DNA of 64,000 nucleotides, taken from contig JARLGI010000011.1 in the NCBI GenBank assembly GCA_031296115.1, positions 1-64,000 of the forward strand, written 5' to 3'. The stretch is from Acidobacteriota bacterium (GTDB lineage: Bacteria > Acidobacteriota > Terriglobia > Terriglobales > Acidobacteriaceae). A program made the position numbers and the translations under genes. Positions 1 through 64,000 of the stretch are shown piece after piece (position 1 is the first letter of the stretch; every line of letters begins with the position of its first letter). The notes below the pieces were generated by a model. The model had not been told where the DNA came from. It was given only the letters and a program-made list of their open reading frames with translations, and made no database searches.

Positions 1-146
1 ATCAGCAGGGTTTCAGCGGCGTGCTGTACCTCTTGCCCGAGAAACGCTTCGGGGTTGTCATTCTCTCCAATCTGGAGGGACAGAACACGTCGTTTGATTT
101 CATCGGCCTCTCGCGAAAGATCTATGACATTTTCTGTTCCCAGTAA
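1..146 (+). CDS. C-terminal end of a serine hydrolase (beta-lactamase family), cut by window edge
   Basis: Reading frame 3 is open from the edge to a TAA at 144-146 and encodes 47 residues, too short for the ORF track start rule. The peptide contains GFSGVLYLLPEKRFGVVILS followed by a short helix-like tail. This matches the strand near the C-terminus of class C beta-lactamase-like serine hydrolases, where a phrase of the type P-x-x-x-x-G-V-V-I-L-S-N is usual. The catalytic SxxK and YxN motifs would lie upstream of the window and cannot be checked. The call rests on this short segment only. Confidence 0.55.
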   Translation, partial: QQGFSGVLYLLPEKRFGVVILSNLEGQNTSFDFIGLSRKIYDIFCSQ

Positions 147-417
147 ATGCCGCAAGAATCCGCTCACGTCTCGCCTGGTCCGCAAGGTGTCGATCATGGG
201 TTCTTGGCGGTTGACGGACAAGCGGGAAGTAATCCTAAGGTAAGGGTTGTCGACAAACAGGGAGTTACCGCGTCTGATCGACTGAAACTTCGAGCTTCCC
301 ACTCCTTCCGACGTACACTCTTGCCCGCGACCGAGTGGTTCTGACCTGCTGTACAAAATCACACTTGAACGTCATAATATGCCCCACTCGCTCCCGCCTT
401 TGAAGGAGGGCCTTCCG

Positions 418-2601
418 ATGAGAGATTCCCTTCGTGTTTCATTTTTGACCTGCCTGTTGGCTATGGCTGCTCTAGCGCAAGCGCCATCAATCTCTGCTCC
501 TCCCGCTACACCCAAACGTCCCGTAGTCGATGAATATCACGGCGTCAAGGTGACCGATGACTATCGCTGGCTGGAAAACTGGGATGATCCGGAGGTCAAG
601 CAGTGGAGCACTGCGCAGAATGCACGAGCCCGGGCGTACCTCGACAGCTTGCCCTCACGTTCAGCCATAAAGGAGCGACTGCGGGACCTGATCGCCGCCT
701 CGTCCGAATACTACGATCTGGAATACCGCGGCGGGACTCTGTTCGCGATGAAGATGCTGACATCGAAGCAACAACCTTTCCTGGTGGCGCTACGATCTGC
801 GAATGACTTATCCAGTGAGAAAGTCATTGTCGATCCGAATGCGATGGCAGGAAAAGAGTCGGTGGCTATCGATTTTTATAGACCTTCTCTTGACGGCAAG
901 CTGGTTGCCGTATCGCTTTCGAAAAACGGATCGGAGGATGGGACCGCTCACGTCTTTGAAGTTGCGACCGGCAAGGAATTGCCTGATGCGATAGCTCGTG
1001 TCAACTTCGGAACGGCCGGTGGGAGCATTGACTGGAACAAGGACGGATCAGGCTTCTACTACACACGTTATCCACAAGGCAGCGAGCGGCCGCCGGAAGA
1101 CGCCAACTTTTACCAACAGGTGTATTTCCACAAGCTCGGGACAGACAGCGGCCAGGATACCTATGTCATCGGCAAGGAGTTCCCGCGGATTGCCGAAATT
1201 CAGTTGCGAACCAGCGATGATGGCCAGTGGCTTCTCGCGTCTGTTGCGAATGGCGACGGCGGTGACTTCGCCCACTATTTGATGAATTCTTCAGGAAAGT
1301 GGACGCAAGTGACTCACTTCGAGGACCGGGTGGTCTCGGTCAAACTAGGGACTGTGGGCGACCCGGCCCTTTACATGCTCTCCCGCAAAGATGCACCACG
1401 GGGCAAGGTTCTTCGTCTTCCGCTAGCTGATCCGATTCTTGGAAAAGCGCAGATTGTAGTCCCTCAGAGTTCCCAAAGCGGCCCAGACGGCAACGCTTCG
1501 ATCCAGGCTGTGGTTCCGACGCAGAGTCACTTGTATGTGCAGGAGTTGATTGGCGGCCCTTACCGGGTGCGGGTCTTCGATCACCAAGGCCAAGAAACAG
1601 GAGCACTGCCTTTACCTTTGATCTCGAGCGTGTATCAGATCTTGCATACCGACGGTGACAATGTATTGTACGAGGTATCCACCTATCTAACGTCGCAAGC
1701 CTGGTACGGCTTCGACTCCGCCGCCGGCAAGTCGGAACGTACCGCCATGTTTGAAACCACATCGATCAACTTCGACGACGCGGAAGTGGTGCGCGAATTC
1801 GCCACTTCGAAAGACGGAACCCGCGTGCCTATTAACATAATACGGCGGAAGGGGACGAAGCTGGATGGCACAAATCCCACCCGCCTGACCGGCTACGGCG
1901 GCTACGGCGTCAACGAGATCCCCTACTTCCTAGGTGCCGGGGGGCGGATGTGGCTGGACCAAGGTTTCGTCTATGTGGTCGCCAATCTGCGGGGTGGAGG
2001 AGAATACGGTGAAGAGTGGCATCGGGCCGGGAATCTGACTAACAAACAGAACGTGTTTGACGATTTCATCGCTGCCGCCCAATACCTGATCAGCAGCAAG
2101 TACACCTCTCCTGCCCACCTTGCGATCATCGGAGGCAGTAACGGTGGCCTGCTGATGGGTGCCGTGTTGACGCAGCGTCCCGATCTGTTCCGAGCCGTAG
2201 TTTCTGAGGTCGGCATCTATGACATGCTGCGGGTCGAACTTGATCCCAATGGCGCATTCAACACTACGGAGTTCGGTACGGTGAAGGCCCCGGACCAATT
2301 CAAAGCACTTCTTGCCTACTCACCTTACCATCACGTAAAGGATGGAACCGGGTATCCAGCCGTTCTCTTTATGACCGGAGAAAATGACCACCGCGTCAAT
2401 CCGCTCAATTCCCGCAAAATGACGGCAAGGCTGCAAGCGGCGAATACTTCCAGTCGTCCTATCCTGCTGCGTACCACATCGGGAGCAGGACATGGCGTAG
2501 GGACGGCGCTGGATGAAGAAATCGAGCAGTCAGCGGATCTATTCAGTTTCTTCTTCGATCAATTGGGGATCATGTACACAGCCCCGAAAAAGCAGAATTG
2601 A
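418..2601 (+). CDS. Prolyl oligopeptidase family serine peptidase (S9A), exported
   Basis: About 727 residues, the usual length of prolyl oligopeptidases, which cut short peptides after proline. The ORF track start at 379 is replaced by the ATG at 418. A strong site, gaaggaggg, lies 7 bases upstream, and the protein then opens with a typical signal peptide (MRDSLRVSFLTCLLAMAALA). The N-terminal half is the beta-propeller part, beginning with the family phrase DDYRWLE. The catalytic domain shows the serine in GGSNGG (near residue 573), the aspartate in GENDHRVNP (near 657) and the histidine in SGAGHG (near 691). The protein is probably periplasmic and monocistronic. The family is clear; the substrate is not. 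Confidence 0.93.
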   Translation: MRDSLRVSFLTCLLAMAALAQAPSISAPPATPKRPVVDEYHGVKVTDDYRWLENWDDPEVKQWSTAQNARARAYLDSLPSRSAIKERLRDLIAASSEYYDLEYRGGTLFAMKMLTSKQQPFLVALRSANDLSSEKVIVDPNAMAGKESVAIDFYRPSLDGKLVAVSLSKNGSEDGTAHVFEVATGKELPDAIARVNFGTAGGSIDWNKDGSGFYYTRYPQGSERPPEDANFYQQVYFHKLGTDSGQDTYVIGKEFPRIAEIQLRTSDDGQWLLASVANGDGGDFAHYLMNSSGKWTQVTHFEDRVVSVKLGTVGDPALYMLSRKDAPRGKVLRLPLADPILGKAQIVVPQSSQSGPDGNASIQAVVPTQSHLYVQELIGGPYRVRVFDHQGQETGALPLPLISSVYQILHTDGDNVLYEVSTYLTSQAWYGFDSAAGKSERTAMFETTSINFDDAEVVREFATSKDGTRVPINIIRRKGTKLDGTNPTRLTGYGGYGVNEIPYFLGAGGRMWLDQGFVYVVANLRGGGEYGEEWHRAGNLTNKQNVFDDFIAAAQYLISSKYTSPAHLAIIGGSNGGLLMGAVLTQRPDLFRAVVSEVGIYDMLRVELDPNGAFNTTEFGTVKAPDQFKALLAYSPYHHVKDGTGYPAVLFMTGENDHRVNPLNSRKMTARLQAANTSSRPILLRTTSGAGHGVGTALDEEIEQSADLFSFFFDQLGIMYTAPKKQN

Positions 2602-2694
2602 CAGGAAACCAGAAGACGCTATGCGCAAAACGGAGTCGGCGCAGATCACGGCGTTATCGAGAATCGTTTTCCCGCGGGGGTACCAAGTCCCTTC

Positions 2695-2982
2695 ATGGCG
2701 ATGTTCGCTCTCCCGCTCGTTGGGCGCCAGAAAAATATCTTGAAGCCGCCGCTGTGGCTGCAGGCCGCATCGGTTTCCGGCTTTCTGATCACTGCGGTGT
2801 ACTTGGTGCTGTCGCTCTTCCCGATTATCGACGTGCCCAGGCCCCTGTTGTTCACTGCGCAGGTCGGCGGGTTCGTACTGGCTTGCCAGTTGGCCGCGGC
2901 GAGTTTGTTCTTCGCCTACCACCGCCGCACGCGGGCCAGTCTGGGTGAGCCTCCGAATCCAGAAGAACTTAGCCTGGGTTGA
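2695..2982 (+). pseudogene. Possible remnant of a membrane transporter C-terminus (two membrane segments)
   Basis: A 95-residue frame, open back to the stop of the preceding peptidase gene, encodes two hydrophobic helices. The first is around LWLQAASVSGFLITAVYLVL and the second around LLFTAQVGGFVLACQLAAAS. They are followed by a basic tail (YHRRTR). The pattern resembles the last two helices of APC-type amino acid permeases, so this may be the relic of a deleted transporter. That resemblance is from memory and not tested. No ribosome binding site is seen before the ATG, and the piece is far too short to be a transporter. It could also be a genuine small membrane protein. Confidence 0.35.
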
Positions 2983-3113
2983 TTTCGTCGCGGGCATTCA
3001 GAATAAAGCCGATTACTGGGCTTGAAGAGCGTCCGCCAAAGTTATTCTCAAACGCACAAAGTGACTCTGTACGTGAATCTGTCTGTTTGTGAAGCCTCAG
3101 GATCCTCTCGGCC

Positions 3114-3392
3114 TCAAGGATGCGCCCGAGTCACGGGCAAACCGGCAGTTATCGGCTCATGCAGCTCGGCGTGCGACTCATCGGCTGTTGAACAGCGACC
3201 CACACCGGAAGCTAGCTCCGGAAGTTGTCCCGAATCCGGTTCTGGGAAGTTGGCCGCCCGTTCCAGATACTCGTGGACCGTGCCCAGCCCCATTCCGCAA
3301 CTGCGCGCGATCTGGCGCTGCCCCAACCCCAACTCGAACCTCAACCGCAGGACCTCTTTGATTTTCCGCATGGACTTTCTCCTGGCCGGCAC
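3114..3392 (-). pseudogene. IS21-family transposase (IstA) N-terminal fragment
   Basis: The 92-residue frame starts MPARRKSMRKIKEVLRLRFE and continues with a helix-turn-helix (QRQIARSCGMGLGTVHEYLERA). This is the typical N-terminal DNA-binding segment of IstA, the transposase of IS21 elements. Full IstA is about 500 residues with a DDE catalytic domain. Here the similarity stops after about 45 residues and the rest of the frame is unrelated. No IstB ATPase gene lies downstream. It is therefore a decayed insertion sequence, and no clear terminal inverted repeats were found by eye. It sits in a gene-poor stretch, consistent with a past rearrangement. Confidence 0.75.
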
Positions 3393-4082
3393 CCTGTCCT
3401 CCTTGCTTGATGGAGTTCAATGCCGGGTGATTGTCCAGCGCCGCTGCACCTCTTATGCTGTTGGTCTGTGGAAAACATTCCGCTCCAAGCCGAACGCCAT
3501 TCCGCCCGGCGACAAAAACCGTTCGCCTCTCCACCTGAATCGGCGTTCACCTTCGACCGGATTCCCCATTCTCCACCCCAGAGCGTTTTCTCGAAATCAG
3601 TCGTGACAATGCCGTACGTATATGACTGATTTAAAAACACTTACGAAGTAGAAACCAAGATCTCGCAGTTTGGAGGCGGCACGCCGCGGGGATTCCCTGA
3701 GGGCCTCCAGGGTATTACCGCTAGCCATTTCCTGATAGTTAAAAGAAAAAAAACTACGTGGTCCTAAGTTGAGGGCAGTTACCTTGCGAAGCCCTAGTTG
3801 CACGCAGTCCGACGACTGTGCAAAAAAGGAGGCTCGATCGGAGGTGGAGAAGGGAAGGGGCGGATGGGCAGGACGCCAGCGGCCGTAACTGATCTTTTGG
3901 TTGCAAGGTTTACAAACGTCCGGTTCAGGTTGCCGTGCAGGTCACTTGAGACTGGAACAAGCGGTGTGCCAACTGCTCAAGTCGGGCTTTTACGAAACGA
4001 AGCCAACAAGTCCTTTGTTATCAGCCGAAATCGGTAAACTATCAGGTTCGCATCAGCGGTCCGGCGGGCGTGCGATCTTTGG
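3393..4082. other. Gene-poor stretch of about 690 bases next to the IS21 remnant
   Basis: Several ORFs are listed here on both strands, but they overlap each other, have unusual compositions and resemble no family I recognise. Base composition is patchy, with an AT-rich run (aaaagaaaaaaaacta) near 3740-3756. I see no RNA gene or repeat. It is best read as decayed DNA around the transposon fragment. Confidence 0.5.
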
Positions 4083-4742
4083 ATGACGGAGCTTTGCGTG
4101 AAGAGTCAGGAAGCGTTGCAAAGAATTTGCCAGGGCGTGGCCAGATTTCGGGCCGAGGTGTATCCGGCGCAGCGCTCGATATTTGAGCGCCTGAAGCACC
4201 GCCAGGAACCGATTGCATTCTTCATCACCTGCGCCGACTCCCGCATCGTTCCCAACCTCTTCACCCAGACCGGGCCCGGTGAGTTGTTCGCGGAGCGCAA
4301 TCCTGGGAACTTGGTACCCATTCACGAGCCGTTCGTGGGAGGCGTATCAGCGAGCGTGGAATACGCCATGCTGGTGCTGAAGGTCCCGCTGGTCATCATC
4401 TGCGGACACACCGATTGCGGCGTGATGAAGGCCCTGCTGCACCCGGAAACGGCCCGGGACCTGCCGGATGTGCGGCAATGGATGCGACATGCGGCCCAAG
4501 CCCGCGATCGACTGCTGCGCGAGTCCCCACCGGGTGTCGGCGAGGAAGAGCGCCTGCGGCTGCTCACCCAGCTCAACGTGCTGCTGCAGATGGAGAACCT
4601 GAAGACCCACCCCAGCGTGGCTTCGCGGCTGGCTGCCGGGGAAGTTGAGATTCACGGCTGGGTCTACGACATTGCCTCGGGCTCAGGCTGGGAATGCGAC
4701 CCGCAGAGCGGGGAGTTCAAAGAGGTCGGCGCGAGCGGCTGA
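4083..4742 (+). CDS. Beta-class carbonic anhydrase
   Basis: A 219-residue zinc enzyme that interconverts carbon dioxide and bicarbonate in the cytoplasm. The family signatures are clear. CADSR at residues 50-54 supplies a zinc-binding cysteine and the Asp-Arg dyad, and GHTDCG at 108-113 supplies the zinc-binding histidine and second cysteine. The length is typical of bacterial beta carbonic anhydrases. The gene stands alone, converging with the toxin-antitoxin pair downstream. The ATG at 4083 has only a weak upstream purine stretch, so the exact start is less sure than the function. No export signal is visible. Confidence 0.92.
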   Translation: MTELCVKSQEALQRICQGVARFRAEVYPAQRSIFERLKHRQEPIAFFITCADSRIVPNLFTQTGPGELFAERNPGNLVPIHEPFVGGVSASVEYAMLVLKVPLVIICGHTDCGVMKALLHPETARDLPDVRQWMRHAAQARDRLLRESPPGVGEEERLRLLTQLNVLLQMENLKTHPSVASRLAAGEVEIHGWVYDIASGSGWECDPQSGEFKEVGASG

Positions 4743-4793
4743 GGTCGATGGAGTTGGCGAGATCCCCGGAGGACCCCGCCGGTTTCTCTGTGC

Positions 4794-5078
4794 TCAAAAC
4801 GCTTCCGGCCATTGCCGCGCGCCGTGGTAGATGGCAAGGACCACGATTCGGGCTTTGTCGATGGCATAGGCGGCGATAAAGGGCGTATTCGAAATTACCA
4901 GCTCCCGGGTGCCCGGCACGCGACCCTGTCTGCCCGACATGGGAAAGGCCGCGAGTTGTTCGACGCTGGCGATGATTCGCAGCGTGGTCCGGGCGGCAAC
5001 GTCGTCGCTGTTGGCGAGAGCGATGTAATCGCGAGCCCGGTCGAGTTGTCTCGTCGCCTGCTCGGTCCATTCGATCAT
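4794..5078 (-). CDS. ParE/RelE-family toxin
   Basis: A 94-residue protein beginning IEWTEQATRQLDRARDYIA, with the later strand AYAIDKARIVVLAIYHGARQWP. This is the ParE/RelE fold, where a helical hairpin is followed by a beta-sheet ending in an R-x-W-P type tail. Family members poison gyrase (ParE branch) or cleave mRNA on ribosomes (RelE branch). The terminal RQWP with no obvious catalytic set leans towards the ParE side. Its start codon overlaps the antitoxin stop by four bases (ATGA), so the two are co-transcribed and translationally coupled. The cellular target is not shown by the sequence. Confidence 0.85.
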   Translation of the reverse strand: MIEWTEQATRQLDRARDYIALANSDDVAARTTLRIIASVEQLAAFPMSGRQGRVPGTRELVISNTPFIAAYAIDKARIVVLAIYHGARQWPEAF

Positions 5079-5326
5079 GGACGAGCGCGTCCCTTCTTCT
5101 TGAGACGCTTTACGACCTCTTGATGGCTTACGACCCGGCCCTTCTGCATCTCGTCCAGCCCCTTGCGGACCAGCGCATCCTGGTAGGCGTGCAGTTCGAG
5201 GTAGTTGTTGATCGCCTCGTTGATGAGATAACTGCGCGGACGGTCCTGCGCGGCGGCCAGCGAATCCAGCGCCCCAATTTTCTTGGCGGCAGCGCGGAAA
5301 CTGATAGTTCTTTCATCGTTACTCAT
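5075..5326 (-). CDS. Ribbon-helix-helix antitoxin (ParD/CopG-like)
   Basis: An 83-residue protein. The N-terminal strand (RTISFRAAAKKIGALDSLAA) followed by RPRSYLINEAINNYLE fits a ribbon-helix-helix DNA-binding domain, which dimerises and binds operator DNA. The C-terminal half is basic and charged, and would wrap around the toxin encoded immediately downstream. The gene comes first in the pair, the usual order for ParDE modules. A 10-base inverted repeat lies 18 bases upstream of its start and is the likely autoregulatory operator. The start ATG lacks a strong Shine-Dalgarno site. Confidence 0.82.
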   Translation of the reverse strand: MSNDERTISFRAAAKKIGALDSLAAAQDRPRSYLINEAINNYLELHAYQDALVRKGLDEMQKGRVVSHQEVVKRLKKKGRARP

Positions 5327-5343
5327 AATACCCGGACTATAAT

Positions 5344-5374
5344 ATATATTACACTATATTATCTTGTAATATAT
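5344..5374. promoter_or_regulatory. Palindromic operator/promoter of the toxin-antitoxin pair
   Basis: A perfect 10-base inverted repeat, ATATATTACA and TGTAATATAT, with an 11-base spacer, stands just upstream of the antitoxin start. The region is much more AT-rich than its surroundings and contains -10-like hexamers on the minus strand. Ribbon-helix-helix antitoxins usually bind such repeats over their own promoter, so autoregulation is inferred. Confidence 0.65.
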
Positions 5375-5524
5375 CTGGCGTTGCCCGGGGGCCAGAGCGC
5401 TTTCAGTGATAACCAGCCTGAAGAGCGCAATAATCGTAGCCTCCGGAGATGGTGGGTAGGCGCCGCGAATTGCGGGTCAGATGACAGAATGGAGCAATGG
5501 CGAAGGACAAAAGGCGGAGAAAGC

Positions 5525-7642
5525 CTACTTTCCCACGAAGATAGCCAAGCTGTGGACGCGCACTTTGTAGCTCTCTTGCGACAGAAGAGGGAACTCTTGC
5601 CCATCTTCGGCAATGTCCTTCGGTGAAGGCTGCGCGGTGTCAACCAGACGGAACCACTCGCGTTCACTCACTTGCGGCAACTCGAAGTCCAGGTCATCAG
5701 AATACGAGTTGGCGATGAAATGCAGATCGTCGCGCGAACCGTCGTCGTGGAGTTGCGTCAGTTGCATGGCTAGAGTGCGCGATTCGTGGCCCCAGTCAGG
5801 CTGCATGCGCTTCACGCCATGCCATGTAATGTGGAAGCCGCCCTCACCGTGCAATTCAAAGCTGGCGCGGCGCAGCAGCGGACAACGTCGGCGGAAAGCA
5901 ATCATGTGCTGGAAGAACCGCAGCAGGCCGGCATGACTCTCCGCCATGCGCCAGTCCACCCAACTGATGTTGTTGTCCTGGCAGTAGGCATTGTTGTTGC
6001 CTTGTGGCGTGCGGCCGAGTTCGTCGCCGGCCAGGATCATAGGCACGCCGTGCGCGAACAGTAGAATTGCGGCAAAGTTTTTTTGCTGACGCAACCGTAA
6101 CGCTTCCACCGCTGGATCGTCGCTGGGGCCTTCCACTCCGCAGTTCCAGCTGTAATTGGCATCGCTGCCATCACTATTGTTCTCGCCATTTGCCAGATTG
6201 TGCTTCTGGTTGTAGGAGACCAGGTCGCTGAGCGTGAAGCCATCGTGACAGGTGACGAAGTTGATGCTGTGATAGGGTTCGCGAGCGCTGGTGAGATACA
6301 GGTCGGGACTTCCCAACAAACGCGTCGCCAAGGCCGAGGTCATGCCGGCGTCGCCCTTCACGAACTTGCGCACATCATCGCGGAAGATGCCGTTCCACTC
6401 CGCCCAGCGTCCCCACGACGGCAGCGTGCCCACCTGGTACAGCCCAGCCGCGTCCCAGGCTTCGGCGATGACCTTGGAGTTGGCCAGCACCGGATCGTAG
6501 GCGAGGCTTTCCAGCAGCGGTGGGCTCTTCAGCACCGAGCCATCCATTCCGCGGCCAAGGATGGAGGCGAGGTCGAAGCGGAAACCGTCAACGTGCATCT
6601 CCGTGACCCAGTAGCGCAGGCAGTCAACGATGAACTCGCGCACGACGGGATTATTGCAGTTGACGGTGTTGCCGCAGCCGCTGAAGTTGATGTACTTGCC
6701 TGTCTCGGGATCAAGGATGTAGTAGGTCGGGTTATCAATGCCACGGAACGACCATGTGGGGCCATCCGCGCCGCCTTCGGCTGTGTGGTTGAACACCATG
6801 TCGAGGATGACTTCAATGCCGGCCTCATGCATGGCGCGCACCAGCCGCTTGAATTCGCGGACCTGCTCGCCATCGGCGCGGCTGGAGGAGTAAGCGGTGT
6901 TCGGTGCGCAAAACGCCGTTGATTGGTACCCCCAAAGATTCAGCAGCACCTCGCCGGTAAATGGATTGACGCGGTCGGTGTCGGCTTCCTCGAACTCATT
7001 CACCGGGAGCAGTTCGACTGCTGTTACTCCGAGTTGCTTGAGGTAAGGGATCTTCTCGATCAAGCCGGCGAATGTGCCTGGGTACGTTACACCCGACGAA
7101 GCGTGCCGGGTAAGACTTCGCACATGCATTTCGTAAATAACACTGTCGACCAGCGGCGTGTTCAGCGGCTGGTCACTTCCCCAGTCGAAGTGGTTCTCCA
7201 TCACCACCCCGTTGCGGTATGGTCGCGTTCCGGGCCTGTATTGTCCCCATGCGCCGCCGTTCGAGAGCACGCGCGCATAAGGGTCGAGCAGCACGCGCTT
7301 CGGATCGTAGCGGTAGACCTGCGGGTCCGGATTGGGCTGCATGTCGAAGCGATAGCCGTATTGCACGCCCGGATCGATGCCTTCGACGAAGGCGTGCCAG
7401 ACCTGTCCGGTGCAATTGAAATGCGGATCGAGAGGGAACTCAGTCAGCGGTTCCTTCGCGCTCGGAGCATGGAGCACCAGCGTGCAAGAAGTAGCGTGTT
7501 TGGAAAAGATCGAAAAGTTGGCGCCCGAGCGGTGCAACGAAACGCCCAGCGGAAGCGGAGATCCGCGGCTGATTGCATACGGTGTCGCGGCCAGCTTGGA
7601 TGACTTTGTGGAGGCAGATTGGGTGCCAGTAGGTCTCGCCAT
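5525..7642 (-). CDS. glgX: Glycogen debranching enzyme (GlgX/TreX-type isoamylase)
   Basis: A 705-residue GH13 enzyme that hydrolyses alpha-1,6 branches of glycogen. The N-terminal CBM48-like domain covers roughly the first 150 residues (GVSLHRSGANFSIFSKHA). The (beta/alpha)8 domain follows with the expected regions: DMVFNHTAEGG, DGFRFDLAS carrying the nucleophile aspartate, VIAEAWDA carrying the acid/base glutamate, and FVTCHDGFT. The length matches GlgX. No other glycogen genes are next to it. The first 25 residues are a Ser/Thr-rich, poorly conserved leader, so the start could lie slightly downstream. Confidence 0.93.
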   Translation of the reverse strand: MARPTGTQSASTKSSKLAATPYAISRGSPLPLGVSLHRSGANFSIFSKHATSCTLVLHAPSAKEPLTEFPLDPHFNCTGQVWHAFVEGIDPGVQYGYRFDMQPNPDPQVYRYDPKRVLLDPYARVLSNGGAWGQYRPGTRPYRNGVVMENHFDWGSDQPLNTPLVDSVIYEMHVRSLTRHASSGVTYPGTFAGLIEKIPYLKQLGVTAVELLPVNEFEEADTDRVNPFTGEVLLNLWGYQSTAFCAPNTAYSSSRADGEQVREFKRLVRAMHEAGIEVILDMVFNHTAEGGADGPTWSFRGIDNPTYYILDPETGKYINFSGCGNTVNCNNPVVREFIVDCLRYWVTEMHVDGFRFDLASILGRGMDGSVLKSPPLLESLAYDPVLANSKVIAEAWDAAGLYQVGTLPSWGRWAEWNGIFRDDVRKFVKGDAGMTSALATRLLGSPDLYLTSAREPYHSINFVTCHDGFTLSDLVSYNQKHNLANGENNSDGSDANYSWNCGVEGPSDDPAVEALRLRQQKNFAAILLFAHGVPMILAGDELGRTPQGNNNAYCQDNNISWVDWRMAESHAGLLRFFQHMIAFRRRCPLLRRASFELHGEGGFHITWHGVKRMQPDWGHESRTLAMQLTQLHDDGSRDDLHFIANSYSDDLDFELPQVSEREWFRLVDTAQPSPKDIAEDGQEFPLLSQESYKVRVHSLAIFVGK

Positions 7643-7727
7643 TTTTTTGCGGCCAGCAGATTTCGGCGGGCCACTGAGATGGATAACAGAAACCCGCTGG
7701 CGCTACAAGGGAGATTTCAATGTCGGC

Positions 7728-8747
7728 TTATTGGCCCGCTGTCGCAGGATCTTTCCCGAGCAAAAACCGCGCTATTCCTGCATAAAGGTCGATGGCGTGC
7801 AGCAACTGCTGCTTCTCGATGTACTCGCCTTCGGTGTGCGCCACGTGAATTGAGCCCGGACCGATCAGCAGGGGTGTACCCCATTGTGGGAGCGCCGGAA
7901 TATCGGTAGTGAAAGCTGCAATCATGGTCGGAATGCCGGGGAGACTGGCGAATTCCATGTACGGGATCTGCAGTTTGAACTCGGCTTCCGCTTTGCCCGC
8001 GACCGCATCGGCAATCTGTTCGCGGAGTTCCTGCGCCGGACCGACGAGACGGAACAGCAGGTGCGCGCGCGCCTCGTCGGGAATCACGTTGGGAGCGCGG
8101 CCGCCTTCGATCATCCCGATATTCATCGTGCAAGGCCCAGCCGTAGGATTGTCCGGCAGCTTCAGCCTACGAATATTGGCCAGCGCGTCGAGTAGCTTCT
8201 CGATTGCCGACTCGCCAAGTTCGGGATAGGCAGAGTGTGCCATTTTGCCGGTTGCGGCGATCTCGACTCGGAGAGTTCCCTTGGATGCGACTGCCAATTG
8301 GTTTTCCGTCGGCTCGCCATTGATGAGAAACTTCGCGCCGCGCGGCTGAGTATTGGCGAGCTGTGCGCCTTGGCTGTCGCGCTCTTCGCCGACGAGAAAG
8401 AGCAAGCCAACGTGAATGCCTTCGGCGTGCAGCTTCTCGGCGGCCGCAATCTGCGCGACGATGATGCCTTTGGCATCACACGATCCGCGTCCGTAGATAC
8501 GATCGGCGGTCTCCGATGAAGGGACAAACGGAGGGACCGTGTCCATATGGGTAGACAGCACCAACTCAGGTTGCGGATGAGCGGGATGGGTCGCCCACAC
8601 GTTGAAGCGCTCGCCTTCCACTGGCATGCGCTCCACGTTGTAACCGAGCGTTGTCAGTTCGTTGGCCAGCGCGTCGCCAACAGCGGATTCCATTCCGGTG
8701 GTGGATTCGATGTCGATCAGCTGGCGGGTGAGGGCAAAAGCGTCCAT
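7728..8747 (-). CDS. M20-family metallopeptidase (ArgE/DapE/carboxypeptidase G2-like)
   Basis: A 339-residue dinuclear zinc amidohydrolase. Metal ligands are visible in order: the histidine of STHMDTVPP, the bridging aspartate of GRGSCDAKG, the Glu pair of GEERDSQG (catalytic base and ligand), and the late histidine in GSIHVAHTEGEYI. The central dimerisation domain is present (KMAHSAYPELGESAIE). Family members deacylate N-acyl amino acids, succinyl-diaminopimelate or short peptides. The sequence alone does not settle which. It lies 85 bases downstream of glgX on the same strand, but there is no pathway link to glgX, so an operon is not supported. Confidence 0.88.
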   Translation of the reverse strand: MDAFALTRQLIDIESTTGMESAVGDALANELTTLGYNVERMPVEGERFNVWATHPAHPQPELVLSTHMDTVPPFVPSSETADRIYGRGSCDAKGIIVAQIAAAEKLHAEGIHVGLLFLVGEERDSQGAQLANTQPRGAKFLINGEPTENQLAVASKGTLRVEIAATGKMAHSAYPELGESAIEKLLDALANIRRLKLPDNPTAGPCTMNIGMIEGGRAPNVIPDEARAHLLFRLVGPAQELREQIADAVAGKAEAEFKLQIPYMEFASLPGIPTMIAAFTTDIPALPQWGTPLLIGPGSIHVAHTEGEYIEKQQLLHAIDLYAGIARFLLGKDPATAGQ

Positions 8748-8799
8748 CTGTGAAGGATATCGTATCGCCAGGAACCACTGCTGAAGTGCGTGCTTTACC

Positions 8800-9342
8800 T
8801 TAGCGGCCCGTGTTTGGCGTCTGGTCGCTGCCGAAGATTCTTCCCAGCGCCCGCTTGCGATAGTCGAACATCTTGTGCAGCATGCGCTGGAAGATCAGCT
8901 TCTCCAGCGTCGTTCCGATTACGCCAAAGCCGACCTCATACTCAACGAGATCGCTAATCAGCGTACCCTCGCGGCCATTCACGATTTCGCTGGCAAACAT
9001 GTGCGTGTGCTCCCAGCGGCGGAACGGCCCCTGTTTCTGCGTGTCGCTGAAGTATTCGTTGAGCGAGAAGCCCGTTATGAGCGCGGTCCACTTCTCGTGC
9101 ATGGGCACATGCGGGATAGCGCGGAACTTTAAGATAATCTCAGTGCCGACGCCAGCCATTTGCACCGCATCCGCCGGAGCTGAGCCTGCAGAAAATCGCG
9201 GCGGTACCAGATTGAGCTTGACCAGGCGCGCGCCCTGGCTAGGCGGCATTAGTCGCGGTAAGTTGTGCGGGTCCGTGAAAAATGCGAACACCCGGGGCAG
9301 CGGCGCGGCGGCCCAATGTTCGGCTGTAAAACGCTGACTCAC
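8800..9342 (-). CDS. SRPBCC-superfamily protein (polyketide cyclase/coenzyme Q-binding type)
   Basis: A 180-residue protein with the opening pattern of SRPBCC folds, FTAEHWAAAPLPRVFAFFTD, then a run of strands (EIILKFRAIPHVPMHEKWTA) and a long C-terminal helix (LEKLIFQRMLHKMFDYRKRA). Such proteins form a helix-grip cavity for hydrophobic ligands. Similar genes are often fused to or placed beside epimerases, but none is present here. No catalytic residues can be assigned. It is transcribed away from mraZ, and about 345 bases of intergenic DNA with the mraZ control region separate the two. Confidence 0.75.
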   Translation of the reverse strand: MSQRFTAEHWAAAPLPRVFAFFTDPHNLPRLMPPSQGARLVKLNLVPPRFSAGSAPADAVQMAGVGTEIILKFRAIPHVPMHEKWTALITGFSLNEYFSDTQKQGPFRRWEHTHMFASEIVNGREGTLISDLVEYEVGFGVIGTTLEKLIFQRMLHKMFDYRKRALGRIFGSDQTPNTGR

Positions 9343-9489
9343 GTGTTTTGTCCCCTTTTCCCGGGTGATTGTTCCACATCGAACCCTCTCAGTAAACGCA
9401 ATTGGTAGCGTCTGGCGGAGGCGAGAACTACTAGGGATTGTAGTGGGTCAAGCCGGGAATAACGCCCGATAAAAAACCGCAATTTCCAC

Positions 9490-9517
9490 TTGACAGGCAA
9501 CAGTTTAGGAGTACGAT
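9490..9517 (+). promoter_or_regulatory. Sigma70-type promoter of the dcw cluster (Pmra)
   Basis: A perfect -35 box TTGACA (9490-9495) is followed after 16 bases by TACGAT (9512-9517), a 4/6 match to the -10 consensus. Transcription would start near 9524, just before the MraZ-type repeats and about 160 bases upstream of mraZ. Confidence 0.7.
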
Positions 9518-9527
9518 ACCTCCTAAG

Positions 9528-9596
9528 AAGTGGTACAAAGTGGTAACAAGTGGTCTAGTTCGTTGCTTTGATGGGAGGTGGTGGGTCGCAATGGTT
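9528..9596 (+). promoter_or_regulatory. MraZ operator: two triplets of 10-base-spaced TGGK repeats
   Basis: AAGTGGT occurs three times at exactly 10-base steps (TGGT at 9531, 9541, 9551). A second triplet, TGGGA, TGGGT, TGGTT, stands at 9572, 9582 and 9592, also in 10-base steps. In E. coli and mycoplasmas, MraZ represses its own operon through TGG-type direct repeats about 10 bases apart near the promoter. The position just after the predicted transcription start fits that model. Confidence 0.75.
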
Positions 9597-9686
9597 TCGT
9601 CGCCCAAAACCCTGTGCAAGCAGGTCGAAGCTGGCTCCTGGGGCTGTTGATGTCGACCTCCGTTACTCGAGGTGAACTCGCAATTT

Positions 9687-10127
9687 ATGTTCCGCGGCAC
9701 GCACACAACCCGGCTGGACGAAAAAGGGCGGCTCAAAGTGCCGGCGGACTTCAAGCGCCTGATCGACGAGAACTACGGTACGCAATTCTATATCACCAGC
9801 CGAAACGGGACTATTGCCGAAGTGTATCCCATGCAGGAATGGGAAGAGATCGAGCGCAAGCTGGCAGCCTCTCCCGACTCGCATCCGGGAAAGAAAAAGT
9901 TTTTGAAATACACGAACTTCTACGGCCAGTCGGTGGACATGGATGGCCAAGGCCGCTTGTTGCTGCCTTCGGCGTTGCGCGAGAAGGCCAATCTGAAAGG
10001 CGAAGTAGCTGTCATGGGCAGCTTGAAGCACCTGCTGGTGCGGAATGCCGAGGAGCTTCGCAAGGAAATCGCGGCGGAGCCGTTTACCGAGGAAGATGAC
10101 CTTAGCCTCAGCGTGCTGGGCATTTAG
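9687..10127 (+). CDS. mraZ: MraZ transcriptional regulator of the dcw cluster
   Basis: A 146-residue protein with two AbrB-like DNA-binding halves. Each carries the family signature: DEKGRLKVPADFK near the start and DGQGRLLLPSALR in the second half. MraZ forms rings that bind direct repeats upstream of its own gene. The ORF track begins at a GTG at 9672, but family members start MFRG, which matches the ATG at 9687. The GAGGTG at 9669-9674 could serve as its ribosome binding site, though at a longish spacing. It is the first gene of the division cluster and 41 bases upstream of rsmH. Confidence 0.93.
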   Translation: MFRGTHTTRLDEKGRLKVPADFKRLIDENYGTQFYITSRNGTIAEVYPMQEWEEIERKLAASPDSHPGKKKFLKYTNFYGQSVDMDGQGRLLLPSALREKANLKGEVAVMGSLKHLLVRNAEELRKEIAAEPFTEEDDLSLSVLGI

Positions 10128-10168
10128 AACGACGGTTTCAGGTTCCATTCGCAACGAAACGGGGGTGA

Positions 10169-11125
10169 ATGGACAACGAGGTTGCAGCAGCGAACGACGC
10201 CCCTGGGGGCGGACATGGCGAGAGGGAATTTGGCCATGTATCAGTTCTTTTAAAACAAGCGATCGAATTCCTGGCCGTCCGGCGCGGTGGGACCTATATC
10301 GACGCAACTCTCGGCTTGGGCGGGCACAGCTGGGAAATCGCAAAACGCCTCGGCCCACAGGGTCATTTGATTGGCGTCGATAAGGACCCGGCAGCGCTGG
10401 AACAGGCACGCGAGCGGCTGACGAATCCGCCTTCGGAGATGGTTTCCGATTGGCCAAAGATTGAGCTGATACATGCCTCATTCGCGGATCTGTTGCAGCA
10501 GGTTGCGCCTGCTGCCGCGGATGGTCTGTTGGCGGACCTCGGCGTCAGTTCCATGCAACTGCAGAATGCCGCGCGTGGATTCAGTTTTCAGGCGGATGGC
10601 CCTTTAGATATGCGGATGAATACGCATTCGGGGCTGACCGCCGAACAAGTGGTAAACCGCTGCGATGAGCGCGAGCTTGCCGACGCGATTTACGAATTCG
10701 GTGAGGAAAGGAGGTCGCGGAGAATCGCCAGAGCCATTGTTCGGGCGCGGCCGATCAGGACAACCGCACAACTAGCGGGCGTCATCTCGGCCGCGGCCCG
10801 GCCAATGAACCAAGCGGAACGGCGGATTCACCCGGCGACCAAGACTTTCCAAGCACTCCGAATTCTGGTGAACCGTGAGCTTGAGGACCTGCGAGCGCTG
10901 CTGGGTACAGATGGTGCGCCGCGGATGCTGAAGCCGGGGGGCAGGCTGGTGGTCATCAGCTTCCACTCGTTAGAGGACCGCATCGTGAAAGATACACTGC
11001 GGGATGGGGCTCGCGACGGTCTTTATCGCGCGCTGACCAGGAAGCCGGTTACAGCAGACCAGGAAGAGATCGCTCGCAATCCTCGTTCGCGCAGTGCGAA
11101 GTTACGGGCAGGGGAGCGAATTTAG
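10169..11125 (+). CDS. rsmH: 16S rRNA m4C1402 methyltransferase
   Basis: A 318-residue S-adenosylmethionine-dependent enzyme that N4-methylates C1402 of 16S rRNA. The methyl-donor site is seen in YIDATLGLGGHS and GVDKDPAALE. The family block ADLGVSSMQLQNAARGFSFQ follows, then SFHSLEDRIVK near the C-terminus. A ggggg tract precedes the ATG. Position directly after mraZ is standard for bacterial dcw clusters. About 160 bases without a gene separate it from ftsL. Confidence 0.95.
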   Translation: MDNEVAAANDAPGGGHGEREFGHVSVLLKQAIEFLAVRRGGTYIDATLGLGGHSWEIAKRLGPQGHLIGVDKDPAALEQARERLTNPPSEMVSDWPKIELIHASFADLLQQVAPAAADGLLADLGVSSMQLQNAARGFSFQADGPLDMRMNTHSGLTAEQVVNRCDERELADAIYEFGEERRSRRIARAIVRARPIRTTAQLAGVISAAARPMNQAERRIHPATKTFQALRILVNRELEDLRALLGTDGAPRMLKPGGRLVVISFHSLEDRIVKDTLRDGARDGLYRALTRKPVTADQEEIARNPRSRSAKLRAGERI

Positions 11126-11284
11126 GTAGAGGAAGGTTAAGGAAGTCCACAACCTTGCGGAGCGAACTGCGGAAAAAGCTGTGCAAGGTGTGAATAAGTT
11201 CAGGGCCTCTGAAATTCCGTCCTTGTGTTTTTGCGAATTCAAGCCGGGCAGGCCAGCGAGGCACTGTTTGGCAGGAGAAATTGA

Positions 11285-11776
11285 ATGGCAGCCGGCGTTC
11301 TATATCCGACCATGATCCAAGCTGAAGAGTGGAGCGAGCAAGCGGCGGCCCAGCCGCGCGGCATGTTCCTGGGCACACCCGAGATTTATTTCGCCAAGCG
11401 CATCGATAACTCCCGGGTGGCAAAAGTCACCGATCCAAAACGCCGCCGCGAGATGATTCATTTCGGAATCACGCTGAGCGTGCTTTTTCTGTTTGTGATG
11501 GTGTATCTGTGGCAGCACTTCAGCGCCATCGAATACGGCTATCGCATCGAACAGCTGAAAGCCCAGCGCGACACCATCGCGGAATCGAACCGCGAGTTGA
11601 GTTTGGAAGAAGCTTCGCTGAAGGACCTGGCGCGAATCGATGTCCTGGCCCAGAAAATGGGCATGCAGCGGCCGATGCCGGGACAGTGGCAACCCATGGA
11701 CTCCACGAGCACCGATCCTTCCGTTCCGATCATGGCGCAAGCCAACCCTATCCGGGTAGTTTCATCGGAACCCTGA
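11285..11776 (+). CDS. ftsL: FtsL-like division protein (single membrane span, coiled coil)
   Basis: A 163-residue bitopic protein. A basic cytoplasmic N-terminus of about 56 residues leads into one membrane helix (residues 57-79, HFGITLSVLFLFVMVYLW). A heptad-type periplasmic helix follows (IEQLKAQRDTIAESNRELSLEEASLKDLARI). FtsL works with FtsB and FtsQ to activate septal peptidoglycan synthesis by FtsW and FtsI. Sequence conservation in this family is low. The assignment rests on topology and on its fixed position between rsmH and ftsI. GGCAGGAGAAATT provides a good ribosome binding site. Confidence 0.82.
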   Translation: MAAGVLYPTMIQAEEWSEQAAAQPRGMFLGTPEIYFAKRIDNSRVAKVTDPKRRREMIHFGITLSVLFLFVMVYLWQHFSAIEYGYRIEQLKAQRDTIAESNRELSLEEASLKDLARIDVLAQKMGMQRPMPGQWQPMDSTSTDPSVPIMAQANPIRVVSSEP

Positions 11777-11928
11777 GGTTGGACCTTTCGCGAAGCGGCA
11801 AAAAGTTGAATTCAGGTCAGGAATTCAGAGCGGCGGTCCAGCAGCAACGGACCGCCTTCTCCATGTAGACAGCCCCGGCGCAAGACTCTCTGAGGAAGCG
11901 CTGGGGTAGGCAGGACGGCGAAGCAGAA

Positions 11929-14106
11929 ATGCGGGCAAGCGCTCCCAAGACACCATCGCGAAGGCTCTACATCTTTGCCGCCCTGCTCTTTCTCTGGATT
12001 CTCGCCATCTGCTTTCGCCTGGTGCGGTTGCAGGTCGTAAAGTACGAGTTCTTCACCCAGCTCGCCCGTAAGCAACAGGTCCGGACCTTTCCAATCAAGC
12101 CCCGTAGGGGAAATATCTTCGACCGCAATGGCTATCCCTTGGCCATGTCGATTGATGTTGATTCAGTTTTTACCGTGCCCAGTGAAGTGCACGACCGGGA
12201 AACCACGGCCGCAGTGCTGGGCAATGTTTTGCAGATGGATCCCCAGAAAGTGATGGCGCAGCTGAACTCAAGGGGACCCTTTGCTTACATCAAGCGCAAG
12301 GTCGACGACGAAACCGGCGAGCGGGTACGTGAGCTCAACCTGCGTGGCATCGGTTTTCGCAGGGAACCTAAGCGGTTTTATCCCAACCGCGAGCTTGCCG
12401 CCCAGGTTCTCGGCTATGTGGGAATGGACGATGAAGGTCTGGGAGGCCTGGAGCGCCAATTTGACGAGGATCTGCGCGGCATTCCGGGTACGGAGCTGAT
12501 CTCGATTGATGCCCGTCGCAAGTGGTTTGAAAGCGTGGAGAAACCGCCCGACCCCGGGCAAAACTTGGTTCTCACCATTGACCACACCATCCAGTACATT
12601 GCCGAGCGCGAACTGCAGCGCGGCATGGAAGACACGAAAGCGATCGGCGGAACCGTTATCGTGCAGAATCCGCGCACCGGCGAGATTCTGGCGCTGGCCA
12701 ACCGGCCTACATTCAATCCCAACGTCTTCAACGACGTGCCCCAGGATGAACTGAAGGACCATGCGGTGAGCGATGTCTATGAGCCGGGTTCGGTGTTCAA
12801 GATTGTGACCTACTCGGCGGCCTTCGAATATGGTTTGGCCAAGCCGGAAGACAAGATTGACTGCCAGCACGGCTCTATCGACGTGTTTGGGATGAAAATC
12901 CGTGACCATGAAAGCCTGGGCGTGATTACTATCGCCGAGGCACTGGCGCACTCCAGCGATGTGGCCGCGATCAAGGTCGGCATGCGCGTGGGGGATGAGC
13001 GCCTGTACAAGTACATCCGTGCCTTCGGATTCGGAGCGCAGACGGGTATAGAGCTCCCGGGCGAAACCCGGGGAATGACCAAACCGGTGAACCGCTGGTC
13101 GAAGGTTTCGATTGGAGCGATCTCGATGGGTCAGGAGATCGGCGTCAGTCCGCTCCAGGTCATCTCCATGATCTCGACGATCGCCAACGACGGCGTTTAT
13201 ACGCCTCCCCGGATTGTTGCAGGCGAGCTTCCGCCCGATGGAACCCCGCAGCCGGTCGTATTTCATCCCGCACAGCAACATCGGGTTGTTACCCCCATGA
13301 CCGCAGCGCAGATGAAGAAAATGATGGAAGGGGTGGTGCTGTTTGGGACGGCTAGGCGCGCGATACTTGACGGCTACACTTCCGCCGGCAAAACGGGGAC
13401 GGCGCAGAAGGTCGAACCCGGAAGCGGAGTATATTCCAAGACCAAATACGTCGCGTCGTTCATTGGCTTTACGCCGGTCAACAATCCCGCCGTGACCATC
13501 GCGGTAATCCTGGATTCCCCGATTGGGCTGCACCAGGGCGGACAGGTCTCCGCGCCGGTGTTCAAGCGCATTGCCGAAGCGGTCCTGGAATACATGCATG
13601 TCCCGCACGATGCTGACGTGAAGAGCCCGCAACTGCAGAACCTACGCGCCGCGGCTGGTCAGCAAGACTTGGAAGACGCGGCCTCCGACCGGCTTGGTTC
13701 AGCTTTGGAGGTGGGCGAGGCAGGTGGTTCTGCTGCCAAGCCCGCCGGGAACGTAAGCAATTCGACAGCGAAGGTTGACGCGACCCAGGTAGGTTCCACG
13801 AATCCAGGTGGAATGTCGCCGCCGACACCGTCCCCAGGAACAGAAATAGCGCAGGTGAGTCCTCCTGCCGGACCGCCGGCGGGTGACCACAGCGCAGGGG
13901 CAAAGGGCACAGTGGTCCTCGACGTGGACAGCGGAATCATAGTGCCGTCATTCCTGGGTAAACCAATGCGTTTGGCCGTCGAGAGCGCGGCGCAGTCAGG
14001 CTTGGAGATTAACGCCATTGGCAGCGGAGTAGCGCGCCAGCAGTGGCCTGCCCCCGGTAGCCATATGCCATCCGGGCAGAGGGTCACAGTGCGCTTTACG
14101 CACTGA
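11929..14106 (+). CDS. ftsI: Septal peptidoglycan transpeptidase (class B PBP) with C-terminal PASTA domain
   Basis: A 725-residue penicillin-binding protein that cross-links septal peptidoglycan. It has one N-terminal membrane span (residues about 13-32), a dimerisation domain with RRGNIFDRNG, and the transpeptidase domain. The active-site motifs are SVFK (serine near 288), SSD near 342 and KTGT near 487. After a Pro/Ser/Gly-rich linker of about 80 residues, the last 60 residues (IIVPSFLGKPMRLAVESA onward) form a PASTA domain. PASTA-bearing FtsI is typical of PBP2x/SpoVD-like proteins and is not found in E. coli FtsI. It probably binds peptidoglycan or modulates septal activity. Confidence 0.93.
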   Translation: MRASAPKTPSRRLYIFAALLFLWILAICFRLVRLQVVKYEFFTQLARKQQVRTFPIKPRRGNIFDRNGYPLAMSIDVDSVFTVPSEVHDRETTAAVLGNVLQMDPQKVMAQLNSRGPFAYIKRKVDDETGERVRELNLRGIGFRREPKRFYPNRELAAQVLGYVGMDDEGLGGLERQFDEDLRGIPGTELISIDARRKWFESVEKPPDPGQNLVLTIDHTIQYIAERELQRGMEDTKAIGGTVIVQNPRTGEILALANRPTFNPNVFNDVPQDELKDHAVSDVYEPGSVFKIVTYSAAFEYGLAKPEDKIDCQHGSIDVFGMKIRDHESLGVITIAEALAHSSDVAAIKVGMRVGDERLYKYIRAFGFGAQTGIELPGETRGMTKPVNRWSKVSIGAISMGQEIGVSPLQVISMISTIANDGVYTPPRIVAGELPPDGTPQPVVFHPAQQHRVVTPMTAAQMKKMMEGVVLFGTARRAILDGYTSAGKTGTAQKVEPGSGVYSKTKYVASFIGFTPVNNPAVTIAVILDSPIGLHQGGQVSAPVFKRIAEAVLEYMHVPHDADVKSPQLQNLRAAAGQQDLEDAASDRLGSALEVGEAGGSAAKPAGNVSNSTAKVDATQVGSTNPGGMSPPTPSPGTEIAQVSPPAGPPAGDHSAGAKGTVVLDVDSGIIVPSFLGKPMRLAVESAAQSGLEINAIGSGVARQQWPAPGSHMPSGQRVTVRFTH

Positions 14107-14138
14107 ACGCAAGCGCTTCGAACTGCGCAGGGCGCAGC

Positions 14139-14144
14139 TATAAT
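14139..14144 (+). promoter_or_regulatory. Perfect TATAAT -10 box immediately before murE
   Basis: A consensus TATAAT ends 9 bases before the murE ATG, with a weak TTCGAA 16 bases upstream. If used, transcription would begin at or a few bases before the start codon, giving an almost leaderless murE message. The murE start lacks a convincing Shine-Dalgarno site, which fits. It may also be chance within the operon. Confidence 0.35.
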
Positions 14145-14153
14145 GCGGGTAGA

Positions 14154-15662
14154 ATGAACTTCCTCCAGTTGCTGGATGGTGTCGACTGTCTGGCACAGCA
14201 GGGTGATACCGGCATCGCCGGCTTGGATTATGACAGCCGTCGAGTGAAACCCGGCTGGTGTTTCGTCGCCATCAAGGGCGACAGCACGGACGGCAACCGT
14301 TACGTAGAAGCTGCTTTGCGGGCGGGAGCGGTGGCTGTGGTCAGCGACTCGGAACCGCCGAGACGCGGAATCGCGTGGGCGCAGGTTCCCCATGGGCGAC
14401 GCGCGCTGGCCCGGCTGAGTGCGAACTTCTACGGTCATCCAGCCCATTGGCTTTTCACGACAGGAATTACCGGAACTAACGGTAAGACGACCACGTCTTT
14501 TCTTTTGCAGGCCATGCTGCGTGCGATTGGACGCAAGGCCGCATTGGTGGGCACAGTGGAATACCGAATCGTGAATGAGGTATATCCGGCGCACCATACC
14601 ACCCCCGAGGCGCTGGAATTAAACCAGTTATTCACGCGGTCGGTAAGGGCTGGTTGCACCGAGGCCGTGATGGAAGTCTCTTCCCACGCATTGCAGCAGG
14701 AAAGGGTTTACGGCGTGCCTTTCAATGTGGCGGTGTTCACTAACCTCACCCGCGACCATCTTGATTACCACAGAACCATGGATGATTACTTCGCAGCGAA
14801 GATGGTGCTCTTCAAGGGCTGTGGGGCCGAACCGCCTCGAACAGCCGTGATCAACGTGGAGGACGAGCACGGCCGGGAGTTGGTCAAACTTTGCAGCGGA
14901 ACCGGGAACTTGATCACCTACGGTATCGAGCGGGGGGACTTTCACACCAGCGAACTCCTGGTGGGACACAGCGGCACGCAGTTTCGTCTGATAACGCCGG
15001 AAGGCGACGTGCCGGTCTGTAGTCCGCTACTCGGTCGAGTGAATGTTTACAACCTTGTCGCTGCCTGCGCTGCCGCTTTTGCACGCAATGCAGAGCTGAG
15101 AGCAGTTACGGAAGCGGTCGGCGAGTTCACCCGCGTACCGGGGCGCTTCGAGCGTGTGGACCTTGGGCAGCCGTTTACCGTCATCGTGGATTATGCGCAT
15201 ACCGACGACGCTTTGCGGAACTTGACCGCGGTTGCCAGGGATTTTCTTGTCGAGCGTGGGAGTGCCGGACACGTGATCACGGTTTTCGGGTGCGGTGGCG
15301 ACCGTGATCGCAGCAAGCGTCCCTTGATGGGCGAGGCGGCGGGACGTGGCAGCGACTTTGTGGTGCTTACCAGCGACAATCCTCGGAACGAAGAGCCGCT
15401 GAACATCATGAATGATGTTCTCCCCGGCTTGCAGCGTTGCGGCACACGCTACACCCTGGAGCTGGATCGCCGCAGCGCTATCCGATTGGCCGTCAACGAA
15501 GCGAAAACAGGAGACATTGTGCTGGTTGCGGGAAAGGGCCATGAAAAGGTTCAAGTCACCAGCACCGGCGTAGTGCCGTTCGACGACATTGAGGAGGCGC
15601 GGAAGGCCCTGAGCGATGCCGGCTACGGGATGCCTCAGACTGCGCGAGCGGCCCAATCATGA
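14154..15662 (+). CDS. murE: UDP-MurNAc-tripeptide synthetase, meso-diaminopimelate type
   Basis: A 502-residue Mur ligase that adds the third residue to UDP-MurNAc-L-Ala-D-Glu. The ATP-binding loop GITGTNGKTTT lies near residue 107. The central domain carries VMEVSSHALQQERV, and the C-terminal domain carries the substrate motif DNPR (near 408). DNPR is known to select meso-diaminopimelate rather than lysine, so this organism probably has DAP-type peptidoglycan. The last codons overlap murF by four bases, which implies tight coupling. Confidence 0.96.
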   Translation: MNFLQLLDGVDCLAQQGDTGIAGLDYDSRRVKPGWCFVAIKGDSTDGNRYVEAALRAGAVAVVSDSEPPRRGIAWAQVPHGRRALARLSANFYGHPAHWLFTTGITGTNGKTTTSFLLQAMLRAIGRKAALVGTVEYRIVNEVYPAHHTTPEALELNQLFTRSVRAGCTEAVMEVSSHALQQERVYGVPFNVAVFTNLTRDHLDYHRTMDDYFAAKMVLFKGCGAEPPRTAVINVEDEHGRELVKLCSGTGNLITYGIERGDFHTSELLVGHSGTQFRLITPEGDVPVCSPLLGRVNVYNLVAACAAAFARNAELRAVTEAVGEFTRVPGRFERVDLGQPFTVIVDYAHTDDALRNLTAVARDFLVERGSAGHVITVFGCGGDRDRSKRPLMGEAAGRGSDFVVLTSDNPRNEEPLNIMNDVLPGLQRCGTRYTLELDRRSAIRLAVNEAKTGDIVLVAGKGHEKVQVTSTGVVPFDDIEEARKALSDAGYGMPQTARAAQS

Positions 15663-17041
15663 AGCTGGGACTAAGGCAGGTGGCCGGTTTGACGGAGGCT
15701 ACGGGAGAATTCGACCCGCAGGCGATCGCCAGCGGATATTCCATTGACTCGCGTACATTACAACCGGGCGACCTGTTCTTCGCGGTGCGCGGCGAGCGGC
15801 TCGATGGGCATGACTTTGTCGCCGCTGCCCTCGCAAGGGAAGCGGTCGGGGCCGTAGTGAGCCGAGACCAGTTGGCGCGTTTTCCGCTGAAAGCCAACTT
15901 GCTGGCGGTCGAAGATGCGCTGGTCGCTCTTCAGCAACTCGGCGCGGCGGTGCGTCGCGATTGGGGGAAACCGTTGATTGGGGTGACGGGCTCCGCCGGC
16001 AAGACGACGACCAAGGAAGCTATCGCGCATGCGCTGGCGACAAAGTATCGGGTGCTGAAATCGCAGGGCAATCTCAATAATCACTTTGGCCTGCCTCTAC
16101 AGCTGTTGAAGCTTGAGCCGGAGCACGACATTGCCGTCATCGAGATGGGGATGTCGCACGCAGGAGAGATCGCGGCGCTGGGCCGCCTGGCAAAGCCTGA
16201 TTGCGGAGTAGTCACCATGGTGGCCCCAGTGCACCTGGAGTTCTTTGACTCCATCGCCGGGATTGCTCGCGCCAAGTACGAGCTGATTGAGTCGCTCCCC
16301 GCCGGAGGTATCGCAGTGCTGAACGCTGACGACGAATACGTGGCGCAGTTTGGGCGCCATTTTCCCGGAAAGGTCGTTACATTCGGGATCCATAAAGCGG
16401 CGGACGTATCGGCACGAAACATTGAGCCGCGCGGTCCGCTGGGGTCAGCGTTCGACATCGTTGCCCAAGGCCAGGTAGCGCGCGTGACATTGCCGCTGCT
16501 GGGCGAGCACAGCATCTATAACGCCCTGGCAGCCGTGGCGGTGGGGCTGGAGTATGGTGTGCCGCTGCGGGGCGCGGCCGAGTCGCTGCGGATGTTAACA
16601 GCCGGGGACAAGCGTGGCGAGATACTCAGCTACGCGGGCGCAACCGTCATCAACGATTGCTACAATTCCAATCCGAAGGCTCTCGCCAGCATGGTGCAAT
16701 CCCTGGCGCAGATACCGGCGCAACGCCGCATCGTGGTTGCTGGTGAGATGCTGGAGCTTGGCGCCGCTGCCGAGGCCCTGCATCGCGAAGCCGGACGGTA
16801 TATGGCGGAGCACGGCATTGCCGCCCTCCTCGGGGTTCGCGGGCTGACGAGGGCCATGGTTGCGAGCGCTGGCGAAGCCGGCCTGCGCGCGGAATTCGTG
16901 AGCACTCCGGAGGAGGCGGCTGAATGGCTACAGCGAGAAATCAAGCCCGGCGATGTAGTCCTGCTCAAAGCCTCAAGGGGTGTGCGCTTGGAGCGCGCGC
17001 TTGAGTCTTGGATGGGCAAGAAGCACGCGGCTACGCATTAG
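15659..17041 (+). CDS. murF: UDP-MurNAc-tripeptide:D-Ala-D-Ala ligase
   Basis: A 460-residue Mur ligase that completes the pentapeptide by adding D-Ala-D-Ala. The P-loop GVTGSAGKTTTKEAI is near residue 108. The family signatures NLNNHFGLPLQLLKL, EMGMSHAGEI and INDCYNSNPKALASM follow in the expected order. The ATG overlaps the murE stop (ATGA). The D-Ala-D-Ala ligase gene itself (ddl) is not in this cluster. Confidence 0.96.
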   Translation: MKLGLRQVAGLTEATGEFDPQAIASGYSIDSRTLQPGDLFFAVRGERLDGHDFVAAALAREAVGAVVSRDQLARFPLKANLLAVEDALVALQQLGAAVRRDWGKPLIGVTGSAGKTTTKEAIAHALATKYRVLKSQGNLNNHFGLPLQLLKLEPEHDIAVIEMGMSHAGEIAALGRLAKPDCGVVTMVAPVHLEFFDSIAGIARAKYELIESLPAGGIAVLNADDEYVAQFGRHFPGKVVTFGIHKAADVSARNIEPRGPLGSAFDIVAQGQVARVTLPLLGEHSIYNALAAVAVGLEYGVPLRGAAESLRMLTAGDKRGEILSYAGATVINDCYNSNPKALASMVQSLAQIPAQRRIVVAGEMLELGAAAEALHREAGRYMAEHGIAALLGVRGLTRAMVASAGEAGLRAEFVSTPEEAAEWLQREIKPGDVVLLKASRGVRLERALESWMGKKHAATH

Positions 17042-17069
17042 TTTGTAGGATTTTAGAACGGGGAAGAAT

Positions 17070-18206
17070 TTGCTCTATTGGCTGCTTTATCAGAAGGGGT
17101 TCGTTGTCTTCCATATCGGACCGTTCCGAATCTTTCGTTATTTGACCTTTCGTACTGCCTTCGCCAGCCTGACCGCGCTGTTCATCGGGTTGATTATCGG
17201 TCCCGCCGTAGTGCGGCGCCTGCGTGAGTTCCAGATCGGCCAGTACATTCGAGAGGACGGCCCCCAAGCCCACCTGAAGAAAGCTGGCACGCCTACCATG
17301 GGCGGTTTGCTCATCGTGGTCGGGATGATTATTCCTACCCTCCTATGGGCCGATCTCAGTAACCGCTTCGTATGGATTGCAGTGGTGACAACCCTGGCCT
17401 TCGGTGCAATCGGTTTCGCGGATGACTATCTTAAAGTGGTCCACCGTCGAAATCTCGGTCTCACCACCAGGCAGAAACTCGGCTACCAGTTCCTGGCAGC
17501 GGCCGCGGTTGGCGCCACATTGAGTGCCTTGGAGACGCATGGGCTATATTCCACCCGGCTGATCGTGCCATTCCTCAAGCATTTTCGGCCTGATCTGGTT
17601 ATTGGCAGCCTGCACCATGGTTACTTGTCACCGCTGGCGTTTCTGCCATTTATTGCTTTCGTCTCTCTGATCATTGTTGGCTCAAGCAATGCGGTGAACC
17701 TTACGGATGGTCTGGACGGGCTGGCCGTCGGCTGTACTGTCATCGCGGCGGGCGCCTTGACTGTGCTTACCTATGTCAGCGGCCACGCCGTGTTCGCCGA
17801 CTACCTCGAGCTTGCCAAGATGCCACAAGTTTCGGAGGTGACCGTCTTCTGCGGTTCCATGGTCGGATCGGCGATCGGTTTCCTCTGGTACAACGCCCAT
17901 CCCGCAGAGGTCTTTATGGGCGATGTGGGCTCGCTGGCCCTGGGCGGGGCGATTGGGGCTGTGGCCGTCATCATCAAGCAGGAGCTGTTGCTGCCGTTTA
18001 TCGGCGGAATCTTTGTAATCGAGGCTCTCTCGGTGATTCTGCAGGTCGGGTCTTACAAGCTGCGCAAGAAGCGCATTTTCAAGATGGCGCCCATTCATCA
18101 CCACTTTGAGCTGCTGGGATGGAGCGAATCCAAGGTGATCGTGCGCTTCTGGATTGCGTCACTGGTGTTTGCACTCTTTGCTCTCACCACGTTGAAGTTG
18201 CGCTAA
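17070..18206 (+). CDS. mraY: Phospho-MurNAc-pentapeptide transferase (lipid I synthase)
   Basis: A 378-residue integral membrane enzyme that transfers phospho-MurNAc-pentapeptide to undecaprenyl phosphate. It starts at TTG 17070 after a gggg-aag site. The N-terminus MLYWLLYQKG matches the family, so the rare start is credible. Conserved cytoplasmic motifs are present: KKAGTPTMGG, the Asp pair in FADDYLK, NAVNLTDGLDGLA, and the terminal APIHHHFELLG. About ten membrane helices are visible. The gene sits between murF and murD, as in other dcw clusters. Confidence 0.96.
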   Translation: MLYWLLYQKGFVVFHIGPFRIFRYLTFRTAFASLTALFIGLIIGPAVVRRLREFQIGQYIREDGPQAHLKKAGTPTMGGLLIVVGMIIPTLLWADLSNRFVWIAVVTTLAFGAIGFADDYLKVVHRRNLGLTTRQKLGYQFLAAAAVGATLSALETHGLYSTRLIVPFLKHFRPDLVIGSLHHGYLSPLAFLPFIAFVSLIIVGSSNAVNLTDGLDGLAVGCTVIAAGALTVLTYVSGHAVFADYLELAKMPQVSEVTVFCGSMVGSAIGFLWYNAHPAEVFMGDVGSLALGGAIGAVAVIIKQELLLPFIGGIFVIEALSVILQVGSYKLRKKRIFKMAPIHHHFELLGWSESKVIVRFWIASLVFALFALTTLKLR

Positions 18207-18226
18207 TCGCGCAAGTAAGTGGCACA

Positions 18227-19651
18227 ATGGCAAGCGGGCAGAAATCCCTCATGGACGTCAAAAACAAACGCGTACTGGTAGTGGGACTGGGCAAGTCGGG
18301 AGTGGCCAGCGCCTTATTTCTGCAGGAGCGCGGCGCGCGCGTTGCCGTTTCCGATGCCAAGTCTCCGGGCCAGCTGCGCGACGAGATTCCCGTCTTGCTG
18401 GATCACAGTATCAGCGTGGAAACCGGGCAGCACGGCGAGCGGACCTTTCGCGACCAGGACTTGATCGTGGTCAGTCCGGGAGTGCCTTACGATGTTCCGC
18501 AACTGGCGCAGGCCCGTTCCATGGGTATCCCGGTCATCGGGGAAATCGAGCTTGCGGCGCGTTATCTCAAAGGCAAGATTGTCGCTATTACCGGCTCCAA
18601 TGGAAAGACCACGGCCACCACTCTCGCGGGCGAAATCCTCGCGGTGAGCGGCAGCAAGGTAATGGTCGGCGGAAACATCGGAACTCCGGCCATCAGCTTC
18701 GTCGCAAACTCGACCGACGATACATGGGTCGTGCTGGAGATCAGCAGTTTCCAGTTGGAAACCATCGAGAGCTTTCATCCGAAGATAGCGGTGGTGTTGA
18801 ATGTGACCCCCGACCACCTTGACCGGCATTACTCATTTGAGAACTATGCCGCCGCAAAGGCACGTGTCTTCGAGAACCAGACTGTCGAAGATTTCGCCGT
18901 ACTGAATGCAGATGACCACACCTGTGTTGAAATGATTTCCAAAACCAAGGCGCAGGTGTATTGGTTCAGCCGCTTACGGGAAATCGAGCGTGGGACATTT
19001 GCCGGCGACGGCTGGATTTTCTGGCGGAACGGCAAGGGTAAACGCGAAATCATGCCGGTCAGTGATATCTCGCTGAAAGGCGCGCACAATCTGGAGAACG
19101 TGCTGGCTGGTGTGTGTGTGGGCATGCTGGCGGGAGTCAAGCCGTCGGATATTCGCAAGGCAGTGGCGCAGTTCAAAGCGGTTGAGCACCGCTTGGAGTA
19201 TGTTGCGACCATCCGCGGCGTGGAGTATTACAACGACTCGAAAGCCACCAACGTTGACGCCACGATTAAGGCGCTAGAGTCGTTCCCCGGCCAGATACAC
19301 CTTATCCTCGGCGGCAAGGACAAGGGCAGCGATTACACCGTCCTGAATGCTCTGCTGGCGGGCAGAGTGAAGCGGGTATACACGGTTGGCGCAGCCGCGC
19401 AGAAGATTGAATCACAGGTGCGTGGAACAGAAGTCGTCAGTGCCGGCACAATTGATGCCGCCGTCAAGCGCGCCAGCGAGTCCGCGACTGCTGGCGACGT
19501 TGTCCTCTTGGCTCCCGCCTGCGCCAGTTTCGATCAGTTCGAAAGCTACGAACATCGCGGACGGGTATTTAAAGACCTGGTGCGTCAAATGGCTTCGCGA
19601 GAGCAGGAGCGCGAGCCCGCCGGCAGCAGCACACGCGGAGGCAGAGAGTAA
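18227..19651 (+). CDS. murD: UDP-MurNAc-L-alanine:D-glutamate ligase
   Basis: About 474 residues. The ORF track start at 18119 lies inside mraY and gives 36 unrelated residues. The ATG at 18227, or the one at 18251 (MDVKNKRVLVVGLGKSG), fits the family N-terminus. The enzyme adds D-glutamate to UDP-MurNAc-L-Ala. The P-loop ITGSNGKTTATTLAG is near residue 120. EISSFQLETIESFHPKIAVVLN, ADDHT, HRLEYV and YNDSKATNVDA follow in Mur ligase order. The TAA stop shares a base with the ftsW ATG. Confidence 0.95.
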   Translation: MASGQKSLMDVKNKRVLVVGLGKSGVASALFLQERGARVAVSDAKSPGQLRDEIPVLLDHSISVETGQHGERTFRDQDLIVVSPGVPYDVPQLAQARSMGIPVIGEIELAARYLKGKIVAITGSNGKTTATTLAGEILAVSGSKVMVGGNIGTPAISFVANSTDDTWVVLEISSFQLETIESFHPKIAVVLNVTPDHLDRHYSFENYAAAKARVFENQTVEDFAVLNADDHTCVEMISKTKAQVYWFSRLREIERGTFAGDGWIFWRNGKGKREIMPVSDISLKGAHNLENVLAGVCVGMLAGVKPSDIRKAVAQFKAVEHRLEYVATIRGVEYYNDSKATNVDATIKALESFPGQIHLILGGKDKGSDYTVLNALLAGRVKRVYTVGAAAQKIESQVRGTEVVSAGTIDAAVKRASESATAGDVVLLAPACASFDQFESYEHRGRVFKDLVRQMASREQEREPAGSSTRGGRE

Positions 19652-20742
19652 TGGCCAAGCGGGTCAGTGTCGATAAATGGCTCTTCACCGTCACTCTGCT
19701 GCTGGTGTTCATCGGACTGGTGATGGTCTTCAGCGCGTCCGCAGTGATGTTGAAGGAGCGCTTCGGCTCGCCCTATGGCTTCCTGCTAAGGCAGATGGCG
19801 TGGGCGGGAGCTGGCATTCTGGCCATGGTGGTCGTGATGAATATTGACTACCGCAAATTCCGGCGGCCGTCGGTGGTATTCACGTTCCTGGGATTTACAT
19901 CTCTGCTGCTGATTGCGGTCTTCCTCTTCCGCGACTCCCACAATACGCATCGCTGGATCAAGTTCGGCGGGTTCTCCTTCCAGCCTTCTGAACTGGCGAA
20001 ACCCGCGACCATCCTCTATCTCGCCTATTTCCTGGAATCCCGTTGGCAGCAGATTACTGATTGGAAGAACGTCTTGCTTCCGGCCGCTGCGCCGACGCTC
20101 TTATTCGCGCTCCTCATCGTCAAAGAACCGGACCTAGGCACAGCCATCGCTTGCGTGGCCATCTCGACCGCAGTCCTGTTTGTGGCCGGGATGAACATGA
20201 AGTACTTCCTCTATGGTTTTGCGGCTTCTGTACTGCCACTCTATTTTCTGATTGTTCGCGTGTCCTGGCGATGGGCGCGCGTGCAAGCCTGGTTCGATCC
20301 CTTCAAGGACCCGCAGGGCAAGGGGTTTCACATCATTCAATCGATGATTGCGGTCAGCACCGGAGGGCTGACCGGCCTTGGTTTGATGGAGGGCAAACAG
20401 AAGCTCTTCTACCTTCCGGAGCCACACACCGACTTCATCTTCGCGGTGACGGCCGAGGAACTGGGCTTGTGGGGCTCACTGTTGGTCATCGTGCTCTTCG
20501 GCATCTTTCTCTATCGCGGCGTTCGCACCGCCTTGCGTACGAACGACATGTTCGCCAAGTTCCTGGCAACCGGCATCACCGCCATGGTGGTGGTGCAGGC
20601 GCTCTTCAACATCAGCGTTGTGCTGGCCATCATGCCGGCGAAAGGCATTCCCCTGCCGTTCATCTCATACGGAGGCTCCTCGCTGTTCATCACCCTGGCC
20701 AGCGTTGGAGTGCTCCTCAACATCACCCAGCAGACCGACTAG
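19651..20742 (+). CDS. ftsW: FtsW peptidoglycan polymerase of the divisome (SEDS family)
   Basis: A 363-residue polytopic protein with about ten membrane helices. SEDS-family signatures are present: [21 protein letters not shown] with the FQPSE block, [25 protein letters not shown], and the C-terminal [13 protein letters not shown]. FtsW polymerises septal glycan strands together with its partner FtsI. Its start overlaps the murD stop by one base (TAATG), so translation is coupled. The length is typical. Confidence 0.95.
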
Positions 20743-20744
20743 TC

Positions 20745-21830
20745 ATGCGTGTGATCGTAGCTGGAGGCGGTACCGGAGGGCACGTGATTCCGGCGCTGGC
20801 CATCGCGCAGGAACTGAAAACACGGTACGACGCCGAAGTGCTTTTCATCGGAACGCAGCGTGGCATTGAGACACGGCTGGTTCCCGCCGCCGGATTCGAG
20901 CTTCGACTGATTAAGGTTGGGGCGTTGAACAAAGTCGATCTTGCGACACGGATCAGGACCGTTCTCGACCTGCCTCGTGCGGTATTCGCGTCGGCCGCGT
21001 TGCTCCGCGAGTTTCGTCCGGACGTAATGGTCGGTGTCGGCGGATACGCTTCCGGCCCTGCGATGCTGGCCGCTGGCATTCTTAACACTCCAACCGTTGC
21101 CTTCGAACCCAACGTGGTTCCAGGAGTCGCCAACCGGCTGGTTGCGCCCCTGGTGAGCGCCGCCGCCGTGCACTTCGAAGCCACCTGCCGCTACTTCCGC
21201 AACTGCCACGTCACCGGCGTCCCGGTGCGGCGCGAATTCTTCAATGTTCCTGTACTTCCCCAAGACACCCGCCCCACGCTGCTGGTATTCGGAGGAAGCC
21301 AGGGAGCGCATGCTATCAACCACGTCGTGCTGCAAGCTTTGCCTGCGCTGATGCAAGCCGTGCCCGCTATCCACCTCATCCATCAGACCGGGGAAAAAGA
21401 TTACGCCGAGGCCCAGGCAGTGTATCTCAGCGCAATGCCGTCTGCCGAGGTTGCGCCCTTCATCGACGACATGCCGGGAGTGTTTGCGCGTGCCGACCTT
21501 TTGGTGTGCCGCTCCGGTGCCAGCACGGTCGCAGAGATCACGGCGGCCGGAAAGCCGGCCATCTTCGTGCCCCTGCCAACCGCCGCTGATGACCATCAAC
21601 GCTACAACGCGGAGGCTTTGCTGAAGAGTGACGCGGCCCGGCTGATACCACAGCCGGAGCTTTCCGTGCAACGACTGGTGATGGAAGTGGCTTCTTTACT
21701 GCAGGACCGGCTACGCCTGGCGATAATGTCCACCGAGGCGCGCCGCCTGGCGCATCCCGATGCAGCTTCGACAATTGCCGCCTTGGTCGCGCGGGTAGCT
21801 GGCGTCGCCGGCCAACAAGCGGTAGCCTAG
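20745..21830 (+). CDS. murG: UDP-GlcNAc:lipid I N-acetylglucosaminyltransferase (lipid II synthase)
   Basis: 361 residues from the ATG at 20745, two bases after the ftsW stop. The ORF track extends the frame upstream through ftsW, which is an artefact. The first glycine loop is [19 protein letters not shown]. The acceptor-domain phrase [15 protein letters not shown] and the donor-domain phrases [11 protein letters not shown] and [24 protein letters not shown] match the GT28 family. MurG converts lipid I to lipid II at the inner face of the cytoplasmic membrane. Confidence 0.96.
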
Positions 21831-21845
21831 AGGCTCGTCCCTCGC

Positions 21846-23252
21846 ATGTTTGCCAAAATCCAGCACGTGCATTTTGTCGGCATCGGCGGTATCGGCATGA
21901 GCGGCATCGCCGAGGTGCTGCTCAATCTCGGATACAAGGTCTCGGGCTCCGATTTGAAGACTTCGCCGGTGACCGACCGGCTGGCGGCCTTGGGGGCGGC
22001 GATCTACCAGGGGCACGGCGAGCAGAACATTGCCGGAGCCGAGGTCGTGATTATCAGCTCAGCCGTCACTCACAACAATCCTGAGGTTGTCGCTGCCCAG
22101 CAGCAGCACGTCCCTGTCATTCAGCGGGCCGAGATGCTGGCGGAGCTGATGCGGCTGAAGTATGGCATCGCTATCGCCGGCATGCACGGCAAGACCACGA
22201 CGACCTCCATGGTAGCGGCGGTGCTGGCTGCGGGAGGACTCGATCCGACGGTGGTCGTTGGCGGCCGGGTGGATGCCATGGGCTCCAATGCGCGCTTGGG
22301 CAAGTCGCAGTACCTGGTCGCGGAAGCCGATGAGAGCGATCGCTCGTTCCTGAAGCTCTCACCAATACTGGCGGTTGTGACCAATCTTGATCGCGAGCAC
22401 ATGGACTGCTACCGCGACATGCGTGACGTGAGGAAGACATTTCTGGAATTCATGGATCGCGTGCCTTTTTATGGGATGGTGGTCGCTTGCAACGACAACG
22501 ACGATCTGCGACGCCTGCTGCCCGCGGTGCGACGGCGCACGCTCACTTACGGAACGCGCGAGGGCTCCGATTTTTACATCTCCGAGGTGCGCTTCGGAAA
22601 TCGGGGACAGGGCACGGCCCTTTGCAGTTTCAACGTGTCCTACCGCGGCGAGAATTTTGGCGAGTTTCGCCTGAGGGTTCCCGGCGAGCATAACGTCAGG
22701 AACGCCACGGCCGCGATTGCCGTCGGAATCGGACTGGACGTGCCGGCGGACGATATCCGCCGGGGGCTGGAAGAATTCAACGGCGTGGACCGGCGCTTCC
22801 AGTTGATTGGAAGCGCGAATGGCGTGGCGATTATCGACGATTACGGGCACCACCCAACAGAAATCCGCGCCACGCTGGCGGAGGCAAGGCAGTGCGGCTG
22901 CGGCAAGGTGCATGTCATCTTTCAACCCCACCGCTACACCCGGACCCAACTCCTGCTGGACGAGTTCTTGGCTGCGTTCCGCGACGCCGATTCGGTGATT
23001 GTTCTCGATATCTACCCAGCCAGTGAGCCGCCGATACCAGGAATCACCGGGGAGCTATTGGCCAGCCGTATTGCCGGGGCAGGGAAACGGCCAGTGTCCT
23101 ATGTTCCGTCTTTCGCCGATGCCGCGATACTCGCCACCGGCATGGCGCACGCCGGAGACATGATCCTCACCCTGGGCGCCGGAAACATCTCGCAGCTCCC
23201 TCCTAAGCTTCTGGAGACCCTACAAAGCCTAAGCCCAACGGTTACCGAGTAG
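21846..23252 (+). CDS. murC: UDP-MurNAc:L-alanine ligase
   Basis: A 468-residue Mur ligase that adds the first L-alanine to UDP-MurNAc. The N-terminal Rossmann segment HFVGIGGIGMSGIAEVLL and the ATP loop AGMHGKTTTTSMVA (near residue 112) are clear. IIDDYGHHPTEIRATL and FQPHRYTRT in the C-terminal domain are MurC signatures. In many bacteria murB and ddl follow murC. Here the next gene is ftsQ, so murB must be elsewhere in the genome. Confidence 0.96.
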   Translation: MFAKIQHVHFVGIGGIGMSGIAEVLLNLGYKVSGSDLKTSPVTDRLAALGAAIYQGHGEQNIAGAEVVIISSAVTHNNPEVVAAQQQHVPVIQRAEMLAELMRLKYGIAIAGMHGKTTTTSMVAAVLAAGGLDPTVVVGGRVDAMGSNARLGKSQYLVAEADESDRSFLKLSPILAVVTNLDREHMDCYRDMRDVRKTFLEFMDRVPFYGMVVACNDNDDLRRLLPAVRRRTLTYGTREGSDFYISEVRFGNRGQGTALCSFNVSYRGENFGEFRLRVPGEHNVRNATAAIAVGIGLDVPADDIRRGLEEFNGVDRRFQLIGSANGVAIIDDYGHHPTEIRATLAEARQCGCGKVHVIFQPHRYTRTQLLLDEFLAAFRDADSVIVLDIYPASEPPIPGITGELLASRIAGAGKRPVSYVPSFADAAILATGMAHAGDMILTLGAGNISQLPPKLLETLQSLSPTVTE

Positions 23253-23418
23253 CCCCGCGCCTTCCTCCTTGCGAGGTGACTCAAACGTCGGCACGTTTAC
23301 TCTTGTGGTTCAAAGGTGTGGGGAATGCCCTGCGCCCGACTCTCTGTCTCCGCAGCGGCGGAGAAAACGGTTATAGTGAGGCGAATGGCCGAAGTTTTAG
23401 GGGTTTCGTCCACTTCTC

Positions 23419-24459
23419 ATGGTGCGGAAGGCTTCGTTCACAGCGACGGAAGAAGAGCTTGATGACGTAGCCGGCGAAGCCGCGTCCCGATCGCGGACCT
23501 ATAACGAATCGCCGCTCGACGCCCGCATGCTCGACCTCGATGACGAGGCAGAATCGCCGTTTCTGCGCGGTCAGAAGCGGGTGCCGGTACGGCGCGGGCC
23601 GCTTCCGCGCAAAGCCGCAAGCCGCCTCAAGGTCGGGCTGGTTTTGGCAGCGCTGATGGTTTGCGCCGGTTTGATCTGGTTCTTCGCGCACCGTTACGCT
23701 GTTCAATCGTGGCGGTTTCGCATCGATTCCAGCGATGACATTGTTGTTTCCGGCGCCCACAATGTCAGCCGCTCGCAGGTCATGGACATCATGGCGGCGG
23801 ACATCGACCGCAATGTCTTTTTTGTTCCACTCGATCTTCGGAAAAAACAACTGGAGCAGATTTCGTGGGTGCAGTCGGCATCAGTGGCCCGCATCCTGCC
23901 CAATCGCATCACGATTACACTTGGTGAACGAACGCCGGTTGCTTTTGTCGATATCGACTCGCATATCGAGTTGATCGATGCCCAGGGCGTGGTCATGGAT
24001 CCGCCGGTGGGCGCGCAGGCGAGTTATTCTTTCCCGGTTGTGCTTGGGACGGCGGAGACCGATCCCCTTTCGACTCGCGCGGCGCAGATGAAGATTTACA
24101 TGCGGCTGATGAAGGAGCTCGACGCCGGTGGAGCGCACTATTCCCGCGATCTTAGCGATGTGGACCTGTCTGAACCAGACGACGTGAAAGCCACCGTTAC
24201 TGATCCTCAGGGTGCCGTCCTGGTACATCTGGGCTCGTCGAATTTTCTCGAGCGCTTTAAGATTTACGTGGCCCACGTGCAGGAGTGGAGGACCCAGTTC
24301 CCGAAGCTGAAATCCGTGGATCTGCGTTACGAACACCAGGTCATCGTCAATCCAGATGTGGTGAGCGTCGCCAGCATTGGCGATAGTCCGGCCCCTGAAG
24401 CCAAGCCGGAAGCAGCACCGAAAAAGACGACTGTACCGCATAAGAAGAAGCACACGTAG
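23419..24459 (+). CDS. ftsQ: FtsQ/DivIB division protein (POTRA domain)
   Basis: A 346-residue bitopic protein. A charged cytoplasmic N-terminus of about 68 residues is followed by one membrane span (LKVGLVLAALMVCAGLIWFF). The extracytoplasmic POTRA domain begins around IDSSDDIVVSGAHNVSRSQV. The FtsQ domain follows (SWVQSASVARILPNRITI). The C-terminus is Pro/Lys-rich. FtsQ links early and late divisome proteins. The start has no clear ribosome binding site, and about 165 bases separate it from murC. Confidence 0.88.
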   Translation: MVRKASFTATEEELDDVAGEAASRSRTYNESPLDARMLDLDDEAESPFLRGQKRVPVRRGPLPRKAASRLKVGLVLAALMVCAGLIWFFAHRYAVQSWRFRIDSSDDIVVSGAHNVSRSQVMDIMAADIDRNVFFVPLDLRKKQLEQISWVQSASVARILPNRITITLGERTPVAFVDIDSHIELIDAQGVVMDPPVGAQASYSFPVVLGTAETDPLSTRAAQMKIYMRLMKELDAGGAHYSRDLSDVDLSEPDDVKATVTDPQGAVLVHLGSSNFLERFKIYVAHVQEWRTQFPKLKSVDLRYEHQVIVNPDVVSVASIGDSPAPEAKPEAAPKKTTVPHKKKHT

Positions 24460-24462
24460 AAG

Positions 24463-25683
24463 ATGGGAAGCCAAACGGAAAACCTGTTAACCGTGGTGGA
24501 TGTCGGTAGCGCCAAGACGTGCGTTATCGTTGCCGAAGTGAACGACTACGCCTTGCGATATCGTGGGCATGGCATCTCCGATTCGCGGGGCATGCGCAAG
24601 GGCGTGGTCGCCGACCTCGACAAAGCCGTTGACTCCATCAAGAAGGCGGTGGAAGAGGCGGAGAATGTAGCCCAGGCCCCGGTCGAGCATGCGCTGGTAG
24701 GGGTCGCCGGTTCTCACATTCGCGGCGTAAACAGTCATGGGGGCATTGTCCTGGGCTCGCGTTCGCGCGAAATCAGCCGCGACGACGTGCGCCAGGCAGT
24801 GGAAAAGGCGCGCAGCATCGCCATGCCGGAGGACCGCGAGGCCCTGCACCTGCTTCCGCAGGAATTTATCGTGGACAACCAGGGCGGCGTGCACGATCCC
24901 GCCGGCCTGATGGGAAGAAAGCTGGAAGCGCGCGTCCACGTCGTGACGGCTGGAACGACGGCCATGCAAAATGTGGTTTCGGCCGTGAACCGCGTGGGCA
25001 TCCATGTTGACGACACCGTGTTCGAAGCCCTGGCGTGCGCCGACTCGGTGCTGCAGACCGACGAGCGGGAACTCGGTGTCTGCCTGGTGGACATCGGCGC
25101 CGGCTCGACCGACCTTATCGTATATTTCGAAGGCGTGGTGATTCACACCGGTGCCGTCCCCGTTGGGGGCGATCATTTTACCAACGATATTGGCGTAGGC
25201 TTCCGCACCCCGATTCCTGACGCCGAGAGCATCAAGAAGATGTTTGGCTGCGCCATCGTCACGCGCATTTCCGAGGGTAACGAGATTGAGGTGCCGTCCG
25301 TCGGCGACCGGCCGTCGCGCCTGATGCAGCAACGCATGTTGGGCGAAATTCTCGAGCCCCGCTCGCGAGAACTGATGGAACTGCTGCGTGATCATCTGCG
25401 CCATGCGCGCATCATTGACCTGCTCGGCGCCGGGCTGGTCTTCACCGGCGGTGGCTCACGCCTGACCGGACTTCTCGAAGTTGCGGATGACATACTGCGC
25501 CGGCCGGTGCGGCTCGGCTACCCGGTTCCCATCGCCAAGCTGCCGTCGAACTTGTTGGAGCCGGAATTTGCTACCGCGATTGGCATGGTGCTCTACGGTC
25601 ACCGCGCGCGGCAGGCGCGCATGAACATCGATCGCGGACTCGGAGCGAAACTCAAGGCCTTGTTTGCCAGGCAAAACGCTTAG
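24463..25683 (+). CDS. ftsA: FtsA, actin-like membrane tether of FtsZ
   Basis: A 406-residue actin-fold ATPase that anchors FtsZ to the membrane. The phosphate-1 motif is VVDVGSAKTCVIVAEV and the phosphate-2 motif is VDIGAGSTDLIVYFEG. The FtsA-specific 1C subdomain contains VKGVVADLDK-like sequence and HLLPQEFIVD. LVFTGGGSRLTGL is the adenosine motif. The C-terminal end (GLGAKLKALFARQ) is a short amphipathic helix of the membrane-targeting kind. The ATG is three bases after the ftsQ stop. Confidence 0.95.
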   Translation: MGSQTENLLTVVDVGSAKTCVIVAEVNDYALRYRGHGISDSRGMRKGVVADLDKAVDSIKKAVEEAENVAQAPVEHALVGVAGSHIRGVNSHGGIVLGSRSREISRDDVRQAVEKARSIAMPEDREALHLLPQEFIVDNQGGVHDPAGLMGRKLEARVHVVTAGTTAMQNVVSAVNRVGIHVDDTVFEALACADSVLQTDERELGVCLVDIGAGSTDLIVYFEGVVIHTGAVPVGGDHFTNDIGVGFRTPIPDAESIKKMFGCAIVTRISEGNEIEVPSVGDRPSRLMQQRMLGEILEPRSRELMELLRDHLRHARIIDLLGAGLVFTGGGSRLTGLLEVADDILRRPVRLGYPVPIAKLPSNLLEPEFATAIGMVLYGHRARQARMNIDRGLGAKLKALFARQNA

Positions 25684-25730
25684 CACATTGACCAGAAGAG
25701 CACTGTCAGCGCGGTGTTAGGGGAGTAGAG

Positions 25731-27083
25731 ATGATTGAAGACTTCAACGACAAGAGCGAGCCGGAAAACGATATTCGCATTCACTTCAACGAAGAGCTGC
25801 TGAATAGCGCCAAGATCAAGGTCATTGGCGTGGGCGGCGGCGGCGGCAACGCCGTCAATCGCATGATCGCCTCCCACTTGGAAGGCGTGGAGTTTGTCGT
25901 TGCCAACACCGATCTGCAGGCACTGAAGCTCTCCAATGCGCCGGTGAAGATCCAGCTTGGCGTCAAGCTGACCAACGGTCTGGGCGCGGGGGCAAATCCG
26001 GAAGTCGGCCGCAAAGCCGCGCTGGAAGACGCCGACAAAATCATCGAAGCGCTCGAAGGCGCCGACATGGTCTTTGTGACCACCGGACTGGGCGGCGGGA
26101 CCGGCACCGGGGCCGCGCCGATTATCGCTTCACTGGCCAGCGAGATGGGCGCCCTGACGGTTGCGGTGGTAACCAAGCCGTTTGCCTTTGAGGGCAAACG
26201 CCGCCAGAACCAGGCGGAACGCGGCTTGCGGGAGCTGATTGATTCGGTGGACACCACCGTGGTCATCCCTAACGAGAAACTGCTGGCCGTCGCCAAGGAC
26301 GCCGGATTCTTCGAGTCCTTCCGCGTGGCCGACGACATCCTGCGCCAGGCCGTGCAGGGCATTTCCGACATCATCACGATTCCCGGCATCATCAACCGCG
26401 ACTTTGCCGACGTGAAGACAATTATGGCCGGCATGGGTTATGCGGTGATGGGCACGGCGACCGCCAGGGGAGAAGGTCGCGCCACGCTGGCCGCCCAAGC
26501 GGCGATTGCGTCGCCGCTGCTTGAAGCGGGCGCCATCGACGGTGCACGTGGCATCCTCATCAACGTTACCGGCTCCAGTTCGCTGCGGCTGGCCGAAGTG
26601 AATGAGGCCTCCACCATCATTCAGAGCGCTGCCCACGAGGACGCCAACATCATTTTTGGCGCTGTGCTCGACGAGAAGATGAAGGACGAGGTGAAGATTA
26701 CGGTCATCGCCACCGGCTTCCGAGCTGTGCCACGGCGTGAGCATTCCAGTCCAGTCGCCGACCTTGCTCACAACGCCCGCGCTGCCGCTGCCAGCGTGAA
26801 TGCCACGTACGAGGTGGCTGGTGCGCCCGCCAGGCCGGAGCCCGCGCGACCGGCGGAACCTGAGACGCAGCGCGCGACGGAGCGCCCGCAGCCGGTCCAG
26901 TATCTACCCGACAATTTGGACGATATCTCGGAGATTGTGCGGCACGCCGAACCACTGGAAGAAACTTGCAAAACGCGGGAGGAAGCTCCAGCGATTGAGA
27001 CGGTCAGCAGCAGCGTCGACATCACTTACAACGCCGACGACCTGGAGATTCCGGCCTTCCTACGCAAGCGGGGAGAGAGCTAA
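25731..27083 (+). CDS. ftsZ: FtsZ, tubulin-like division GTPase
   Basis: A 450-residue GTPase that forms the Z ring. [18 protein letters not shown] starts the GTP-binding domain. The tubulin signature [11 protein letters not shown] is near residue 125, and the T7 loop [16 protein letters not shown] completes the catalytic site of the neighbouring subunit. A variable Pro/Glu/Arg-rich linker of about 100 residues leads to the C-terminal peptide [10 protein letters not shown], the binding site for FtsA and other partners. A gggg-agtagag site precedes the ATG. It is the last gene of the cluster. Confidence 0.97.
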
Positions 27084-27092
27084 GCGCAACCA

Positions 27093-27127
27093 CCAGGGGT
27101 TAGGGGCAAGCCGCCCTTAGCCTCTGG
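27093..27127. terminator. Hairpin terminator between convergent ftsZ and lgt
   Basis: A 15-base-pair stem with three wobble pairs (CCAGGGGTTAGGGGC against GCCCTTAGCCTCTGG, loop aagcc) ends just past the lgt stop and is followed on the plus strand by ctccttctttc. It probably stops dcw transcription. Confidence 0.6.
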
Positions 27128-27926
27128 CTCCTTCTTTCGCCACCACCGGTGGAGTCAGGGCCGCGCGGCGCATCCACAACAGGCCTCCGGCAATTACCAG
27201 CACCAGTGCGATCGCCTGGGTTCCCGACATGAAACCGAGGAACTCGCCGCGTCCCGGATCGCCACGGAAGAACTCGATGAAATAACGCGCGACGCCGTAG
27301 ATGATCATGTACGTGCCGATGATCTCGCCCTCAAACTTCTTGCGGCGGATGAGCCACACTAGGGAAAGGCAATTCGCCAGCTCGACAATCATCTCGTAGA
27401 TCTGGGTGGGATGCACCGGCACATTCAGCGGAGTGCCAACAATTTCATTGGCCAGGGGATTGTGGAATGTCACCGCCCAAGGCACATGAGTCTCGCGTCC
27501 CCAGCAGCAGCCTGCCGCGAAGCAGCCAACGCGCCCGAAGGCGTGTCCCAGCGCCAGGCCGGGCGCGAACACGTCGCAAGTGCGCAGCACCGGCAGGTTG
27601 TTGCTGCGCATGTACCAGATGCACATGATGAGCGCCAGCACGAAGCCGCCCGACCATACTCCGCCCGCCTGGAAGGTGGACAGGCTGAACACCTCGCCCG
27701 GGCGGTCGCGGTAGTAGCTGAAATCCACCAGGATCATCAGGATCTTCGCGCCGATGATGCCGGAGAGAATCGCGATGATGCCGAGGTTCCAGAGCTTCTC
27801 GGGATCAAGTCCCTGTTCGCGGCCGAGCTTGACTATGAGCATCAGGCCGAAAATCAGGCCAAGCGCGGCCATCAGGCCGTAAGTGGGCAGGCTGAAGTTG
27901 CCAAGATGAAATAGACGGGGAAACAC
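27117..27926 (-). CDS. lgt: Prolipoprotein diacylglyceryl transferase
   Basis: A 269-residue membrane enzyme that moves a diacylglyceryl group from phosphatidylglycerol to the lipobox cysteine of prolipoproteins. Seven hydrophobic segments are visible. The Lgt signature, with the essential arginine, is HAFGRVGCFAAGCCWGRET. VHPTQIYEM and RYFIEFFRGDPGR are further conserved blocks. The enzyme acts at the cytoplasmic membrane, ahead of signal peptidase II. It converges with ftsZ. The N-terminus MFPRLFHLGNFSLPTYGLM is typical. Confidence 0.95.
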   Translation of the reverse strand: MFPRLFHLGNFSLPTYGLMAALGLIFGLMLIVKLGREQGLDPEKLWNLGIIAILSGIIGAKILMILVDFSYYRDRPGEVFSLSTFQAGGVWSGGFVLALIMCIWYMRSNNLPVLRTCDVFAPGLALGHAFGRVGCFAAGCCWGRETHVPWAVTFHNPLANEIVGTPLNVPVHPTQIYEMIVELANCLSLVWLIRRKKFEGEIIGTYMIIYGVARYFIEFFRGDPGRGEFLGFMSGTQAIALVLVIAGGLLWMRRAALTPPVVAKEGARG

Positions 27927-27966
27927 AGTCCTATTTTAGATGCAAACCAAGCTGGCGGGCTTCAGG

Positions 27967-28008
27967 AGCGATTAGCAAGGAGCAACTAGCAACTAGCGAC
28001 TAGCCAAA
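27967..28008 (+). repeat. Heptanucleotide repeat array A (AGCAACT-type, about 6 units)
   Basis: Six consecutive 7-base units: AGCGATT, AGCAAGG, AGCAACT, AGCAACT, AGCGACT, AGCCAAA. It lies about 40 bases upstream of lgt and faces array B in inverted orientation. Confidence 0.75.
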
Positions 28009-28090
28009 ACACCAAACTGGCGAGCACACCGACAACTCGCGCGTCCTGCAAGATCCGCTAGCCGCGAGAAAGACCAAAAACAATAGACGC

Positions 28091-28132
28091 CAATTGGGCG
28101 CTAGTTGCTAGTCACTAATCGCCAGTTGCTAA
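28091..28132 (-). repeat. Heptanucleotide repeat array B (inverted copy of the array A unit)
   Basis: Read on the minus strand it gives AGCAACT, GGCGATT, AGTGACT, AGCAACT, AGCGCCC in 7-base steps. It begins directly after the 3' end of the predicted 6S RNA. Together with array A it could form a large hairpin about 165 bases long. Confidence 0.7.
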
Positions 28133-28137
28133 GAAAC

Positions 28138-28330
28138 ATGCCGACCCGCGGGGCCGTACTCGGTGGGCCGTCAATGAACCCGTCCTATACGGTGGGAACC
28201 TGCCGCAGCTCTTTAGGCATCTCCGCATGACGGAGCGTCGCACACCGAGCCGAATACGAGTCAGACTCCCTGTTCATTGAGCAATGGTTCAAAAAACGGT
28301 TACCACCAGCACCAACTTTGCAGGCCGGCT
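28138..28330 (-). ncRNA. ssrS: 6S RNA (RNA polymerase-binding regulatory RNA)
   Basis: About 190 bases on the minus strand, directly downstream of zapA, which is the classic ssrS position. Segments line up with E. coli 6S RNA. CGGAGAUGCCUAAAGAGCUG corresponds to the CCGAGAAGCCUUAAAACUG region, and a GGGUUCA block follows after a CACC segment. The ends pair over ten positions (GCCGGCCTGC at the 5' end with GCGGGTCGGC at the 3' end, two wobbles). A second helix, TGGTGG with CCACCG, lies inside. CTCCGtcatgCGGAG forms the apical hairpin. 6S RNA mimics an open promoter and sequesters the housekeeping RNA polymerase. Exact ends are inferred from the terminal stem. Confidence 0.85.
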
Positions 28331-28494
28331 GTCTGGTGAGATGCTATGAAAAACCAGGGTGGATGACAAGGGCACTGGCCTAAATAGTTGGAAACCTAAG
28401 TGCGGGTGGACACAAATCGGGCACCACAGAAGTGGAACAGGCGGAGAGGAGGCACACTGCCGCAAACGCTCGTCCGAGGGACCGCGTGGCGCGA

Positions 28495-28806
28495 TTATCC
28501 CGCCCGCCGGCCCTCGGCCAGGACTTCGTCCAGCGCACCCGCCAACTGCTCGGCCCGCTCGTTGTAGTCGGTGGCGACGGAGTCGTACTTGCGCTTGAGC
28601 ATGTGGAATTCGTCGGCGATGTTCAGGGCGGCCAGCACCGCCACGCGCAGGGAATCGACCGTAGCCGCCTGCTTCGAAATCAGGCGCATCTTCATGTCGA
28701 CATATTCGGCCAGCTCATGGATGTACTCCGGGTCGGAGCCCCGCAGATGATAAGTCTGATCGTAGATTTCGACGCGAACGCTGCCGTTGCCGTTGGACTG
28801 ACTCAA
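28495..28806 (-). CDS. zapA: ZapA, FtsZ ring-associated protein
   Basis: A 103-residue protein. The N-terminal domain VRVEIYDQTYHLRGSDPEYI followed by LAEYVDMKMR matches ZapA, and the rest is a coiled coil (AALNIADEFHMLKRKYDSV). ZapA cross-links FtsZ protofilaments. It is preceded by a coiled-coil gene and pheT and followed by the 6S RNA, an order shared by many bacteria. The ATG has a gggggaagg-type ribosome binding site. Confidence 0.9.
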   Translation of the reverse strand: MSQSNGNGSVRVEIYDQTYHLRGSDPEYIHELAEYVDMKMRLISKQAATVDSLRVAVLAALNIADEFHMLKRKYDSVATDYNERAEQLAGALDEVLAEGRRAG

Positions 28807-28822
28807 ACCTTCCCCCTTGACG

Positions 28823-28876
28823 AGTGGTTCGTGATTAGAAAATGATGTGGCAGACCGTTTCTAACCACCAATCACT
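28823..28876. repeat. Heptanucleotide repeat site C (inverted pair)
   Basis: AGTGGTT-CGTGATT-AGA on one arm (28823-28839) and its complement-like TCT-AACCACC-AATCACT on the other (about 28859-28875), both in 7-base steps. It fills the gap between zapA and the coiled-coil gene. Confidence 0.55.
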
Positions 28877-28894
28877 GCTCTTCGATTATCAGGC

Positions 28895-29179
28895 CTATTC
28901 CTCTGCCGTCATAGACTCAATTTGATCCAGCATCTTTTCTACTCGGGTACGTACCTCTTCCCGGTCCTTGCGCAGCCCGAGCAATTCGTGGCGCAAGGTT
29001 TCCACTTCCTCTTCGCGCTCGCTCAACTGCTCGCGCAGGCGCGCAGCATCGCGCTCCGCCGCCGCCTTGGCCTCGCGGGCGGACTTTAGCATCTCAATCG
29101 TGCGCAGAATTTTCTGTTCCAGGGACTTGAAATCGGCGGTGGAGGGAGCAGTGGCGGACTCGACTACATTGGCCGGCAT
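28895..29179 (-). CDS. Small coiled-coil protein, candidate ZapB-like division factor
   Basis: 94 residues. After about 15 residues, nearly the whole chain is predicted coiled coil, rich in Glu, Arg, Ala and Leu (MLKSAREAKAAAERDAARLR, then EEVETLRHELLGLRKD). There is no signal peptide or membrane span. It lies between pheT and zapA on the same strand. ZapB in E. coli is a short, purely coiled-coil partner of ZapA, so a ZapB-like role is a reasonable inference from neighbourhood and shape. Coiled coils resemble each other by composition, so homology is not shown. Confidence 0.6.
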   Translation of the reverse strand: MPANVVESATAPSTADFKSLEQKILRTIEMLKSAREAKAAAERDAARLREQLSEREEEVETLRHELLGLRKDREEVRTRVEKMLDQIESMTAEE

Positions 29180-29312
29180 AAGGACGCATGACCTCTGAAA
29201 AATATTGGTGTCGCGAGCGCAGTATATCGCACTAACCTGTGCAAAATGCGGGTGTGACGTTAACCATCAAGGCACAAAATGGGAGGGCAATCAGCGGCCA
29301 GGGATGGCTCGG

Positions 29313-31421
29313 CTACTGCGCCCGGAGGACACCGCCCAGCTTCTCCAGCGCCTGGATGATCTGCGCCGACCACACCGCCACCGCAAGGTCGAGCAGCGTC
29401 CGCTCCTTCGACTGGAACTCCGCATGGAGCAGGACGGAGTACTTGCCTGCACCGGCTTTGTCGCCGCGATAAATCTCCGCCGGAACAAACCTCTGCAACT
29501 CGCTAATACCCAGCACGTCAACCGCGGACTTGAGGCGCTCGAAGGTCACGGCGTCGCCGAAAACGAACGAGAAGTCGCGCTCGACAGCCGGGAACCTGGA
29601 GATCCTCTCATAACGCGGCTGGCGCAGCTCATGGCGGTACACCTGGTCGAGCAGCACCTCGGCCATATACACGTCCTGGCGAAACTTGCGGTCGGAAGCG
29701 ATATAGGGATCCAGCTGTCCGAAGTGCGCCACCGTCTGGCCATCCATCACCGCGCGCGCTGAGCGCCCGAGGTGGAAATACTCCGGCGTCTGCGCGTCGA
29801 AGTACAAATTGTCGTGCTGGAACGCGGCCAGTAGTTCTTCCATGTCGCCCTTCATGTGGAAGAAGCTGTACGGCTGCGCGCCGGTATGGACGTTCTTGGC
29901 GAAAGCGTCGCCGGTGGCGGCAAACCCCAGGTGCCGGTGCTCGTCGCGGCCGTCGCCGACTTTCTCGAAGACCTCTCCCGCCTCGAACAGCTGCAGGCTG
30001 TTGTTACCGCGATTCAGGTTGTAGCCAATCATGTTTAGCAGGCCAGGCAGCAGGGAGTTGCGCAGGTACCCCGCCTCCTCGCTCAGAGGATTTGCGATGG
30101 CGAGCGGCTCGCCTCCACCAAAAGCCCTCGCCTCCTGCCCGGAAACAAAGGTAATGGAGATGGCTTCGTCGTAGCCCAGCGCCAGCATGGTCTCGCGGAC
30201 CTTGGCGTTCTTAGGCTCGTCGGGCAGCGTCACTACCGCTCCGACGAAGGGCGGCAGGGTATTGGGAAACTGGTTGTAGCCGTGAATGCGTGCCAGTTCT
30301 TCCAACAGGTCGACTTCGCGTTCCACGTCCAGCCGCCAGGTCGGCACCTTCACGCTGAACTCGCCTTCAATCGTGCGCAGCATACCGAAGCCCAGCCGTT
30401 GCAGGATGCGGGCAATCTCGGACTCGTGCAGGTCAATCCCCAGGACCCGCCGCACCTCGGAACTGCGCAGTGTAAGCGAAGGCTGCTCCGGCTTGCGCGC
30501 AATGGTATCAATCGGTTCGCCGTGCAACTCGCCGCCCGCGCTGCCGAGAATCAGTTCGGCCACCCGATCGCAGGCCAGCGGCGTGATGCCGTAGTCGGCG
30601 CCCCGTTCGAAGCGATGCGAGGCGTCGGTATGCATGCCGTGGCGCTTGGCCATGCTGCGCATCGTCGCCGGATCGAACCACGCGGATTCTATGAGCACGT
30701 TCTTCGTCTGCTCGGTGATCATCGAATCGAATCCGCCCATCACGCCTGCCAGTGCGATCGGCTTCTTGCCGTCAGCGATGACCAGGTCATCGGTGGTCAG
30801 CTTGCGATCGACACCGTCGAGCGTCTTCAATTCCTCGCCGGAGCGTGCGCGACGAACAATGATCGTGCCGCCTTCCAGCAGGTCGAGATCAAAGGCATGC
30901 GTCGGATGTCCCAATTCATTGAGCGCGTAGTTAGTGGCATCGGCGACATTATTGATGGAACGCGAGCCCAGAAGTTCGAGACGCTGTACCACATGCTTTG
31001 GCGAAGCCCCGATTTTTACGTTCTTTACGATCCGCGCCGTATATCGTGCGCAGCCTTCAGCATCTTCAATAACGATCGGGAAAACATCGCCTGTCATCCC
31101 GAGCGAAGCGTCCGCAAGCTGTTCCGACCCGCTTTTTTGCGGGTCGGGCGGGCGCGCAGTCGAGGGACCTGCTTTTCCCGGCAACCTCGGCTCAACCCGC
31201 TTCAACTTAACGTCGTAGATGGTCGACGCTTCACGCGCAACGCCGTAGTGGTTCATGGTATCCACGCGGTTCGTGGTCAGGTCCATCTCGTACACCGTCT
31301 CGCCGTTTACTTCTTCGACGGACTCCACCGCGATGCCGGCAGAAGTCAGGTCTTCGGCGAGTTGACGGTCGTCGGCCTTGATGTCGACGAACTCACGCAG
31401 CCATGCGGGAAGGATTCTCAC
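29313..31421 (-). CDS. pheT: Phenylalanyl-tRNA synthetase beta subunit, lacking the EMAP-type tRNA-binding domain
   Basis: A 702-residue subunit, about 90-100 shorter than E. coli PheT. The first 38 residues (ILPAWLREFVDIKADDRQLA) jump straight to the phrase MDLTTNRVDTMNHYGVAREA, which in E. coli comes after residue 150. The OB-fold tRNA-binding domain is therefore missing. The B3/B4 editing region, B5 (RRVLGIDLHESEIARILQRLGF), catalytic-like core and C-terminal anticodon-binding domain (RISRFPAVERDFSFVF) are present. About 28 residues near position 82-110 are encoded by a REP-like DNA palindrome. The start overlaps the pheS stop by four bases. Confidence 0.93.
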   Translation of the reverse strand: MRILPAWLREFVDIKADDRQLAEDLTSAGIAVESVEEVNGETVYEMDLTTNRVDTMNHYGVAREASTIYDVKLKRVEPRLPGKAGPSTARPPDPQKSGSEQLADASLGMTGDVFPIVIEDAEGCARYTARIVKNVKIGASPKHVVQRLELLGSRSINNVADATNYALNELGHPTHAFDLDLLEGGTIIVRRARSGEELKTLDGVDRKLTTDDLVIADGKKPIALAGVMGGFDSMITEQTKNVLIESAWFDPATMRSMAKRHGMHTDASHRFERGADYGITPLACDRVAELILGSAGGELHGEPIDTIARKPEQPSLTLRSSEVRRVLGIDLHESEIARILQRLGFGMLRTIEGEFSVKVPTWRLDVEREVDLLEELARIHGYNQFPNTLPPFVGAVVTLPDEPKNAKVRETMLALGYDEAISITFVSGQEARAFGGGEPLAIANPLSEEAGYLRNSLLPGLLNMIGYNLNRGNNSLQLFEAGEVFEKVGDGRDEHRHLGFAATGDAFAKNVHTGAQPYSFFHMKGDMEELLAAFQHDNLYFDAQTPEYFHLGRSARAVMDGQTVAHFGQLDPYIASDRKFRQDVYMAEVLLDQVYRHELRQPRYERISRFPAVERDFSFVFGDAVTFERLKSAVDVLGISELQRFVPAEIYRGDKAGAGKYSVLLHAEFQSKERTLLDLAVAVWSAQIIQALEKLGGVLRAQ
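31093..31176. repeat. REP-like palindromic element inserted in frame within pheT
   Basis: The element runs from GTCATCCCGAGCGAAGC (31093) to GTCGAGGGACCTGCTTTT (31159-31176). It contains a perfect 9-base stem, CCGACCCGC/GCGGGTCGG (31124-31132 and 31139-31147), with a six-T loop. A second copy with the same flanks stands at 58571-58628. It adds about 28 residues to PheT without breaking the frame. Confidence 0.75.
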
Positions 31422-32521
31422 GCGAACTGCTCCAGGAACCGCACATCGCCCTCGTAGAACAACTGGATCTCCTCGACCCCATACTTCAGGATGGAAATGC
31501 GCTCAATGCCCATGCCGAAGGCAAATCCCGAGATCTTCGACGAGTCGTAACCGTTCTGCTTCACGAAATCAAATACGTTGGGATCGACCATGCCGCAGCC
31601 CAGCAACTCGATCCAGCCGCTGTTCTTGCACTTACGGCAGCCCTTGCCGCCGCAGAAAATGCAGCTCACCTGCATGTCGGCGCTGGGTTCGGTGAAAGGG
31701 AAGAACGACGGATAGAACCGCGTCTTCACCGAGGAGCCGAACAGCGCCTTCATGGCGCGATCGAGCGTACCCTTCAGGTCGCAGAAGGTGATGTTGTTGT
31801 CCACCGCCAGGCCTTCGACCTGGTGGAAGACCGGCGAGTGCGTAGCGTCCAGCGGGTCGTTGCGGTGCACCTTGCCGGGAATGATGATGCGCACAGGCGG
31901 AGGCTGCTGCTCCATTACGCGAATCTGCACCGGCGACGTGTGCGTGCGCATGAGCAGGCGATCGCGCGCCGGTTTCTGCTCCTGGCCAGCGATGAACAGC
32001 GTGTCCTGGGTATCGCGCGCCGGATGGTTCGGCGGAAAATTGAGCGACTCGAAGTTGTAGTAGTCGGTCTCGACCTCGGGGCCCTCGCCGATGGAGTAGC
32101 CCATCGCTTTGAAGATGCTGACGATCTCGTCCATTGCCCGCAACACCGGGTGCTTGACGCCGGTGCGTCGCTGGATGCCGGGAAGCGAGATGTCGAGACG
32201 CTCGGAGGCCAGCTTTGAACCGGCAGCGGAAGTGTGAATCTTGTTGCGCGCCTCTTCGATGGCGGATTCTGCGCGTGCCTTGAGCTGATTCACTCTCTGC
32301 CCAACCTCGCGTTTTGCCGGCCCGGGCGCAGCCTTCAGCCAGGTGTCGTTCACCTGCGTCAGCACGCCATTCTTGCGCGCCATCCAGCGGTCGCGGAACT
32401 CCTTCCAGTCCGCTTCGCCCTGCAGCGCTCTGCTCTCGGATTCCAGCGCCGCAAACAGGTCGGCGACGGCGCGGTCCAGCGCCTGCGGCGAATAGTCGTC
32501 GAGTTTGGGTACGGTGTACAT
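31418..32521 (-). CDS. pheS: Phenylalanyl-tRNA synthetase alpha subunit
   Basis: A 367-residue class II synthetase subunit. The N-terminal coiled coil is followed by the catalytic domain. Motif 2 includes LLMRTHTSPVQIR, with RIIIPGKVHRNDPLDATHSPVFHQVEGL after it. Motif 3 is GFAFGMGIERISIL near the C-terminus. FFPFTEPSADMQVSC is a further PheS signature, and a four-cysteine zinc-like cluster (CIFCGGKGCRKCKNSG) follows it. With PheT it forms the alpha2-beta2 enzyme that charges tRNA-Phe. A 446-base gap with palindromes separates it from rplT. Confidence 0.96.
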   Translation of the reverse strand: MYTVPKLDDYSPQALDRAVADLFAALESESRALQGEADWKEFRDRWMARKNGVLTQVNDTWLKAAPGPAKREVGQRVNQLKARAESAIEEARNKIHTSAAGSKLASERLDISLPGIQRRTGVKHPVLRAMDEIVSIFKAMGYSIGEGPEVETDYYNFESLNFPPNHPARDTQDTLFIAGQEQKPARDRLLMRTHTSPVQIRVMEQQPPPVRIIIPGKVHRNDPLDATHSPVFHQVEGLAVDNNITFCDLKGTLDRAMKALFGSSVKTRFYPSFFPFTEPSADMQVSCIFCGGKGCRKCKNSGWIELLGCGMVDPNVFDFVKQNGYDSSKISGFAFGMGIERISILKYGVEEIQLFYEGDVRFLEQFA

Positions 32522-32911
32522 ATATCGTTTCGGGTGGCTAAAACCACGCTCGGTTCGGGTAGAGCAGGCCTTCAGGCCTGCGTCTACGCCGTCTTCATTC
32601 TCTCCAAGCCGGCTTTAGCCGGCGGCACGCTTCTGTGTCGCCCTGAAGGGGCTCGGGTTCTAATATGTGCCTAACCAGCACTCCGCCTTCGGCTCCGTGC
32701 TGGTGCTATCTTCTTTCGTCCCGCAAAGCTGGACTGGGCTCTGCACTATCAATCAGCGTGCGAAATCCGACATTTTCAAGCGCCGATCCTGCAGTGTACG
32801 TCCCGACCGTCGTCTCAGCCTATTCTCGACCGAATGAGCGAAATCGGGTCGATTCCGCTGCCTTCCCTTGCCCTCTTTGCATCTGTGGTGGATCGCTCTG
32901 CAAAACGCAGC
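32522..32911. repeat. Intergenic region with palindromic REP-like units between rplT and pheS
   Basis: No gene. It holds several perfect palindromes: gcaggcc-ttca-ggcctgc (32564-32581), gccggc-ttta-gccggc (32608-32623), and ccagcac...gtgctgg (32675-32703) with an inner gcc-ttc-ggc. The units resemble those at 47233-47368. I looked for a T-box or other pheS leader and did not find its conserved sequences. The hairpins may attenuate or stabilise the operon transcript. Confidence 0.55.
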
Positions 32912-32932
32912 GGGCGGCCACTGGGGCCGCCC
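32912..32932 (-). terminator. Hairpin after rplT
   Basis: A perfect 8-base-pair stem, GGGCGGCC/GGCCGCCC with a 5-base loop, lies 36 bases after the rplT stop. It is followed by GCTGCGTTTTGC, a weak T tract, so termination may be partial and let pheST be read through. Confidence 0.5.
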
Positions 32933-32967
32933 ATCGAACCTACTGCACTGTTACCGGGATGGGCCGG

Positions 32968-33324
32968 CTATGCCGTGGCGGTTTGCGCCTGCTTGCACAG
33001 CGCTGCAAACCCGGCGGCATCGTTCACTGCCAGGTCGGCCAGGATCTTACGGTCCAACTCAATGCCGGCCTTTTTCAGGCCGTTGATGAACTGGCTGTAG
33101 CTGATGCCGTTCAGCTTGGCGGCGGCGCCGATGCGCACGATCCAGATGGAGCGGAACTGGCGCTTCTTCTGCTTGCGTCCGCTGTAGGCGAACTTCAAGC
33201 CGCGCTCGACCGACTCCTTCGCCTGCCTGTACAGTTTTGATTTTGTTAAGTAATAACCACTTGCGCGCTCAAGTATCTTTTTGCGGCGCGCGCGGCGCTT
33301 GGTACCACGTTTTACGCGAGGCAT
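32968..33324 (-). CDS. rplT: Ribosomal protein L20
   Basis: 118 residues, the standard L20 length. The basic N-terminal helix ([20 protein letters not shown]) and the globular part with [20 protein letters not shown] match the family. L20 is needed for early 50S assembly and in many bacteria represses its own operon by binding the infC-rpmI-rplT message. It follows rpmI with a 153-base gap. Confidence 0.97.
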
Positions 33325-33477
33325 GCTGCTCCTTTTTGCATTCCATTAAGCGGCTGGAGGCAAGGTAGTTGACCACGCTCGCAATCGAGGGGCCTGGATT
33401 CGCCTCTTCACGCGCTGTTGCCCGTCGCCGTTCGGACGCGCGCCGGGTGCCGCACCATGCGGCTTCGATTCCAAACT

Positions 33478-33672
33478 CTAGTAGGGAATCATGCGCTTGA
33501 TCTTGGCCACGTCGGACTTGTCAAGCATGACGTCTTTGTCGAGCTGGCGCTTGCGCTTGGTGCCCTTGGAAGTCAGGATGTGGCGTTTGTACGCGTGTCC
33601 GCGCTTGATCTTGCCCGTACCTGTTTTCTTGAAGCGCTTGGCCGCTCCGCTATGTGTCTTTAGCTTCGGCAT
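33478..33672 (-). CDS. rpmI: Ribosomal protein L35
   Basis: 64 residues, very basic. It begins [20 protein letters not shown] and continues [21 protein letters not shown], the L35 signature. The gene sits between infC and rplT as in most bacteria. A tgg-aaagagact ribosome binding site precedes the ATG. Confidence 0.97.
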
Positions 33673-33762
33673 AGTCTCTTTCCATTACAACATAAGTCGG
33701 TGAACCCCGCCAGCGCTCGAAGCCTCACCATGAAGCTCCGGCACTCCGGACGCGAGCCACGT

Positions 33763-34368
33763 TTACTGAGGCTGTTGAGTTGGCGGAGGCGGCTGCGGCG
33801 GCCTTGGCGCTGCGCTCTTTTCCGCTTTGGGAGTGTGCGGCTTGGCCGGCGCCTGGGTCTTCGGCGGAGCCAGGATCAAGTGCAGCGTGTTGCCTTCCTG
33901 GCGCGGACGAAACTCCACGATCCCCTTGTCGGCGATGTCCTTGATCAGGCGCTCCAGAATCTCGCGCCCCAGCATCTGCCTTGTCATTTCGCGACCGCGG
34001 AAGAAGATGGTCGCCTTCACCTTGTCGCCTTCGGCGAGGAAGCGCAGCACGTGGTTCTTCTTGGTCTCGTAGTCGTGATCGTCCACATTGATGCGGAACT
34101 TCACTTCCTTGACTACGATCTGGTGCTGGTGCTTCTTGGCTTCGCGCTCACGCTTTTCCTGCTGGTACAGGTATTTCCCGTAATCCATGATGCGGCAGAC
34201 AGGGGGTTGTGCGGTGGGCGAAACTTCTACCAGGTCGAGCGTCTTTTCGCGGGCAATCTTGAGCGCGTCGAACGGGGTCATGATACCCAGCTGGTTGCCC
34301 TCATCGTCGATCACGCGAACTTCACGTACACGAATGCGCTCATTCGTGCGGATAAAACGTTTATCGAT
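33763..34368 (-). CDS. infC: Translation initiation factor IF-3, apparent ATC start codon
   Basis: 201 residues from the ATC at 34368. IF-3 binds the 30S subunit and rejects wrong start codons. The family N-terminus, RFIRTNERIRVREVRVID, begins four residues after this codon. GGAGG stands 5 bases upstream of the ATC, and no ATG, GTG or TTG fits that position. The ORF track start at 34467 adds 33 unrelated residues and lies upstream of the likely promoter. Non-canonical starts such as AUU allow IF-3 to control its own synthesis in E. coli. The core includes PPVCRIMDYGKYLYQQEKRE. The C-terminus has a Pro/Lys/Gln-rich extension of about 30 residues. Confidence 0.93.
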   Translation of the reverse strand: MDKRFIRTNERIRVREVRVIDDEGNQLGIMTPFDALKIAREKTLDLVEVSPTAQPPVCRIMDYGKYLYQQEKREREAKKHQHQIVVKEVKFRINVDDHDYETKKNHVLRFLAEGDKVKATIFFRGREMTRQMLGREILERLIKDIADKGIVEFRPRQEGNTLHLILAPPKTQAPAKPHTPKAEKSAAPRPPQPPPPTQQPQ

Positions 34369-34401
34369 ACAGTCCTCCGCAGCAACTGCACTTGCATGAA
34401 A

Positions 34402-34410
34402 AGTATAGCA
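34402..34410 (-). promoter_or_regulatory. Extended -10 promoter of infC
   Basis: Read on the minus strand the sequence is TGCTATACT, an extended -10 box (TGnTATAmT). No good -35 box is present. Transcription would start about 25 bases before the ATC start of infC, which supports the short form of IF-3. Confidence 0.6.
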
Positions 34411-34456
34411 TGGGTGGCTGTCGAATAATGGCTGGTAACGCTTAGGCGAGCGGTGC

Positions 34457-35782
34457 TCAGCGTCCAATCAGCGCGTTGTTGTCGAGGGCTTGAATAGCGC
34501 CGCGCATCCACTGGTTGGCAGCATGACGGCCGCGCAGTCGCAGCTTCAGATAATTGTCGGTGAGCGCCTCGGTGAACTCGCCATCGAAGCGCGTCAGCGT
34601 GATGGCTTGCATCTCGCGGCCGACGAACGACTGCATGAACTCCCGCTTTTTCTGCGCCGCCAGTTCCCGCAGCACGCGATTGCGCTCGCGTGCGACCTGC
34701 ACCGGTACCTGTTCCGGTATCTGGGCCGACGGCGTCCCCGGCCGCGACGAATACGTGAACACATGCAGATAGGTGAACGGCAGCCGCTCAATCAGCGCAC
34801 GTGTCTGCTCGAAGTCACCGTCGCTTTCGCCGGGAAATCCCACCATAACGTCGGCGCCAATCGAGGCATCGGGCATCGCGCGGCGAATCCTCGCGATGCG
34901 ATCGGCATAATGCCACGGGCGATACTTGCGATGCATGCCGCGCAGCACCTTGTCACTGCCCGACTGCATAGGCACATGCGCGTGCTTGGCGATGCGCGGC
35001 GACGACGCCACCAGCTCGATCACCTCGTTCGTCCAGTCCGTTGGCTCGACCGAGCTGATCCGTATCTTCTCGACCGCGGTGTCCGCCAGGATGGCCCGCA
35101 GCATCGCGGCGAAATTTGTGCGCGGCGACAGCTCGCGTCCCCAGCGCCCCAGGTTAATGCCCGATAGCACGACCTCGCGATAGCCGTTTGCCACCAGAGC
35201 GTCCACTTCGCGTACCACCTGCTCCAGCTTTAGCGAGCGGCTCTTCCCGCGTACGTAGGGGATGATGCAGAACGAACATCGATTATTGCAGCCGTCCTGG
35301 ACCTTCAGGTTGGGCCGCGTCTTCTGGAAGGAGTCGGAGTCGAAGACCGGCGCAGCCATCAGTTCGGTGTGCGCAAAGATGTCGCCCACAATTACTTGCG
35401 AGTCGGGTGTCCCGCCGATGTGTCCAACGGGTACAAAGCCTCCAGGTAACGGCGACGCGTAATCGGCCAGGTCATGCTTGTGCGAATTTCCCACTACCAG
35501 GCTAACGCCCGGTAGCCCGGAGAGTTCTGCCGGAGCGCGCTGTGCGTAGCAGCCCGTTACCAGGATTCTCGCTTCCGGATTCTCGCGGTGAATACGGCGG
35601 ATGGCGGCGCGGGCGTCCTGGTCGGCCGACGCGGTCACGGTACAGGTATTCAGCACAACCACTTCGGCGTTGCTGGCGGCCCCGGCGCGCTCCAGACCGC
35701 GCTCGCGCAGCTGGCGCTCGATGGCGGCGCCGTCAGCCTGCGTCGCGCGGCATCCAAAATTTTCTACATGGTAGGTCGCCAC
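34457..35782 (-). CDS. mtaB: Radical SAM methylthiotransferase, MtaB-type (tRNA ms2t6A37)
   Basis: About 441 residues from the GTG at 35782, giving the family N-terminus VATYHVENFGCRATQADGAA. The longer ORF track start adds 79 unrelated residues. The UPF0004 domain holds three cluster cysteines (FGC, NTCTVT, TGCYAQ). The radical SAM domain has the CxxxCxxC motif in CNNRCSFCIIPYVRG, and a TRAM domain ends the protein. The enzyme adds a methylthio group to t6A37 of tRNAs reading ANN codons. The neighbouring families MiaB and RimO differ in motif context, so MtaB is preferred but not certain. Confidence 0.85.
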   Translation of the reverse strand: MATYHVENFGCRATQADGAAIERQLRERGLERAGAASNAEVVVLNTCTVTASADQDARAAIRRIHRENPEARILVTGCYAQRAPAELSGLPGVSLVVGNSHKHDLADYASPLPGGFVPVGHIGGTPDSQVIVGDIFAHTELMAAPVFDSDSFQKTRPNLKVQDGCNNRCSFCIIPYVRGKSRSLKLEQVVREVDALVANGYREVVLSGINLGRWGRELSPRTNFAAMLRAILADTAVEKIRISSVEPTDWTNEVIELVASSPRIAKHAHVPMQSGSDKVLRGMHRKYRPWHYADRIARIRRAMPDASIGADVMVGFPGESDGDFEQTRALIERLPFTYLHVFTYSSRPGTPSAQIPEQVPVQVARERNRVLRELAAQKKREFMQSFVGREMQAITLTRFDGEFTEALTDNYLKLRLRGRHAANQWMRGAIQALDNNALIGR

Positions 35783-35979
35783 CTGTTCATTATACTGGCC
35801 GGAAATTGCGGCATCACTTCGCAGGAACGGCCCGCTCACTTGCGCGGCGCTTCCGGGAGTGCGATAGTGATGCCAACGAAGCAACGGCTGGGGTACGAGT
35901 TCTGAGCAGTGCAACGCGATCCTCAGTTTTTGCATCACACCAGCCGCTGCCGAACCGCGAAAATCGTTGGAGTGTCCCA

Positions 35980-36456
35980 ATGAAACGCCGCATTCTCTTG
36001 GTTGATGATGAACTGGCAATTCTGCTGACGCTCCGCGCCATTCTTGAGATGAATGGGTTCGAGGTCGACACTGCCGCCTCCGCCAAGGAAGCCGAGCACA
36101 AGATGAAGAATGGGGTGTTTGAGATGGTCATCACCGACATGCGCATGGAGAGCGAAACGGCTGGCTACGACGTGATTCGCGCCGCGCGGCTTCAGGCCTA
36201 CAATCCCGCGACCGCCATACTCACGGCCTATCCTTCGGTGGACAAAGAATGGCAGACCAAAGGGGCGCAATCTCTGCTGGTAAAGCCGCTCAACACCCAG
36301 GACTTGCTGCGGCAGATCGAAGCGTTGCTCATCACCCACCAGGACCACAAGGTCCACGCCCAGCAGCAGGCCGATAAGGCCGCGGCCAAGGCAGCCCTTC
36401 ACGCCGCGCCGGCCAAGGCAGGCCAATCGCCGGCCGCCGGCAAGAAAGCCATTTAG
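35980..36456 (+). CDS. Stand-alone response regulator receiver protein
   Basis: 158 residues from the ATG at 35980, which has a ggagtg site. The ORF track start is artefactual. The receiver domain is complete: the acidic pair in ILLVDDEL, the phosphoacceptor aspartate in MVITDMRME, the conserved Thr in AILTAYPS and the Lys in LLVKPLNT. There is no DNA-binding or enzymatic output domain. The last 45 residues are an Ala/Lys/Gln-rich tail (DKAAAKAALHAAPAKAG). No histidine kinase is nearby, so its partner is unknown. It may act as a phospho-relay or protein-interaction switch. Confidence 0.88.
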   Translation: MKRRILLVDDELAILLTLRAILEMNGFEVDTAASAKEAEHKMKNGVFEMVITDMRMESETAGYDVIRAARLQAYNPATAILTAYPSVDKEWQTKGAQSLLVKPLNTQDLLRQIEALLITHQDHKVHAQQQADKAAAKAALHAAPAKAGQSPAAGKKAI

Positions 36457-36475
36457 CCTTCCGCTCGAAACGAAC

Positions 36476-37405
36476 TCATGGCACGCGAGGCAGGGGCAGC
36501 GCCCACAGTTGGGCCGGATCGACATACGCCCCTTGCCAGCGCGCGGCCACGTGGAGATGCGGGCCCGTCGCGCGCCCCGTAGCGCCGCTCAGACCGAGTT
36601 GCTGGCCCTCAGCCACCTTGTCGCCCTCAGCCACCTGGATTTGCGACAGGTGTATATACAGCGTCATGAACTGCTGACCGTGGTCGACGATCACGCAGTT
36701 GCCTTCGTAGAACAGCGCCTGCGCCAGCACCACCGTGCCGGAATTCGCGGCCAGCACCGGAGTTCCTTCTTTCGCGTGATAATCGAGACCGCGATGTACC
36801 GTAGCCAGCTTGCCATTGAATGTCCGGCGCACCCCAAAGCTCTCCGTGGCGCTTGCATTCGTCAGCGGCGGACGAAACGTTCCCGACCACTGCGGCTCGG
36901 GGATCTGGTGGGCGAAGGCTTTCTTCTTCAACTCCTTGTCCACTTCGATGCGCTTCAGCGTTTCGGCATCCGGTTCAACGAACTGGTCCGGCACTTTCAG
37001 CCTGACCGTCTTGTACGCCGACGGCAGCACTCGGATCTTCCGCTCGGCGTTCACCGCACGGCCGTCTGCCATGGTGGCCTCAAGTTCCAGCTTGTAGTTG
37101 CCCGGCTTCGCCTCGATGTCTACCCCCGCCAGCCCGTACCACACGTGGCGCGAGGTCGTGAAGAAAAACACTAGGTCGCGGCCTTGCCACTTGGCGGCCA
37201 CCCGCGAAGGTGCGCCCGCAAACTCCACCTTGAACAGACAGGGCGAACCCACCTTGATCTGCCGGGGATTCCAGGAAATGCTCGGAGCCGCGCCCTTGTC
37301 CGCCGCTATGGCAAAACTGGTGGCACCCACGATGAGCAGGATGACAAGCAAGTGTTGGATAGGACACATGAATCGCGACAGACGATTGCGCTGGCAGAAG
37401 AACAT
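36476..37405 (-). CDS. Secreted M23 (LytM-type) metallopeptidase
   Basis: 309 residues. An N-terminal hydrophobic segment (HLLVILLIVGATSFAIAA) is a signal peptide. An immunoglobulin-like region spans about residues 40-130. The M23 domain covers the last 110 residues. Its zinc ligands are the H and D of TVHRGLDYHA and the second H of GPHLHVAARW, with HLH providing the catalytic histidine. Such enzymes cut peptide bridges in peptidoglycan or, if regulatory, activate amidases. All ligands are kept, so activity is likely. It is transcribed divergently from the STAS gene. Confidence 0.88.
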   Translation of the reverse strand: MFFCQRNRLSRFMCPIQHLLVILLIVGATSFAIAADKGAAPSISWNPRQIKVGSPCLFKVEFAGAPSRVAAKWQGRDLVFFFTTSRHVWYGLAGVDIEAKPGNYKLELEATMADGRAVNAERKIRVLPSAYKTVRLKVPDQFVEPDAETLKRIEVDKELKKKAFAHQIPEPQWSGTFRPPLTNASATESFGVRRTFNGKLATVHRGLDYHAKEGTPVLAANSGTVVLAQALFYEGNCVIVDHGQQFMTLYIHLSQIQVAEGDKVAEGQQLGLSGATGRATGPHLHVAARWQGAYVDPAQLWALPLPRVP

Positions 37406-37526
37406 GGGTTAATTACGTTATACGGTACCAGCTCCCGACTTGCAGTTTCATTCCCCGGATCGATATGTGACAATGCCCCGCAGCAATTCCAGTGTTGTTC
37501 GATTCCTCTCGACAAGGTGAGTGCCG

Positions 37527-37877
37527 ATGTCCGAACAAGCATCTCCAAGTGGCCTGACGCTGAAAGTCGACCGGAAAAGCGACGTTGCCGTTGTGCAGTG
37601 CAGCGGCAGGTTGGTGTCGGGCGTGAACGAATTCCTCTACCTCCGGGCCAAACAACTGATTCCGGATTGCAAGCGAATCGTGCTGGACTGCAAGGACCTC
37701 ACCCACATGGACAGCATGGGAATCGGCACGTTAGTTCGCATCTATGTTTCCGCTAAGTCGGCAGGCTGCGCCGTGGAACTCATAAACACAGGCAAATCGA
37801 TCCGGCAGCTACTTGGCGTTACTCATCTCATGTCGGTGTTGACGGTCATCGGCGAAAACAACATCCGGCTGGGATGA
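37527..37877 (+). CDS. STAS-domain protein (anti-anti-sigma factor-like)
   Basis: 116 residues, a single STAS domain. The ATG at 37527 is preferred over the GTG at 37521 because aaggtgag stands at the right distance. The conserved loop LTHMDSMGIGTLVRIYVSA carries the serine that anti-sigma kinases phosphorylate in SpoIIAA/RsbV proteins. The strand AVVQCSGRLVSG and the final LMSVLTVI fit the fold. No anti-sigma kinase or sigma factor gene adjoins it, so the partner is unknown. It could regulate a sigma factor or another STAS target. Confidence 0.85.
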   Translation: MSEQASPSGLTLKVDRKSDVAVVQCSGRLVSGVNEFLYLRAKQLIPDCKRIVLDCKDLTHMDSMGIGTLVRIYVSAKSAGCAVELINTGKSIRQLLGVTHLMSVLTVIGENNIRLG

Positions 37878-38168
37878 ACCAGCGTCAGACGCGCGATCCA
37901 TGCTGATGACTTTCGGTTTGCCCGTACGGCCGCAATCCGGCGGCAAGCGCAACAAACAACACTATTTTTCGGTTCGAGCGCAATTACCCCATCGGACTGG
38001 ACTCGCGGTACAATCCCGCTCAGAGCCGAGGAGAAACCGTAGCCGGACGTCACAATTGCTGATGCGCCGCTCGGGCCGGTGAGTAAGAGAATCCGAGAGC
38101 CGCCACCGGAAGGAACCCGCCAGAAGCCTGGTTCAAGACGAGGAACAGCAATCTCAGGAGGCCTCCGT

Positions 38169-38630
38169 ATGAAACCACTCGATCCCGTCACCATGGTGGC
38201 TGCGATTGTGATTGCAGCGTTTGCCATCGATCGCACGGTTACCGCAGTTCTGTTTCTCTTGTCGTTCCGATGGAAGTGGGCCGATCCTGGGTCGGTGGAG
38301 GCAACGGTCCGCACCCAGGCGGAAAAATCCTACAAACTCATTTACTTTGTGCTGGCATGCATTCTTGCCCTGGTGGTTTTCGTCTTTGGGAACCTGAGCA
38401 TCTTCTCTGCGCTAGGGTTTCCGCCCCATAGGCTCGCGGATGCGTTCTTGACGACCCTGGTGCTGGTAGCTGGGTCGGACCGCGTCGCCGCCCTGCTGAA
38501 GGTGCCAGACGCAGGCGGCGGTGCGAGCAAGGCCGCAGATGAGCCCATCCAGATCAGCGGTACGGTGACCCTAGTCTCGCCGGCGGAGGCGAAGCTCGCC
38601 GGCGAGCGCAAATCCGCCGGAGGCGTATAG
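38169..38630 (+). CDS. Small membrane protein of unknown function
   Basis: 153 residues from the ATG at 38169, which follows a perfect AGGAGG site. The ORF track start at 38079 has no such signal. Three membrane segments are seen: VTMVAAIVIAAFAIDRTVTA, LIYFVLACILALVVFVFG and a shorter one around DAFLTTLVLVAGSDRVAAL. A hydrophilic C-terminus of about 45 residues follows. I do not recognise the family. The next gene, for the large ASH-repeat protein, begins 48 bases later on the same strand, so the two may be co-transcribed. Confidence 0.65.
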   Translation: MKPLDPVTMVAAIVIAAFAIDRTVTAVLFLLSFRWKWADPGSVEATVRTQAEKSYKLIYFVLACILALVVFVFGNLSIFSALGFPPHRLADAFLTTLVLVAGSDRVAALLKVPDAGGGASKAADEPIQISGTVTLVSPAEAKLAGERKSAGGV

Positions 38631-38678
38631 CCCCAGCCGGCGCTTTCCCCCGCCTCTGGACGTTTTCAGGAGGACGTC

Positions 38679-41468
38679 ATGCCATGGAAACTCGAGATCC
38701 GGGCGCAACTGCCTTCGCAGCGGAAGTCTGAGCGCCAGCAACGGCGAGCATCCCGCGGCATCAATGTCAGTTTGTTACTGTTGGGGGCGCTGTTTGCGGT
38801 GGTCTACGCGCGCCGGGGACCGGCCATAGCATCGTTGCCAGCGAGCCTGGCATTTGGAGTTTGGCCGGTGCAGTCCGCCGGCTCAGAGCAGGTTCTGGCC
38901 GTGCGCAATGAAGGGACCGCACCGCTGAATATTCGCGATGCGGTGGTCGCTGGCAGCCATGCCAGCGATTTCACGGTGACCAGTAATGGTTGCGCCGCCG
39001 GGCCGACGTTACCCAACCAGGCATGCCAGATTACTTTGCGGTTCCGGCCAGAGGGGAGTGGAGAGCGCCGGGCCACGTTGATCCTGGCGGATGACGCCAA
39101 CGACAGTCCGCAAAGCGTGCCCTTGACCGGAACCGGCAAGGAGAGGGCGGATCTCACCATTTTCCCGCCGGAGTTGAACTTCGCCGACCAGGCCGCCGGC
39201 GCTGTCAGCGACGGGCAACCTGTCACCCTGACCAACATCGGCGACGCACCTGTCACGGTAAGCGACATTGCGCTGTCCGACGAAACCAGCAGCTATGAGA
39301 TGGACGCCGGATCGTGCCGAGGAGCCACCATCGCCGTCGGACAAAGTTGCACGGTAACCGTGCGGTTCGAACCCGCCGACATCGGGAACCGCACCGCCCG
39401 TCTCGTGATTCGCGACAGTTCGGGCGACGACTCGCACCAGGTGCCGATCTCCGGCAATGGAACCGTGACACCCAGCGCCGGAGTCAGGCTCACCCCTGCG
39501 CCGCTCGACTTTGGCAAACAAGAGGTCGGGAAGACGGCCGTGGGCACAGTCACCATCGCCAGCACGGGCAAGGCCCCACTCAAGACAGCCCAGGTGCAAA
39601 TCAGCGGCGAAGGCGCCGGCGAATTCGTCGCGGAGAACAAGTGTGCCGACTCCGAGCTTGCTCCGGGAACCGACTGCAGACTGCAGGTTCGCTTTACTCC
39701 GCGAGCGCAAGGACAGCATCTGGCCCGGCTGTCCCTCGGCAACAATGCCGGCAGCGGGCCGCAGGAGATTGCCCTGATGGGATACGGCGTCCCGCCGCCA
39801 CCACCACCGCCGGAGCGGCCTCCGGCAGGCCGCCCGGGCACAGCGTCCCCAGCGGCACCTTTGGTCCCGCAGCTGTTGGCGCATCCGGAAGAGTGCAGGT
39901 TTGGCAGCCAGGAACTGCGCGCCGGCAGCCCGGCGCAACGCCTCACCCTCACCAGTGTCGGCACAGGGCCGGCGCAGGTCCAGGGATTTTCGGTGGAAGG
40001 ACAATCTCCCCAGGATTTTTCCGTCAGTGATGTCAACTGTCGCGGGCGAAGCCTTGCGCCCCGCGATGAGTGCGCACTCAACGTCGCCTTTGTTCCCCAG
40101 TCGCCGACGATTGGCTCATCCCAGCCAGGCCGCAGTGCCGTGCTGGTCATAGCGGTCACGGGCGGGTCACCGGTCCGCGTGGCGCTTACCGGCACGGCAA
40201 TCGCTCCACCCCGACCAGCCCAGCCGGGTTTCACGACGAATCCTGTTGAAGTGGTTTTCGGTGAAGTGCAGGTCGGTGCGCAGTCCCCGACCCGGCCGGT
40301 CGCACTCGGCAATCCGGGCTCCGACCCGATTCAGCTCCACGTTTCGATGCCGGCGGGCGGACGCGGAGACTTCCGCGTGACCGGCAGCGATTGCCGGAAC
40401 AGCGCGATCCCAGCCCACGGGAGTTGTGTCATTCTGCTGGCCTTCAGCCCGCAGGGCGCGGGCAACGTGCAAAGCCAGCTTACGCTGGCTTCCGACGCGC
40501 CGGTGCAGATCCGAGCGGTTCGATTGAGCGGCACCGGACTGTCCAAGAGCATCGCCACCGGCTTCGCCGTTAACCCCACGCAGGTTGACTTCGGCCGGGT
40601 GCAGGTGGGGGCACAGACCGAGGGCCGGCCCATTCTGCTGGGCAATCCCGGCCCCGATCCGGTACAGCTGCGTGCCAGCCTGCCCGGCGGGAACAGCGGC
40701 GATTTCCGGTTCTCTCCGGGCAGCTGCCAGAACGGCACAATTCCAGCCTATGGAAGCTGTGCGATTTCGCTGGCATTCGCTCCGAAGGATGCCGGCAACC
40801 GCCAGGCCGAACTCACCCTGGCTTCCAAGTCGCAAGTGCAATCTGTGCGACTGAGCGGAATGGGTATTAGCACCAGCACTCCTCCTCCACCGATGACGAG
40901 GTTCATGGTCAGCCCCGGTGAAGTTGACTTTGGCCGAGCAGCGCTCGGCGCCCAAACCCAGGGCCGGCCCATAACGCTGACCAATCCAGGAACGGTCCCA
41001 CTACAAATTCGTGCCTCCCTGGTGGGCGGGAACGGCGGCGATTTTCGGCTGGTTGGAAATAGTTGCCCGAACCTTACGATTCCGCCAGGGGGAAGCTGTG
41101 TGCTCTCGATGGCGTTCGTTCCGCAACAGGCAGGCATCCGTCAGGCAGGTGTGATGCTGGCCTCGGCGTCGCAGACGCAGAGCATACGACTCAGCGGCCT
41201 CGGCCTGCCCAAGAGCAGTCCTCCGCCGGAGCAAGGCTGGTGCTGTGAGCAGGCGCCTTCGCGCAATTACACCCGGTCAGGTCCCGCGCAAGGAAATACC
41301 CCAACCCTCAAACAGAGCACCCAGGAGGATTGTGCTCGCATGCAAGGCGTTTATTACAAAGACTACCGTCTCGCGAAGGCGCGATGCGGTGCTCCAGTGG
41401 GAAAACTCAACTGGGAAAAGAGATTACAGGATGGAATGATCGAATCAATGCTGGACTGGGGGCGCTGA
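38679..41468 (+). CDS. Large protein with seven ASH/choice-of-anchor-D-type repeats and an N-terminal membrane anchor
   Basis: 929 residues. One hydrophobic segment near residues 28-45 (INVSLLLLGALFAVVYA) probably anchors the protein with the rest outside. Seven immunoglobulin-like repeats of about 90-110 residues follow. Each has a start like V-x-F-G-x-x-x-V-G, the middle phrase N-x-G-x-x-P-L/V-x-x and an end like C-x-x-x-x-F-x-P-x-x-x-G-x-R-x-A. This matches the ASPM-SPD-2-Hydin fold also called choice-of-anchor D. The repeats are joined by Pro-rich linkers. The last 85 residues form a distinct cysteine-containing module (GWCCEQAPSRNY, then DCARMQGVYYKDY). The function is unknown; a structural or adhesion role is plausible. 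Confidence 0.8.
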   Translation: MPWKLEIRAQLPSQRKSERQQRRASRGINVSLLLLGALFAVVYARRGPAIASLPASLAFGVWPVQSAGSEQVLAVRNEGTAPLNIRDAVVAGSHASDFTVTSNGCAAGPTLPNQACQITLRFRPEGSGERRATLILADDANDSPQSVPLTGTGKERADLTIFPPELNFADQAAGAVSDGQPVTLTNIGDAPVTVSDIALSDETSSYEMDAGSCRGATIAVGQSCTVTVRFEPADIGNRTARLVIRDSSGDDSHQVPISGNGTVTPSAGVRLTPAPLDFGKQEVGKTAVGTVTIASTGKAPLKTAQVQISGEGAGEFVAENKCADSELAPGTDCRLQVRFTPRAQGQHLARLSLGNNAGSGPQEIALMGYGVPPPPPPPERPPAGRPGTASPAAPLVPQLLAHPEECRFGSQELRAGSPAQRLTLTSVGTGPAQVQGFSVEGQSPQDFSVSDVNCRGRSLAPRDECALNVAFVPQSPTIGSSQPGRSAVLVIAVTGGSPVRVALTGTAIAPPRPAQPGFTTNPVEVVFGEVQVGAQSPTRPVALGNPGSDPIQLHVSMPAGGRGDFRVTGSDCRNSAIPAHGSCVILLAFSPQGAGNVQSQLTLASDAPVQIRAVRLSGTGLSKSIATGFAVNPTQVDFGRVQVGAQTEGRPILLGNPGPDPVQLRASLPGGNSGDFRFSPGSCQNGTIPAYGSCAISLAFAPKDAGNRQAELTLASKSQVQSVRLSGMGISTSTPPPPMTRFMVSPGEVDFGRAALGAQTQGRPITLTNPGTVPLQIRASLVGGNGGDFRLVGNSCPNLTIPPGGSCVLSMAFVPQQAGIRQAGVMLASASQTQSIRLSGLGLPKSSPPPEQGWCCEQAPSRNYTRSGPAQGNTPTLKQSTQEDCARMQGVYYKDYRLAKARCGAPVGKLNWEKRLQDGMIESMLDWGR

Positions 41469-41598
41469 ACGGCAAACCAGTTTCATCCTGATTCTCGGAC
41501 GCCTAGTCTAGTCTAATGTCCGGATGTCCTGAGCGGACGCACCATTCCCTCAAATCCATCGTACGGAGCACAGGGGCGCTATCGCGGGTCGGAAAAGT

Positions 41599-41907
41599 TC
41601 AGGCGGAGGCAGCGGTAGTGCGCCGCTGCTGGAAGCACTCACGGCAGAACACCGGCCGGCCCTGGGTCGGCTTGAAGGGGACCGTGGTCTCCTTACCGCA
41701 GCCTGAGCAGTTGGTCCGGGTCTCGACCTTAGGGCGGCCGCCCTCACTGGAGGGGCCGAAGGTGGAAGTGCGCTTGGCCTTACACGCCTTGCAACGTTTG
41801 GGTTCGTTCTGGAATTGCTTATCGTGGAAGAAAAGCTGTTCCCCGGCGGTGAAGACGAAGTCAGCGCCACAGTCAATGCACTTCAGTACCTTGTCTTGGA
41901 ATTCCAT
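41599..41907 (-). CDS. Zinc-ribbon protein with two CxxC-CxxC modules
   Basis: 102 residues with eight cysteines in four CxxC pairs. The first pair set, CIDCGADF and CKACKAKR, forms the probable zinc-ribbon domain found in many small bacterial proteins. The second set, CSGCGKETTVPFKPTQGRPVFCRECF, resembles the zinc module of CxxC-x20-CxxC proteins in Acidobacteria and related phyla. Each set can bind one zinc ion. Nucleic acid binding is a common role for such ribbons but is not shown here. The gene is monocistronic, divergent from nothing obvious, with rpsU next on the same strand upstream. Confidence 0.82.
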   Translation of the reverse strand: MEFQDKVLKCIDCGADFVFTAGEQLFFHDKQFQNEPKRCKACKAKRTSTFGPSSEGGRPKVETRTNCSGCGKETTVPFKPTQGRPVFCRECFQQRRTTAASA

Positions 41908-42123
41908 GGAGAGTTGCTCCCTTCAGCCCGCAGTTCCCAAGCCTTGGACGAGGGTAAGCGCCAACCTACAGGAGGACCGGGCTGAGCGTCCTGGCTGCCA
42001 GTCGCCACTTCCAATGCTCAGGTGCTACTCCCTGGGTTCGGCCCGCCATGCCGATCGCATGGTTACTATCGGTAAGACTGCGCAACTTTCCAATGAAACT
42101 TTGAACCACCGGAAAGAAGTTAA

Positions 42124-42148
42124 GGGCCGCCATCAAAAACGGCGGCCC
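42124..42148 (-). terminator. Intrinsic terminator of rpsU
   Basis: A perfect GGGCCGCC/GGCGGCCC stem with a 9-base loop starts 9 bases after the rpsU stop on the minus strand. It is followed by the T-rich run TTAACTTCTTTCC. Confidence 0.75.
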
Positions 42149-42157
42149 GACCGTAAA

Positions 42158-42355
42158 TTAGTCCTGCTCCTTACGAGCCTTTTTACGGCTGCGCTTCCGC
42201 GCCAGAGCTTCCTTCACGCGCTTTTTTTCGCCCGGCTTGAGGTAAAAGGAGTGACGCTTCACTTCCTTGATGATGTCCTCTTGCTGGACTTTGCGCTTAA
42301 AGCGCCGCAGAGCGTTTTCTAACGATTCGCCCTCTTGAATGCGAACTTCCGCCAA
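42158..42355 (-). CDS. rpsU: Ribosomal protein S21, TTG start
   Basis: 65 residues from a TTG at 42355. The ORF track adds 40 residues that do not belong to S21 and span the promoter. The family N-terminus AEVRIQEGESLENALRRFKR begins right after the TTG, and gggggtg stands 7 bases upstream. KPGEKKRVKEALARKRSRKK is the basic tail. S21 helps 30S subunits start translation. A strong promoter and terminator flank the gene, so it is a one-gene unit. Confidence 0.93.
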   Translation of the reverse strand: MAEVRIQEGESLENALRRFKRKVQQEDIIKEVKRHSFYLKPGEKKRVKEALARKRSRKKARKEQD

Positions 42356-42395
42356 ACGGGAAACACCCCCAAACTCGTCCAAAGGGACAGTAGTA

Positions 42396-42424
42396 GTTAT
42401 CCCAGCGTTGCGAGGGGAAGTCAA
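42396..42424 (-). promoter_or_regulatory. Sigma70-type promoter of rpsU
   Basis: On the minus strand TTGACT (42424-42419) and GATAAC (42401-42396) are separated by exactly 17 bases. Transcription would start about 34 bases before the TTG start codon. Confidence 0.7.
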
Positions 42425-42487
42425 GGAGAGACTCGGCCACGCGTGGGCGACCAAAGGGCGATCAATAGCTAGCACATAAATGCTATA

Positions 42488-44709
42488 TTAGCGGTGTATC
42501 CCTCTCAAAATGTGAGCCTTACGGAAAATTGTAATTGCCGTGGAGCGTAGGCGTTGGTCGCGGTCATAAAGTTCGAATTGAGCTGGAATTATCCAGGATA
42601 TGTCTTCTGTTTGACGTTGGCCGAATAAGCGACAAACTGCCCGGCCGAGTTGTAAAAACCGTCGTCGGCAACGTGCACCTGACTGTTGGTGCGATTGAAC
42701 ACGTTGAACGATTCGGCGAGAAACTGCAGTTGAGCGCGCGGCGTGCATTGCACTGTGCGCGTCCTGGCCTTCGTCGGTCGCCTTCGTCAGCGTATAGCCG
42801 ACGCGCAGGAAGATGCCTTTCGACATTTGCCGCTTCAGCGACACAGTAAGCCCGTTGTAGACGGGATACTCGGTGATGATTGGTATGGGAGGATTCACGT
42901 CCTGCGAGCGCAGCAGGTGAAGACCGTGAACGTAAAGGTAGCTGGCAGACGCGGAGAAGTTGCAGCCGAGTTGTTTTTCTGCCGTGAGGTTGCCTGCTCG
43001 GTATAAGGCGTCTGGAAATTCGGCGAGAAAGCGGAAATCTGTGTCGTCAACAAGCCGGCCACGGACGCCGGAGGGGTGCAACTAGCGGCGCCTGGAGCGC
43101 AATTTACCAGGGGATTGGGATAGCTGGGGAACACCGCCGCCTGGGCGGGAACCATCATGTCAAGGAGCAACTGGCTCTGGGTAATCCCGTTATCGGTCGC
43201 CACCTGCGAGGCGTACATCGACGGGATCTGCATGTAGTAAATGCCGCCGCCACCTCGAATCACCCACGGATTTCGCTCGCCGACGTTGTAAGCGAAACCG
43301 AATCGCGGCGAGAAATTGTGGGTTTCCGTTGGAATTTTCCCCGACGGAAGATAGAGCGGATTGGTGACCAGGTTGCCTGCCTGGAAGGCTTGGAGATCGT
43401 AGCGAACGCCCAGGTTCAACGTCAGGCTGTGCGTAGCGCGGATCGTCGCCTGCACGAACGCGTCATAGGTGCGGATGCGAGACCGCTGTCCCGAAGTTCT
43501 GCATGTAATAGCGCGGCACCTCGTGGGCATAGGCGCGCAGCGGCGTGAGCGGCTCGCCATGCTTCATCGGAGCGTAGGTCCAGGGATTGACCCTCACGTC
43601 GTCGAAGTAATACTCGCCGCCGAACATTCCGGGATAGTAGTTATAAATCCAGGCCTGCAGAAATTCGCCGCCGAATTTCCAGTGCACGCGGGAAGTCTGA
43701 TAGCTCAGCGTGTCGGCGATGTGCAGCTTGTGCTCGCGGGTCTCGCGCGGCAACATGCTGGAGCGCCCGAAGCCCGCAACCAGGTTGTAAATCTTGTCAA
43801 GGGCTGGTCGGAGTTGGCGGTGGACTGCTGCACGTCGCGCGAAAACTGAGCGCGAAGATTGGTAGCGAGATTGTTGGTCCAGGCACTGACAAGCGCGGCG
43901 GCCAGGCTCTCCGTCTTGACGTTCTCGGTGCCATTGTCGGTCTCGGCGTAGCTGGTCATCGGGCTGGACGGATCGAAGAACACGTTGTTCGTGCCGCTGA
44001 ATCGCGATGTGCTCAGCCGCACGAATGCCGAATGTTTATGCGACAGCACGAAGTCCAAAGTCCAGCTTGCCGAAACCAGCATCGCCGTCCATCGTCGTCG
44101 GGTACATGCCACCCTTCGTGTTCAGGTGCTGCGCGGCCGTCATGACCAGTGCCTGGTCGGTGAAGTCATAGTCGGTCGGTTGCGGAACGATGCTACTGGC
44201 GCCATTTCCGAACTGCATGATGGAGGGGACCGTCAGGAAGTGCTGGTCAAAGCCGGCGTAGAAAAATGCCCGGTCTTTGCGAATCGGTCCCCCCCAAAGT
44301 GCCGCCGAACTGCTGGCGGCGGTCGTCCGGCTTACACGTTGCGTAAGGTTGTTGCGCGTCGAAGAGGCTGTCGCGACGGTAATAGAACGCGCCCCGTGCC
44401 AGTCGTTGCTTCCTGACTTGGTGATGACGTTGAACACCGCTCCGCCCGCGCGGCCTTGCTCCGTGCTATAGGAGTCGAAAAGACACGGAACTTCTTGATG
44501 ACCTCGTTACTGAACTGGTAGGGCGCGCGATAGCGCCCGCGCGCAACGCGGGCTCCGGTGATGCCTTCGACCCCGCCGTCGAGCGCCGAAGACGCATCCT
44601 GGGCAGAGACCCATAAGGGGAGAGCCAAGCCGATGACAACAACCACGGCTACTAACAAGCAAGCAACGCCATACGCTAACTCGGGCGTGCGCGAGGGACG
44701 TGAACCCAT
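42488..44709 (-). pseudogene. TonB-dependent receptor (Oar-like), broken by several frameshifts
   Basis: Pieces of one receptor lie in successive frames on the minus strand. The N-terminus (from 44709) has a signal-like hydrophobic segment and a short plug portion, YQFSNEVIKKFRV. VFNVITKSGSNDWHG (near 44430) is the hallmark phrase after the plug in acidobacterial carboxypeptidase-regulatory-like receptors. GGPIRKDRAFFYAGFDQHF, TLNLGVRYDLQAFQAG, RFGFAYNVGERNPWVIRGG and VSLKRQMSKGIFLRVGYTLT are barrel pieces further on. At least five frame changes separate them. The reading order is intact but the usual 1000-plus residue barrel is cut short. No working product is likely. Confidence 0.85.
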
Positions 44710-45005
44710 AGGGAAAGTCGCCTTTCCCCTACAATGCCTCTGTTCTAATCCAACCGGAAAGCGTTTGTCAGTGATATTGCCCGTTTTGGGTTGTTACGAC
44801 GGTCCAATACCAAAGTGGGAAAATGTTTCCCTTTCGTAACCTATTTCCGGTGGTTACCTTCTTGCACATTTGAACGTCAAGCCAAGCCTCCATTCCCGTT
44901 TTGAAATCCGACCGGACCTTCCGTTGACCCCCTAATTTCGCGCGTGTTACCGTACTTGGTTAGGCCAACCCAGTTTGCGCGATCTGCGCGCCAAAGGATT
45001 CCCGC
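44710..45005. other. Intergenic region upstream of gcvT
   Basis: About 296 bases with no convincing gene. I searched for the glycine riboswitch conserved blocks, common upstream of gcvT, and did not find them. No clear promoter was recognised. Confidence 0.5.
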
Positions 45006-46154
45006 TTGTCCTCTGAGACCACCGTGGCCACGCCAATCCGTAAGACTGCTTTGAATGCTGTTCATCGCCAGATGGGCGCCAAGATGGTTGATTTCAATGG
45101 CTGGGACATGCCGGTGGAGTATCCCCCGGTGGGCGGGCTGATGAAGGAGCATATCGCGGTCCGCACCGGTGTCGGTGTGTTCGACGTCAGCCACATGGGC
45201 GACATCCGCATCGCGGGGCCGGAGGCGCTGGCCGCGGTGCAGCACATCACCATGAACGACGCCGCCGGCATGGCCGACGGCCAGTGCCGCTATTCGGCCA
45301 TGCTCTATCCGCAGGGAACGTTTGTGGACGACGTCATCGTGCATCGCATGGGCGAAGACGATTACATGCTGGTGATCAACGCCGGCACGCGCGAGAAGGA
45401 CGTCAACTGGGTCACCGACAACACCCGCCAGTTCGATGTCAAGGTAGAGAACCTGAGCGACGACTTCACCCAGATTGCGATCCAGGGGCCCAAGGGCGTC
45501 GAGACGTTGCAGAAGTTGACCGATGCTGACCTGTCGAAGGTGAAGTTCTACTGGTTCACCCACGGAACAGTTGCAGGATTGCGCAACATACTGATCGCCC
45601 GAACGGGCTACACGGCCGAAGACGGCTTCGAGATTTACGTCCCGACCGACGAGGCGACCAGCGCCCGCGTGTGGTACGAGGTGATGGAGGCGGGCAAGGA
45701 GTTCGGGATTGTTCCCGCCGGGCTGGGCGCACGCAACACGCTGCGCCTGGAAGGCAAGCTGCCGCTCTACGGTCACGAAATCTCAGAATCCATCAACGTC
45801 TGGGAGGCCGGGCTGGAGCGTTTTCTAAAGATGGAGAAAGGCGAATTTGTCGGACGCGAGGTGCTGGAGCGTGCCAAATCCGCCGGCCTCAAGCGCACGC
45901 TGGTCGGCCTGGAATCGGTCGACCGCGGCATCCCGCGCGATGGGTACAAGGTAATGGACTTGGGCGGCAAGGAGATCGGCTATGTCACCAGCGGCTCGTA
46001 CGCCCCGTTCCTGAAGAAAAACATCGCGCTGGCGTATGTGCCCGTCGAGCAATCGGAGATCGGCAACGAGGTCGCCGTCGAAATCCGCAACCAGCCGGTC
46101 AAGTGCAAAGTGGTTCCCACACCCTTCTACAAGCGTCCAAAGAGGCAGTCTTAA
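45006..46154 (+). CDS. gcvT: Glycine cleavage system T protein (aminomethyltransferase)
   Basis: 382 residues from a TTG at 45006, with aaagga 9 bases upstream. A GTG at 45024 is an alternative. GcvT takes the aminomethyl group from lipoyl-GcvH and forms methylene-tetrahydrofolate and ammonia. Family phrases are present: MVDFNGWDMPVEY near the start, GVFDVSHMG, QIAIQGPKGVETL, RTGYTAEDGFEIY and GLGARNTLRLEGKLPLYGHE. It is the first gene of the gcv group. Spacing to the next gene is 17 bases. Confidence 0.95.
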   Translation: MSSETTVATPIRKTALNAVHRQMGAKMVDFNGWDMPVEYPPVGGLMKEHIAVRTGVGVFDVSHMGDIRIAGPEALAAVQHITMNDAAGMADGQCRYSAMLYPQGTFVDDVIVHRMGEDDYMLVINAGTREKDVNWVTDNTRQFDVKVENLSDDFTQIAIQGPKGVETLQKLTDADLSKVKFYWFTHGTVAGLRNILIARTGYTAEDGFEIYVPTDEATSARVWYEVMEAGKEFGIVPAGLGARNTLRLEGKLPLYGHEISESINVWEAGLERFLKMEKGEFVGREVLERAKSAGLKRTLVGLESVDRGIPRDGYKVMDLGGKEIGYVTSGSYAPFLKKNIALAYVPVEQSEIGNEVAVEIRNQPVKCKVVPTPFYKRPKRQS

Positions 46155-46171
46155 CTAGAAATGGAGTCGAT

Positions 46172-46672
46172 GTGCTGAACGAATTATTGCTGGTTGAATT
46201 TGATGACGAAATGAAGAAGACACGCGCTACGTTGGAGCGTGTCCCTGCCGAAAAGCCGGAGTTTGCGCCCCACCTCAGGTCGATGCCGCTGGGAAAACTG
46301 GCGCCCCACCTGGCCCAACTGCCTGAGTTTGGCGAAATGGTGTTGACGACTCCCGAGCTGGACTTTGCAACGGCCAGCTTCACGCCGTTGCCGCTCGAGT
46401 CAGCCGCCCAGTTGGTCAAAGCCTTTGACCGAGGCGTGGCCAAGGCGAGAAAGGCATTGGCCGGGGTGAAAGATGAAGCCTGGAAGGAGCACTGGAAGCT
46501 GGTGATGCAGGGGAAGACCTTGTACGAAGGCTCGCGGTTTCTGGCTTACCGCCAGATGTTCCTGAATCACGTGGTGCATCACCGTGCCCAGCTTGGCGTT
46601 TACCTGCGCATGAACGATAAGCCGGTGCCGGCCATTTACGGTCCATCGGCGGACGACAAGATGGGCTTCTAA
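46172..46672 (+). CDS. DinB-superfamily protein inside the gcv operon
   Basis: 166 residues from the GTG at 46172, which has ggag 5 bases upstream. The ORF track start lies within gcvT. The chain is mostly helical. DinB-like metal ligand histidines can be seen at HLRSMPLGKLAPHLAQLPEF and in the final helix MFLNHVVHHRAQLGVYLRMN. This last phrase, with HxxHHRxQ, is a clear DinB/YfiT hallmark. Members are metal-dependent, often thiol-linked enzymes of unknown substrate. Its place between gcvT and gcvH suggests co-expression with glycine cleavage. A direct role there is only inferred. Confidence 0.8.
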   Translation: MLNELLLVEFDDEMKKTRATLERVPAEKPEFAPHLRSMPLGKLAPHLAQLPEFGEMVLTTPELDFATASFTPLPLESAAQLVKAFDRGVAKARKALAGVKDEAWKEHWKLVMQGKTLYEGSRFLAYRQMFLNHVVHHRAQLGVYLRMNDKPVPAIYGPSADDKMGF

Positions 46673-46796
46673 CGATTCTCGGGCCACATTGGCCTGCTGG
46701 CAGACGCAGTCGTAATCGCGCTTCAATTTGTTGGTGAAGCTACTGAATTCATATTCAACTGTCGCCGATGTGCGCGCTCGGTGCGGAGGAGGAAAC

Positions 46797-47186
46797 ATGG
46801 CTTATCCCGCGGACTACAAGTACACCAAAGAGCACGAATGGCTGAAGGTGGAGGGCAACACGGGCACCATCGGCATCACCGATCACGCGCAGGAATCCCT
46901 GGGCGACATCGTTTTCGTCGAACTGCCCAAGGTGGGGACGGAAATTATTGCCGGCAAGACCTTCGGCACGGTGGAGTCGGTAAAGGCGGTTTCCGACTTG
47001 TTTGCGCCGGTGACCGGCACCGTAACTGAAATCAACGAAGCGCTGAACACCGCGCCCGAGCAGGTGAACAAAGACGCCCACGCGGCGTGGATGATCAAGG
47101 TCGAGCTGAAAGACCCGAGCGAGGCGAACCAGTTGCTGTCGGTCGGCGACTACGAGAAGTTCGTGGCGGAAGAGGGCGGGCATTGA
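46797..47186 (+). CDS. gcvH: Glycine cleavage system H protein (lipoyl carrier)
   Basis: 129 residues from the ATG at 46797, preceded by gcggaggaggaaac. It carries the aminomethyl group on a lipoyl arm between the P, T and L proteins. The lipoyl lysine is K63 in GTVESVKAVSDLFAPVTG. The N-terminus YPADYKYTKEHEWLKVEGN and the block ITDHAQESLGDIVFVELPKVG are typical. Length is standard. The ORF track start at 46728 is replaced. Confidence 0.96.
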   Translation: MAYPADYKYTKEHEWLKVEGNTGTIGITDHAQESLGDIVFVELPKVGTEIIAGKTFGTVESVKAVSDLFAPVTGTVTEINEALNTAPEQVNKDAHAAWMIKVELKDPSEANQLLSVGDYEKFVAEEGGH

Positions 47187-47192
47187 GGCTGG

Positions 47193-47220
47193 GTCAAGCG
47201 TCAAGCATTTGGCTAACGGC
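47193..47220 (+). repeat. Heptanucleotide repeat site G after gcvH
   Basis: Four 7-base units follow the gcvH stop: GTCAAGC, GTCAAGC, ATTTGGC, TAACGGC. Confidence 0.6.
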
Positions 47221-47232
47221 CTGGGAATCCGG

Positions 47233-47368
47233 GGTGGAAGCGCCGGGCTTCAGCCCGGCGAATTCAGGCCGAAAATGAACGGGGCTTTAGCCTGGTTTCA
47301 TGTGCCGGGGCTGGAGCCCCAATCTAATCGGGAACACGTTCACCGGGCTAAAGCCAAGTGCTTCCACC
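47233..47368. repeat. Composite palindromic element between gcvH and gcvPA
   Basis: Outer 9-base inverted repeats GGTGGAAGC/GCTTCCACC bound about 136 bases that contain several inner palindromes: gccgggct-tc-agcccggc (47242-47259) and ggggct-gg-agcccc, plus related cgggctaaagcc. The inner unit, a GGCTTNAGCC-like core, resembles those upstream of pheS. It looks like a BIME/REP-type element. It may affect message stability between the two operon halves. Confidence 0.65.
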
Positions 47369-47452
47369 GATAGAGCACAACGCTCACAGCATGAGAAGTC
47401 CGTCTCTAATTAATAAGGTTCATACATTCGCCCAGAAAGCTAATAGGTACTC

Positions 47453-48781
47453 ATGCGCTATCTTCCTAAGTCGGATTCTGAACGCCAGGTCATGCTGTGC
47501 GAGATCGGCGCCAAGTCCACTGACGACTTGTTCGCGACCATTCCCGCCGAATACCGCCTGAAGGGCGACCTCAACATTCCCCGCGCCTACGCCGAAAGCG
47601 AGATCGTGCAGTTCTTCCGCCAGCGCGCCACCGAAAGCGCCCAGGGCTATGCCACGTTCCTCGGCGCGGGCGCTTACTCGCACTACCGGCCGGTGACGAT
47701 TGACGCGCTGGTGTCGCGCGGGGAATTTTTCACCGCGTACACGCCCTACCAGCCGGAGATCGCGCAGGGCACGCTGCAAGCCATTTTCGAGTTCCAGACC
47801 ATGATCTGCGAACTGACGGGCATGGACGTGGCCAACGCCTCCATGTACGACGGGTCCACTGGCGCCGCCGAGGCGCTGATGATGGCGGCCCGCATCACCG
47901 GGCGGCACAAATCGGTCATCGCCACCAGCGTCCATCCCGAATATCGCGAGGTCATTACCACCTACGCCCGCTACCAGGGCATGCCGGTTTCGACCGTGGG
48001 ATATCTGAAGAACGGCCGCGTTGACCTAGAGGCACTGGACAAGGCGATCGACAACGAGACTGCCGGTGTGCTCATCCAGTCGCCGAATTTCTTCGGGACA
48101 ATTGAAGACGTCACCGCGGTTGGCGACATCGTGCACAAGAAGGGAGCGCTGCTGATCGTGTCCATCGCCGAGGCGGTGTCGCTCGGGATCGTGAAGCCAC
48201 CAGCAGCGGCGGACATCGTAAGCATGGAAGCGCAGTCGTTTGGCGTGCCGCTGGGATACGGCGGGCCGTACTGCGGAGTGATAGCCACGCGCGAGAAGTT
48301 CGTGCGCCAGATTCCGGGTCGGCTGGTGGGCGAGACCCGCGACCGCAACGGCAAGCGCGGCTTCGTGCTGACCCTCTCGACCCGCGAGCAGCACATCCGC
48401 CGCGAGAAGGCGACCTCGAACATCTGCACCAACCAGGCGCTGGTTGCGCTGATGTGCGGCATCTTCATGACGGTTTACGGGCGCGAAGGGCTGAAGGAAC
48501 TGGCGCGGCACAACCTGGCGAAAGCCGACTACGCGCTTTGCGAATTCAAGCGGTCGGGGGCGAAGGTGTTGTTCGAAGGCGCACCGCGCTTCAACGAGTT
48601 CGTCATCCAGACCAGGACCGACCCCTACACCATCAACGACAAACTGCTGGGCGAAAAAATCATAGGAGGCTTCCCGCTGAAGAAGTTTTATCCCGAACTG
48701 GCGAACGCGTCGCTGTGGTGTTGCACCGAGACGACCAGCAAGGCCTCGATTGACGCGGCTGCCAAGGAGGTGGCGCTGTGA
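47453..48781 (+). CDS. gcvPA: Glycine dehydrogenase (decarboxylating) subunit 1
   Basis: 442 residues, the N-terminal half of the glycine cleavage P protein, encoded as a separate subunit. It begins [20 protein letters not shown], a GcvPA N-terminus. [24 protein letters not shown] and [20 protein letters not shown] are family blocks. With GcvPB it decarboxylates glycine and loads the aminomethyl group on GcvH. It follows gcvH after 266 bases of repeats, so it may be expressed in part independently. Its stop overlaps the gcvPB start. Confidence 0.95.
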
Positions 48782-50274
48782 ACGGAAACGAGAAAATCCG
48801 CAAAGCCACCACGCACATCAGCCAGAACGAAGTCCTGATCTTCGAGCGGTCGTCGGCGGGCAAGAAGGCTTACATGCTACCGCCGCTCGACGTGCCCGAC
48901 GTGGATCCGGCGAAGCTGCTGGGTGAACTCGCGCGCGAAGACCTGGGCCACATGCCCGAGGTGAGCGAAATCGAGATCATCCGCCACTACACGCGCCTGT
49001 CGACGTGGAACTATGCCGTGGACCACGGCATGTACCCGCTGGGTTCGTGCACCATGAAGTACAACGCGCGCGTGAATGAGACGGTGGCGCGGCTGCCCGG
49101 ACTGGCCGAAGCGCACCCCTATCAGCCGGAGCGCATCTCGCAAGGCGCGCTGCTCATCATGAAGCTGCTGAGCGAGCAGTTGCTGGAAATCACCGGCATG
49201 GACGCCATCACGTTGCAGCCGGCCGCCGGGGCGCACGGCGAGTTGACCGGCATCCTGATGGTGCGGGCGTGCCTGGAATCGCGGGGCAATCCGCGCAAGA
49301 AGATATTGATTCCGGACTCAGCGCACGGCACCAATCCCGCGACGGCCGCGATGGTGGGCTATAGCGTGGAGAACCTGAAGTCGAACGCGGCTGGCATGGT
49401 GGACATCCCGTCACTGGAAGCGCAGGTCAATGAAGATGTGGCCGCCCTCATGCTGACCAATCCCAACACGCTGGGAGTGTTCGAGCGGGAGATCCACAAG
49501 ATCGCCGAAATCCTGCACCGCAAAGGCGCGCTGCTCTACATGGACGGCGCGAACATGAACGCGCTGGTGGGCAAGGTGCGCCCGGGCGATTTCGGCGCGG
49601 ACGTCATGCACCTGAACCTGCACAAGACGTTCTCCACGCCGCATGGCGGAGGTGGACCGGGCTCGGGCCCGGTGGCCTGCAAGAAGATTCTGGATCCGTT
49701 CCTGCCGGCGCCGGTGATCGTCACCAAGGCGGACGGCACGCTGGGCTTCGAATACAACCGGCCGCAATCCATCGGGCGGGTGCGCATGTTCTACGGCAAC
49801 TTCGGGATGCACGTTCGCGCGCTGGCCTACATCATGGCCAACGGGCCCGACGGCTTGCGGCAAACCACAGAAGATGCCGTGCTGAATGCGAACTACGTTC
49901 GCAAGGGGCTGGAGGACGCGTACGAACTGCCGTACAAAACTCCTACCATGCACGAGGTCGTGTTCAGCGACCGCCGGCAGACGGCGAAAGGCATCAAGAC
50001 CGGCGATATTGCCAAGCGGCTGATTGACTACGGGTTCCATCCCTACACCGTCAGCTTTCCCCTGGTGGTGCCGGGAGCGCTGATGATCGAGCCGACGGAG
50101 AGCGAATCCAAGGCGTCGCTGGATTTGTTCATCGAGGCGATGAAGGACATCGCGGAAGAGGTGGAGCAGAATCCGGAGATCATCCTGGAGGCGCCGCACA
50201 ACACGCGTATCTCGCGACTGGATGAGACGACCGCGGCGCGCAAGCCGATCCTGCGGTGGAAGCCGCAGAGCTAG
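48778..50274 (+). CDS. gcvPB: Glycine dehydrogenase (decarboxylating) subunit 2, PLP-binding
   Basis: 498 residues from a GTG that overlaps the gcvPA stop by four bases. This half holds the cofactor. The PLP lysine is near residue 283 in [55 protein letters not shown] and [15 protein letters not shown] are further P-protein blocks. Split P proteins are common in archaea and many bacteria outside the Proteobacteria. The dihydrolipoamide dehydrogenase (L protein) gene is not in the window. Confidence 0.96.
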
Positions 50275-50320
50275 GCGGCGGGGGAGTAGTTTTCGCGAGG
50301 CGAGAGGTCAGAAGTGCGAA

Positions 50321-50344
50321 AAGGCGGGCACGTGGCCCGCCTTT
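50321..50344. terminator. Bidirectional terminator between gcvPB and rpsT
   Basis: GGCGGGC-acgtg-GCCCGCC (50323-50341), flanked by A-rich sequence on the left and a T run on the right, works as an intrinsic terminator shape on both strands. gcvPB and rpsT converge here. Confidence 0.75.
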
Positions 50345-50366
50345 CAATCTTGGGACGAAAATCCGC

Positions 50367-50636
50367 CTACTTGGCCTTGATGGCCTTCACCCGGGCGCTG
50401 AGGCGCGCCTTGTAGCGGTTGGCCGTGTTCTTGTGCAGCACGCCCTTCTGGACGCCCTTGTCGACGGCGGACGCGGTAGCGCGATAGGCGGCCTGGGCGG
50501 CTTCCTTCTCGCCTTTGGTGATGGCCTCGCGCAAGGAGCGCAAAGCGCTGCGCAGGCGGGACTTACTGGCGCGGTTGCGCGCGGTCTTGGTTTCGGTCTG
50601 GCGCGCACGTTTGAGCGCCGAAAAATGGTCTGCCAT
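50367..50636 (-). CDS. rpsT: Ribosomal protein S20
   Basis: 89 residues, standard for S20. It starts [20 protein letters not shown] and ends in a basic helix ([17 protein letters not shown]). The conserved [16 protein letters not shown] is present. S20 binds 16S rRNA early in 30S assembly. The gene is a one-gene unit that converges with gcvPB. Confidence 0.95.
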
Positions 50637-50752
50637 ACTTTTGCCTGGAACCCTTCGGAGTGAGATCTCGACGTAAGCCGAATTTCTATTCTAGCGAATC
50701 GGGAGCGGTTCGAGCAAATTGGGCCGGGAGCGAAAGTCTGTACTACGGCCAG

Positions 50753-51871
50753 CTACCTGCCTTTCACCACCCCGGCAAACAGCTTTTCGTACTTCTCTGC
50801 GATGGCTTCCCAGCGATAGAGCGCGTCGGCGCGCTGCTTGGCGCGGGTGGCCAATTCCTGGCGCGCGGCCGGATCATCGAGCAGCGCCTGCAGCTTTTGC
50901 GCGAGGTTCTGCTCCGACTTCGCATACTTGATCCCTGCATTGCCGGCCGTCTCGGTGTTCTCCGGGGTGTCGAGATACAGAATGGCGTTGCTGGCGGCCA
51001 TGGCCTCGATTAGCGCCGGATGCACGCCGCCAATCTCGCACGCGAAGACGAACGCTCCGGCACGCTTTTGCAGGGCCCAGTAGCCGTCACCGTAGATTGC
51101 GCCGGTAAAGAGGACGCGCTCGTCGCCCAGCGATTTCAATTCCTGCAGGTAATTCGGCTTATAGGAATTGTCGCCCACGATTACCAGCGGCCAGTCGCTG
51201 CGCACCTTGCGCCACGCGCGCAACACCAGGTCGGGATTGTTCTCCGGCTCCAGCCGGCTGACGTAGAGCACGTAGCCACCGGACTGGAGATGAAAGCCGT
51301 TCACGGCGAACTCGCCGGTGCTGGTCACGGGAGTCGGATCGCCCGCAGGCGCCTCCGAGCCATACCCAATCACCACGGACTCACTGCCGTACTTGCCAAG
51401 GTAGTAATCGTGGATGGCGCGCGCGTCGGTGACCAGCTGGCTGGAGCTGAACGACGACATCCATTCGCAGAAGTGCAGTACCTGCGCGCCCAAGCCGCGC
51501 CACTTCTCCCGTTTGCGGTCGAGGCCGTCCACGTTGAGCACCACGGGCTTGCCGAAGAGCCGCGGGACGTAGGCGAAGGGGCTGTTCGCGACGTTGCACA
51601 TCAGCACGATGTCGTGGTCACTGAATGCCGCGTGGGTGGCGGCGAAGCAGGTGCTGACCCAGGTGTCGAGATGCTTCTGGTGCAGGCTGGGAACGATGAC
51701 GCGCCGCACCCGGCGGTCGTAGATGTCGTCGGGACAGGTGAAGGCGCGACGGCAATAGACGGTGATCTGGTGCCCGTGATCGGCGAAGCGCGAGCTGATT
51801 GCTTCGGCAAAGCGCTCGAAGCCGCCGTAATGGTTGGGGATGCCGCGCGTGCCGACGATGGCGATTTTCAT
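50753..51871 (-). CDS. Glycosyltransferase with DUF1972 (GT4-like, rhamnosyltransferase type)
   Basis: 372 residues with the GT-B fold. The N-terminus MKIAIVGTRGIPNHYGGFER is the DUF1972 signature seen in rhamnosyl- and other polysaccharide glycosyltransferases. The C-terminal half is GT4-like: LYVSRLEPENNPDLVLRAW, then a sugar-nucleotide site around ACEIGGVHPALIEAMAASNA. The acceptor and sugar are unknown. It follows the GT2 gene by 5 bases on the same strand. Heptad repeats form the junction. Confidence 0.87.
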   Translation of the reverse strand: MKIAIVGTRGIPNHYGGFERFAEAISSRFADHGHQITVYCRRAFTCPDDIYDRRVRRVIVPSLHQKHLDTWVSTCFAATHAAFSDHDIVLMCNVANSPFAYVPRLFGKPVVLNVDGLDRKREKWRGLGAQVLHFCEWMSSFSSSQLVTDARAIHDYYLGKYGSESVVIGYGSEAPAGDPTPVTSTGEFAVNGFHLQSGGYVLYVSRLEPENNPDLVLRAWRKVRSDWPLVIVGDNSYKPNYLQELKSLGDERVLFTGAIYGDGYWALQKRAGAFVFACEIGGVHPALIEAMAASNAILYLDTPENTETAGNAGIKYAKSEQNLAQKLQALLDDPAARQELATRAKQRADALYRWEAIAEKYEKLFAGVVKGR

Positions 51872-51872
51872 T

Positions 51873-51893
51873 TTCGCTATTCGCTATTCGCGG
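51873..51893 (+). repeat. Heptanucleotide repeat site D at the GT2/GT1 junction
   Basis: TTCGCTA, TTCGCTA, TTCGCGG in 7-base steps. On the minus strand the repeats encode the last codons of the GT2 gene and the short spacer before the next start. Confidence 0.6.
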
Positions 51894-52887
51894 ATTGCTT
51901 CTCCGCATCCACTGACCGCGGGGTGTTACAGAACCACCATAGCAAATCGCGGTCGGAAACCTTGCGGCGCGACTGGATGATGGCCCGCTTGCGTCGAATG
52001 TTTTTCCAGGCGCCCACCCAACAGAATGTGGCCGAGATCATCCGCCAGTCGCGCAGCAACGCATAGCCGAGCGTCTGCAGGTCGCGCCAGGCGACCGGGA
52101 AGAACAGCCGCCAGCACAACCAAGTCGAGGCGTTCTTGCCGCGCATGAGGAAGCGGTTCTTCACCGAATGCCAGTTGATGACCAGGGGCAGGTCGCTGCG
52201 TCGTTCCGGGGTGACGCGACGCACGTGCCACGCCACCGCCACCGGAGTGTAGAGCGATTTCCAGCCCATGATCTGCGCCCGCCACGCAAGGTCGCCGTCT
52301 TCGCGGAAGGCGAAGAACTCCTCGTCAAAGAACTGGCCTTCGACCGTGACGGCATCGATAAACTCGCGGCGAAACATGGCCGCCGCCCCGGTGGCGCCGA
52401 AGACGTATTGCGCGCGATCGTATTGTCCGTTGTCCCGCTCTTCCGCGCCGCGATCGAGATGCCGCATGTTACGGGTGAAGTAGATACCGGTGGAATCGAT
52501 GATTCTGGTGCGGTGCTGCGGTGCCCCGGGGTCCCAGCGCAGCAGCTTGCCGCAAAGGGTTCCTGCGTAGGGATGAGCTTCGCCGGCCGCGACAAGCTGA
52601 CTAACGAAGTCAGGATTGAGCAGCACGTCGGGGTTGAGGCACAGTATCCACTGCCCGCGGGCCTCGCGAATCGCCTGGTTCTGGCCGGCGGCGAAGCCGG
52701 TGTTGGTCTGGTTGTAAATCACGCGCCAGCGCGACTCGACTTCACGCAGCGCCGCGGGCGTGCCATCGGTCGAAGCGTTATCGACGATGATGACTTCCAG
52801 GTCGCGGTAGTCCAGCGCCGCGAGCGAAGCGAAACACTCGCGGAGAACCTGCTCGGAATTCCAGGTGACGATGGTGACTGAGACCAT
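51877..52887 (-). CDS. GT2-family glycosyltransferase
   Basis: About 336 residues from the ATG at 52887; the ORF track begins at an in-frame TTG nine codons earlier and neither has a good ribosome binding site. The GT-A fold is clear: VSVTIVTWNSEQVLRECFAS at the start, VIIVDNASTDGT, and FVSQLVAAGEAHPYAGTLCG. The metal-binding region is ILCLNPDVLL. This resembles rhamnosyltransferases that build O-antigen or exopolysaccharide. A short hydrophobic stretch near the C-terminus may contact the membrane. Translation is probably coupled to the following glycosyltransferase. Confidence 0.88.
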   Translation of the reverse strand: MVSVTIVTWNSEQVLRECFASLAALDYRDLEVIIVDNASTDGTPAALREVESRWRVIYNQTNTGFAAGQNQAIREARGQWILCLNPDVLLNPDFVSQLVAAGEAHPYAGTLCGKLLRWDPGAPQHRTRIIDSTGIYFTRNMRHLDRGAEERDNGQYDRAQYVFGATGAAAMFRREFIDAVTVEGQFFDEEFFAFREDGDLAWRAQIMGWKSLYTPVAVAWHVRRVTPERRSDLPLVINWHSVKNRFLMRGKNASTWLCWRLFFPVAWRDLQTLGYALLRDWRMISATFCWVGAWKNIRRKRAIIQSRRKVSDRDLLWWFCNTPRSVDAEKQSANSE

Positions 52888-53229
52888 TGAGCCAGTGCGC
52901 TCGGGTGTGCGCAAGCTCCAGTTTAGGCGAGTTACTTATGAAATGGCGATTTCCGTGCGCCGGGATAAACCGGCATGAAGCAGAGAATGCAAAATTCTTA
53001 CGAGAAAGGATTAGCGGTCCGCTCGGCCCCGAGTCTTGCGCTGCTACCGCGAGGGACGCAGTGAAGCGTAGACAGGGGTATAGGCGGGGTGGGCGATTGA
53101 GCTGTGAAAGCATACAGCCCGGACGCCGACGTCGTTGAAATGTGCGGAAGGCAACATGGACAGGAGCGCCAACGCGAGTTCCTGCACAGTCCGGCGTAGT
53201 CGAAGACCCCAGGCACGCCTAGAAACTTC

Positions 53230-53959
53230 ATGCACGAGAACCGGGAGACCTCAGAGGCACCTGTTGCCCAGCCGGGTCGCAGGTCGGCGGGTGAAGGCCA
53301 GAGCCATACGGCCCGCATGCACGTCGCTGAGGAGTCACACAGCGGCATAACGCTGTCATACGCTCTCTTGAGGAAGAAGGTGAACTACGTTCTTGACGCC
53401 GACATTCGCGGGTTTTTCGATAACCTCGACAACGGTTGGCTGATCAAGTTCGTGAAGCATCGCGTTGCCGACCGCCGCATTCTGCGGTTGATCCAGAAAG
53501 GGATGAACGCCGGGGTGATGGAGGAGGGCGAATGGTTGGAAACGAAGACAGGCACGCCGCAAGGGGCAGTGGTTTCGCCGCTACTCGCGAATGCCTATCT
53601 GCATTTACGTTTTCGATCTCTGGGTGGAAGTCTGGCGCAAGAAGTGTGCGCAAGGCGACGTGGTGGTGGTCCGCTATGCGGACGACATCATCTTAGGATT
53701 CCAATATCAGGTCGAAGCAGATCGTTTCCTGGATAGCTTGCGGGAACGGCTGGGGAAGTTTGGGTTGGAACTCCATCCAGAAAAGACGCGCCGGATTGAG
53801 TTCAGCAGATATGCCGAACGAAACCGGGAACGAAGAGGAGAAGGCAAGCCGGAGACATTCGACTTTCTAGGCTTCACGCATATTAGCGGGAAGAATGCGT
53901 TGGGACGTTTCGCGGTACGGCGAACGACGATCCGCAAGCGCATGCGAGCCAAGCTGTGA
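53230..53959 (+). pseudogene. ltrA: Group II intron reverse transcriptase/maturase, deleted and frameshifted
   Basis: The first frame (53230-53736) begins HENRETSEAPVAQPGRRSAG, the usual N-terminus of this maturase class. It then jumps after only about 40 residues to KKVNYVLDADIRGFFDNLDN, the core of RT domain 3, so domains 0-2 are missing. GTPQGAVVSPLLANAYLH is present. A frameshift near 53610 moves the rest to another frame, where FDLWVEVWRKK and the catalytic VVRYADDIILGF follow (53591-53959). The thumb, maturase and endonuclease regions are missing after the early TGA. It is not functional. Confidence 0.88.
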
Positions 53960-54059
53960 GGGATCGAATGCACGATCCCGTAGCCGAAACCGGCAACCTC
54001 AACCGCGTGTGCTCCATCCCTTTCCTGATGCTCGCTTCGCCGCTACTCATCTGCGATAA

Positions 54060-54093
54060 GAACCGAATGCGCTAAAGAGCGCTCGTCCGGGTC
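54060..54093 (+). ncRNA. Domain V of the group II intron
   Basis: A 34-base hairpin, GAACCGAATGCGCTAAAGAG then CGCTCGTCCGGGTC, has the domain V layout: two helices with a small internal loop and a GNRA-like apical turn. It is the catalytic core of the ribozyme. Confidence 0.7.
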
Positions 54094-54174
54094 TGTGCGG
54101 GGGTACCACGCGAGTGGTATCCCTACCGCGATCGTAAGTAATCCCGCCTTAACAGGGAGCAGCCAGTCTGCGGC

Positions 54175-54195
54175 AGCAAATAGCCACTGGCAACT
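54175..54195 (+). repeat. Heptanucleotide repeat site E at the kinase stop
   Basis: AGCAAAT, AGCCACT, GGCAACT in 7-base steps, close to the AGCAACT unit of array A. The last unit overlaps the kinase stop codon by two bases. Confidence 0.55.
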
Positions 54196-55162
54196 AGTCC
54201 TGAGCTTTCATGGGTGCGCGATCGACCATGGCCAACTCCGCTAGCATCGTTTGTCGTAGGCTTTGGAAACGGCGGCTGAGTTCCGCGGGATTCGGCCTAA
54301 ACGCCGGACGTGCCGACAGCATCCTGTCCAACGAGCAAAGCAAGGCGGTGCTCGCGGCAAGCCTCTGGCCGCTCGCCCGGATGCCGTCGGTTAAGGCGCC
54401 CTGGTCACCGTCCGTGGGATGCCGCCCCAGTAAGCATTGCAGCATTACTACGCCCAGTGAAAAAACGTCGGAAGCGCAGGACAATGCATCCGCCCCTTTG
54501 ATCTGCTCCGGCGAAAAGTAGCCCCAGGTTCCGATAGGCCTAACTGCGGCACGACGGTCGGGTTGATCTAAATATCTGGAAGGCCTGAGTGTACGAGTAT
54601 TGTGCAGGTTTAAATAGCGGGCGGCACCGAGGTCGATGAGAACGGCGCGGTCCACCGAGCCGAGCATCATGTAGCCGCCGGAGTTTCTAACCATGATGTT
54701 CGATGGCTTTATGTCTCCATGAACAATGCGTTGCGACCAAATTTCCGCAATCGCGGACAAGACATCGCGTCCTATGGCCAGCACTTCGGATTCCAGCAGC
54801 GGTCCGTTTTTCAACAGAACGCTCAGTGGTTGTCCCTCGATGAATTCAGACGCGATATATCGCGTGCATCGACCAGCCACGTCACAATAGCCATACTCTA
54901 TCAGCCGGGCCAGGTTGGGATGGGAGAAGTTCTCCGTCGCGGGGATCTCGGGCTGCACGCGATCGGTCTTCCTGCGATCGAAGTGTAACTTCAGAGCTAC
55001 CACGTCATTCGCCGCTGTGCCGTCTGGCTGAGAGGTTCTGGTCGCCCTAAAAACTGCTCCCTGACCACCAACGGCAATTTCGGGACCAATGACGTAGCGC
55101 CGACCCAGCGCAGCTTCTATATCTTCAGGGACAAACTCGCAGAGATACCGATGGACAGCCAT
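54194..55162 (-). CDS. Serine/threonine protein kinase (Hanks type)
   Basis: About 322 residues from the ATG at 55162. The longer ORF (to 55264) adds 34 residues with no kinase similarity. The kinase core is complete: IAVGGQGAVFRA as glycine loop, VVALKLHF with the lysine, IVHGDIKPSNIMV as catalytic loop, VLIDLGAARYLN in place of DFG (DLG), and GTWGYFSPEQIKG as the APE-like block. No membrane span or sensor domain is seen, so it is probably cytoplasmic. It lies in the polysaccharide region next to a group II intron. Substrates are unknown. Confidence 0.85.
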   Translation of the reverse strand: MAVHRYLCEFVPEDIEAALGRRYVIGPEIAVGGQGAVFRATRTSQPDGTAANDVVALKLHFDRRKTDRVQPEIPATENFSHPNLARLIEYGYCDVAGRCTRYIASEFIEGQPLSVLLKNGPLLESEVLAIGRDVLSAIAEIWSQRIVHGDIKPSNIMVRNSGGYMMLGSVDRAVLIDLGAARYLNLHNTRTLRPSRYLDQPDRRAAVRPIGTWGYFSPEQIKGADALSCASDVFSLGVVMLQCLLGRHPTDGDQGALTDGIRASGQRLAASTALLCSLDRMLSARPAFRPNPAELSRRFQSLRQTMLAELAMVDRAPMKAQD

Positions 55163-55375
55163 ACGATCTACCAAGCAAGCGGCAGGCCTGCTTACGTTTC
55201 CCCCTTCACAGAATCTGCGGAAAGCTGCACTTGAGTATACCCGCGAATAGCAGCATCTGGACACACTTCCTAGGCGGCTGGGGATCGTTGGCGTGATCAG
55301 CCCTTATCAAAAGCATCCTCGCAATGGAGCACTTGGGCTACGAAAAGGGCCCTCATCGCAAGCTAGCCACTTGGC

Positions 55376-56809
55376 TTAGTATGCACCACGGCCGGAAATG
55401 ACGATGGGGATGGTGCGCAGGAAAATCTTTACGTCGAGCCACAGCGACCAGTTGTCGATGTAGGTGAGGTCAAGCTCCATCCAGCGCTTGAAGTCCAGGT
55501 GATTGCGGCCTTCCAGCACCCAGGTGCAGGTCAGGCCGGGCCGCATGCGCAGGCGCCGTCGCTGCCAGTCCTCGTACTGCTCAACTTCCTCGGGAACTGC
55601 CGGTCTGGGGCCTACGAACGACATCTCGCCGCGCAGGACATTCCACAGCTGCGGCAGCTCGTCGAGGCTGAAGCGCCGCAACCAGCGGCCGACCGGCGTG
55701 ATGCGCGGATCGTCGCTGATTTTGAAGACCGGGCCGTCAAGCTCGTTCAACTGGTGCAACTCGGCGCGCATCTGCTCGGCGTTATTAATCATGGAGCGGA
55801 ACTTGTAGATGGTGAATTTCCGGCCGCCCAATCCGCAGCGCGTTTGGCGAAACATCACCGGGCCGGGCGAGCTGATGCGGATCATAGCGGCAATGCAGGC
55901 GAGGACCGACGATAGCAGCAGGAGCGAGACCGCCGAAAGGGCAACATCAAAGACCCGCTTGAAGAAAAGCCGTAATTCACTGTCGGGCGCGCTGGAAAGG
56001 CTGAGCAACTCGATGTCGCGAAACTTGTCAAGATAAATCCGCGAGTAGGCGGCGGGTAGAAACTCCAGCTGAACACGGGTCTTCACGCCCACGTCGGCAC
56101 AGTGCTGCAGGACAGGCTCCAGTCGCGCCAGTTCCTGCATGCCGACCGCGAAGACAACTTCGTCGACCACTTGCTTGTGCAGGATTTCCGAGACCGCGTC
56201 CAGCGGGAACACCTCGTAGCGTCCAACTTTCTCGGAGGGCCCCTCGCGGGAATCGGGATCGACAAAGCCGATGAGCCGCAGGCCGGTGGCGCGACTGGCT
56301 TCGATCAGCGTCGCCATCGCGCGGGCGCGCGGTCCGCACCCGACAATCAGCATATAGTGATAACGCCCCAGCTGTTCGCGCATCCACGCGGCGCTGGCGT
56401 GCGAGCCCCCCCGCCCAATCAGCAGTAACACAAAATCGACCACGCCGATCAGCAGCACGTAGCTGCGGCTGATGTCGGGACGGCGGAACAGGTACAAACC
56501 GGCGTAGATGACTACCAGGACGATGGCAAGCTGGTTGACGATATTCAGGATGAGTTGCAAAGGGTTGCTGAGTTCCAGATCACGATAGAAGCTGGAGAAG
56601 TAGCCCACCACGGCCCACGTGACCAGAAACGCCACCAGCAGCGGCAGATAATGGGCGAATGGGTAAATGTCGGGAAAGCGCCGGCTGAAGAATTCAAAAT
56701 GGACCAGCAGACTGCGCAGCAGGTACGCGACCACGAAGGCGACACAGGTCACCGCCAAGTCGTGAAGTAAAGTGACCGTACTGAGTAGTTTGGACCGTCG
56801 ATCAAACAC
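55376..56809 (-). CDS. Polyprenyl glycosylphosphotransferase (initiating exopolysaccharide sugar transferase)
   Basis: 477 residues. Four N-terminal membrane helices (up to about residue 130) lead to a CoA-binding-like Rossmann domain (YHYMLIVGCGPRARAMATLI). One further helix (VFDVALSAVSLLLLSSVLAC) precedes the catalytic bacterial sugar transferase domain, with KFRSMINNAEQMR, DELPQLWNVLRGEMSFVGPR and RPGLTCTWVLEGRNHLDF. Such enzymes transfer a sugar phosphate to undecaprenyl phosphate, starting repeat-unit assembly. The start at 56809 is a GTG with no strong ribosome binding site. It is divergent from the ligase gene. Confidence 0.93.
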   Translation of the reverse strand: MFDRRSKLLSTVTLLHDLAVTCVAFVVAYLLRSLLVHFEFFSRRFPDIYPFAHYLPLLVAFLVTWAVVGYFSSFYRDLELSNPLQLILNIVNQLAIVLVVIYAGLYLFRRPDISRSYVLLIGVVDFVLLLIGRGGSHASAAWMREQLGRYHYMLIVGCGPRARAMATLIEASRATGLRLIGFVDPDSREGPSEKVGRYEVFPLDAVSEILHKQVVDEVVFAVGMQELARLEPVLQHCADVGVKTRVQLEFLPAAYSRIYLDKFRDIELLSLSSAPDSELRLFFKRVFDVALSAVSLLLLSSVLACIAAMIRISSPGPVMFRQTRCGLGGRKFTIYKFRSMINNAEQMRAELHQLNELDGPVFKISDDPRITPVGRWLRRFSLDELPQLWNVLRGEMSFVGPRPAVPEEVEQYEDWQRRRLRMRPGLTCTWVLEGRNHLDFKRWMELDLTYIDNWSLWLDVKIFLRTIPIVISGRGAY

Positions 56810-57001
56810 AGCAATTGCCGTCGGTTAGCGTAGGCGCCAGGAAAAGCACACTTTAGCAGTCCGTAGCGTCGAAGAACGTCAGCGAAGCAGGCGCAGGAAA
56901 ATTAGCCCTGACGAGAGAGTCTCTAATACCTTCCATACTTTAGCAGCATTTCTCGACTTTCCGCCATAGTGTAGTCTAATCAGTAACTTGCGAGACGCCT
57001 G

Positions 57002-58549
57002 ATGGCCACCGACCAGCCAAACTCTCCGACGCAAACAGTAAAATCCGCGGCTTCCCCGGAAGCGGTGGGTATTGCTGCGGGCGGTTCCGGGGTGGGAAAG
57101 CGCTGGCTCGATGGCGGGATGTTCCTGCTGCTGATGCTATTTGCCGTACTGCTGCCGCACTCCATCAAGGGAGCGCAGAATGCGTGGAAACTGGCGTTCC
57201 TCTTGTGGCTGGTAAAGCTACTGATCGAGCGCAAACGGCCGTGGCCGCAACCGCTCGCCGCTCCTCTGCTCGCCTACGTGGTGCTCAGCTCAGTGTCGAC
57301 CGCGCTAAGTTCCGAACCTTACCTCAGCTGGGACCGCATGAAGATTGTCTGCCTGGTGCTGGTGGGAGTGGTGTTTGCGCAAAACCTGAGGCGCCTCAGC
57401 CAGGTGCGAATCCTTGTGTTTCTGCTGGTCCTTTCAGGGCTGGCCGCCGCGGGGTTCACAGCCTGGCAATACACCTATGGGGTGGGCGTGCAGGTGACCT
57501 ACATTCTTCCCGGGACGCCGCTGTATCGGGCGGGTGTCCGGCCCAATGACATCGTCACCCGGGTTGGCGGGCGCGACGTTCACACTCCGGCACAGCTGGA
57601 ACATGCCGTGCTGCAAAGCCCGCCGGGCGCGATGCTTTGTATTAATCTGCTGCGGAGCTTTCCTTTCCAGTCTGAGGAGACTTACGTCAGCGGCGACGGC
57701 TTTCTGCAGAGCGGGCTGGGCACCCCATCGCTGCGGTTTGCCCTCGGCAGACCCAGCCGCGCCCAGGGCACGCTGGGCCACTACGTCATCTTTGCCGAGA
57801 TGCTGATGCAGATTGGCTGCATGGCCTGGGCCATGATGCTATGCACACCAGCGCGTAACCGCGGGCTGCAGATACTGTTTGCTATCGTCTTTGTCGCGAT
57901 GGCGATCACCATCCTTGCCACCGAGACCCGTGCGGCGATTACGGGCTTGGCGCTGGGGTGCTTCGTCGCGCTGCTGGTTCTTGCCGGGCGGCGTGCCCGG
58001 ATAGGGGCGACCTCCGCTTTAATCGTTCTGGTTATCGCCTCCGGTATCTGGATCCAGCACGCCCGCGGACTGCACTGGATGGACAGCCACGATCCGGGAA
58101 CCAGTTTTCGGATCCTGATGTGGGAGGACGGGCTGCGTCTCGTCCGCCAACACCCCTGGTTCGGCGTTGGCATGGAAACCGTCCGGGTCCACTACCAGGA
58201 ATGGAAAATTCACGGGTTCCTGCAGTACCACGTGATGAGCCATTTTCACTCCACGTTCCTGCAGATCGCGGTGGAGCGGGGCCTGCTCACCCTCGCCGCC
58301 TGGATATGGTTCGTGGTCGCCTATCTGGTATTCCTGCTTCGCCTGCAGCGCAGGGCACAGGAGCAAAGCCGCTTTGCGACAGGAGTTGTCGCCGGTGCGC
58401 TGGCCGGGGTCCTCGCCTTTCAGGCCACTTCCCTGGTGCACTATAACCTGGGCGAGGAATCGCTGGTGATGGTTCTGTTCTTCTACTTTGGACTGGCGGT
58501 GGCGATCGAGCGGCTGCTGCGCGAGCCCAGCGCGGTTGACGTGGGATGA
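57002..58549 (+). CDS. O-antigen ligase/polymerase-like protein with an embedded PDZ-like segment
   Basis: 515 residues with about ten membrane helices. The large C-terminal periplasmic loop with FRILMWEDGLRLVRQHPWFG and ETVRVHYQEWKIHGF fits the Wzy/WaaL O-antigen ligase family, which polymerises or attaches O-antigen. Between helices near residues 160 and 225 lies an insert, GTPLYRAGVRPNDIVTRVGG followed by PAQLEHAVLQSPPGAMLCIN. This is the second half of a PDZ domain as seen in S1C and S41 proteases. An O-antigen ligase carrying a PDZ-like insert is unusual. It likely lies outside the membrane and may bind a partner. Confidence 0.82.
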   Translation: MATDQPNSPTQTVKSAASPEAVGIAAGGSGVGKRWLDGGMFLLLMLFAVLLPHSIKGAQNAWKLAFLLWLVKLLIERKRPWPQPLAAPLLAYVVLSSVSTALSSEPYLSWDRMKIVCLVLVGVVFAQNLRRLSQVRILVFLLVLSGLAAAGFTAWQYTYGVGVQVTYILPGTPLYRAGVRPNDIVTRVGGRDVHTPAQLEHAVLQSPPGAMLCINLLRSFPFQSEETYVSGDGFLQSGLGTPSLRFALGRPSRAQGTLGHYVIFAEMLMQIGCMAWAMMLCTPARNRGLQILFAIVFVAMAITILATETRAAITGLALGCFVALLVLAGRRARIGATSALIVLVIASGIWIQHARGLHWMDSHDPGTSFRILMWEDGLRLVRQHPWFGVGMETVRVHYQEWKIHGFLQYHVMSHFHSTFLQIAVERGLLTLAAWIWFVVAYLVFLLRLQRRAQEQSRFATGVVAGALAGVLAFQATSLVHYNLGEESLVMVLFFYFGLAVAIERLLREPSAVDVG

Positions 58550-58570
58550 GAGAGCCATGGAAAGTCCAGA

Positions 58571-58628
58571 GTCATTCCGAGCGATGCCGCGCCGCTTCCG
58601 GAATGCGAATCGAGAGGCCCTCTTTTGC
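58571..58628. repeat. Second copy of the REP-like element, upstream of the GT39-like gene
   Basis: GTCATTCCGAGCGATGC at 58571 and TCGAGAGGCCCTCTTTTGC at its end match the flanks of the element inside pheT. The interior contains the imperfect palindrome ATTCCGAGCG...CGGAAT. The ribosome binding site of the next gene follows directly. Confidence 0.6.
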
Positions 58629-58639
58629 AGGAGTTGCGG

Positions 58640-60337
58640 ATGAAGCCGATCGCCACTAGTCCGAGCGGAACCGAGAACCCGAACGCGCCTGCCCATTCGC
58701 CGCGCGGGAGCGTCTGGCTGCCCGCGTTGCTTCTCGCGTTGTTTGCGATGCAATCGCTGTGGTTCATTCGAACCCAGTCGCTCACCTATGACGAGCCGGC
58801 GCACATCATTGCCGGTGTAGAAGCCTGGCAGCAGGGCAAGTTCGAGCATTGGAACGACCATCCGCCCTTGGGCCGGTTGTGGCTCACCCTGCCGCTGGCA
58901 GGCAGGGGCGTGGAATTCGCGTGGGAGCAATTGCCGGTCGGCTTTCGGGTGACGGCCATGCGTCCCGGCCCCGAATGGCTGGCGTGGCAAACGCGTCCCA
59001 TGAACACGCTGCTCGGCGTGGCGCTGGGCCTTGGCTTGTGGTTCGTGGCACGCCGGCTGTTCTCGCAGGGTGCCGCTACCCTGACCCTGGCGCTGTTTGG
59101 GTCCACGCCTTCGCTGATTGCGAACTTCTCGCTGGCCACCACCGACGGCATCGGAGCCTTGTTCATATTTCTTACCGCATTCCAACTGGTACGGTGGCGA
59201 CGGAATCCAAGTGGCGCACAGACGGCTGTGATAGGCGTGGCCCTCGGCGGTTTGCTGCTGTCGAAGTTCTACGCGCCGCCGCTGGTGTTGCTTGCTCTGG
59301 CCTTAATGCTGGTGCTTGAGCGGAATGAGGTTGTGCTGTCGCCACTCAACTGGAACTGGAGGCCTGCGTTTGCGGCATTCGTCATCGCGCTGGCTATGCT
59401 GTGGGCGGGGTACTTTTTCCATGTGGCGCACCTCAAAGTCGGCGATGGCGAGGTAGTAGCCAGCTTCCCCAACCGTGCGGTCAAGGCATGGGCGACGAAA
59501 TCCACGGCGCGGGTCAACGCACTTGTACCGGCGGGGGAGTTCCTGGAAGGGCTGCGGGAGGTGGCTCTCCGCAACCGGCGCGGGCGGCCGGCGTGGTTCC
59601 TCGGCCAGGTTTATCCCAGGGGCGGCATCAAGCTCTACTATCCCGTGGCCATCGCGTTGAAGTGGCCGACTATTGTGCTGCTGCTGTTTTTCGCCAGCCT
59701 GATATTAGGCGTTCGAAAAACTTGCCGCGCGCCCAGCGACTTGCTGGTCATGTCGCTGTTCGGCGTGGTGTATCTGGTGTTCGCTTTGCAGTCCGGATAT
59801 GACATTGGCGAGCGCCACATCCTGCCGCTTTATCCCTTCGCCCTGCTGATCGCGGGCGGGATTTGGGAGCACGCGCGCAAGCAACGCTGGGCTGTCGGCA
59901 TTCTCGTTTTGGCATTGTGCCTGAACGCCGCCGACGCCCTGCGCTACGGTCCCGGGTATCTTTCCTACTTCAATGTGTTCGTGAAGCCTACTGAAAGCTG
60001 GCGGTTGTTGACCGACAGCAACCTCGATTGGGGGCAGGGCCTGCTGGCGCTGCGCGATTACGAACGGCAGCATCCGAACGAGACGTTGCAGCTTGCTTAT
60101 TTCGGCTCGGTCGAGCCTTCGCTGTATGGCGTTCGCGCGACACCGCTTGCGCCCGGCGAACCCGTGGGGGGAACAGTTGTAGCCGGTGCGACCTGCCTCT
60201 CCGGACAAACGCTGGACGATCCGACAGGGTATCAATGGCTTTGGAGCTATCCGCCTCGCCAGGTACTGGATCACGCGCTGTGGGTCTTCGATACCGACCA
60301 GAAATTGCAATCGCGGGTGCAAAGGCAATACCATTGA
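58640..60337 (+). CDS. GT39-like membrane glycosyltransferase (dolichyl-phosphate-mannose-type)
   Basis: About 565 residues from the ATG at 58640, which has an AGGAG site 6 bases upstream. The TTG used by the ORF track overlaps that site. The protein has about ten membrane helices. The first external loop carries the conserved acidic motif in LTYDEPAHIIAGVEAW, then HPPLGRLWLTL. This Asp-Glu motif is typical of GT-C enzymes that take a sugar from a polyprenyl phosphate. The C-terminal periplasmic part begins near SNLDWGQGLLALRDYE. It may modify lipopolysaccharide, exopolysaccharide or proteins. Confidence 0.83.
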   Translation: MKPIATSPSGTENPNAPAHSPRGSVWLPALLLALFAMQSLWFIRTQSLTYDEPAHIIAGVEAWQQGKFEHWNDHPPLGRLWLTLPLAGRGVEFAWEQLPVGFRVTAMRPGPEWLAWQTRPMNTLLGVALGLGLWFVARRLFSQGAATLTLALFGSTPSLIANFSLATTDGIGALFIFLTAFQLVRWRRNPSGAQTAVIGVALGGLLLSKFYAPPLVLLALALMLVLERNEVVLSPLNWNWRPAFAAFVIALAMLWAGYFFHVAHLKVGDGEVVASFPNRAVKAWATKSTARVNALVPAGEFLEGLREVALRNRRGRPAWFLGQVYPRGGIKLYYPVAIALKWPTIVLLLFFASLILGVRKTCRAPSDLLVMSLFGVVYLVFALQSGYDIGERHILPLYPFALLIAGGIWEHARKQRWAVGILVLALCLNAADALRYGPGYLSYFNVFVKPTESWRLLTDSNLDWGQGLLALRDYERQHPNETLQLAYFGSVEPSLYGVRATPLAPGEPVGGTVVAGATCLSGQTLDDPTGYQWLWSYPPRQVLDHALWVFDTDQKLQSRVQRQYH

Positions 60338-60344
60338 TGGGCGT

Positions 60345-60429
60345 GCGAGAGTGGCGGAATTGGCAGACGCACCAGACTTAGGATCTGGCGGGGAAACCCG
60401 TGGGGGTTCGAGTCCCCCCTTTCGCACCA
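60345..60429 (+). tRNA. tRNA-Leu (anticodon TAG)
   Basis: 85 bases. The acceptor stem GCGAGAG pairs with CTTTCGC. The D arm is GGCGGAATTGGCAGACGC. The anticodon stem-loop CCAGA-CTTAGGA-TCTGG gives anticodon TAG. The long variable arm CGGGGAAACCCG and the T arm GGGGGTTCGAGTCCCCC follow, and CCA is encoded. The long variable arm is expected for leucine tRNAs. Confidence 0.97.
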
Positions 60430-60509
60430 GCGTTCAGGAAGTCCTCGATTGCGCCCAGGGAGCTTGGCGAGGCAGGCGACACAACCGACTAAGGGGAAAT
60501 TGCGGCTCT

Positions 60510-61004
60510 ATGTCACTTTCCAAGTCTAGTCTTACCCCAACCCTACACTTCTTCCTTGCCGGACTGTCGATCACTGTACTGGCACTGCTGGTCAGCGTTA
60601 CCGGCGCCCAAGAAGCCAAGCCCGCGGGAGCGGCCGCGAAGAGTGCCGCCAGTGCTCCCGTAGCGCGCGGCAAGTACATCGTCGAGGACGTCGCCATGTG
60701 CGGCAACTGTCATACCCCGCGGCTGCCGAATGGCGAGCTGGACAATAGCCGCTGGCTGGCCGGGGCCTCTGTGCCCTATCTGCCGGCGTGGCCCGAAGGC
60801 AGCTGGCCGATCATGGCGCCTCGCATTGCAGGCCGTCCGCCCGCGAGCGATGCCCAAATGATTACGCTATTGACGACCGCAATCTGGGTGGAGGGCAAGC
60901 CGCTTCGCGATCCAATGCCGCACTTTCATATGACGCGTGCTGACGCCGAGGCGGTACTGGCTTACCTGAAATCGCTTGCGGGAGGCCGCGACCAATCCCA
61001 ATAA
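60510..61004 (+). CDS. Exported c-type cytochrome (single heme)
   Basis: 164 residues from the ATG at 60510; the track start extends into the tRNA. An N-terminal hydrophobic segment ([20 protein letters not shown]) is a signal peptide or anchor. The heme site is CGNCH in [21 protein letters not shown] probable axial methionine lies in DPMPHFHM. The helix [13 protein letters not shown] closes the domain. Such small cytochromes c often serve as electron carriers or as subunits of dehydrogenases. No partner is adjacent, so the role is open. Confidence 0.87.
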
Positions 61005-61014
61005 CCGCCCGCCT

Positions 61015-62046
61015 TCAGTCCTTGGCCATGGCGTAGTAGCCCTGGCGGGCCTGCACCTTGTAGTTGCCGTCCTTGGTGTGGATCTGGACCTTGCGGTACG
61101 AGCCGTCGAGCTTGTTGTTGGTGGGGGTGTAGCCAATATTGTACTGGCTCCGCAACTCGTTCTGGATTTGTTCGAAGGCTTGCCGCAACTTCTCCTGCTT
61201 GTTGCCCACTTCAATCACCCGGCCGCCGGTTTGTTCCGCCAGTTTCTTCATATCGTAGTCTCCGCTATAACCAAAGCCGCCATAAAAGCCGCGGTCGGCA
61301 ATAAGAATGACGTAACAGATGGTGTCGGCCTTCTGCGCCGCCTCGATGGCATCCTGGATGCGCAAACGGCTGCCCTGGTCCTCGCCGTCGGTGAAGACAA
61401 TCATCGCCTTGCGGCCAACTTCGTTCTTCAACTTTTCGTTAGCGCCCAGATAAATGGCGTCATACAGCAGCGTCCCGCGCGGCGTGGTGGGTATGGGGCC
61501 GCCGCCCAGCCCCGGAGGACCACCACCGAAGCCGGCGTTGATCTGCATCTTGTTCAGGGCCCGGGTCAGGAGGTGAACATTGCTGGTGAAATCCTGGTCC
61601 AGGTCCACGTCCACGTCAAAGTTAATGACGAAGGCGAGGTCCTTGTCGCGCAGCACGCTCTTGAGAAACTCGGCGCACGCCTCCTGCTCAATGGTGAGGA
61701 CGCGCGTCTGGCTGGCGCTGGTATCAATCATGATCCCCAGGGTCAGCGGCTGGTTCGATTCCGCAGAGAAATACTTGATGGTCTGGGGCTTGCCGTCTTC
61801 CAGCACCTCGAAGTCGGTCCTGGTGAGATTGGGGATCAGCATGCCATGCTTGTCCTTCACATTGAAGAACAGGTTCACGACGTTCACCTGCGCCTTGAAG
61901 GTCTGCAGCGAGTCATCGATCGGCGCTTCCTGCGATTGCTGACTGGGGGGCGCCGGTGGAGTCTGGGACTGTGCCATCAGCCAGACACTGGAGACCAGCA
62001 TCAGTGACATGGCTACCGTGAACTTGCGGACTTGCCAATGCAACAT
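61015..62046 (-). CDS. VWA-domain protein, acidobacterial VWFA-related family
   Basis: 343 residues with a signal peptide (FTVAMSLMLVSSVWLMAQS). A region with VNVVNLFFNVKDKHGMLIPN and LTRTDFEVLEDGKPQTIKYF is the N-terminal part typical of this acidobacterial family. The VWA domain follows with an intact metal site, IMIDTSAS (DxSxS). GEDQGSRLRIQDAIEAAQKA continues the fold. The last 80 residues are strands and end in IHTKDGNYKVQARQGYYAM. The function is unknown. Members are abundant in Acidobacteria and usually exported. It is divergent from a second family member. Confidence 0.85.
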   Translation of the reverse strand: MLHWQVRKFTVAMSLMLVSSVWLMAQSQTPPAPPSQQSQEAPIDDSLQTFKAQVNVVNLFFNVKDKHGMLIPNLTRTDFEVLEDGKPQTIKYFSAESNQPLTLGIMIDTSASQTRVLTIEQEACAEFLKSVLRDKDLAFVINFDVDVDLDQDFTSNVHLLTRALNKMQINAGFGGGPPGLGGGPIPTTPRGTLLYDAIYLGANEKLKNEVGRKAMIVFTDGEDQGSRLRIQDAIEAAQKADTICYVILIADRGFYGGFGYSGDYDMKKLAEQTGGRVIEVGNKQEKLRQAFEQIQNELRSQYNIGYTPTNNKLDGSYRKVQIHTKDGNYKVQARQGYYAMAKD

Positions 62047-62174
62047 ACGTTTTCTTTCCGGTTAGATTTCTTTATTGTATTGCAAACCGCACAGCGTCGC
62101 TGCCGGCAGGCTGGCAAGGCCCGACTACAGGTATACTGTGGACAGTTCCGGCAAAGCGGAGACTACCTACACTC

Positions 62175-63518
62175 ATGTTCAGTTGCGGATTGAGCTCCTG
62201 TATTAGAAACACCATCGTGGTAGCAACCCTGGTGTTTGCAAGCTGCGCGGTGGCGCAGCAACAACCCTTGCCCGACGCTCCAACTCCGCAGAACAATGCT
62301 CCGGCGCCGAACGTCAATGTGCCGCCGCCGCAAGGTATGCCCAGCGATGGGGGGTCTTCCTCTTCCCATGCAAACCCTGAGCAGCCGGCAAATACTCGTC
62401 CCAGTGGGCAGGAAACGCCAGGCACCACGAATCCGCAGCCCCCTCCGCCGGGTTCACAGCAGATCAAGACGGTTCCTCCGGGCAGCGTGCCGGCCACCGG
62501 CGAAAGCGGGCCCGACGAACTTTTCCGCCTGACCAAAAACGTCAGCTTCGTTACCGTTCCGGTTACCGTGAAGGATGATGAAGGCAAACTGGTGGATGGA
62601 TTGTTGCAAAAGGACTTCGTGGTTTACGAGGACGGCCAGCCACAGAAACTCTCTCTGTTTACCAGCGACCCGTTCCCGCTGTCGGCGGCGCTGATCATCG
62701 ACCAGGGCATGTCCGACCTGGCCCTGAAGAAGGTGAACCAGACCTTCTCGGCACTGGGCGGGGCGTTCGGGCCGTTCGACGAAGTGGCTGTCTTCACGTA
62801 TGGCAACACGGTCAACCAGCGCTCCGATTTCGGCAACGCCACCCGCATGGATATTGCGCTGAACCGCCTTCGCGATGAAAAAGGGCAGAACGCCGGCGTG
62901 CCACAGGTGGGCGGGCCCTTCAGCTCAGGCCCCTCGACCAACAGCAAGCCGATGACCGGCAGTCTTCCGGTGCAGACCCCTGCCAAGGAGTCGCACGTGC
63001 TGAATGACGCAATCCTGATGGCGGCACAGAACCTGGCGCGGCGTCCTCGCGTGAACCGGAAGATCATCTTCATCATCAGCGATGGCAAGGAATTCGGAAG
63101 CCGCGCCAGCTATGCCCAGGTGCTGAAGGTGCTGCTCACGGACGGGATCGCGGTTTACGCAATCGGCGTGGACTCGGCCGCCATGCCGGTCTATAACAAA
63201 GTCGAGAAACTGCGGATTCCGGGATTCGGCTACAGCAATATTCTGCCACGCTATGCCAACGCGACCGGTGGCGACGTTCTGGACGAGTTCTCCAAGGAAA
63301 ATATCGAGAGCGCCTACCAGCGCATTACGCTGGAAGCCCGCAATCAGTACACGCTGGGCTACATTACGCCGCAAAGACCTTCCGGCACGTTTCGTGATAT
63401 CGAGGTGCGGGTGAGGCGGCCCGGCCTTCAGGTCTACGCCAAGCACGGTTACTACCCGCTGCCTCCGCAGCGTGCCGAAACTCAGCCGACGGCGGGGGCG
63501 GAGCCGCAAAAGCAGTAA
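62175..63518 (+). CDS. VWA-domain protein, acidobacterial VWFA-related family, with altered metal site
   Basis: 447 residues. After a signal-like N-terminus (TIVVATLVFASCAVAQ) comes a Pro/Gln/Asn-rich spacer of about 90 residues. The family block VSFVTVPVTVKDDEGKLVDG with LLQKDFVVYEDGQPQKLSLF is clear. In the VWA domain the metal motif reads ALIIDQGMSD (DxGxS), not DxSxS. Metal binding may be weakened or lost. ISDGKEFGSRASYAQVLKVL and the C-terminal RDIEVRVRRPGLQVYAKHGY match its divergent neighbour. The pair probably arose by duplication. A possible lipobox-like ASCA is visible at the signal cleavage region. Confidence 0.85.
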   Translation: MFSCGLSSCIRNTIVVATLVFASCAVAQQQPLPDAPTPQNNAPAPNVNVPPPQGMPSDGGSSSSHANPEQPANTRPSGQETPGTTNPQPPPPGSQQIKTVPPGSVPATGESGPDELFRLTKNVSFVTVPVTVKDDEGKLVDGLLQKDFVVYEDGQPQKLSLFTSDPFPLSAALIIDQGMSDLALKKVNQTFSALGGAFGPFDEVAVFTYGNTVNQRSDFGNATRMDIALNRLRDEKGQNAGVPQVGGPFSSGPSTNSKPMTGSLPVQTPAKESHVLNDAILMAAQNLARRPRVNRKIIFIISDGKEFGSRASYAQVLKVLLTDGIAVYAIGVDSAAMPVYNKVEKLRIPGFGYSNILPRYANATGGDVLDEFSKENIESAYQRITLEARNQYTLGYITPQRPSGTFRDIEVRVRRPGLQVYAKHGYYPLPPQRAETQPTAGAEPQKQ

Positions 63519-63558
63519 TTGGTAAATCAACTCGCCATTTGCCAAGTGCCAATTACCA
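63517..63558 (+). repeat. Heptanucleotide repeat site F between convergent genes
   Basis: Six 7-base units: AATTGGT, AAATCAA, CTCGCCA, TTTGCCA, AGTGCCA, ATTACCA. The outer units are inverted relative to each other. The array spans the gap between the VWA stop and the next stop. Confidence 0.65.
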
Positions 63559-64000
63559 AAGCTTCAGACTCCTCAGCATCTGCTCAAATGTTGGACGCAG
63601 TTTGGAAAAGTCCTTCTCCGGGGCGATGAACACCAGGTAAAGCACGCTGCCATCGGAGCGCTGCAGGGTCACCAGCCAATCGCGCTCCTGTAGCGTCTGC
63701 GTACCCTGCTTGATGGGGGATGCTCCGATCATTTCCTGCGAGCGGCCCTCCTGCCCGCTGATGCGAATCAGTTCATCGTTGCCGATCGTGTGCAGTCCGG
63801 GATTCGACTGCTGCAGGCCTGCTACCAGGCGATGCGTGGCCTCGTCGAGGGACATGTTCAATTCGGGCTGAAATGCGTCGATGATGACGCCGTACGCCAC
63901 CGCGTTCTGTGCTACCCCGTCCTCCGGCGCGATGGTCACCGACGAGGATACGTCACCATAGGCCTTCCAGTTCGCCGGATAGCCTATCTGGAACGCGTTA
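63553..64000 (-). CDS. C-terminal part of a protein of unknown function, cut by window edge
   Basis: The frame is open to the edge, beyond the ORF track start at 63939, adding QIGYPANWKAYGDVSSSV. About 148 residues are visible. There are no membrane spans. The phrases APEDGVAQNAVAYGVIIDAF, ERDWLVTLQRSDGSVLYLVF and EKDFSKLRPTFEQMLRSL suggest a PsbP-like or similar alpha/beta domain. I recall comparable C-terminal regions on acidobacterial M48-type metalloproteases, but no protease motif is in view, so this remains a guess. The start lies outside the window. Confidence 0.6.
   Translation of the reverse strand, partial: NAFQIGYPANWKAYGDVSSSVTIAPEDGVAQNAVAYGVIIDAFQPELNMSLDEATHRLVAGLQQSNPGLHTIGNDELIRISGQEGRSQEMIGASPIKQGTQTLQERDWLVTLQRSDGSVLYLVFIAPEKDFSKLRPTFEQMLRSLKLW

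Follow-up and report, generated by a model that had tools for sequence, protein, structure and literature searches.

The window, i.e., the whole stretch of 64,000 nucleotides that was analyzed, carries an intact ORF on the forward strand (57002–58549) whose product of 515 amino acids combines the core of a Wzy_C-type glycan transferase with a PDZ domain. The gene lies among others for glycan synthesis, the most relevant of which are as follows.

50753–51871, reverse strand: GT1 glycosyltransferase (with DUF1972), part of a conserved block of two glycosyltransferases and a sugar-phosphotransferase
51877–52914, reverse strand: GT2 glycosyltransferase, part of the same block
55376–56809, reverse strand: polyprenyl-phosphate sugar-phosphotransferase (Bac_transf), the divergent neighbor and an initiating enzyme of Und-PP glycans
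57002–58549, forward strand: CDS of the PDZ-containing O-antigen-ligase-fold (Wzy_C) protein, with 12 predicted transmembrane (TM) helices
58625–60337, forward strand: PMT_2 (GT-C type) membrane glycosyltransferase, downstream of the transferase and also adjoining it in genomes G001 and G083

The block of the two glycosyltransferases and the sugar-phosphotransferase was kept within the genus and also in G091, with the sugar-phosphotransferase gene next to that of the PDZ protein. In the rest of the phylum the neighbors varied and there was no phylum-wide synteny, as is the case for stand-alone waaL genes, and this was counted in favor of a ligase. Apart from the block of glycosyltransferase and sugar-transferase genes, no recurrent neighbor was found across 20 loci, and none thus pointed to a ligand of the PDZ.

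Some further features of the window were recorded. Two overlapping short ORFs at 53230–53959 (forward strand), the first with a match to RVT_1 and the second continuing in another frame with the motif 'YADDI', are probably a reverse transcriptase remnant of the group II intron type, disrupted by a frameshift, in the glycan gene block. A serine/threonine protein kinase gene (54194–55264, reverse strand) is located in the block between this remnant and the sugar-phosphotransferase gene. A tRNA-Leu (60345–60429, forward strand) lies directly 3' of the PMT_2 gene, and the listed ORF at 60186–61004 reads through it, so the start of this ORF is probably wrong. Two neighboring genes in opposite orientation, at 61015–62046 (reverse strand) and 62175–63518 (forward strand), encode secreted proteins with von Willebrand factor A (VWA), a kind of protein that may recur in Acidobacteria.

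The PDZ domain and its position

The sequence-only reading had noted a PDZ-like segment between two membrane helices and took residues 160–225 for the C-terminal half of a PDZ domain. Pfam, profile searches, AlphaFold2, and Foldseek all recovered the segment, but as a complete permuted domain that runs to about residue 250, which excludes a half PDZ. Two features were delimited in this part of the gene.

57482–57751, forward strand: circularly permuted PDZ domain, predicted periplasmic (residues ~161–250)
57731–57748, forward strand: last PDZ strand (residues 244–249), the counterpart of the 'LGI/LGF' strand in RseP-type PDZs

With Pfam, PDZ_6 matched residues 165–203 of the ORF product (E=2.8e-7; 30.6 bits against a cut-off of 27), and PDZ_2 matched residues 162–218 barely above its cut-off (27.3 against 27 bits). 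A PDZ profile made without any member of the window's own family (Acidobacteriaceae; hereafter, f1) scored 26.4 bits on the window protein (P0001) versus 6.4 bits for the best of 1000 shuffled inserts, indicating that the match is not due to chance. A profile of 46 inserts matched DegQ in the PDB at E=3e-18 and aligned with an RseP orthologue over almost the entire length, and the 'RLGF' strand of the RseP-like protein from the same genome as the window was aligned to the final strand of the insert. The LGI/LGF-type motif in this last strand was kept in most members outside f1 and is degenerate in f1, including the window protein.

The AlphaFold2 model of the insert alone (46 sequences) had a pLDDT of 82 with a core of about 90, and that of the whole protein (9 sequences) had a moderate pLDDT of 72 with PDZ blocks of about 80–90. 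Both models gave a strand-helix-strand-helix-strand-strand-helix-strand order for residues 162–249. When the insert was searched using Foldseek, MucP PDZ1 was matched at full length (TMt 0.70; 97 columns of the 96-residue domain) and the HtrA/DegP PDZs at an rmsd of 1.3–1.8 Å over 69 residues; GRASP domains were matched as well. Given the agreement of Pfam, the PDB profile search, and the two AlphaFold models with Foldseek, the insert is, as modeled, a complete, circularly permuted PDZ domain of the RseP/MucP type. The predicted structure, which the sequence-only reading had named as the point on which its proposal would stand or fall, thus has the PDZ fold.

In the AlphaFold2 model, the domain sits between helix 132–159 (TM5) and helix 261–281 (TM6). 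The twelve helices, the positive-inside pattern, and the side of the catalytic residues together place it in the periplasm, on the same side as those residues, according to the predicted topology. It ends three residues before Arg253. The loop at this site has 87–113 amino acids in the PDZ clade versus 7–20 in the closest enzymes of the phylum that lack a PDZ, which shows that the PDZ took the place of a short periplasmic loop.

The match of PDZ_2 barely above the Pfam cut-off could be read as PDZ-like letters arising by chance in an ordinary loop, or the fusion as a mis-assembly. The significant profile matches, the PDZ fold, and the shuffle control, along with an identical insert position in 50 proteins from independent genomes, leave a practically negligible probability for such an artefact, and we consider it ruled out.

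The transferase core and its catalytic residues

The remainder of the protein had been read as Wzy/WaaL-type, with which the searches agreed. Its main features are as follows.

57758–57760, forward strand: Arg253 codon, the first conserved core residue after the PDZ (Arg in 50 of 51 sequences, Lys in one)
57884–58306, forward strand: Wzy_C (PF04932) region by Pfam (residues 295–435)
57929–57931, forward strand: Arg310 codon, aligned to WaaL Arg191
58064–58282, forward strand: large periplasmic catalytic loop (residues 355–427)
58109–58111, forward strand: Arg370 codon, aligned to WaaL Arg265
58241–58249, forward strand: His414-Phe-His416, with His416 corresponding to WaaL His313

Wzy_C was detected in the window protein at E=6e-24 (84.9 bits against a cut-off of 31.7) and in 17 of 17 members. 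The top Foldseek match of the whole model was the ligase WaaL (PDB 7tpg; E=2e-8, TMt 0.67), followed by SEDS proteins and PDZs, and 7tpg was the sole significant match of the core profile in the PDB (E=1.7e-12). R191, R265, and H313 of WaaL were aligned to R310, R370, and H416 of the window protein, and the equivalents of these three residues were invariant in the examined PDZ members, one assembly gap apart. In WaaL, the two arginines bind the phosphate of Und-PP, and the histidine has been proposed to activate the acceptor (PMC10920833).

GT-C1 polymerases and SEDS proteins have Asp/Glu at the position where O-ligases have His (PMC10920833). All examined PDZ members have His rather than Asp/Glu at this acceptor-activating position, which speaks for a ligase or transferase rather than a Wzy polymerase, and the earlier designation of the protein as a polymerase was therefore not borne out. 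The catalytic residues of WaaL are shared with protein O-oligosaccharyltransferases such as PglL (PMC3643930), leaving room for a protein acceptor.

Distribution and origin of the fusion

A search for the same fusion in other Acidobacteria, as had been suggested from the sequence, found the insert in all 50 Acidobacteriota relatives examined (46 aligned members and 4 more), from at least nine family-level groups. Of the eight other genomes in the genus of the window, seven had full-length insert-bearing relatives, with one split by an assembly gap. Within f1, at least nine more genera had them, as did, in the rest of the phylum, groups f13, f24, f35, f63, f72, f73, f80, and f86. In f24, matches at E≤1e-40 were detected in 67 of 80 genomes and 26 of 29 genera, counted as sequence matches, with the PDZ confirmed by eye in the fetched members only. 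Many f24 genomes (G398, G616, G593, G286, and others) had two full-length matches each, and the PDZ transferase may have been duplicated in this group. About 17 of the 200 sampled Acidobacteriaceae genomes carry the PDZ transferase, which is thus not the universal ligase of this family. Outside Acidobacteriota the search covered a plasmid collection, in which one partial match of the Wzy_C type was the sole result, and the fusion is therefore not claimed to be restricted to this phylum.

In a tree of 75 transferase cores, built with the PDZ columns taken out, one branch separated all 50 PDZ proteins from the rest (support 98/93, and 100% of bootstraps), suggesting that the PDZ was gained once and kept. 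The simplest history for this topology would be one insertion that was then inherited, perhaps along with losses or occasional lateral transfer.

Function of the PDZ transferase

The PDZ transferase is the only Wzy_C protein in the genome that contains the window (G000), and neither Wzz nor a PF01943 Wzx flippase was found in this genome, a MAG of 93.6% completeness in which absence is not proof. This would reflect either a set of contigs missing from the assembly or classical EPS clusters that were truly lost. As it stands, a sole Wzy_C protein with no Wzz or PF01943 Wzx found is more in line with a ligase than with a polymerase that works under Wzz. In the genus, the other eight genomes encode Wzz and PF01943 Wzx, and mostly several Wzy_C proteins. 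In five of these sister genomes Wzz was near different, PDZ-less Wzy_C genes, on contigs other than that of the PDZ gene, which speaks against Wzz as the partner of the PDZ protein. Wzz was accordingly rejected as a partner in the genome of the window, and the coupling to a chain-length regulator that the sequence-only reading had envisaged lost its footing. ABC-type O-antigen export (Wzt_C; PF14524) had no support either, being detected in one of the nine genomes of the genus and absent from that of the window.

On balance, we consider the protein to be probably, though far from certainly, a WaaL-type, Und-PP-dependent glycan transferase with a PDZ that docks periplasmic proteins and was gained once in Acidobacteriota. 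This reading builds on the sequence and fold of both modules, the insertion site, the single origin, the conserved active site, and the periplasmic side given by the predicted topology. A whole permuted PDZ was inserted into the periplasmic loop that leads into the conserved Arg253 segment. The Und-PP-linked glycan would be bound through R310 and R370, the acceptor would be activated by H416, and the chain would be transferred as a whole, with lipid A-core as the most likely recipient. The location of the PDZ next to the active site in all 50 relatives suggests that the transfer involves a protein, either as a partner or as a substrate, and the coupling to a periplasmic partner that the sequence-only reading had proposed is plausible. 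The PDZ may dock the tail or a strand of a periplasmic protein beside the active site, with LPS-transport, envelope, or acceptor proteins as candidates, and such docking could place or gate glycan transfer. In f1 the carboxylate-loop motif has decayed, and the binding mode may therefore differ there, perhaps toward an internal strand, or binding may be lost.

The decayed f1 motif also bears on a further reading, in which the PDZ serves as a structural element, either a spacer or a gate controlling entry to the active site, and, in Acidobacteriaceae at least, does not bind peptides. The PDZ pair of RseP is thought to act as a size filter, and the retention of the fold in f1 despite the lost LGI motif, together with a last PDZ strand that stops three residues before R253, would fit such a role. 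The LGI/LGF-type motif kept in most non-f1 members suggests, however, that the groove works there, and we regard a purely structural role as possible but doubtful. The main rival to the WaaL-type reading is a general protein O-oligosaccharyltransferase (PglL/TfpM-like function), whose PDZ would capture acceptor proteins through the C-terminus or an exposed strand and present them to H416. A module for protein binding next to the catalytic segment would make sense for such an enzyme, as would catalytic residues common to WaaL and PglL, a gene mostly outside LPS-like loci, a weak TfpM match in a single member, and PEP_O_lig_1 matches in two. However, PglL_A (PF15864) had no match at E≤0.01 in any of 17 members, neither an adjacent pilin nor a recurrent acceptor gene was found across the 20 loci, and the window gene adjoins a sugar-initiating enzyme and glycosyltransferases, as an envelope-glycan gene would. 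We therefore judge this enzyme type rather unlikely. A Wzy polymerase, with the PDZ as a link to Wzz or another chain-length partner, would be consistent with the Wzy_C fold and with the flanking Bac_transf and two glycosyltransferase genes; the His at the acceptor position, the lack of detected Wzz and PF01943 Wzx in the genome of the window, and the sister-genome Wzz genes near other Wzy_C genes on other contigs make it improbable.

Among known systems, WaaL (CAZy GT121; C. metallidurans) has the 12-TM fold, the Wzy_C region, the equivalent Arg/Arg/His residues, and the large periplasmic catalytic loop in common with the window protein, but it has no PDZ and is 14% identical in the structural alignment to 7tpg. 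The PglL/TfpM-type enzymes have the Wzy_C core and the catalytic Arg/Arg/His in common with the PDZ members, which differ from them in lacking the PglL_A motif and an adjacent pilin, and the acceptor specificity of these enzymes is not known to stem from a PDZ. The PDZs of RseP/MucP site-2 proteases and PDZ1 of HtrA/DegP/DegQ share the circularly permuted fold and the periplasmic location with the insert (DegP/HhoA PDZs at an rmsd of 1.3–1.8 Å), but they serve proteases, whereas that of the window protein is inside a glycan transferase. WadA of Brucella/Mesorhizobium, a GT121 ligase with a GT25 domain (PMC10920833), is an earlier case of an O-ligase that bears an additional soluble domain, although this domain is another glycosyltransferase, whereas the window protein has a protein-binding module within a periplasmic loop. 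A 2019 catalogue of microbial PDZs lists 12 families, mostly proteases, and no glycan transferase (PMC6411480), and we found no description of a PDZ fused to an O-antigen ligase or Wzy_C protein in the open-access literature. The parts are thus known, and their stable combination inside the transferase loop appears to be undescribed; public databases may already list the PDZ and Wzy_C architecture automatically.

Acidobacteriota are abundant soil bacteria with a little-explored envelope biology, and no paper on O-antigen ligases from this phylum turned up in a literature search. It is conceivable, if speculative, that the phylum has a widespread set of PDZ-guided transferases in which the PDZ brings periplasmic protein tails, or an acceptor-carrying transport machine, to the active site. 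If true, such transferases would make up a glycosylation or ligation system programmed by PDZs, for which no precedent has been described. With a PDZ fixed beside the Wzy_C active site across much of the phylum, protein steering of glycan transfer becomes testable, and the uses of bacterial PDZs would extend past proteases and secretion.
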